Source of the DNA: an uncultured Bacilli bacterium
GTDB taxonomy: Bacteria > Bacillota_I > Bacilli_A > RF39 > UBA660
Assembly (NCBI GenBank): GCA_947630495.1
Contig: CANRHS010000006.1
Span: 1 to 33,350 of the forward strand
Length of the DNA stretch: 33,350 nt
Direction: 5' to 3'
A program made the position numbers and the translations under genes. The notes under the pieces were generated by a model. The model ran no database searches and was not told where the DNA came from. It was given only the letters and a program-made list of their open reading frames with translations. Every line of letters starts with the position of its first letter. Positions within the stretch are counted from its first letter, which is position 1. This document shows positions 1 to 33,350 of the stretch, piece by piece.

Positions 1-672
1 AACTTAGAAATTATTAATTTAAATAATGATTATATTATTCTAAATCATTATTCAAATATTTATATATTATTTGATAAATATTATAATATATTCGGAGTAG
101 AAGATTTAAGTAATCTTCCTAAAGAAGAATTATCTATGAAAACATCACTTATCTATAATTATTATTTAAATACTCCAGATGGTGTTATTTCTCTTTTTAA
201 ATTTCCTTATCCATTTCAAAATTTTACTTTAAAAAATATAATAGATATAGGAAGTAATGTTGATATTATAGATTTAAATCTTAATCTTACTTCAATAACT
301 AATGAAGAAGATAAAATTAATTACAAACGAGAAATAGGAATATTTTCTTATCTTAAGTTTTTAAGTATAGAAATCAATAATTATTTTATTAATTCTTATA
401 AAATGAAATTATTAAATTTAAACCTTCCTAATATATATTTATATGTTATGTCTTTAATTAATAAAGTAAATAGTAATACTAATTATAAAGATATTCTAAG
501 TAATATTGGAGAAAGTATTGATAATAATAGATTAAGTTATCTATTATATAATATTAGTAATTTACTAATAGAAGAAAGTAAAAATAATAATAATGATTTA
601 GATATCTTAGCTAATTCTTTATTAAAGAAAGATACTAATAAATCATTAAAAAAGATGCCAAAAATTTCTTAA
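1..672 (+). CDS. Hypothetical protein, 5'-truncated by window edge
   Basis: Frame 1 is open from base 1 into the listed 136..672 ORF (NLEIINLNNDYIILNHYSNIYILFDKYY...MKTSLIYNYY), so the 136 ATG is probably internal. Ile/Asn/Leu-rich, no recognised family. Confidence 0.7.
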   Translation, partial: NLEIINLNNDYIILNHYSNIYILFDKYYNIFGVEDLSNLPKEELSMKTSLIYNYYLNTPDGVISLFKFPYPFQNFTLKNIIDIGSNVDIIDLNLNLTSITNEEDKINYKREIGIFSYLKFLSIEINNYFINSYKMKLLNLNLPNIYLYVMSLINKVNSNTNYKDILSNIGESIDNNRLSYLLYNISNLLIEESKNNNNDLDILANSLLKKDTNKSLKKMPKIS

Positions 673-691
673 AAAATATTAAAAATTTACT

Positions 692-720
692 TGACAAATT
701 GGGACTTTTAGATTATTATA
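692..720 (+). promoter_or_regulatory. Sigma-A-type promoter for the leader RNA/857 CDS
   Basis: TTGACA (692-697), 17-nt spacer, TATTAT (715-720). Confidence 0.7.
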
Positions 721-726
721 GTAATC

Positions 727-826
727 ACCAATTCGGATTTTAGGCGAATTGGTCGCTAGTATCACACTAGCCAACCCCTTTTTATTCTTTTTAAGGGAGT
801 GTCCACAGGGGGTGGCACTCCTTTTT
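727..826 (+). ncRNA. Structured 5' leader with three consecutive hairpins, the last terminator-like
   Basis: ACCAATTCG(727-735)/CGAATTGGT(745-753); GCTAGT(755-760)/ACTAGC(766-771); AAGGGAGTG-u-CCAC(793-806)/GTGG-CACTCCTTT(812-824) followed by T residues. AACCCCTTT(773-781) is a perfect complement of AAAGGGGTT(836-844) near the RBS. Confidence 0.55.
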
Positions 827-856
827 AGTTTATTTAAAGGGGTTATGGGGGTTAAT

Positions 857-1795
857 ATGACACATGAAGATATTAAATTAATTGATAAATTAATAAAACT
901 ATCTTTAACTATTTTAACTACTACTAAAGATTTAGTTACTAAAGATTATAAAACTACTTTAAAGAAATTAAATAGTCTTATATCTTTTGAAAATGAATTT
1001 TATCAATCTATTAATTTTAATAATATATTAGATTATTTAAAATATCTAGATGGTATAAGTGATGCTAATATTTTAACGGATTATGAATTAGTTATAGATG
1101 GAAAAGATATTGATTTAGCTAAAAGAAGAATTATAAATAAGTTAAAATATTTACATAAAGAAAAAACTATTATTACTTATCAAGAATCTTATAATAATAT
1201 AGAAGCTAAAGTACCAATAGATTCTAAGTTTTATTTAAATAAATCTTTAAAAGAAGATTTTATTAATATCTTTATCTTTAAATTAGAAGAATTAATTAAT
1301 AATTCTAAATATAATCTATATAAAGATAAATTATTAGAAATAAAATATTTAATTAGTTATTTAAACCCTAGTTTAAATATAATAAATAATTCTAAAGATA
1401 AATTATATTTAAATTCTAAATCTTTATCTTCAATATTAAATATAGATAAATATTATTATAAATATTTAAATAGTTATTTACAAAAAGAATTTATTTATAA
1501 TATTAAACCATCTTTAATATCTATTCTTTTAACTAATAATTTAGATTATAATAATTATAATGAAATAATAAGAATATTAATTAATATTACTTTAATTAAA
1601 TCTTATTTAGTATTTAAAAATAATAAAAATATTACTATTAATTTAAATTTTCATGATATAATTAGATTGTATAATAAAAATAATACAAGAAGTATTACTA
1701 TTTTAGAAAGTATTCTAAGTAATAAGCATGATACTAATATAGTAATGCAAGAATTAAGAGGGATATATGAATATGAAAGTAGTAAAGGATTTTAA
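857..1795 (+). CDS. Hypothetical protein (start corrected from 749)
   Basis: In-frame ATG at 857 (MTHEDIKLIDK) is preceded by a G-rich RBS (GGGGG, 847-851). The 749-856 part of the listed ORF lies inside the structured leader. Confidence 0.7.
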   Translation: MTHEDIKLIDKLIKLSLTILTTTKDLVTKDYKTTLKKLNSLISFENEFYQSINFNNILDYLKYLDGISDANILTDYELVIDGKDIDLAKRRIINKLKYLHKEKTIITYQESYNNIEAKVPIDSKFYLNKSLKEDFINIFIFKLEELINNSKYNLYKDKLLEIKYLISYLNPSLNIINNSKDKLYLNSKSLSSILNIDKYYYKYLNSYLQKEFIYNIKPSLISILLTNNLDYNNYNEIIRILINITLIKSYLVFKNNKNITINLNFHDIIRLYNKNNTRSITILESILSNKHDTNIVMQELRGIYEYESSKGF

Positions 1796-2618
1796 AGATT
1801 ATGAGATAATTGATGCTAGTTTAGGCATGAAGTATGAAAGATGGGGTAATGTTTATTTATTAAGACCAGACCCTTTAGTTATGTGGGATAGTAAATTAGA
1901 AACAAGTAAGTTAGATGCTATTTACCATCGTAGTAATAAAGGTGGTGGATACTGGGAAAATAAAAGGAATATTAATACCTTTAATGTTAGTTATAAAGAT
2001 TTAAAGTTTAATTTAAAGCAAATGGGTTTTAAACATACAGGTTTATTTCCAGAACAAGCTATTAACTGGGACTTTTTAAGAAGTAAAATTAAAGATAAAA
2101 AGGATGTTAAAGTTTTAAATTTATTTGCTTATACGGGGGCTATGTCAGTTGCTGCTTTAAAAGAAGGAGCGAGTGTTGTTCATGTTGATTCATCAAGGGG
2201 AATGATTGAATGGGCTAAAGAGAATGTTAAATTAAATAATTTGGAAGATAGACCCATCAGATTTTTAGTAGATGACTGCATAAAGTTTGTTAAAAGAGAA
2301 ATTAGACGTGGTAATAATTATGATGTAATCGTGATGGATCCACCTAGTTATGGAAAAGGTGCAAATGGAGAAATCTGGTCTCTTGAAAAGGATTTATTTA
2401 ATTTAATCAATCTCTGTCAAGAATTGTTATCAGATACTCCTATTCTATTCATGGTTAATTCTTATTCAGGATTATCACCTCAAGTTTTAGAAAATATTTT
2501 AAAACTAACTAATAAAAATAAAAATGTAAATATTTATTCTTATGAAATAGGACTTCCAATTACTAAGAATGATTTAGTACTTCCATGTGGTATAACGGGA
2601 GTAATTGAATATGAATAA
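1773..2618 (+). CDS. Class I SAM-dependent methyltransferase (RlmI/PF10672-like)
   Basis: VLNLFAYTGAMSVAALKEGASVVHVDSSRGMIEWAKEN and VIMDPPSYGKG motifs. ATG at 1773 overlaps the end of the upstream ORF. Confidence 0.85.
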   Translation: MKVVKDFKDYEIIDASLGMKYERWGNVYLLRPDPLVMWDSKLETSKLDAIYHRSNKGGGYWENKRNINTFNVSYKDLKFNLKQMGFKHTGLFPEQAINWDFLRSKIKDKKDVKVLNLFAYTGAMSVAALKEGASVVHVDSSRGMIEWAKENVKLNNLEDRPIRFLVDDCIKFVKREIRRGNNYDVIVMDPPSYGKGANGEIWSLEKDLFNLINLCQELLSDTPILFMVNSYSGLSPQVLENILKLTNKNKNVNIYSYEIGLPITKNDLVLPCGITGVIEYE

Positions 2619-3273
2619 TTTAAATATTTTATATGAAGATAATCATCTAATAGTTGTTATTAAGCCAAAAGATATTTTAAGTCAAGCGGATATTACTAAT
2701 CAAGAAGATATGCTTACTATCTTAAAAGACTATATTAAAAATAAATATAATAAACCTGGTAATGTTTATCTTGGTTTAGTTCATAGACTAGATAAGAAAA
2801 CAAGTGGTATCATGGTTTTTGCTAGAACTTCCAAAGCTGCTAAGAGATTACAAGAATCAATTAAGAATAAAACTTTTAAGAAAACTTATTTAGCAGTAGT
2901 TCATGGAAAAGTTCCAAATGAAGGTACTTACATAGATTACCTAGAAAAGCAAGGAACAAGAAGCGTTATTTCAACTAAAGAAAAAGGAAAGTATGCAGAA
3001 CTTGATTTTAAAAGATTAGATTATAATGCAAAAGAAAATTTATCTTTAGTAGAAATAAATTTAAAAACAGGTCGTAATCATCAAATAAGACTTCAGTTTG
3101 CAAGTAGAAACTTTCCTTTATATGGTGATGATAAATATGGTAATGACCAAAATAAAACTTTAGGTCTATTTGCATATAAATTAGAATTTCCTCATCCAAC
3201 TACTAAAGAGATATTATCTTTTAAATCTATTCCAGATTATGAACCATTTAAAAACTTCAAGATTAAGCCTTGA
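2611..3273 (+). CDS. RluA-family pseudouridine synthase
   Basis: VHRLDKKTSGIMVFARTSKAA (HRLD motif), KTYLAVVHGKVP, LKTGRNHQIRLQFA. Overlaps the upstream stop. Confidence 0.92.
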   Translation: MNNLNILYEDNHLIVVIKPKDILSQADITNQEDMLTILKDYIKNKYNKPGNVYLGLVHRLDKKTSGIMVFARTSKAAKRLQESIKNKTFKKTYLAVVHGKVPNEGTYIDYLEKQGTRSVISTKEKGKYAELDFKRLDYNAKENLSLVEINLKTGRNHQIRLQFASRNFPLYGDDKYGNDQNKTLGLFAYKLEFPHPTTKEILSFKSIPDYEPFKNFKIKP

Positions 3274-3279
3274 AGTTTT
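3251..3279. terminator. Bidirectional terminator shared by convergent rluA-like and folD genes
   Basis: AAAACTTCAAG-attaagc-CTTGAAGTTTT, 11-bp perfect stem overlapping both stop codons. Confidence 0.8.
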
Positions 3280-4099
3280 ATTTACCTGCTTCATAAACAT
3301 TTTCCATTAAACTAATAACGGTCATTGGTCCAACTCCTCCAGGAACAGGAGTCATTAAACTAGCTTTATCTATGCAAGCAGCATCAACATCTCCATATAA
3401 TTTACCGTCTACTCTATTGATACCAACATCAATGATAATAGCATTATCTTTAACCATATCTTTAGTTATTAAACCTTTCTTGCCTACAGCAACGATTAAA
3501 ATATCAGCTTCCCTTGTATAAGATTTTAAATCTTTAGTTTTCGAATGACACAAAGTAACTGTTGCATTTCTATGAAGTAATAAATGGAAAAGTGGAAGAC
3601 CTACTAATTCACTTCTACCTACAATTACTATTCTCTTACCAATAACATCAATCTTATAAGAATCAAGTAAAGTCATTACTCCTTTAGGAGTACAAGGTAT
3701 TAAAGAATGTTCATTTTTAACTAACTTTAATAAACTATTATTAGTAAGACCATCTACATCTTTTAAAGAAGAAACGCTATTTAAGACCTTATCTTTATCT
3801 ATATTACTAGGAAGTGGTAGTTGAACTATTATTCCCGTTATACTAGAGTCTTTGTTTAATTCTTCTATTTCTTTGATCAAATCAGAGGTTGTAATAACAT
3901 CAAAGTGTAAGTTTTTAAAATTATAGCCAACTTCTTGAGCCATCTTTTCTTTTTGCCCTACATAAACTTTACTTGCTGGATTATCACCTACACTTATTAC
4001 TACTAAAGTTAACTTAGAAGATAACTTAGCAATCTTTTCTTTTAATAATTCCTTTCTTTCTAAACTAATCTTTTTACCATCAATTATTTTTTCATTCAT
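3278..4099 (-). CDS. folD: Bifunctional methylenetetrahydrofolate dehydrogenase/cyclohydrolase FolD
   Basis: VGDNPASKVYVGQKEK, GIIVQLPLP, KDVDGLT, IVGRSELVGLPLFHLLLHRNATVTLCHS, TPVPGGVGPMT. Confidence 0.97.
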   Translation of the reverse strand: MNEKIIDGKKISLERKELLKEKIAKLSSKLTLVVISVGDNPASKVYVGQKEKMAQEVGYNFKNLHFDVITTSDLIKEIEELNKDSSITGIIVQLPLPSNIDKDKVLNSVSSLKDVDGLTNNSLLKLVKNEHSLIPCTPKGVMTLLDSYKIDVIGKRIVIVGRSELVGLPLFHLLLHRNATVTLCHSKTKDLKSYTREADILIVAVGKKGLITKDMVKDNAIIIDVGINRVDGKLYGDVDAACIDKASLMTPVPGGVGPMTVISLMENVYEAGK

Positions 4100-4739
4100 A
4101 ATTACGCATTTCCTTTCTTAATAATTTATAATTTGGGATTATCTTCTCAACTAAACTCCAAAAACTCTTAGAGTGATCAGGATAAACTAAATGAGATAAT
4201 TCATGAGCTATTACATAATCTAAATATTTTATATCTTTTTTTATTAATTCTAAATTTAAAGTAACTCTTTTAGTTCTAACATTACATACTCCCCATCTTG
4301 TTTTCATACTTCTAATTGTTAAACTTGGATAAGGAATAGAAGTTGGAAAAATATTATAAATCTTATCTAATTCTTCTTGAAAGATAACTTTAGCTTGTTT
4401 TAATAACCATTTATTTATATCATAATCCTTATTTATTAAAAGTCTTGTTTCTCTTAAGATAGCGTCTTTTGTATTTAAATAAACGATATCATACTTCTTC
4501 CCTAGATACGTGAATGTTTCTTCTTGTTCTTTTCTTCTTGATTGTCTCTCGTACATTCTAATAATTGCTTTCTTATTATCTTCAATTAACTTTAATATTT
4601 CCTTATCTTTTGTATAATAATTAGTTGTAACATAGATATTTAAATCATCATTTACTCTTAAATAAGTATTTTTATTAGTTTTCTTTCTAACTATTATTAC
4701 TTCAAATTCTTGATTATCTATAACTACTTTCATATCCAT
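4092..4739 (-). CDS. YgjP-like M48-type metallopeptidase
   Basis: RSMKTRWGVCN...YVIAHELSHLVYPDHSKSFW, HExxH with downstream H. Confidence 0.85.
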   Translation of the reverse strand: MDMKVVIDNQEFEVIIVRKKTNKNTYLRVNDDLNIYVTTNYYTKDKEILKLIEDNKKAIIRMYERQSRRKEQEETFTYLGKKYDIVYLNTKDAILRETRLLINKDYDINKWLLKQAKVIFQEELDKIYNIFPTSIPYPSLTIRSMKTRWGVCNVRTKRVTLNLELIKKDIKYLDYVIAHELSHLVYPDHSKSFWSLVEKIIPNYKLLRKEMRNYE

Positions 4740-4763
4740 CCCTTTTAATTATAACATGAAAAG

Positions 4764-4787
4764 AAAAAAACAGGTAGAAAAACCTGT
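4764..4787 (-). terminator. Intrinsic terminator of the 4788-6047 gene
   Basis: ACAGGT(4770-4775)/ACCTGT(4782-4787) followed on the minus strand by a T7 run; directly after the stop codon. Confidence 0.75.
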
Positions 4788-6047
4788 CTATTTTACACAT
4801 TTTGTTCGATATCTATATTGGGTAATTTCACTTCCATCTAATTTTTGATATCCATCTGGCATATTACTTTCTAAGATATAATCTGTATAAATTAATTTTT
4901 TATCAATTGTTCTTGATTTATAATATGTAACATTTTTAGTTTCTGTAATCGTATCACGATATTTATAATATTTAACTGTTTTATATTTAGTAACATTATC
5001 ACATACTTGTTTTTGATAAGTACAAGTAACTTTTCCAATTCCTTTCGTTGTACATTTTAAAGCATTGTTATCCCAAGAAGTTCTATTAACTGTATAAGTT
5101 TCAGTACTACAACTCTTTGTAGAGTATGGTTCACTTTCACTCTTAGTTTTAATTTCTCGTCCTTCTTTTGATTTAGGTTTTTTAGTTGAATATTTACTCC
5201 AATCAGTTGTAGTTGTTATTTCAGTATCTCTATTTGTAACAGCAACTTCTAACTTATCATTTCCTGTAATTACTTCCGTTGTTTCAGGACTCCATTCTCC
5301 ATATACAATTTCTTCTTTATATCCTTTAACTAAAACTCTAGATTCTACTTCTAAATTTGGATCGCTTTTAATTTCGGTTGTCCATTCTCCAAATTCTTGA
5401 CATACAGGTACTGTTGGTACAGTAGTTGATTCATTATTTTCTGAATTATTATTACTATTATCATTGTTATCATTACTATCTGCTGGTTCTTCTTCATCTT
5501 CAGAAATATAATTTTCTCCATTACAAGTTAAACAATTAAAATCTAAATCATAATAATAAACTCTTTTTTCTTCATTACTAGGACAATTTAAATATATTTC
5601 TAACATGTAATCATTACTATTCTTAGTCATACTAATATATGATGTATTATAACCACATACTTTAGAATCATAATCTAATACTTCTGTAATTAATTTTTCA
5701 TCTATTAAACTTTTAACATTAATAGTTTTAGTTTCCCCTTTTTCAGTAGGAAGATTACCATCTATAAAGAAATATTTAATAGCAGTTTCTCTTAAAATAT
5801 CAATATTACTATCAAATACTAAACCACTATCAACTTTATTTTCTTCTTTCTTATCTTCTTTCTTAAAATTATTTTTTAAACTAAAGAATAAGAATATTAA
5901 TAAAGCAACTATTAATAAAATTAATATTATTTTTAATATTAAATTTTTATTAGAAAATGGTTTTCTTGGTTCTCCTTCTCCATTCTCATCATTTTCAACT
6001 TCATCTAAGTAAGCATCATAATCAAATTCATTTTCCTCAGTATACAT
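4788..6047 (-). CDS. Hypothetical single-TM surface protein with Asp/Asn/Ser-rich linker
   Basis: KNLILKIILILLIVALLIFLFFSL TM segment, acidic N-terminus, Lys/Thr/Tyr-rich extracellular region. Confidence 0.7.
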   Translation of the reverse strand: MYTEENEFDYDAYLDEVENDENGEGEPRKPFSNKNLILKIILILLIVALLIFLFFSLKNNFKKEDKKEENKVDSGLVFDSNIDILRETAIKYFFIDGNLPTEKGETKTINVKSLIDEKLITEVLDYDSKVCGYNTSYISMTKNSNDYMLEIYLNCPSNEEKRVYYYDLDFNCLTCNGENYISEDEEEPADSNDNNDNSNNNSENNESTTVPTVPVCQEFGEWTTEIKSDPNLEVESRVLVKGYKEEIVYGEWSPETTEVITGNDKLEVAVTNRDTEITTTTDWSKYSTKKPKSKEGREIKTKSESEPYSTKSCSTETYTVNRTSWDNNALKCTTKGIGKVTCTYQKQVCDNVTKYKTVKYYKYRDTITETKNVTYYKSRTIDKKLIYTDYILESNMPDGYQKLDGSEITQYRYRTKCVK

Positions 6048-6074
6048 ATACTTTCCCCCCTAAAAACTGCCTAT

Positions 6075-6103
6075 ATTATACTATAATTATTCATAAATGT
6101 CAA
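6075..6103 (-). promoter_or_regulatory. Promoter of the 4788-6047 gene
   Basis: Minus strand TTGACA (6098-6103), 17-nt spacer, TATAAT (6075-6080). Confidence 0.8.
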
Positions 6104-6122
6104 ATAATTTTTTAAAAGCACT

Positions 6123-6145
6123 AAAAAAATAGGATTAATCCTATT
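6123..6145 (-). terminator. Terminator of the 6159-7034 gene
   Basis: AATAGGATTAATCCTATT palindrome (6128-6145), with a T-run on the minus strand. Confidence 0.55.
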
Positions 6146-6158
6146 ACTTTTAGTTAGT

Positions 6159-7034
6159 TTAAGCAACTTTTGATTTGCCTGATTCTATGATTTCAAGTAC
6201 TTCAGAAACTGGTATTTCAACGACCTTAGCAATCATTTCAATGGGAACACCATTGGCATTTAAATTTGCTATTATTTGTTTTCTTGCTCTAATTATTCCA
6301 ATAGTATATCCTCCCATATAAGAATCTGCTGCTCTTGTATTCTCTTCTAATTCCTTAGTCCACATATTCTCCTCCTTCTTAGATAGTTCCACTATCTTAC
6401 TATAATAATCTTCTAGTAAGGGTTCATTCTTTACAATACTCTTCAATTCATCTTCATCATCAATTGTTAGTAATTTATAAAGTTTTTCTCCATCTGTAAC
6501 ATCATTGTAGCAAGTATTTTTGTATTTGTCAAGATTGACATGCTCAATTTCGAATAAATTTTTATTTTTTAAAGCATTAGCTGGTATATTAATAATCTCA
6601 CGTGGTGCTACTACTTCTTTTAATTCATCAGTTGAAAACCAATTTAAACTTATAAGACAAAAAGTATTAATATATTTATAATAACCAACTTTTTTTAATT
6701 CCTCTTCGCTTATAGTTTTCTTATTTTTCTTCTTATATTTATTCAAACAAATTATTGATAAATAAATCGTATTTCGTATATAATTACCATCACTATTGTT
6801 ATTCATTTCTATTATGAATTCATATTCTTCATAATAGAAATGAAAGTCAACTGTTTTTCTAGCATCATAAACATTTATCCGTTCTAGTTTAGTATCATCA
6901 ACAAATACTTTTCCATGAACATCAGAATAAGTAAGATTAAGTCTCTTCATAACAATCCATTCAATAAAATTTAGATTATTTCTACTGAATAAATCATTGA
7001 AATCAGAATCAGTTCTTACTTTTCGAAGTTTCAT
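6159..7034 (-). CDS. PD-(D/E)XK nuclease family transposase/Rpn-like protein
   Basis: DFNDLFSRNNLNFIEWIVMKR..., D-x(n)-EFIIEMNNN core, C-terminal NANGVPIEMIAKVVEIPVSEVLEII, as in PDDEXK_2 proteins. Confidence 0.75.
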   Translation of the reverse strand: MKLRKVRTDSDFNDLFSRNNLNFIEWIVMKRLNLTYSDVHGKVFVDDTKLERINVYDARKTVDFHFYYEEYEFIIEMNNNSDGNYIRNTIYLSIICLNKYKKKNKKTISEEELKKVGYYKYINTFCLISLNWFSTDELKEVVAPREIINIPANALKNKNLFEIEHVNLDKYKNTCYNDVTDGEKLYKLLTIDDEDELKSIVKNEPLLEDYYSKIVELSKKEENMWTKELEENTRAADSYMGGYTIGIIRARKQIIANLNANGVPIEMIAKVVEIPVSEVLEIIESGKSKVA

Positions 7035-7204
7035 TCTAAATTAACTATAAAGGATAAATTAAAATTTGTCAAAAATGCTAGATTTTGAAATTCTATGAAA
7101 ATTTTCTGAAATCTCGAAATTCCCCTTAGAGCAAATTCCAGGTTTTCAAGAAAAAAATCAGCAATTTTAGAAATTCCCCGATTTTTGATTGACGAAATTT
7201 TACA

Positions 7205-8041
7205 CTATTTTTTTTCAGACTCATTATATTTTTCTTTAAAACTATGGTAACTTCCATTTCTTCTATATCCTAAAACACAATTTAAATTAATATTATCTAA
7301 CGATTTAAAGATATTATAATCAACATTGATATTAGTTTTCTTTAATTCTTTAATTAAATTCTTTACTTCTTGTCTTTTACTAGTTAAATTATCTTGTTTT
7401 GTTACTTGTTCTGTGAATTTACATGCACAATTTAGAAATTTTAAATCATTACTTTTACTCCAAGCAATAATATCTTCTTCTCTTATTAAATACATTGGTC
7501 TAATAAGTTCTAAACCAGGGAAATTCTCGCTATGAAGTTTAGGCATCATCGTTTTAACCTCTGCTCCATATAACATTGATAAAAGAGTTGTTTCAATAAC
7601 ATCATCAAAATGATGACCTAAAGCAATTTTATTACAACCTAGTTCTTTGGCTTTATTATAAAGACATCCTCTTCGCATTCTAGCACATAAATAACAAGGA
7701 CTCTTATCAATAGTTGTTACAATATCAAAGATATCACTTTCAAAGATTTCAATATTCAAATTCAATGTTTTAGCATTCTCTTTGATTAAATCCAGATTTT
7801 TTTGATTATAACCAGGATTCATAACAACATAATAAGCCTCAAACTTAAACTTTCCATGTTTTATTAATTCTTCTATACATTTAGCCATTAAGAAGGAATC
7901 TTTACCGCCAGATATACAAATCATAACTTTATCATTTTCTTTAATTAATTCATATTCACTTACAGCTTTTACAAATCTACTCCATATTTCTTTTCGATAT
8001 TTCTTAATTATACTTCTTTCAATTTCTTGATATGTTACCAT
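7205..8041 (-). CDS. TtcA-family PP-loop ATPase (tRNA 2-thiolation type)
   Basis: MICISGGKDSFLMAKCIEEL PP-loop, CYLCARMRRGCLYNKAKELGCNKIALGHHFDDVIET, second CxxC-like motif NCACKF. ATG at 8041 has a good SD; the listed ORF extends to 8074. Confidence 0.88.
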   Translation of the reverse strand: MVTYQEIERSIIKKYRKEIWSRFVKAVSEYELIKENDKVMICISGGKDSFLMAKCIEELIKHGKFKFEAYYVVMNPGYNQKNLDLIKENAKTLNLNIEIFESDIFDIVTTIDKSPCYLCARMRRGCLYNKAKELGCNKIALGHHFDDVIETTLLSMLYGAEVKTMMPKLHSENFPGLELIRPMYLIREEDIIAWSKSNDLKFLNCACKFTEQVTKQDNLTSKRQEVKNLIKELKKTNINVDYNIFKSLDNINLNCVLGYRRNGSYHSFKEKYNESEKK

Positions 8042-8098
8042 TTTATCACTTCCAAACCTCATTAATTTTATCATAAAATATCTTTAAAGTAAAGAAAA

Positions 8099-8117
8099 GA
8101 AAGCATTAGCCTTCTTC
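8099..8117 (-). terminator. Possible weak terminator of the cohesin-like/M60 operon
   Basis: Minus-strand GAAGGC-TAAT-GCTTTT hairpin (6 bp with wobbles) followed by a T-rich stretch. Confidence 0.35.
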
Positions 8118-8146
8118 TATTTCAACTTCAAAAGAAAATTTTCATT

Positions 8147-9343
8147 TTAAAAATCTATTGTTTTTTTAGTTGTTGACTTGATATAAACGATTATTAAGAT
8201 ACCAACGACAATTAGAATAGCAACTACAGATGCTATCATTAATACTTTATTAGATTTAGTATCTTCTTCTGCCTCTGTATTTGCTTCATTATCTTGTTGA
8301 TCTTCATCAGTTATATCGTCTTGATTTAAATCTCCACCATCTAATATGGTATCATCCTCTAATTGAGGAGTATCAGTTTTATCAGTAGTTTCTCCATTTG
8401 AAGTTTCAACTTCTGTTTTATTAGTTGATCCTGATGTTCCTTGATTACTACCTGAATTAGTACCAACATTGGGTTTAGTAGTAGATGAATTATTATTTTG
8501 GTTAGAACTACTACTTGAATTATTAGAAGATTGATTATTATTTTCTATATCTTCTTGATCTTCATCATTATCAGTTGATGGAGTCGTTGGTTTATTATCT
8601 TCAGTTGGATTTTCTTCGGGTTTAGTTGTTGTTGATCCTTGATCTCCAGTAGATCCTGATGTATTTCCAGATTGACTACCTTGATTACCTGACTCATTTC
8701 CTGAAGATTCGCTTTCATTTCCTGATGACTCACCACCAGTTGTTGGTTTATCTTCTTCCTCTTTATCTTTATCATCATTATTATCTTTATCATTGTCTTC
8801 TTCTTTAGGTGGTTCTTTTTCTTCATCATTTGGCTTTTCTTCAACTTTTACTACATAAGTAAATTTCGAAGTATCACCTAAAGTAACATTAGAGTCTTCT
8901 AATTTAACATTTTTCCAATTGTTATCATTATAAGATAAAGCTATATAACTTATATTATAATCAACACTTTTCTTAGAAGTTGTTTCAAATTCTATTTTAC
9001 CTAACGATAATTCTTTTTTCTCATTTAGTAAATTATGTTCTGCTCCAACTCCCCCGGTTGTAACAATTATTCTTAAAGTATGATTAACAGCATCATAACT
9101 ATAAGTTTTAGTATATTTCTTAGTTGTAAATTCTTTATTAAATTCAAAATTCTTAACTTTAACTGTATCACTTATTTTATAGACTACATCAATTCCTCCA
9201 ACAAAACCTTCTTCAAAGTGAATTGTTGTATCAATTACCCCATTTGAACTTTCTTTAAATGCTAAAGTAGTTAAGGCATGAGAAGTAATTGAAGGGAAAA
9301 GCATGAAGATAAGTAATGCTAATTTTAATATGTTCTTTTTCAT
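8147..9343 (-). CDS. Membrane-anchored cohesin-like surface protein with long Ser/Asn/Gly/Thr-rich linker
   Basis: Signal peptide, roughly 130-aa beta-rich domain resembling cohesin/BACON-type folds, low-complexity linker, C-terminal TM VLMIASVVAILIVVGILIIVYIK plus Lys tail. Confidence 0.6.
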   Translation of the reverse strand: MKKNILKLALLIFMLFPSITSHALTTLAFKESSNGVIDTTIHFEEGFVGGIDVVYKISDTVKVKNFEFNKEFTTKKYTKTYSYDAVNHTLRIIVTTGGVGAEHNLLNEKKELSLGKIEFETTSKKSVDYNISYIALSYNDNNWKNVKLEDSNVTLGDTSKFTYVVKVEEKPNDEEKEPPKEEDNDKDNNDDKDKEEEDKPTTGGESSGNESESSGNESGNQGSQSGNTSGSTGDQGSTTTKPEENPTEDNKPTTPSTDNDEDQEDIENNNQSSNNSSSSSNQNNNSSTTKPNVGTNSGSNQGTSGSTNKTEVETSNGETTDKTDTPQLEDDTILDGGDLNQDDITDEDQQDNEANTEAEEDTKSNKVLMIASVVAILIVVGILIIVYIKSTTKKTIDF

Positions 9344-9358
9344 GTTCTTTCCCTCCTT

Positions 9359-12300
9359 TTAATTTCCTTTTGTATTTGAATCAGTTATAGTTATCTTTTC
9401 TAATTCCGAATAAGATTTTAAACCACTAATGGCTTTAGATGTACTAGTAATTCTTTCATCAGTTGGAACCATACTTCCGTCTTCTCCAGTTTCCATATTA
9501 TTTGCACGATATAGATTTGCTCTTATACTTGAAGAACCTTTTCGCATTGCTTCATATTCTTCCTTAGTCATTACAAACATCCAAGTTCCTTTAGCAACAC
9601 TATAAACATGTTTATCAGGTTCAACTTCCGCAAATAATAATTGATATCCATCATATACTTTTGTTTCATCAAAAGCATCATTGATAGTTACAATATTAAA
9701 TGCAGGGTCTCCGCGATATTCACCTTTAATGATTACTGAACCAGCTTTAATTGTTTCAGTTCCACTTGTATAATCTTTATCTAATACTCCAATTGTATCA
9801 AGTTCAACATTATCTCCAGGTGGAGCAATTACATCAAGTTCAAGTCCTGATAAGGTTGTCTTACCAACACTTTCAATCTTAATATAAGCGATATCATTAA
9901 ATGTATATAATTGATTATTAGAAACAGTTCCAGGTTTCATGAAGTAAACTAAGTCAGTATAGTTATTATCACTAGTTAAATTAAAGGTTCCTTCTTTAGC
10001 AACTTCCCAAGTAACTTTATCTTTACTTACAGAAATCTTATATTTACTAATTGTATTAGCATCCAACTTAGAATCAGTTGTTAAAGCTTGATATTTAATT
10101 CCACTTATCGAATAATTAGCATTTAAGTTAATAATTACATAAGCATTTCCATTATCAGTTGTTACATTAGTCTTATTTGGATCAAAAGTACTAATTTTTT
10201 CAAGTCCAACAAATCCTGTTTTAGAATCACCATCAATTAATTTATTAACTGATAACTTATCATAATCCATATCACTATCTTCAAGATCAACGATTTCTCC
10301 TTTTGCTTTAACGTTAGATTCAATACTAAATGTGTCTTTTGATGCCAATGCGCCATCATAAGAAATCTTAATTTCTTCTAACTTAACAGTATTTGTTTTA
10401 TTAAGTAGATAATCATAAGCAACTATTTGATATGCATAAGCTCGGTTATTTTCAGCACCTAACTTATCAACGTATGAAGACTCAGTTCCTTCAACAAAGG
10501 CAACGGCTACGCCATTTCGAATAATTTCATAACCAAGTATCTTTGATTTATCTCCTTCTATATCGAAGTTTAAAGTAACTTCTTTATTTTTATCATCTTT
10601 ATTAACTAAAGTTGCTGTTAGTTTAGTAGTATCAGAAATCTTTGTTCCTTGATTTAATCTAAATCTTCTGGCTTCATCATTTAAGTACCAAATTGGCCTC
10701 GTTTCTTTTTCCAAGTTTAGACTTGCAATTTCAGCCTTAACAGCATCTGTTGGTCTTAAGCCCCAAATTTCAAAGAATTCAGTTAAATCTTTGTTAGCAG
10801 CTTTACTTGCAAATAGGATAAGTAAATCATCAGATGAATATTTTTTAGTACTATTGTCAAATCTTCTGGCTTCTTTATTAATTCGAGCGAATATTGAATT
10901 TGTATCTTCAAATGTCTTAGTATCATCATAGGCTAAATGTAATTGCCAGTACATTCCAAGTTGAACAAATACATTTTGAGCACGTCCTGCTGTATGAGAT
11001 GTTACTTTCTCATAAATCTTTGGATAAATTCCACTTACTTCAAGTCTTGATTTATCTTTATCATTACTTGTTTGAGCAAGTAATGCAAATACGTTATTTG
11101 TAACCTCGGCTTTGGCTAAAGTTCCTTGATTTATTTGATGTCCTACTTCATGGCTAATTCCCCAACCAAAGTATCCGGTTTTATCGATAGTATTAGGTTC
11201 TGCTTGAACTAGTCCGGGAACGGAACCATATTCAATACCAATATGATATCCTCCGGCATACATAAATGCACCATAGAACATTCTCATATAACGGATATTA
11301 ATTCTAGCCTTTGGAGTAGCATCAGCAGTTTCCTTATTATCTAATCCTTTATGACGATAGAACATATCAATCATTTCATCAAAGGCTTCGGTTGATTTAT
11401 AAACTCTTGAAACTTTGTCATCGATGTTATCTAATTTACTATTAATTGCATCTAAAACTGCTGTTGCAGGAACTGAGAATAATCCTTGTCTTGTTACAAT
11501 CTCAGTTGAATTTTCAACACTTTCCGTTTGTTTGAAAGCATCTCCATAAGTTTTCTTAATTGAATTAATATGACTATCTAATTCATTTATATATGTTTTA
11601 ATTGCTGCTTTCTTCTCAGTCTCATCTTTTAAATAAGTAGTATCAAGAACAGGAATCTTAACTCCTCCACTTACTCTTATCTTAATTGGAACATCATTAG
11701 GTTTTGAAGTATAACGAATATATACACTTCCTCCTCTTTCCGCTTCAGCATCTCCAATCTTTGGAACATCAATTATATTTTGACCCACCTTTAAGTTACC
11801 AATTGCTTTATTCCAAGTTCCCGCTTCCGCATAAAATTGAGAGAATACCACTTGGATATTAGGATTTTGATTTTTAGAACCAACATAGATAGTTAACTTA
11901 TCTCCTGGTTTAGCAACTACTCCTAAAGGTTGATAATCATTAATAGTCATAGCAAATCCTGGATTTACATATGAATTTGAATAATTAGGATCAAGTGTAA
12001 TAACATCATCTAATTTCTTATCATTTAAGATATCTTCTGCATATTTTAAATCAGCAAGAATAACATCACGATAAGGGTTATATTCGTTGTTATCTTTAAT
12101 ATCTGCTCTATTTCTTAGTTCGTCAATCTTACTTTGATTAACACCATCAGCAAGTTCAAGTCTTAAATCATCAGTAAATAAGTTCGCAACATCATCAAGT
12201 AATGAATCATATTTATAAATCTTAACTTCATTAAATTCAATTGGGCCTGAGCCTGATGCCGTTAAACCAAATTGAATAGCATCAGCATTAATTGGTTCAT

Positions 12301-14464
12301 AAGTTCTAATTATATAGTAAGTACGATTATTTTCATCTTTCTTACTTGATAAAGTAGCTCCAATTGTTTTTCTAGTTGCTTGTTGATATGAATCTACACC
12401 TTCCCAATAATGAACTTTTAAGTCATTTTCATCACTCTTCTTTAAAGAAGCAGTATAAGAATCAGGAACTGTTAAAATAAATTCATTCATTTGATAAGAA
12501 TTATCTAAAACAATTATCGGTGCACCCATATTTACATAATGTGCATTCATTGTCCAATCAGTCTGTTTAAAATAGGTTTTAAAGTTATCATCAACGATAG
12601 AGAATTTATCTCCACCTTCCATTGTACCTAATGAATAAATAACATCTTTAATATGATTTGTAACACTCTTACCATCATCTTTAGTATTTATTAATTTATA
12701 TTTAGGTGTAATCGTTGGAGCAATTCCTAAAGTCTTACCACGAACAGTTTGACTCTTAGGTCCTTCTCCATTTGGATTATTACCAGTTATATAAACTTCA
12801 TATTCCGTTTCATCTTTTAAACCTTTTAAAGCATAACTATTTTTATCAATTAGAGAAGTTTTAGTCCATTTTTCAGTTCCTACCTCTCTATAATATACAT
12901 AATAATTTAATGTATCTTTCATATCTTTCCAGCTTAAGTTTAAAGCTGAATAATCAGGAGTTACATTAACCATATCAGGTGAAGGTGGTAAGCCATTAAA
13001 TTTAGGACTAGCTGTAACTTCGTCGCTAAAGCCACTCTTCCATTCTCCATTAACAGCTTGAACTGCTATTTTATAGGTTTTATAATTTTCTAAATCTTCA
13101 ATTGTAAAATTAGTAAATGTTGTTTGAAAAATAACATTATTTTTCTTATCTCCATTTATTCTAATTTCATATCCTGTAACATTAGTAACTGGATCAAAAG
13201 TTACAGTTAATTGTTCACTTACACTATCATCAACTTTTATATTTTTAGGAATATAGAAACCATCTGGTTCAGATAATTCCATCTTAACATTATTTAAGAA
13301 TTCTACTTTAGCAATATCTGCAAGTTTATTAGAACCTACCTTTGTAACTTTAATAGTTACTTTCTTAACGGCAATTTGACTTCCTAAATCAATGACAATA
13401 GCACCTTCTGTATCTTCATCAGTAAAGTACTCAATACCATCAACTTTCTTTATTTCTTTTGGTTTAACTTCTTTAGTTAAGGTTTTCCCATTTTCAACAT
13501 ATTCAACAACAAGACTCATTTCTTCAGGTTTATTTTCCCCAACTTGAACCTTAATTTCACTCATTTCAACAGGTTCATTATTATCTTTTGCTAAATCTAA
13601 AACTAAATTAATTGGATTTTTTTCACTTACTTCTTGATTATCCTTTGGCTTTAAAGTAACAACTTCACTAGAATCTGTAAAAATTGAGGATAATTCACCT
13701 TCCACTTCAACATCAGTTGGAACTTCAATTGAAACTTTACTACTATCCATAATTGGATTAGTATCTTCAATCTTAGCAGATTTCTTCGTACTATTAATAC
13801 TTGCTGTAATATAATTTAAATCAGCAATATCAGTTACACCATCAAAGTTTAAATCATAACTTCCTTTTCCTTTAACAGCATTAAGCATTAAATCTAAGTC
13901 TTTATCATCGACAATTTCATCATTATTAATATCCCCAATTGTAAACATACCATTTTCATTAGTAATACTAACTCTCTTTGAAAAGTCTTTTAAAGTAACA
14001 GGAACTAAATAATCAACAAAATTATTACCTACTAATCCTACTTTATATTCACCTACTTCAAGGCCATAGATATTAATAGAATAGTAAACAATTTTTCTAT
14101 TCTCGGCTGTTCCTTCAAGTGGTTTTCCATCTACTCCTCTTTTAGTAGCTGTTATTTTAATACCCTCTTGACTACCTAAAGTAACAACTTTTTCTTTTTT
14201 AATATTAGTAATTTCATCAAGGGCGAACTCAGCACTTTGATTCTTACTATTTTTAATTTGATATTTGATACCATTGTCTACATTTTCTTCAATTGGTAAA
14301 ACAAGTTCTACCTCAAGTTCAATGTCTCCAGTACCCTTAAATTCTTCATTACTTATTACTTTTGGTTCAGTTTCAATTGCTGAAACATTCATAAATGGTG
14401 TTACATAATTAAATACCATAACAACTAGTAAAAATAATGAAACAATTTTTCTAAACTTCTTCAT
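9359..14464 (-). CDS. Large secreted M60-like (enhancin/mucinase-type) metallopeptidase with dockerin, FN3-like and discoidin-like modules
   Basis: Signal peptide; dockerin-like GDINNDEIVDDKDLDLMLNAVKGKGSYDLNFDGVTDIADLNYI; FN3-like segments; YFGWGISHEVGHQINQGTLAKAEVTNNVFALL (HExxH...E); further C-terminal beta-sandwich regions. Confidence 0.85.
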   Translation of the reverse strand: MKKFRKIVSLFLLVVMVFNYVTPFMNVSAIETEPKVISNEEFKGTGDIELEVELVLPIEENVDNGIKYQIKNSKNQSAEFALDEITNIKKEKVVTLGSQEGIKITATKRGVDGKPLEGTAENRKIVYYSINIYGLEVGEYKVGLVGNNFVDYLVPVTLKDFSKRVSITNENGMFTIGDINNDEIVDDKDLDLMLNAVKGKGSYDLNFDGVTDIADLNYITASINSTKKSAKIEDTNPIMDSSKVSIEVPTDVEVEGELSSIFTDSSEVVTLKPKDNQEVSEKNPINLVLDLAKDNNEPVEMSEIKVQVGENKPEEMSLVVEYVENGKTLTKEVKPKEIKKVDGIEYFTDEDTEGAIVIDLGSQIAVKKVTIKVTKVGSNKLADIAKVEFLNNVKMELSEPDGFYIPKNIKVDDSVSEQLTVTFDPVTNVTGYEIRINGDKKNNVIFQTTFTNFTIEDLENYKTYKIAVQAVNGEWKSGFSDEVTASPKFNGLPPSPDMVNVTPDYSALNLSWKDMKDTLNYYVYYREVGTEKWTKTSLIDKNSYALKGLKDETEYEVYITGNNPNGEGPKSQTVRGKTLGIAPTITPKYKLINTKDDGKSVTNHIKDVIYSLGTMEGGDKFSIVDDNFKTYFKQTDWTMNAHYVNMGAPIIVLDNSYQMNEFILTVPDSYTASLKKSDENDLKVHYWEGVDSYQQATRKTIGATLSSKKDENNRTYYIIRTYEPINADAIQFGLTASGSGPIEFNEVKIYKYDSLLDDVANLFTDDLRLELADGVNQSKIDELRNRADIKDNNEYNPYRDVILADLKYAEDILNDKKLDDVITLDPNYSNSYVNPGFAMTINDYQPLGVVAKPGDKLTIYVGSKNQNPNIQVVFSQFYAEAGTWNKAIGNLKVGQNIIDVPKIGDAEAERGGSVYIRYTSKPNDVPIKIRVSGGVKIPVLDTTYLKDETEKKAAIKTYINELDSHINSIKKTYGDAFKQTESVENSTEIVTRQGLFSVPATAVLDAINSKLDNIDDKVSRVYKSTEAFDEMIDMFYRHKGLDNKETADATPKARINIRYMRMFYGAFMYAGGYHIGIEYGSVPGLVQAEPNTIDKTGYFGWGISHEVGHQINQGTLAKAEVTNNVFALLAQTSNDKDKSRLEVSGIYPKIYEKVTSHTAGRAQNVFVQLGMYWQLHLAYDDTKTFEDTNSIFARINKEARRFDNSTKKYSSDDLLILFASKAANKDLTEFFEIWGLRPTDAVKAEIASLNLEKETRPIWYLNDEARRFRLNQGTKISDTTKLTATLVNKDDKNKEVTLNFDIEGDKSKILGYEIIRNGVAVAFVEGTESSYVDKLGAENNRAYAYQIVAYDYLLNKTNTVKLEEIKISYDGALASKDTFSIESNVKAKGEIVDLEDSDMDYDKLSVNKLIDGDSKTGFVGLEKISTFDPNKTNVTTDNGNAYVIINLNANYSISGIKYQALTTDSKLDANTISKYKISVSKDKVTWEVAKEGTFNLTSDNNYTDLVYFMKPGTVSNNQLYTFNDIAYIKIESVGKTTLSGLELDVIAPPGDNVELDTIGVLDKDYTSGTETIKAGSVIIKGEYRGDPAFNIVTINDAFDETKVYDGYQLLFAEVEPDKHVYSVAKGTWMFVMTKEEYEAMRKGSSSIRANLYRANNMETGEDGSMVPTDERITSTSKAISGLKSYSELEKITITDSNTKGN

Positions 14465-14481
14465 AAAAACACCTCAATCGT

Positions 14482-14510
14482 ATTATATTTTATTCTTAAT
14501 AAGAAGTCAA
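14482..14510 (-). promoter_or_regulatory. Promoter of the M60/cohesin-like operon
   Basis: Minus strand TTGACT (14505-14510), 17-nt spacer, TATAAT (14482-14487). Confidence 0.75.
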
Positions 14511-14680
14511 CAATATTTATCATAAATTGACAAAATTTGATGTCAATTTTTTAAAAAAATGTCAACTTCTAAATTCCTTAAATTTTATTTTCAAATTTTA
14601 GAAATTATACATATTTTTTAAAATATAATATCCCTTTCTTTAATGTTTTTTATTATAGCAAAGATATTATCAAAAAGCAA

Positions 14681-14707
14681 GAAAAAATTAGCACTCTATG
14701 TACTAAT
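14681..14707 (-). terminator. Terminator of the lipoprotein gene
   Basis: ATTAGCAC(14687-14694)/GTACTAAT(14700-14707), 8 bp with one wobble, T-run on the minus strand. Confidence 0.7.
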
Positions 14708-14715
14708 ATTTTCTT

Positions 14716-15933
14716 TTATAATCCATCTTCTAATTGTTCAATTTTTGGTTTATTATCCTCTTTAGGAGAGTCAACTTTGGCTTTGGTTGGTTCTGGAAGT
14801 TGAGATTCTACTTTAGTCTCTGTATTCAACGATTCTACTGGAGCAACAACAGAAGGCACTACTATTTTAGGTTCAACGGGAATGACATTACTGATAGGAG
14901 TTGAAACCTCAGGAAGAATTTCAGGAGTTGTCGGTTCTTTAGTCTCAACAACTGGGACTATATCAATTGATTCCATCGGATTAACTGGCTTAACTTCCTC
15001 TTTTGCTTCGCCTTGACTAGGCATAACCGGACTTATTGGCTCATTTATTTTAACTTGGGCTTTTTCTTCTTTTATCTCCTCTTTTGTATTTTCAGTTGGA
15101 TTACTAGGTTCAACTGGTTTTACTTCAGTTTGTTTATCTTTATTATCTTTTTTATCAGGTTTATCTTTTCCTTTTTTAACTCCTAATATAATAACTATTA
15201 CTAAAATAATAAATAAAGCAAGCACTCCAATTCCAACATATATATTAGTCATATTATAAAGTTCAAATTCAAATTCAATATCATCCATTCCTGATGAATC
15301 TAACTTCCAAGTTAACTTTTTAAGTCCATCACTTGTAGAAGTTGCATTATGAGACTTAGCAGCATAAGGTAAGGTAACATTAAAACTTAAATCCATTCCT
15401 TCTGTAAGACTTGATAAATCTCCATTTAAATCTAAATCAGTATCTGTATCTATATCTGTATCAGTTGTCTCTTCATCAGATGTTGTATCATCAGTAATAG
15501 TAGTATCATTGTTATAAGTTAAACCACTATCATTAGAATCAAAACTAAACTTAGCTTTGTAAGTATTCTTTATAAGTCCCTTTGTAACTTTAAATAAAGG
15601 ACTATCTGCATTTTCCTCTAATATACCAGATAAACTATAATCAGTATCCATTGTAGTTGAATAATCATCTATATTTTTAATCTTCTTGGTTAAAACATAT
15701 CCTATCATATCTCCATCAACATAATCTTTAATAGTAAATCCTTCCGACTCTATCTCCCTCTTATTCTCATCTTCAAGTAAATCTTGATCTCCAAGTAATG
15801 TTTTATTAACAGCATAAGTTATATCAAAATCCATTGATTTATCCTTTTTAATTCCCATATTTACATTATATTTAACACATCCTGTTAATAAGCAAATAAC
15901 TAGTATCATCAATAAGTATTTAATTTTCTTCAT
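14716..15933 (-). CDS. Lipoprotein with LppM/DUF3153-like domain, TM segment and Pro/Glu-rich tail
   Basis: Lipobox LLTGC; VKYNVNMGIKKDKSMDFDITYAV; TM IYVGIGVLALFIILVIVIILGV. ATG at 15933 preceded by AAAGGAGGAG; the listed ORF extends to 15966. Confidence 0.7.
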   Translation of the reverse strand: MKKIKYLLMILVICLLTGCVKYNVNMGIKKDKSMDFDITYAVNKTLLGDQDLLEDENKREIESEGFTIKDYVDGDMIGYVLTKKIKNIDDYSTTMDTDYSLSGILEENADSPLFKVTKGLIKNTYKAKFSFDSNDSGLTYNNDTTITDDTTSDEETTDTDIDTDTDLDLNGDLSSLTEGMDLSFNVTLPYAAKSHNATSTSDGLKKLTWKLDSSGMDDIEFEFELYNMTNIYVGIGVLALFIILVIVIILGVKKGKDKPDKKDNKDKQTEVKPVEPSNPTENTKEEIKEEKAQVKINEPISPVMPSQGEAKEEVKPVNPMESIDIVPVVETKEPTTPEILPEVSTPISNVIPVEPKIVVPSVVAPVESLNTETKVESQLPEPTKAKVDSPKEDNKPKIEQLEDGL

Positions 15934-16134
15934 AAACTCCTCCTTTAAATTCTTATTTTTCGACAATATTATTTTAACATTAATTACTTAAAGAGACAAT
16001 AGTTTTAAAAAATATTTTTTACTTTACACATTAATATATTTATAATTTTTAAATTTAACTTTTATTAATCATTTCTTTTTTTGTATCAGCGTTACTTTTA
16101 TAATATTTATTTTAAAATAATTATAATATTTATA

Positions 16135-16163
16135 TTGACTTCTCTATCTCAATCATTTATAAT
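16135..16163 (+). promoter_or_regulatory. Promoter of candidate type I toxin mRNA
   Basis: TTGACT (16135-16140), 17-nt spacer, TATAAT (16158-16163). Confidence 0.8.
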
Positions 16164-16272
16164 TAATTTATGGGTATACTTAATTCGTTAGGTGCTAATC
16201 CTTTATAATATAGACACTTTTTTCATCTTAGGACTGCATCCAAAAAATATATTGTAAAGGAGGTGGTGTATT

Positions 16273-16353
16273 ATGACGTTGAGAGAATTTTTTCTTCATG
16301 TTGTAATAATACTACTAGTTGTTTTACTTTACATCATGTACTTGCATCAATAG
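16273..16353 (+). CDS. 26-aa hydrophobic peptide, candidate type I toxin (MTLREFFLHVVIILLVVLLYIMYLHQ)
   Basis: ATG preceded by AAAGGAGG (16256-16263); central Val/Ile/Leu TM-like segment; not in the supplied ORF track because of size. Confidence 0.7.
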   Translation: MTLREFFLHVVIILLVVLLYIMYLHQ

Positions 16354-16364
16354 TGGTAACATCA

Positions 16365-16389
16365 TTTTACTACCACTTAGGTAGTAAAA
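16365..16389. repeat. Hairpin in toxin 3' UTR/antisense RNA
   Basis: TTTTACTACC-acttа-GGTAGTAAAA, 10-bp perfect stem (loop ACTTA). Confidence 0.6.
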
Positions 16390-16506
16390 GGCACACTAAC
16401 GATTTTGTCTATAGATTGTTAGTGTGCTGATTCAACACTTTGGATTAGTGCCTAACTTCCGACAATTAGGTATATCCTTTATTATTATATGAAGTATTCC
16501 TTCATG
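16365..16506 (-). ncRNA. Candidate antisense antitoxin RNA, unit 1
   Basis: Minus-strand promoter TTGATT(16535-16540)-17 nt-TAATAT(16512-16517); transcript would run into the toxin 3' UTR; hairpin GCACACTAAC(16391-16400)/GTTAGTGTGC(16418-16427). The 3' end is uncertain. Confidence 0.55.
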
Positions 16507-16511
16507 TATAC

Positions 16512-16540
16512 ATATTATCATATTTTAATTTAAAAATCAA
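16512..16540 (-). promoter_or_regulatory. Antisense promoter, unit 1
   Basis: TTGATT-17-TAATAT on the minus strand. Confidence 0.65.
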
Positions 16541-16563
16541 GTATATTTTCAAAATTTAAACCT

Positions 16564-16755
16564 AAAAAAAGCAAGTACATATATCATGTACTTACATCAA
16601 TAGTAGCAACATCATTTTACTACTTCTTAGGTAGCAAAAGGTACACTAACGATTTTGTCTATAGATTATTAGTGTGCTGAACCAAAAACTGGATTAGTAC
16701 CTAACTTACGACAATTAGGTATATCCGCATATTTCTTATGAAGAACCTCTTCATG
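16564..16755 (-). ncRNA. Candidate orphan antitoxin-like RNA, unit 2
   Basis: Minus promoter TTGATT(16784-16789)-17 nt-TAATAT(16761-16766); terminator hairpin AAGTACAT(16573-16580)/ATGTACTT(16586-16593) followed on the minus strand by GC then T7. Confidence 0.6.
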
Positions 16756-16799
16756 TATACATATTATTATATTTTAATTTAAAAATCAAGTATATTTTC
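16583..16799. repeat. Tandem repeat unit 2 (lacks the toxin ORF body)
   Basis: ATCATGTACTTRCATCAATAGTRGYAACATCATTTTACTAC... shared with unit 1 through to AATCAAGTATATTTTC. Confidence 0.9.
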
Positions 16800-16818
16800 C
16801 TAAATCAAAGAAAATATT

Positions 16819-17898
16819 TTATTGTTCTCCATTTAAAACTTTATCAATTAAGACTTTATTATTTTTAATTCTTTCATTAGAAGGATTTATTTCTAAAGCC
16901 TTATCTATATAATAAAGAGATTCAGGTAATAAATTTAAATAATAACAAGCAATTGATAATAAATCATAAATAGTTTCATTCCAAGAGAATACTTCATTTA
17001 TATAAGTTTTAGCATGAGTTTTAATCTTTAAAGCTTGTTTTAAATAAGTATAAACTTCCGTGTACTCTTCCCTTTCATAATAAAGAAAAGCAAGTTCCAT
17101 ATAAGCATCTCTTAAGTAAGGTGCTTCTTTAATTGATTTTTCATACCACATAATGGCTTCATCAAATCTTTTTAAGTATTTATAGCAACGACCAATAAAG
17201 CGCATTGAACAAGCTCTTTCATCTCGCCAAGTAGCCTTCTTTAAACTTAAATGTTTAATTAAAGTATCAATTGCTTCTTGATATCTTTTATAATACATAT
17301 ATTCTCTACCTAAATAATGCATGTTTCTGTCATCCTCAGGATCTTCTTTAACTGATAACTCTAAAAGCGGTAAATAACTTCCTCTACTTTTTTCTTTATC
17401 TGGGTAATGATTAACGACTAAGTTTGAAATGGTAACTCTCGTTTCATTATTATTAATATTTTCTAAAACTTCATGAACAGGATGGGTCCATTTATAATCA
17501 TGTCTCGTGTGGATTTTATCAAGATAGAATGTAACATCAGGAACACCATTTTCATCTATATGCCAATTATAAGTATAACTAACTCTCGTTTCTCCATGAT
17601 AATTATCTTCTAAAACTTTTCTCCAACCACTTTCAAAAACTTCATCTAAATCCATTGAAATACAAAGGTCAGCATCATCTGGTAACAAATTTAAGATTTC
17701 ATTTCTGGCATCATCAAAGCGGAATGAATCATAAACTTTTTCAAAAACCATTACTCCAAGTTCTTTTAATTTCTCTTTAGTATCATCAGTTGAACCTGTA
17801 TCAAGGACATAAATAGCATCAGCTTCCTTCATCGATTGATACCACCGTTCAACAAACTTACTTTCATTTTTTGCAATTGCATAAACAATAATTTTCAT
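16819..17898 (-). CDS. Family 2 glycosyltransferase with C-terminal TPR repeats
   Basis: IVYAIAKNESKFVERWYQSM...YVLDTGSTDDT; LCISMDLDEVF; repeated TPR-like helices. Confidence 0.88.
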   Translation of the reverse strand: MKIIVYAIAKNESKFVERWYQSMKEADAIYVLDTGSTDDTKEKLKELGVMVFEKVYDSFRFDDARNEILNLLPDDADLCISMDLDEVFESGWRKVLEDNYHGETRVSYTYNWHIDENGVPDVTFYLDKIHTRHDYKWTHPVHEVLENINNNETRVTISNLVVNHYPDKEKSRGSYLPLLELSVKEDPEDDRNMHYLGREYMYYKRYQEAIDTLIKHLSLKKATWRDERACSMRFIGRCYKYLKRFDEAIMWYEKSIKEAPYLRDAYMELAFLYYEREEYTEVYTYLKQALKIKTHAKTYINEVFSWNETIYDLLSIACYYLNLLPESLYYIDKALEINPSNERIKNNKVLIDKVLNGEQ

Positions 17899-17994
17899 AG
17901 TTAGCCTCCGAAAAATTATATTCTAAAATTTAGGTAAATATACTTTTCAAATAAAAAAATACTTCATACGATAAAAGTAGATAGGAGGATTTTT

Positions 17995-18333
17995 ATGTTT
18001 CAAGAAAGATGTTATGATAGAGATAACGATATAAATAATAACTTTTTTGCAAATGATATGACAAACAATATTGACATTGATACTAATGTTACTAATAATG
18101 ATTTTAATGGTAATATGATGCCAAGTGGTGGATGTAATCAACCAATTGTTGAACCAATGCAAGAAAGATGTGTTCATAGAACTATAATGCATGAAGTTCC
18201 ACATGTTTGTCCTATTAGAACAAGAGTAATCAATCATCATATTTACAAACATACTTATAGACCTGAATATTCTTGCTGCGAAGAAAATGTAGTAAGCAAT
18301 ATTGACCAAGGTTCTTGCTGCAATTTTAGATAA
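17995..18333 (+). CDS. CotD-like spore coat protein
   Basis: QPIVEPMQERCVHRTIMHEVPHVCPIRTRVINHHIYKHTYRPEYSCCEE resembles the His/Cys/Pro-rich CotD pattern; preceded by AGGAGG. Confidence 0.6.
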   Translation: MFQERCYDRDNDINNNFFANDMTNNIDIDTNVTNNDFNGNMMPSGGCNQPIVEPMQERCVHRTIMHEVPHVCPIRTRVINHHIYKHTYRPEYSCCEENVVSNIDQGSCCNFR

Positions 18334-18341
18334 ATAAATCA

Positions 18342-18378
18342 AAAATAAAATAGGTGTTTAGGCACTTATTTTATTTTA
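18342..18378. terminator. Hairpin terminator after the CotD-like gene
   Basis: AATAAAATAGGTG-tttagg-CACTTATTTTATT, 13-bp stem with one wobble. Confidence 0.75.
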
Positions 18379-18388
18379 ACCTCTTTAC

Positions 18389-18416
18389 TTGACAAGAAAA
18401 TAAATTGGATTATAAT
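18389..18416 (+). promoter_or_regulatory. Promoter of the 18439 CDS
   Basis: TTGACA (18389-18394), 16-nt spacer, TATAAT (18411-18416). Confidence 0.75.
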
Positions 18417-18438
18417 AGTAAAAGCAACAGGAGGCAAT

Positions 18439-19317
18439 ATGAATTTTGAAGGCTTAAAAGTATATTATAAATTAATGAAAAATTACAATAACAAAAAAAT
18501 AGGTGTTAGCCTCGACTATCTAAATCAAGTATTTCTAAAGTATGTTGAAGATACCTTAGAAATTAAAGATAGTTACGATAGAATTATTAAAAAAGCCGTT
18601 TTATTATTACAAGAATTAAAATCTACTAACCCCTATCTTGCAGCATCACTCTTTAATCACTTGCTCTGGGGAGGTTATTTTTCTGCTAATAAAGAATTAG
18701 TTTATAATCAAGAAAGAATTCTTCTACCATTTTTTAATGGAGCCGTTGTTACAACTGGTAATGCTGCCTGTTTAGAGTTTTCAGATTTAGAAGCCAGAAT
18801 CATATCGGAACTAGAATTTAAAGCCTATACAATTATTTGTTGTTATAATACTACAGAAGTAATAGCTATTTCCGAAATTGATAGAAAAACAACAATGCCT
18901 TTAGAAACTGAAAATAAAGAACCTAAATCCAAGGAGTTAGAATTTAATCATGCAATTACTTTAATAGATGGAATGGATGGTTTCTTTTTAACCGATCCTA
19001 CTAATATTCAATTTTTAAATATTAAAAACTTAATCTATGGTAAATTAATTTTTGATAAATCTCATTTAATATTAGATTATGCTTCACTTGCTGTTCGAAA
19101 TGATATTAAAACTCAAGAATTAGTTGAAATTATTAAAAAAATTAAACATCAAGGTAATAAAAGAATCTTAACTTCTAAGAAAACTATTGAAATATTCAAA
19201 CAAGCAAAATCAATATTTAATGATAATAAAAACATAATTGAAGATTATTACTCAGATACTAAAGAAGATATTGATGATGTAAGTAAGAAATTAATTAAAT
19301 TTTATGCCAAAAAATAA
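18439..19317 (+). CDS. Hypothetical protein with possible transglutaminase-like Cys/His/Asp signature
   Basis: GNAACLEFSDLEARIISELEFKAYTI ... FNHAITLIDGMDGFFLTDPTN resembles transglutaminase-core Cys and His/Asp motifs; AGGAGG RBS. Confidence 0.55.
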   Translation: MNFEGLKVYYKLMKNYNNKKIGVSLDYLNQVFLKYVEDTLEIKDSYDRIIKKAVLLLQELKSTNPYLAASLFNHLLWGGYFSANKELVYNQERILLPFFNGAVVTTGNAACLEFSDLEARIISELEFKAYTIICCYNTTEVIAISEIDRKTTMPLETENKEPKSKELEFNHAITLIDGMDGFFLTDPTNIQFLNIKNLIYGKLIFDKSHLILDYASLAVRNDIKTQELVEIIKKIKHQGNKRILTSKKTIEIFKQAKSIFNDNKNIIEDYYSDTKEDIDDVSKKLIKFYAKK

Positions 19318-19338
19318 GTGCCCCGGCACTTATTTTAA
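19313..19338. terminator. Bidirectional terminator between convergent genes
   Basis: AAAATAAGTGCC/GGCACTTATTTT, 12-bp inverted repeat over both gene ends. Confidence 0.8.
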
Positions 19339-19599
19339 TTCAACTTCTTTAGTTACAATTTTCTTAGTATTATTGAAGATATCATACATTCCTCCAGCCG
19401 TTATTCCAGATAATAAAATCGCAGCATCCAAATCTTTCGTGATTATCCATTCAATAACCGCAACTATAACTCCAATAGCCAGATTTTGAAGGGGTATTAA
19501 TTCATCTTTAATAAATTTAACTTTCTTTGAAAAGAACCCCAATATCATGGTAACTAAAAATGTAACCAAAGTAATTATCTCAGTAGTTCCCATATCCAC
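19330..19599 (-). CDS. Phage-type holin family small membrane protein
   Basis: Two TM segments (IITLVTFLVTMILGFFS; LAIGVIVAVIEWIITKDLDAAILLSGITAGGMYD) resembling A118-like holins. Confidence 0.6.
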   Translation of the reverse strand: MDMGTTEIITLVTFLVTMILGFFSKKVKFIKDELIPLQNLAIGVIVAVIEWIITKDLDAAILLSGITAGGMYDIFNNTKKIVTKEVELK

Positions 19600-19640
19600 C
19601 TCTGGTAAATTATATGTTAATATTTTTTAAATATTAATAA

Positions 19641-20084
19641 TTATCTAGTAATCCCGGAACTTTCTAAGATTTTATCTTGCAAACTAAACATAACTTCTTC
19701 GTCTTCCTTTTTCATATGATCATACCCAAGAAGATGTAACATTCCGTGAACTGCTAAAAAACATAACTCTCTGGTATTAGAATGCCCATATTCTAAAGCC
19801 TGACTATGAACTTTATCAATTGAAATATAAATATCACCTAAAACTCTCTCTTTAGGATTAAAAGTCTTATCATCTTCAAGTGCAAAACTAATAACATCGG
19901 TTTCTCGATCAATTCCCCTATAGTTCTTATTAAGTTCATGAATATAATTATTATCAACAATAATTACATTAAATTCAAGCTTTTTTAAATCTAATATTTT
20001 TAATCCATTTTTTAATACTTTTAAAACTATTTTAAAGTCATCATCTAAATTTTCTTCTGTTTCATTAAATAAACCTATTTTCAT
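19641..20084 (-). CDS. ybeY: Endoribonuclease YbeY (rRNA maturation)
   Basis: NYRGIDRETDVISFAL, LGDIYIS, FLAVHGMLHLLGYDH. Confidence 0.95.
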   Translation of the reverse strand: MKIGLFNETEENLDDDFKIVLKVLKNGLKILDLKKLEFNVIIVDNNYIHELNKNYRGIDRETDVISFALEDDKTFNPKERVLGDIYISIDKVHSQALEYGHSNTRELCFLAVHGMLHLLGYDHMKKEDEEVMFSLQDKILESSGITR

Positions 20085-20091
20085 TTCTACC

Positions 20092-20745
20092 TCACATCAT
20101 TATATATAAAAGAATAACTGTTGCAATTATAATTCCTGATATTAAAATGGTACTAATTGTCTTTTTAGACATATTATCAGTTACTTTATCTAATATTCTA
20201 TAAATAAAATATCCAAGCATTCCTCCAATTATATTAAGCATTATATCATCAACATCAAAACATCTTCCAATTACTAATTGAACTGTTTCAATGGAAAGTG
20301 ATACTAATAAGATAAGTAAGAAAGCAACTCTTTTTTTATCTAATCTTAAATAATAAGAAGCATAAAAACCATATGGCATAAATAAAACAATATTTCCTAT
20401 AACATTTTTATAAAATAACTTTGAACCAATCATATACCTTGTTACTTCTTTAAAAGGAATAAAGTTATTACCATAAGAAGTTACATCTTGATAGGTTACT
20501 ACTTGGAAAAACATTAAAATATAAACAATAAATATTAAAGTAAGTATTTCTTCATAAAGAACAAATTTAGGTTTATATTTAATTAAATACATAATTCGAA
20601 GTGATACTATTGCAACTATCGATACCGCAACAACTGGCCAGGTTATTTTCATAACTTCTAGTAGACTATCAGCTAAATTAAACATATTATTCTTCCTTTT
20701 CTTTAATATCTTCCTTAATTTCACTATAAGCAGTGATGTTTTCAT
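20092..20745 (-). CDS. VanZ-family membrane protein
   Basis: NVIGNIVLFMPYGFYASY...SIETVQLVIGRCFDVDDIMLNIIGGMLGYFIY. Confidence 0.88.
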   Translation of the reverse strand: MKTSLLIVKLRKILKKRKNNMFNLADSLLEVMKITWPVVAVSIVAIVSLRIMYLIKYKPKFVLYEEILTLIFIVYILMFFQVVTYQDVTSYGNNFIPFKEVTRYMIGSKLFYKNVIGNIVLFMPYGFYASYYLRLDKKRVAFLLILLVSLSIETVQLVIGRCFDVDDIMLNIIGGMLGYFIYRILDKVTDNMSKKTISTILISGIIIATVILLYIMM

Positions 20746-21835
20746 ATACCTTAAAAAAGATATCTACATCTATTGTACTATTATTTACAATAATTTTCAA
20801 TTTTTTTTGTGATAAAATTTTGGAATCTTTGGGTAATTTAGCTAAAATCTTACTTCTTGCAACCTTCAACGCCTCTTCATACGCTTCATCCACTGTATAA
20901 ACATTATCTTCATCTATTACTTCCTCTACTTTTTCATAACTAAACTTAAAGGGTAAAAACTTATGAGCAAATATCTTAGTCTCTTCTATTTCTTCATCTT
21001 GAAACTTCGTTTTATCAAATAAATTATATTTTTTATTAAAAACAGTTAAACTTAACCTTTTCTTGGTTTTACCTGTTAAACTCTTCTTGGAATAAGCAAT
21101 TGGATATGATACATGAACATTATACCAAGTCTCTCCATAAATAGTGGCATCAGCTCTTACTCGATCAACCACTTCCTCCTTATGAACAATCTCACCACTA
21201 ACAACACTTTCACCCTTCTTAACATAATCATTTAACTTCTTAACAATACTTCCTTTCGTTGCTTCAATTGATAAGATAATCGCGTTTTTTGCTGCAACAA
21301 CATTTCTGGGAGTCATATCTGTATCACTTTGATTAATAATTCTTTTTTCAACTTCAACTATATAACTAGCACCTACTCTAGTAATCTCAAGCCACTCTAA
21401 TCGATCCTTATTATTATCTAAAATGTCTTTCTTAATCTTTTCTTTATCACTATAACTCCGAACAAACTTATATAAACTAAGACCCTTACTTTCTAACTCT
21501 CTTCTTACTAACTCTTCTATTTCTTTATCATCAGTTTTAATATCTATTTTAAATATTATATTTGATAAAAATATAATTAAACTAAGACCAAGTATTACCA
21601 TAATAAAAAAAAGATAATGTTTTTTTAATAATTCTTTATACTTAATTAATCCCTTATATCCTATAAACTCTATATTATATATTTTCTTAAATTTATCTAA
21701 TTTAATATAATTATCATAGTCTAAATAAAGTAAATAATAATTATCCTGTTTCTTAATCTTATTTATATATATATGATAACTAACTATTCTTTTAAAATAT
21801 TTACTTTCTATTTTAACAATATAAATATTTTGCAT
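20687..21835 (-). CDS. yqfD: Sporulation protein YqfD
   Basis: Single N-terminal TM, EITRVGASYIVEVEKRI, DMTPRNVVAAKNAIILSIEATKGSIVKKLNDYVKKGESVVSG; adjacent to YqfC-like gene and ybeY cluster. Confidence 0.88.
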   Translation of the reverse strand: MQNIYIVKIESKYFKRIVSYHIYINKIKKQDNYYLLYLDYDNYIKLDKFKKIYNIEFIGYKGLIKYKELLKKHYLFFIMVILGLSLIIFLSNIIFKIDIKTDDKEIEELVRRELESKGLSLYKFVRSYSDKEKIKKDILDNNKDRLEWLEITRVGASYIVEVEKRIINQSDTDMTPRNVVAAKNAIILSIEATKGSIVKKLNDYVKKGESVVSGEIVHKEEVVDRVRADATIYGETWYNVHVSYPIAYSKKSLTGKTKKRLSLTVFNKKYNLFDKTKFQDEEIEETKIFAHKFLPFKFSYEKVEEVIDEDNVYTVDEAYEEALKVARSKILAKLPKDSKILSQKKLKIIVNNSTIDVDIFFKVYENITAYSEIKEDIKEKEE

Positions 21836-21842
21836 AACTCAC

Positions 21843-22070
21843 CTACAATTCAATTCTTTTAATACATCCTCCAATTAAAACTTCATTATCTAATAACTTT
21901 AATAAAGTTAAGTCACTACCTACTATTACTATTTCTTTAGTATCTTTTAAAAGTATTATTTTATCACTTGTTAATAACAATATTTCTTCATAATTAGAAA
22001 CATCTAATTTATTATCTTTATAAATAAGTTCTAATTTACTTGAATTTAAATATTCTTTTATCTTTCCCAT
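21843..22070 (-). CDS. yqfC: YqfC/YabP-family sporulation protein
   Basis: Small protein directly upstream of yqfD with pattern LDVSNYEEILLLTSDKIILL...GSDLTLLKLLDNEVLIGGCIKRIEL. Confidence 0.75.
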   Translation of the reverse strand: MGKIKEYLNSSKLELIYKDNKLDVSNYEEILLLTSDKIILLKDTKEIVIVGSDLTLLKLLDNEVLIGGCIKRIEL

Positions 22071-22151
22071 ATCTAATATATTTTATTAAAATTATGTAAA
22101 GTTTATACCAATTGAAATTAAAAAATGTTATACTTGATTAGGAGGGTATTT

Positions 22152-22718
22152 ATGAAAAAGTATTTATATATTGATTGTGATGGTGTTATTTATAACAGTG
22201 TCTCTTTAGCATTTAAGGAAATGGAAGAAATGGGGGTTGATACTAAAAATCAAGTTCAAATAGATAATTATTTTAAACATGTTAACTGGGATCATTTAAT
22301 AAATAAGGATACTGTTATCAATGATAGTCTTACTAAGATTAAAGATTTAATAGATAGTAATGAATTTATAAAAGTTAAAGTTCTAACCCATATTTCTTGT
22401 TTTTATGAAGCTATTTTTAAAACGGAAGAGATTGAATCTCAAGTTCCAGGAGTTCAAGTTATTACACTTCCAAGATTAATTGGTAAAGAAACAATCCTTG
22501 ATCCTAGTAATAGTATTTTAGTAGATGATGCTTTATATAAGATTAAAGATTGGGTTAAAAAAGGTGGCATTGGTGTTTGGTTTAATCAAAATGTAACAAA
22601 TATTGTTGAACCATTTGAACTTGATGATAGTCAAGACTATTATATAACTAATAATTTAGAAGATTTAATTAAAATAAATGAATTACTTCATAGTAAACAA
22701 AAAGTAAGAAAATTCTAA
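22152..22718 (+). CDS. HAD-like 5'-nucleotidase (NT5C-type)
   Basis: YLYIDCDGVIYNS (DxDG), ILVDDALYKIKDWVKKGGIGVWFNQ. ATG at 22152 follows AGGAGGG; the listed ORF starts at 22125. Confidence 0.7.
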   Translation: MKKYLYIDCDGVIYNSVSLAFKEMEEMGVDTKNQVQIDNYFKHVNWDHLINKDTVINDSLTKIKDLIDSNEFIKVKVLTHISCFYEAIFKTEEIESQVPGVQVITLPRLIGKETILDPSNSILVDDALYKIKDWVKKGGIGVWFNQNVTNIVEPFELDDSQDYYITNNLEDLIKINELLHSKQKVRKF

Positions 22719-22729
22719 TTCTTACTTTA
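22702..22729. terminator. Bidirectional terminator between convergent genes
   Basis: AAAGTAAGAA(22702-22711)/TTCTTACTTT(22720-22729), 10-bp perfect stem overlapping both stops. Confidence 0.8.
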
Positions 22730-23177
22730 TTTTTTTCTCAATAATTTTACTATTTATTAATTTCTTTAATAACTTTCTTTTTCTTTTATTATCTATATCT
22801 CTAAAGAACTCTATCTCAACTGTTTGCCAGATTAAAACCCAACCTCCAATTAAGAATAATTCTTGGGGTATAGCTCTATCATTTAAAATTCTTGATATAA
22901 CTAACATGATTATTCCAACTAAAAAGTAAATAACTTGCATCTTATTATTATTAAAATGTTCTTTTATCATTAAGTTATATTCCATCTTTAAACTATTTCT
23001 TAAAATATCTTCTAAAGGTTTATCTATCTTTTTATTTAATACTATAGTTATATCTCCATCTACTTCTTTACAATTATCAAGAATAAATTTAATTAACTCT
23101 AAAGACACTAACTCTTTATTATATTTTGAAAAGAAATCATCTAAATCCATAATATCAACATCAATTACTTTTTCCAT
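22722..23177 (-). CDS. Hypothetical membrane protein
   Basis: MQVIYFLVGIIMLVISRIL and ELFLIGGWVLIWQTVEIEFF TM-like segments. Confidence 0.65.
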   Translation of the reverse strand: MEKVIDVDIMDLDDFFSKYNKELVSLELIKFILDNCKEVDGDITIVLNKKIDKPLEDILRNSLKMEYNLMIKEHFNNNKMQVIYFLVGIIMLVISRILNDRAIPQELFLIGGWVLIWQTVEIEFFRDIDNKRKRKLLKKLINSKIIEKKIK

Positions 23178-23497
23178 TATCTAACCTTTACCTTTTCTTT
23201 TACTTTTTCTTTTTCTATATCATGACATATAAAATATACTTCTTTATTATCTTTAACATATTTACCTATTCTATAACTTTTATTATCAATCATAAAGGTA
23301 ATATACTCGCCTACTTCTGTTTTATAACTATAGTTATCACTAGATATCATCTTATATACTTTAGATATTAATTCTATATTTTTCTTATCTAAATCATTAT
23401 CCATGTAATCTAAAAAACTATCTTCAACAACAATATATCTTTCTAATATCTTCTTAACCCATGTTAGATACTTTTGATAAAATATCTTCTCATCCAT
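23177..23497 (-). CDS. Hypothetical protein
   Basis: ORF with GAAGGTGA RBS, overlapping its downstream neighbour at the stop/start. Confidence 0.65.
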   Translation of the reverse strand: MDEKIFYQKYLTWVKKILERYIVVEDSFLDYMDNDLDKKNIELISKVYKMISSDNYSYKTEVGEYITFMIDNKSYRIGKYVKDNKEVYFICHDIEKEKVKEKVKVR

Positions 23498-23501
23498 TAC
23501 T

Positions 23502-24097
23502 TCACCTTCTTTTAACTTTTATTTTTTCTAAACTATTATTAACTCTATCTTCAATTGCTTGAATTGGTATATTACTTGCATATTCTTCTAAAATATTATC
23601 TAATTTAATTAACTTAGTATCTATCATTTTCTTTCTATTAGTAATATTATCTTCCATTATATCGTTATCTATATAATTACCTAATCTTTTTACATAATAA
23701 CGATATCCATTTAATTTAGTACTAATACCTATTTCATATACTATATCATTATATCTAATTAAATAATAACTTTTAAAAAAAGAAAAGTTAACAGAAACCC
23801 AATATTTAAATAAATATAATTATAACTTGCATACTTACTAACTATATTATATAACAATCTAATTTTCTTCATATTTATTTTATCAGTATCTAATAAATCT
23901 TTATATCTTAAATTACTAACATAATTTTCTCCAAATAAAGGAACTTGTTCTGTAAAATGTTCAATCCAAGTAATATACTCTAAACTATTCTTAATTTCTA
24001 AAGTAGCTCTTTCTTCATACTCTGAATAATGTTTAAATAATTCAATCCTTTCTTTAATATTCTTAATTATACTTTTCTTATCTGATATATCCATCAA
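23502..24097 (-). CDS. Hypothetical protein in two frames (0-frame 24097-23759, then -1 frame to 23502)
   Basis: The -1 frame downstream is open without an ATG near its beginning: FFKSYYLIRYNDIVYEIGISTKLNGYRYYVKRLGNYIDNDIMEDN...KIKVKRR*. The junction lies at CTTTTTTTAAAAG (T TTT TTA). Confidence 0.6.
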
Positions 24098-24175
24098 AAC
24101 CTCCTAGGACTAATCCTAATTAAATTATAAAGTATTTTTCTAATTAAGTCTATATTTTTTAACTATTATTTAAAA

Positions 24176-24210
24176 AAACTGATAAAATAATTTAATATTT
24201 TTATCAGTTT
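24176..24210 (-). terminator. Terminator downstream of the 24277-25956 gene
   Basis: AAACTGATAAAA/TTTTATCAGTTT 12-bp stem, T-run on the minus strand. Confidence 0.75.
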
Positions 24211-24246
24211 CTAGATTAATATTTATAATTTGTATCAAGTTAGCCT

Positions 24247-24276
24247 GTCCCTCTCGGACTTCGCCCTCGTGGGGAC
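24247..24276 (-). repeat. GC-rich stem-loop directly after the stop codon of the SipW-type protein
   Basis: Minus strand GTCCC-CACGAGGGCGAAGTCCGAGA-GGGAC, with internal GGGC-GAA-GTCC pairing. Confidence 0.6.
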
Positions 24277-25956
24277 TCAGGATACTAGGGCGTATGGTGT
24301 CAAACTTGTTCCATCTCCATTATCAATTATTGCGGTAGATTTGAGATAAAGGGCTGGCCGCACGCCGCCGGTGAGATTCGCACCGACGTAGCCAACGTCG
24401 CCGTCACTATTCCAGCCAGCGACACGGCCAGAGTCGAAGGAGGAGGGCGACAAGAACCACTCATAATTATCATGATTAGCAGAAGTTAACCAACTGGTTT
24501 CATAAGCTTCGTTGTAATACTCTCCTAAAGTAGTTTCATTCCAATAAGTACTATCGGCACTAAAACCATAATCTGATGGATACATTAAAGCAACACTACC
24601 TGACCAATTGGCTTGATTTCCACTCCAGATATCTCCTCCACTACATTCTTCATATTCTTCTTCAACCATACTACAACTTGCACTTTCTCTTTCATGTTCA
24701 TACGATAATGCTGAAGTATCTGTATTATAATTAAAGTTTCCTAAGTAATATTTTGTCTCAGCAATCATATTTTTGGCATTATCATATAAGGAATTTAAAT
24801 ATCCTTTATCTTGCATTTCATCACCTTTTGAATTTAGCCAATACTGAAGTCCTGCTGTTGTCCAGTCATTATAATAATTATCGTCATTCCAATTCCAATA
24901 AGCACTATTTTCTGAATAATCTTTCATAAATTTAGCATTACTTAAAGGTAATACTTTATACGATGAAAAATTATTAAGTTTTCCTGATGTCAATTCACCT
25001 TTTATATAATAATTTTTACCACCTACAACATAAGTTTCAGGAAATACTCCTGTTAATACTTCATTTCTTACTATTTTTAAATGTTCTTCATTATTTTCAT
25101 CTTTAAATACTCCAATTATTCTCCAAGTCTCACAATTATCTCCATTTTGTTCCATATTATCTTGACAATTGAAATATACATAATTATTTACATTTGTTCC
25201 AGAATATCGATATTCTCTTATATTACTACTTTCTTGAGTTACTTTCGTATTTGTATTTGTTACTCCTACTACTCCTCCAGTTTGACCTAATGTTTCTTTA
25301 ACTATTTCAGTTCCTAAAGGTTTATCTAATTCTTTAGGTGTAAAGTCTCCATTTACAGATACCTTGACACTTGCAAATGCATCTGTATTCCAAGTAGTCA
25401 TATCCATATCTGATGAACTTGCATCATCTCCGGCTCCTAAGTGCATTTCACTTGATACCCACATATATAACTTATAAGTTATCTTAGTATCTGTTCTTGT
25501 ATTTGCTGCAATGGTATTTACCCAGATTTTTTTACCATTTTCAAAATCAGAATACTTTCCAGCCTTTATTACTTCAGTTTCTTCTCCTCCTGGTAATTGT
25601 TCAGTCAATCTAAATCTTATGAACTTATCTGGTATTCTTGTATGTCTATTCTCTGCTTCTTCTCCCCAACTAATTACTATTTCATACCAAATTGGTTTAC
25701 TATAAGTATTCTTTCCTTCAATTGTAAACTCAAATACTTGACTTGGGTCATATGTACTTGTTGGCATAGCATTTTGAATATTTATAGTATTACTTGATTC
25801 AGTATACTTCATATAAATTTCGCCTGCAACCAACTGTTGGTTTTCACCAACCTTAAAATAATTCCATAATGAATAGGTTGCTCCTATTGTTAAAGTTAAT
25901 ACTAATAGAATTGCTCCTATTACTATTATTTTCTTTTCCTTGGCATATTTTTCCAT
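24277..25956 (-). CDS. SipW-type signal-anchored surface protein with C-terminal GVRPALYL (FGE/C-lectin-like) domain
   Basis: KKIIVIGAILLVLTLTIGATYSLWNYFKVG...LVAGEIYMKYTES; C-terminal WFLSPSSFDSGRVAGWNSDGDVGYVGANLTGGVRPALYLKS. ATG at 25956 follows AGGAGG; the listed ORF extends to 26016. Confidence 0.75.
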   Translation of the reverse strand: MEKYAKEKKIIVIGAILLVLTLTIGATYSLWNYFKVGENQQLVAGEIYMKYTESSNTINIQNAMPTSTYDPSQVFEFTIEGKNTYSKPIWYEIVISWGEEAENRHTRIPDKFIRFRLTEQLPGGEETEVIKAGKYSDFENGKKIWVNTIAANTRTDTKITYKLYMWVSSEMHLGAGDDASSSDMDMTTWNTDAFASVKVSVNGDFTPKELDKPLGTEIVKETLGQTGGVVGVTNTNTKVTQESSNIREYRYSGTNVNNYVYFNCQDNMEQNGDNCETWRIIGVFKDENNEEHLKIVRNEVLTGVFPETYVVGGKNYYIKGELTSGKLNNFSSYKVLPLSNAKFMKDYSENSAYWNWNDDNYYNDWTTAGLQYWLNSKGDEMQDKGYLNSLYDNAKNMIAETKYYLGNFNYNTDTSALSYEHERESASCSMVEEEYEECSGGDIWSGNQANWSGSVALMYPSDYGFSADSTYWNETTLGEYYNEAYETSWLTSANHDNYEWFLSPSSFDSGRVAGWNSDGDVGYVGANLTGGVRPALYLKSTAIIDNGDGTSLTPYALVS

Positions 25957-26043
25957 TTCTTTTTTCCTCCTCTTCTTGGAAAATCTTCCCTTTATTCTAA
26001 TAATATTATAAGACAAATTCTTGGACTTTTCAAGTCAATTTTT

Positions 26044-26091
26044 AAAAAGACACAGAAAAGATAGTATTAATATACTACTTCCCTATGTCTT
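26044..26091 (-). terminator. Terminator of a small minus-strand transcript
   Basis: AAGACACAG(26047-26055)/CTATGTCTT(26083-26091) outer stem plus inner TAGTAT/ATACTA stem, T-run on the minus strand. Confidence 0.7.
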
Positions 26092-26118
26092 AACTTGTTA
26101 TATTTAATTAATTTTATC

Positions 26119-26205
26119 TTATGAGATAAGTTTGTATACCCCCCCCATGGTAAACTGAATGCTAACTTTATTTGTTGATACATTACATATATTTTTGCTT
26201 GTCAT
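26119..26205 (-). CDS. Putative 28-aa small ORF (MTSKNICNVSTNKVSIQFTMGGVYKLIS)
   Basis: Promoter upstream (26239-26266), purine-rich region GGAAAGGAAGTGA upstream of the ATG, terminator downstream. Confidence 0.4.
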   Translation of the reverse strand: MTSKNICNVSTNKVSIQFTMGGVYKLIS

Positions 26206-26238
26206 GAAGGGTCACTTCCTTTCCTATCCTATATATAC

Positions 26239-26266
26239 ATAATATCATAAATTTTCAAATAATCAA
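26239..26266 (-). promoter_or_regulatory. Promoter of the small transcript
   Basis: Minus strand TTGATT (26261-26266), 16-nt spacer, TATTAT (26239-26244); resembles the antisense promoters at 16512-16540 and 16761-16789. Confidence 0.6.
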
Positions 26267-26309
26267 GTATAATTTGCAAAATTAGATGTAAAGTTTACAA
26301 AAAAAGAAG

Positions 26310-27029
26310 TTAATCCAAGTTTATACCAAAGTATCTACTTGCTAAATTACTTCTTTCAGGATAATCTTCTCTTAATAAAGCTTCTTCTAATTTCTTCTTA
26401 TTATATGTTATTACTTTCCTTAAAACAGTTACTTCTGTTTTAATATCAATAATTGTATAACTAGTTATATTTCTTTTAACACATCCAGAACTTCCAACTC
26501 CATATAACTTAATATTATCAAAATCTTGTTCAAACCCAGTATGTTCATGTCCAACAAAAATATAATCACTATTAGTTTTCTTAACTACATCACCTAAACA
26601 ATCTTTTAAGGTAGTTAATAAATTTAAACTATGATATGGATATTTTAAATTTTTATCTTTAATTAAGAAATGCATAAACTTAAACTTATTATTACCATAT
26701 TTAAAATCAATAAATAAAGGACACTTTTCTAAAAACTTTCTTTCAATATCTCCTAAAGTAGATGCTATATATTTATAATGTTCTCTTTCACTTTCTTCAA
26801 TATTATAATCACTACTGGTTCCAAATAAATACGCAAGTTCATGATTACCTAATATTAATTTAATATTATTATTTATAATTAAATCTAAACAAGATTTACT
26901 ATCTGGTCCTATTCCAATTATATCTCCAAGACAGATGATTTCATCAATATTTTCTTTTTCAATATCTTTTAATATTTCTTTTAATGCTTCTAAATTACCA
27001 TGTATATCTGAAAATAAAGCTATTCGCAT
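26310..27029 (-). CDS. Metallophosphoesterase family protein
   Basis: ALFSDIHGNLEALKEIL, ICLGDIIGIGPDSKSC, LGNHE, FVGHEHTGF. Confidence 0.93.
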   Translation of the reverse strand: MRIALFSDIHGNLEALKEILKDIEKENIDEIICLGDIIGIGPDSKSCLDLIINNNIKLILGNHELAYLFGTSSDYNIEESEREHYKYIASTLGDIERKFLEKCPLFIDFKYGNNKFKFMHFLIKDKNLKYPYHSLNLLTTLKDCLGDVVKKTNSDYIFVGHEHTGFEQDFDNIKLYGVGSSGCVKRNITSYTIIDIKTEVTVLRKVITYNKKKLEEALLREDYPERSNLASRYFGINLD

Positions 27030-27296
27030 ATTAATTCCTCCTTGAATGCCTATTATTTTAATCTAAAATAGTAATAAATTCAAGTATTTTTAACTAATTT
27101 TAAGATTTATTTCTTAACTACATATCGTATAACAGGGACAAACTATACTTTTAAAGCCTAAACCAAGGTTATAAACTGGGTTAACTTGGGAAAATTGCTC
27201 CCAAAAATTGGTTAAAATTCAGAAATTTAAAGATAGATATTAGACAAATTTTTAAATTGCCTTACCTTTTGCTAGCAAATCATGAAATTACCTAAT

Positions 27297-27325
27297 TTGA
27301 CACATTTTGCAACATGTGATATGAT
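27297..27325 (+). promoter_or_regulatory. Promoter of the 27350 CDS
   Basis: TTGACA (27297-27302), 17-nt spacer, TATGAT (27320-27325). Confidence 0.7.
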
Positions 27326-27349
27326 GATTGCACAGGGAGGAGGAACATC

Positions 27350-28393
27350 ATGAATAATGATATTAAGTTATTAGAGGAAGGAGAAATGGAACCTCTAATA
27401 AAAAATAATAGCATAAAGATTCTCTTTAATAGTAGTAATAAGGATATAACTACTCTTTTAGTATCAATTCTAACTAAAACGCCTTATGATAATTTAAAAG
27501 ATAAAATAAAATTTTCACCACTTGCTAATAATAACACTAATCTCGAACAAAAAACAACAGAGCGTGATGTTGTATTAGAAATTAATACTGATACTAAAAG
27601 TTATATACTTATAACAGAGTTTAATTACTTTCGAAGAGATATTGAAAATGTATTAAATGATAAGAAATTCTGGGGATTTTGTCTAGATAAACTTGATAAA
27701 CTTAAAAGAAAATGTATTGCCAAAAGTTCTTATTATTTATATAGAACTTTTGGAACTCAATTAAAAGTTAATGAAAGTTATTTTGATGCTAAGAATGTTG
27801 TATTATTTGATATTAATACTTTTGCAATTAATAGTAATGCCAAAAATTGTATGATTGATTATGTTATGTATGACATCGAAAATAAAGATATTTTCTCAGA
27901 AGATGTTAAAAGATATGCTTTAGATGTTGCAAATTGTTATAGAAAATGGTATAATCATAAGTATCAGGAATGTAATAGTGAAGAAAAGAATTTAATTCTT
28001 TTAGGAGCAATGCTTGCATCTAAAAAATTATCTGAAGTATTTAAATGTATAGATGAACTAGATACTTGTATTGATTTAAAAAAGAGATTGAAAGGAGTGA
28101 TTATTGAAATGCTAGATACTAATACGGTAACTGCTAATATCTTTGATAGAGATAAAGAAGCAGAAGAAATGAAGAAGATTATTTTTGACTTTGCCAATAG
28201 TGAAACTGTAAAAAATGCACAAGCAAATGGAATGCTTATAGGTGAAGAAAAAAAAGAAAAAAATACAATTATTAATTCTTATAACTTAAATATTCCAATT
28301 ACAACTATTGCTGAAATATGTGGGACTTCAATAGAAAAAGTCAAAAAAGTTATTAATGATTACTTAAAACAAACTAATCCTAATCTTAATTAA
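27350..28393 (+). CDS. PD-(D/E)XK nuclease family transposase/Rpn-like protein
   Basis: ERDVVLEINTDTKSYILITEFNYFRRDIENV; C-terminal INSYNLNIPITTIAEICGTSIEKVKKVINDY. GGGAGGAGG RBS. Confidence 0.75.
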   Translation: MNNDIKLLEEGEMEPLIKNNSIKILFNSSNKDITTLLVSILTKTPYDNLKDKIKFSPLANNNTNLEQKTTERDVVLEINTDTKSYILITEFNYFRRDIENVLNDKKFWGFCLDKLDKLKRKCIAKSSYYLYRTFGTQLKVNESYFDAKNVVLFDINTFAINSNAKNCMIDYVMYDIENKDIFSEDVKRYALDVANCYRKWYNHKYQECNSEEKNLILLGAMLASKKLSEVFKCIDELDTCIDLKKRLKGVIIEMLDTNTVTANIFDRDKEAEEMKKIIFDFANSETVKNAQANGMLIGEEKKEKNTIINSYNLNIPITTIAEICGTSIEKVKKVINDYLKQTNPNLN

Positions 28394-28404
28394 AGGAAAT
28401 TAAT

Positions 28405-28647
28405 ATGACTGATATTGAATTAGATGAATCTTATAATGAGATAAAAAAGACTATTCTTGATTTTCAAAATAGTGAAACTGTTAGAAAAACTAAAGAAAAA
28501 GCAAGAGAAGAAGTAAGAATAAAATCGATTATTAATGCCTATAACTTAAATATTTCAATTGAAAACATTGCATATATATGTGATACTTCAATTGATAAAG
28601 TTAAAGATATTATTAAAGATTATGAAAACAGCCTAGTTAAATACTAG
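28405..28647 (+). CDS. Stand-alone paralog of the PDDEXK protein C-terminus
   Basis: KKTILDFQNSETVRKT...IINAYNLNISIENIAYICDTSIDKVKDIIKDY parallels KKIIFDFANSETVKNA...IINSYNLNIPITTIAEICGTSIEKVKKVINDY. Confidence 0.75.
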   Translation: MTDIELDESYNEIKKTILDFQNSETVRKTKEKAREEVRIKSIINAYNLNISIENIAYICDTSIDKVKDIIKDYENSLVKY

Positions 28648-28656
28648 ACTGTTTTT
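28626..28656. terminator. Bidirectional terminator between convergent genes
   Basis: AAACAG-c-CTAG-ttaaata-CTAG-a-CTGTTT, then T-run. Confidence 0.75.
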
Positions 28657-29512
28657 GCCATAACATCTTATTATCTTGAAATAGATAAGTTATTTTATTT
28701 AATTTTAATAAATAAGTTAAATAGGCTTTAATAGTACTTCCTACTAAAACATATTGGTTTAAGTTTAATACTAAATTATAATGATTAAAGATATTTGTTA
28801 ATAAATCATCTAATGTATTTGGTGTTTCTAAGATAGTTAAGATTACATTTATTATTTCTTCTATCTTCTTTTTATTTAATTCAATTAAATCTTTAATATC
28901 AGTTAATAATTCAGAATGAGAAAGAACATAATATTTACCATTTAAAGTTTTTAAGTATTCTAAAGTATTTAAATATTCTTCTAAATCATAAAGATAAAAG
29001 ATATGATACTTGTTGATAGCATCAGATGATGCTAGACTATCTGCTAAAAAGTAAACATCATCACTTGTTTTTAATCCTATCATATCTAAAGAATGACCTT
29101 TTAGATTAAAATATTCTAATCCATTTGGTAATTCAAGACTTGTTGCTTTAGAAGAATCTGCTTTTAAGAATTTATTTTGAAGTTCTTTAAAAGGATTACT
29201 ACCATATAACATGGTAGGTTCTAGAATCGGATAATTAATAAATGGTATTTCCATGCCATAGGAATAAATTTTAGCATTAGTTCTATCTTCGATTACTTTA
29301 TTACCTCCAATATGGTCAGCATGGGAATGTGTTGAAATTATTCCTACCACATTTAAATTATTTTGGGCTAAAAGTTTTAATACTTTCTTACCTGCATCTT
29401 TATCATTTCCAGAATCTATTAAATAAACGTCATTTTGATTTATTTTAAATACTCCTATATTATTAATATTCTTTATATAGTAAGTATTATTACCTAATTT
29501 TATAAGTTCCAT
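28637..29512 (-). CDS. MBL-fold metallo-hydrolase
   Basis: VGIISTHSHADHIGGNKVIED, LKGHSLDMIG, YVLSHSE. Confidence 0.93.
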   Translation of the reverse strand: MELIKLGNNTYYIKNINNIGVFKINQNDVYLIDSGNDKDAGKKVLKLLAQNNLNVVGIISTHSHADHIGGNKVIEDRTNAKIYSYGMEIPFINYPILEPTMLYGSNPFKELQNKFLKADSSKATSLELPNGLEYFNLKGHSLDMIGLKTSDDVYFLADSLASSDAINKYHIFYLYDLEEYLNTLEYLKTLNGKYYVLSHSELLTDIKDLIELNKKKIEEIINVILTILETPNTLDDLLTNIFNHYNLVLNLNQYVLVGSTIKAYLTYLLKLNKITYLFQDNKMLWQKQSSI

Positions 29513-29513
29513 T

Positions 29514-30893
29514 TTATTCTACCTCAGGAAGAGAAGCAGCAGCAACTGACTGACCTACTCTTCTTGAAGATTCATCTGGAATATGAATTTGAATATTAAG
29601 TTCAGGGAATTCCTTTTCTAATACTTCGCGGGCTTTCTCAGCAATTATATCGCCACCCATACCAGATGTTACTCTTCCCATTAAAAGAACATGGTCTAAA
29701 TTATAGAATTCATGATAATAAGCAACTCCATAACCTAGATAAACTCCAATTGTCTCATAGATTTTCTTAGCATCTTGATTATTTTCTTTAAGTAAGTCTT
29801 GAACAACTTTTAACTTTTCAGCAGGAGTTAGGGTTTTCTCTAATTTAATTCCCGCAGCAGGTGCAAGTTTAATAACGGCATCTTGCGAAAAATACTTAAC
29901 TCCACATCCATAGTCACCTGACCATTCATCAACCATCGCATTTTTATTAAAATCAACGGGAACAAAGGCAAGTTCATTTAAATAACCTGTGATATTTCCA
30001 TGTTCATCAATATAACCTCCGGCTTCACTTGTTCCCATGGCAATTCCTAAAAGAGAGTTAACATTTAAGTTCATGGCTCCAGCTAGAGCTGTAACATCCC
30101 CGTCATTTGCAACTTGAATAGGAATATCATATCCTAATTCTTGACTTAATTTCCGAGCGGCATCTAAATAGATAGTTTTTACATATTTATCAAAGTCCTC
30201 TTTGGAAACTTTAATAAATAAAGATGCAACCATGATTTTATTATCTATACAAACACCAGCCGTTGATACACCAATGGCATCTACCCTACCTAATTTTTCG
30301 GCTGCTGTTTTAAAGGCTTGATAAATCTCATCAAAATGATACTTGGGATCACTATTTAACTTAGGTGCCCAAATAACTTCTTCAGAGTAAATACTTTCTC
30401 CATCTTTAACAGCAGATACCTTTCTATCAGACCCTCCGGCGTCAAACCCAATTCGATTTCCTTCTAAATGTCTTCCAACAGAAACTGAAGTTTTAGATGT
30501 TTCAGGTGCATCTTTTAAATCCATATAAACAACTTCAAACTTTCTTTCATAGACTCCTTCCATGAAAGTTGTATCAAATTCTCTTACCCCTCCTATTTTA
30601 TAATCTTCTTTAATTTTTTCATAGATTTCACGGGATCCTGAAATTATTATTTTAAAACCTCCAGCAACCCAAAGAAGAGTTTTAGCAAGACGAGATACAA
30701 AGTTATAATTTAATTCATCATCAATTCCTGGTTCTAAAATTCTTGTTTTATAAGAATAAACTAAATTATTTGATCTTTCTACGGCAATTACAATATCTTG
30801 TCCCTTATCTTTCGTTCTTTCCTTCATTTCTTTTATCTTTAAAGAAAGGGGTTCAAATTCCTTATCTAAAATGGCTTCTACTTTACACTTCAT
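29514..30893 (-). CDS. ROK-family sugar kinase-like protein with long N-terminal extension
   Basis: GNRIGFDAGGSDRKVSAV, VDAIGVSTAGVCI, VANDGDVTALAGA, GIAMGTSEAGGYI, VLLMGRVTSGMGG. Confidence 0.88.
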   Translation of the reverse strand: MKCKVEAILDKEFEPLSLKIKEMKERTKDKGQDIVIAVERSNNLVYSYKTRILEPGIDDELNYNFVSRLAKTLLWVAGGFKIIISGSREIYEKIKEDYKIGGVREFDTTFMEGVYERKFEVVYMDLKDAPETSKTSVSVGRHLEGNRIGFDAGGSDRKVSAVKDGESIYSEEVIWAPKLNSDPKYHFDEIYQAFKTAAEKLGRVDAIGVSTAGVCIDNKIMVASLFIKVSKEDFDKYVKTIYLDAARKLSQELGYDIPIQVANDGDVTALAGAMNLNVNSLLGIAMGTSEAGGYIDEHGNITGYLNELAFVPVDFNKNAMVDEWSGDYGCGVKYFSQDAVIKLAPAAGIKLEKTLTPAEKLKVVQDLLKENNQDAKKIYETIGVYLGYGVAYYHEFYNLDHVLLMGRVTSGMGGDIIAEKAREVLEKEFPELNIQIHIPDESSRRVGQSVAAASLPEVE

Positions 30894-32016
30894 ATTTTAT
30901 TTCTCCTCCTATTATTGTTTTTAAAACATTAAAATCATTATCAAATATTACTAAATCGGCATCTTTTCCAACTTCAATGGATCCTTTTCTGGCATCTTCA
31001 TGAATGGCTCTGGCAGGATTAAGGGATGCACAGTTAACACATTCATATAAAGGAATATCACTATTCTTATAAACATTTAAAACTCCTTGATTAAGCTTTA
31101 AAATTGAACCTGCAATCGTACCATCTAAAAGCCTACATTCAATTCCTTTCGAAATAAACTTCTCGCCTCCTAAAGTATACTCACCATCTGGCAAGCCTCC
31201 GGCAGGAAGACAATCCGTGATAAAACATAATTTATCGCCTTTTAATTTATATATCATGTTGTAAATTGCTGGATGTATATGGAACGTATCAACAATAAGT
31301 TCACATGTAACATCAGAGTTAAAGATGGCTCCAACTACCCCGGGATTTCTTTGATTTAAAGGACTCATCGCATTAAAGGTATGCGTTGCATGTCTTACTC
31401 CTCTAGTGGTAGATTCATAAGCAACCTCATATGATGCATCCGTGTGTCCCATCGAAATAACAACGTCCGTATCTCTCCTAATCTCTTCGATTGCTTTGAA
31501 ATCTTCGTCTTCTTCAGGTGCCATTGTAATAATTTTAATAATATCTTGATACTTTTTAACAAAACTGGCGTCAGGTTTTAAAATATATCTTTCATCTTGG
31601 GCTCCTTTTTTCTTAGGACTAATAAATGGGCCTTCTGCATGAACTCCTAAGACACTTGCTCCATCCCAAGTTTTACTTTCTTCTTTTAAGTCTCGGCAAA
31701 CTTCTAAGGCTCCTTCAATGATGTCTTTAGAAACGGTCATTGTTGTTGGTAAAAAGGAAGTTACTCCATTTTTCATTATGCCATTTGCAATTGTCTTGAT
31801 ACTATCATAACTCTTATCGCACACGTCTTTTCCTAAATAACCATGAATATGGATATCAATTAAACCAGGTGATACATAATTACCTTTAGCATCAATTACT
31901 TCGTACCCTTCAGGAACCTCATCAACAATTCCTAAAATCTTATCAGAATAAAGAAGTACTTTTCCTTCTACAATCCTATCTTTTAATATAATTTTTCCAT
32001 TTTTAATTGCTTTCAT
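30883..32016 (-). CDS. nagA: N-acetylglucosamine-6-phosphate deacetylase
   Basis: VSPGLIDIHIHGYLGKDVCD, GVHAEGPFISPKKKGAQ, ISMGHTDA, ATHTFNAMSPLNQRNPG, FITDCLPAGG. Confidence 0.97.
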   Translation of the reverse strand: MKAIKNGKIILKDRIVEGKVLLYSDKILGIVDEVPEGYEVIDAKGNYVSPGLIDIHIHGYLGKDVCDKSYDSIKTIANGIMKNGVTSFLPTTMTVSKDIIEGALEVCRDLKEESKTWDGASVLGVHAEGPFISPKKKGAQDERYILKPDASFVKKYQDIIKIITMAPEEDEDFKAIEEIRRDTDVVISMGHTDASYEVAYESTTRGVRHATHTFNAMSPLNQRNPGVVGAIFNSDVTCELIVDTFHIHPAIYNMIYKLKGDKLCFITDCLPAGGLPDGEYTLGGEKFISKGIECRLLDGTIAGSILKLNQGVLNVYKNSDIPLYECVNCASLNPARAIHEDARKGSIEVGKDADLVIFDNDFNVLKTIIGGEIKYEV

Positions 32017-32734
32017 CTAAATCAACTCCTTCTACTTTTTTCTTAAATGCAATTATATTATCTATATTTAAAAGTAAATTAGAACTAAGTTTGGTAAAAT
32101 AAAGATTTATCTCTAATTTACTATTGTTGTTTAAATTTAAACTATTACTTAATACTTCTCCCATATCTATTAACTTAATATCTAAATAATCATTTATATA
32201 TTTCTTTAAACTAGGATAATGCGTACAACCTAATACTAAACAATCACATTCTTTTACTTTATCTAAATATTTTCTTATTATTTCAATCTCAATATTTCTC
32301 TCCTCTATCATTGGTACAAACTCACTTGTTGCAACTTCTAAAACATTTTTATTTAATCTATCTTTAAAAATATGACTATTAATTGTATTACTAGTCCCAA
32401 ATACTCCAATTTTCTTATAATCTTTATTATTTAAATATTTAATAGTAGGACTAATAATATCTATAATAGGAATATTAGTAATCTTCTTTATATCATTATA
32501 AATAGTTGATGAAACAGTCCCACAGGCAACAATAATTAAATCTACTTCTTTAACTTCAAAAAACTTAATAATCTTTGTAACTAACTTAACTAGTTCTTCT
32601 TTACTCTTTTCTCCATAAGGAAGATTCTTTGTATCTCCTAAATAAATATAAGTATTATTTGGATATTTCTTTAAGATACTCTTTAAAACATTAAGTCCTC
32701 CTATCCCTGAATCAAATATTCCAACTCTAATAAT
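32003..32734 (-). CDS. murI: Glutamate racemase MurI, likely ATT start
   Basis: Frame open from 32734: (M)IRVGIFDSGIGGLNVLKSILKKYPNNTYIYLGDTKNLPYGEKSKEEL...IIVACGTVSSTIYNDIKK...VLGCTHYPSLKKY. The supplied track shows only 32003..32311. Confidence 0.88.
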   Translation of the reverse strand: MIRVGIFDSGIGGLNVLKSILKKYPNNTYIYLGDTKNLPYGEKSKEELVKLVTKIIKFFEVKEVDLIIVACGTVSSTIYNDIKKITNIPIIDIISPTIKYLNNKDYKKIGVFGTSNTINSHIFKDRLNKNVLEVATSEFVPMIEERNIEIEIIRKYLDKVKECDCLVLGCTHYPSLKKYINDYLDIKLIDMGEVLSNSLNLNNNSKLEINLYFTKLSSNLLLNIDNIIAFKKKVEGVDLDESN

Positions 32735-32735
32735 C

Positions 32736-33350
32736 TCACCCCCTCTTATAAATTTGATATATTGTTATACTATTCCTATCACTTATTGCCTTATCTTTAT
32801 ATTCATAAACCAATTTATAATTTGCATCTTTAATATAATTATATAGTAAATCATTACTATCTAAAACTAAATAATCAAAATTATATTTCTTTAAAAAATC
32901 TTTATAATTAAGTATACCCTTTTGTAAATTATAATATTCTTTTAAAATATCTTCTTTTTTATTATTTTTCTTCAAAAATACTTCAGCTCTTGGATCAAGA
33001 TATACTTTATAATCAAAATATTCTATATAACTTCCATTATTATAATTAGTATATATTTTATCATCTATAGATGCATTTTCTTTTAAATAATTAACTGCTT
33101 TAGCTAAAGGATAATCATCAATAGTTTCTAATTTTATCTTAAACATAAATATTGTAAAGAAACTTATAATTAAAATAATAGTTATAACTTTTAAATATTT
33201 TATTTTTATATAATTTTTATTTTCATCTTTAAAATAATCTTTTAAATTAGAACTAAATACTAAAGTAGTTATAATAATAAAGAAAAGAATTCCTTTATAA
33301 TGTTCTAATGTTAAATAAGTAGTTCCTAATATTAATAATAAATATCTTAA
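32736..33350 (-). CDS. Integral membrane protein (GT-C-like) C-terminal part, truncated by window edge
   Basis: Frame is open to base 33350 (LRYLLLILGTTYLTLEHYKGILFFIIITTLVFSS...IILIISFFTIFMFKIK...), then soluble C-terminus YTNYNNGSYIEYFDYKVYLDPRAEVF. Confidence 0.7.
   Translation of the reverse strand, partial: LRYLLLILGTTYLTLEHYKGILFFIIITTLVFSSNLKDYFKDENKNYIKIKYLKVITIILIISFFTIFMFKIKLETIDDYPLAKAVNYLKENASIDDKIYTNYNNGSYIEYFDYKVYLDPRAEVFLKKNNKKEDILKEYYNLQKGILNYKDFLKKYNFDYLVLDSNDLLYNYIKDANYKLVYEYKDKAISDRNSITIYQIYKRG

Follow-up and report, generated by a model that had tools for sequence, protein, structure and literature searches.

A G+C-rich variable repeat in a surface-protein gene of an uncultured Bacilli bacterium, very probably rewritten in trans by a diversity-generating retroelement

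The DNA analysed here, called the window, is a stretch of 33,350 nucleotides that forms contig C6 in a 1.43 Mb assembly of an uncultured Bacilli bacterium (G000; 138 contigs, 77% complete). We consider it very probable that positions 24346-24456 are the variable repeat (VR) of a target of a diversity-generating retroelement (DGR), and that this repeat is rewritten in trans. Reverse transcriptase (RT), Avd, template repeats (TRs), many paralogous VRs and adenine-directed divergence are all present in the genome, and the reading of an earlier note, which had seen a DGR variable region in the letters of the window, was thus essentially right.

The cassette and its gene

The features of the region are the following:

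24277-25956, minus strand: target gene for a SipW/TasA-like surface protein with a C-terminal DUF6273-like domain (from reading the sequence; DUF6273 from relatives)
24346-24456, minus strand: DGR variable repeat, 37 codons, 63% G+C, placed in register with the template repeats
24346-24360, minus strand: IMH-like 3' end of the VR, CGGCCAGCCCTTTAT, common to TR 3' ends
24280-24345, minus strand: constant C-terminal tail LKSTAIIDNGDGTSLTPYALVS after the VR, 22 ordinary codons and then the stop
24247-24276, minus strand: G+C-rich imperfect hairpin (GTCCC...GGGAC), a putative DGR target-recognition hairpin, in the same position as the covarying hairpin of the clade
24172-24212, minus strand: AT-rich, intrinsic-terminator-like hairpin AAACTGATAAAA...TTTTATCAGTTTTTTT, read directly

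The window as a whole has 26.5% G+C. When all of it was scanned in stretches of 111 bp, the maximum was 65.8%, starting at 24350, while stretches outside the cassette region reached at most 45.9% (mean 26.4%, sd 6.5). The composition profile gives 61.5% for 24340-24456, which confirms the sharp jump towards the end of the protein that had been described from the sequence, and the NNC/NNT codons quoted with it do stand in frame on the minus strand. The 37 codons of the cassette are, however, not the last ones of the gene: the VR lies in the 3' part of the ORF with 22 codons between it and the stop, and is therefore near the C terminus. A second G+C-rich element follows directly past the stop codon (24247-24276). 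Since AT-rich paralogues of the same domain exist in the same genome (contigs C50 and C18; G+C 0.32-0.36), the domain itself has no need for high G+C.

The target probably starts at the ATG at 25956, judging from a GGAGG RBS upstream, although the listed ORF begins with TTG at 26016, and its N terminus has a SipW/TasA-like hydrophobic segment. The C-terminal domain is probably DUF6273-like, to judge by relatives: 9 of 23 aligned relatives match DUF6273 at E<=0.1 (best 8.9e-5), while the domain profile search gave no DUF6273 match at this threshold for the window protein itself. Profile searches of the PDB with the domain gave nothing significant. An AlphaFold model of the domain (pLDDT 79.7) matches viral DUF6273 proteins in a structure search, and a single PDB entry matches it with E<=0.001 (E 2.3e-7), namely part of the IgA peptidase of Thomasclavelia ramosa. 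The C-terminal domain of Legionella Lcl matches weakly (E 0.62), as do several C-type lectin domains, so that the C-type-lectin-like scaffold proposed earlier gains slight backing from structure, while the sequences of the relatives point to a DUF6273-like domain. A search of IMG/VR with the window protein found no close relative; RTs found there were only distant (25-30% identity), with two pattern matches as well.

Many loci of the genome repeat the N-terminal half of the window protein, and only some of the genes concerned have a VR. Elsewhere in the window (9359-14464, minus strand) lies a gene for a secreted protein of 1701 aa with an HEVGHQ motif, which we take to be perhaps an M60-type peptidase.

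DGR enzymes and template repeats in the genome

A search of the genome contigs found five RVT_1 loci. Three RTs, on contigs C8, C114 and C52, carry the motif LGAMTSQ, which is of the LGxxxSQ type; (I/V/L)GxxxSQ in domain 4 is described as a criterion for RTs of the DGR clade (PMC3521204). Thus the search for a DGR RT that the earlier note had proposed yielded three DGR-type enzymes, all on contigs other than that of the window. The C52 RT has two in-frame stops. Avd homologues adjoin the C8 and C114 RTs, the one on C8 being under the curated cut-off. Matches of Avd homologues were obtained to Pfam bAvd (9.9e-13), NCBIfam DivGenRetAVD (1.1e-13) and the PHROG 'Avd protein of DGR' (2e-17). Template repeats composed of AAC/AAT codons and reading SPSSNNSNNVANWNSDGNVNNNN... 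adjoin the RTs on C8, C114 and C52, and in total there are five TR loci in the genome. The 3' end of the C114 template is CGCCCAGCCCTTTAT, and that of the template in the related genome G013 is CGGCCAGCCCTTTAT. With RTs, Avd and TRs all located on other contigs, the suggestion that the retroelement would act in trans is borne out.

Two RTs of other kinds were also noted. The one on C125 (L030:1943-3193) has QGGVLSP, is group-II-intron-like and served as a contrast, and the one on C40 (L029:575-1525) matches an Ec107-like retron RT (E 6e-119). On contig C1 (L229, G000:C1:24000-33000, about 2070-5645) an insert of ~3.5 kb interrupts a template repeat. The insert has related sequence at both ends and codes for three proteins that look, by eye, like tyrosine recombinases; the 5' half of the interrupted TR comes after a target gene. 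In G013 the operon order is target-Avd-TR-ORF-Avd-like-RT-ORF. Several genomes retain two small ORFs in their DGR operons (L116:2113-2481 and 3873-4232), and for these ORFs Pfam, NCBIfam, PHROGs and PDB gave no convincing family; one of them may resemble a MutS-like DGR accessory.

Paralogous variable repeats

Searches of the genome gave 33 matches to the cassette DNA and 37 to the C-terminal protein region, self included in both and with the weakest ones marginal. At least 13 complete G+C-rich VRs, that of the window included, are found in paralogous targets on separate contigs, with G+C of 0.48-0.63 in the 13 complete VRs. When their codons are aligned, some positions are constant and others are NNC/NNT. 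In cis, the VR on C8 departs from the TR of the same contig at 18/33 adenine sites and at 1/72 other sites. The remote VRs on C55 (15/33 and 2/72, against the C8 TR) and C49 (18/33 and 3/72, against the C114 TR) are clean trans cases. At the level of the system, templates with nearly A-only mismatches do exist, as the differences in these three pairs fall almost only at TR adenines, and the paralogous cassettes, once aligned as had been suggested, vary at TR adenines as well.

These comparisons bear on two explanations that do without a mutagenic retroelement. One is that a G+C-rich domain was imported by simple horizontal transfer, as the sharp local jump in G+C might suggest. The flanking domain is native and AT-rich, however, and 12 further paralogues have the same patch with their differences at TR adenines, a bias that transfer alone does not predict; we find import hardly credible. 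The other is a shuffling of cassettes among VR copies by gene conversion, as in pilin-like antigenic variation. VR tails and hairpins are common to paralogues in blocks, and in the VR alignment the C88 copy seems to be a mosaic between TR types; but the differences lie where a non-coding template has its adenines, and the genome possesses both a dedicated RT and Avd. Ordinary conversion may contribute, while it leaves the base specificity unexplained, and as the whole explanation it is very unlikely. On neither account would differences be expected at template adenines, and we rejected both for that reason.

The template of the window repeat

For the window VR the nearest TR is that of C114, which gave the best match among the available TRs. 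Over the first 105 nt the two differ at 22 of 33 adenine sites and at 11 of 72 non-adenine sites (Fisher p = 9e-8 over 111 nt). Taken together, the VRs of the window, C88 and C42 are variable at 26/33 TR-adenine sites and at 11/72 others (p = 4e-10), and they have non-adenine markers in common (GACGGCnnCGTTGGC...GCG). This suggests, from the sequences, that the three derive from a common TR that is absent from the assembly. A pattern search for the inferred TR found nothing in the 77%-complete genome itself, and among the sampled members of the genus only the C114 TR. As the assembly lacks the exact TR of the window VR, we infer the A-only rule for this VR, and the 11 non-A differences from the C114 TR would be explained solely by such a missing TR.

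Hairpins past the stop codon

The role of the post-stop hairpin in DGR target recognition is putative. In BPP-1, a hairpin after the VR is described as needed for efficient homing, and phage-type DGR hairpins are given with a stem of 7-10 bp, a 4-nt GRNA loop and a distance of 4-34 bp from the VR (PMC3240598). In the window hairpin 8 of 11 pairs form; it has G.A mismatches, and as DNA its fold does not stand out (z -1.4). The G+C-rich element is not the terminator, because beyond it stands a second, AT-rich hairpin that is terminator-like.

In cis targets of the clade a hairpin right behind the stop is usual. A search for bulged hairpins with shuffled controls was used, a simple search for perfect hairpins having missed the bulged forms; the hairpin beats its shuffled control in 41 of 42 loci, with a median score of 28 compared with 14. 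In the nearer part of the clade the geometry is ~6 bp, a bulge of 1-2 nt, 5 bp and a loop of mostly 7-8 nt, and there are two to four Watson-Crick pair types per position. As the arms come from a pairing search they pair by construction, and the evidence lies in the constant place combined with the changing sequence. At some more distant loci the hairpins may instead be ordinary terminators. An imperfect hairpin of the type seen in the window also stands beside the cis VR-TR pair of G013, which differs at 19/33 A sites and 1/78 others.

These data also bear on the notion that the window VR is a relic, formerly rewritten by a DGR and now frozen, with its TR lost or diverged. Such a relic would qualify our explanation and does not exclude it. 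A TR with the non-A markers of the window is missing from the assembly and the sampled relatives, the window hairpin is imperfect, and another TR of the genome is broken by a mobile element. Against this, the assembly, which is 77% complete, has breaks at these repeats, the window ORF is intact, the same non-A markers in the C88 and C42 VRs indicate that the unseen TR served several targets, and the imperfect hairpin type recurs beside the G013 pair. A frozen relic appears rather unlikely, though less so than the two alternatives above. Of the three possibilities once offered, action in trans is supported, a relic is not needed but keeps some probability for this copy, whose exact TR is missing from the 77%-complete assembly, and import disagrees with differences that track TR adenines.

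DGRs across the clade

Of the 17 genomes of the genus 14 have RT homologues, among them all eight good ones. From GTDB genomes 80 RT loci were kept, almost all of them in uncultured Bacilli-type assemblies and many, by their titles, from rabbit, ruminant or other gut samples. TR-VR pairs were detected by a seeded scan, which was repeated with T in place of A as a control. A cis pair passing the adenine-bias filter was found at 42 of the 80 loci, most with 0 non-A mismatches; a pair of the best type in relatives differs at 22/32 A sites and 0/58 others. The pooled figures, 674/1319 A sites and 28/2461 others, are descriptive only and inflated, because the pairs were selected in part for A bias. 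At the TR adenines of the pooled pairs the spectrum is A>G 321, A>T 244 and A>C 109. Among the pairs listed, the T-control gave only two secondary matches, both of them pairs already found, with the roles of TR and VR exchanged.

Searched over the 17 genus genomes, a covariance model built on the TR 3' flank found 21 TR loci in nine of them (the G009 locus being weak). Within the sequence examined, some of these TRs stand without an RT: one on C131 of the own genome, between a target and a U32-type peptidase gene (by eye), one on G010 C48 behind a target, and two in tandem on G014 C28. Their scores of 132-135 bits are near those of RT-linked TRs. In G014 one TR best matches the remote VRs on C33 and C104, and another the VR on C75.

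Discussion

The best explanation may be set out as follows. A template RNA, consisting of the TR and its conserved 3' flank, would be made elsewhere in the genome, and the DGR reverse transcriptase, together with Avd, would copy it with errors at template adenines. The cDNA would then replace the homologous VR; the 3' end that TR and VR share, CCAGCCCTTTAT, and the hairpin just past the stop would direct it there, and ligand-contact residues on the DUF6273-like surface protein would be randomised. The NNC/NNT codons of the VR follow from the AAC/AAT codons of the TR, and the raised G+C of the VR from replacement of A by G, C or T. In this scheme current DGR activity, the exact TR of the window VR, a role for the hairpin and the ligand of the protein are inferred.

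The system resembles the mtd/avd/brt DGR of Bordetella phage BPP-1 in its RT, Avd, TR and VR at the target 3' end, in adenine-directed substitutions, in a shared TR/VR 3' end and in a hairpin after the target gene. It differs in being cellular, with target and VR remote from RT and TR, in RTs that are all <60% identical to those in phage records, Bordetella phages included, and in the bulged stem (~6+5 bp) and 7-8 nt loop of a hairpin placed past the stop codon. It shares with the chromosomal DGR of Treponema denticola that remote paralogous targets are served from a separate core locus. For T. denticola two to seven targets per isolate are described (PMC4891356), whereas here a single incomplete genome has five TR loci and 13 or more complete VRs, and its VRs match different TRs. 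The DGRs of Thiohalocapsa PB-PSB1, described as nine with 15 targets and 21 VRs (PMC10907252), are likewise spread over many loci, some diversified in trans and with transposons in the loci; their targets are putative conflict-system sensors, unlike the SipW-type surface proteins with a DUF6273-like domain found here. We count the window system among the known DGRs because multi-target, remote, trans-acting DGRs have already been described (T. denticola, PMC4891356; cyanobacteria, PMC7517822; Thiohalocapsa, PMC10907252), and surveys cover such systems (PMC6642488, PMC3521204).

A dozen or more related proteins seem to be served by the DGR enzyme and templates of the genome. In the genus, the TRs that stand without an RT and the TR-VR matches of G014 suggest, in assemblies that are fragmented, a shared enzyme together with several dedicated templates. 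It is tempting to go further and propose a distributed network, in which few RTs serve several TRs, some RT-less, each with its own remote hairpin-marked surface-protein genes; we hold this tentatively, as a reading nearly as probable as its negation. Candidates for novelty are the hairpin type and the templates that lack an RT, neither having been met in the descriptions of DGRs drawn on here.

Surveys restricted to the RT neighbourhood would miss most of these targets, and Roux et al. state that their approach would not detect remote targets (PMC8144416). On single contigs, such targets may in practice be recognised by a short NNC/NNT island of high G+C within an AT-rich gene, and the RT-less template loci would allow a direct test of TR-to-target specificity. 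Overall, it seems that more than 12 surface proteins are randomised together in a small-genome gut Bacilli lineage, which is known here only through uncultured assemblies.
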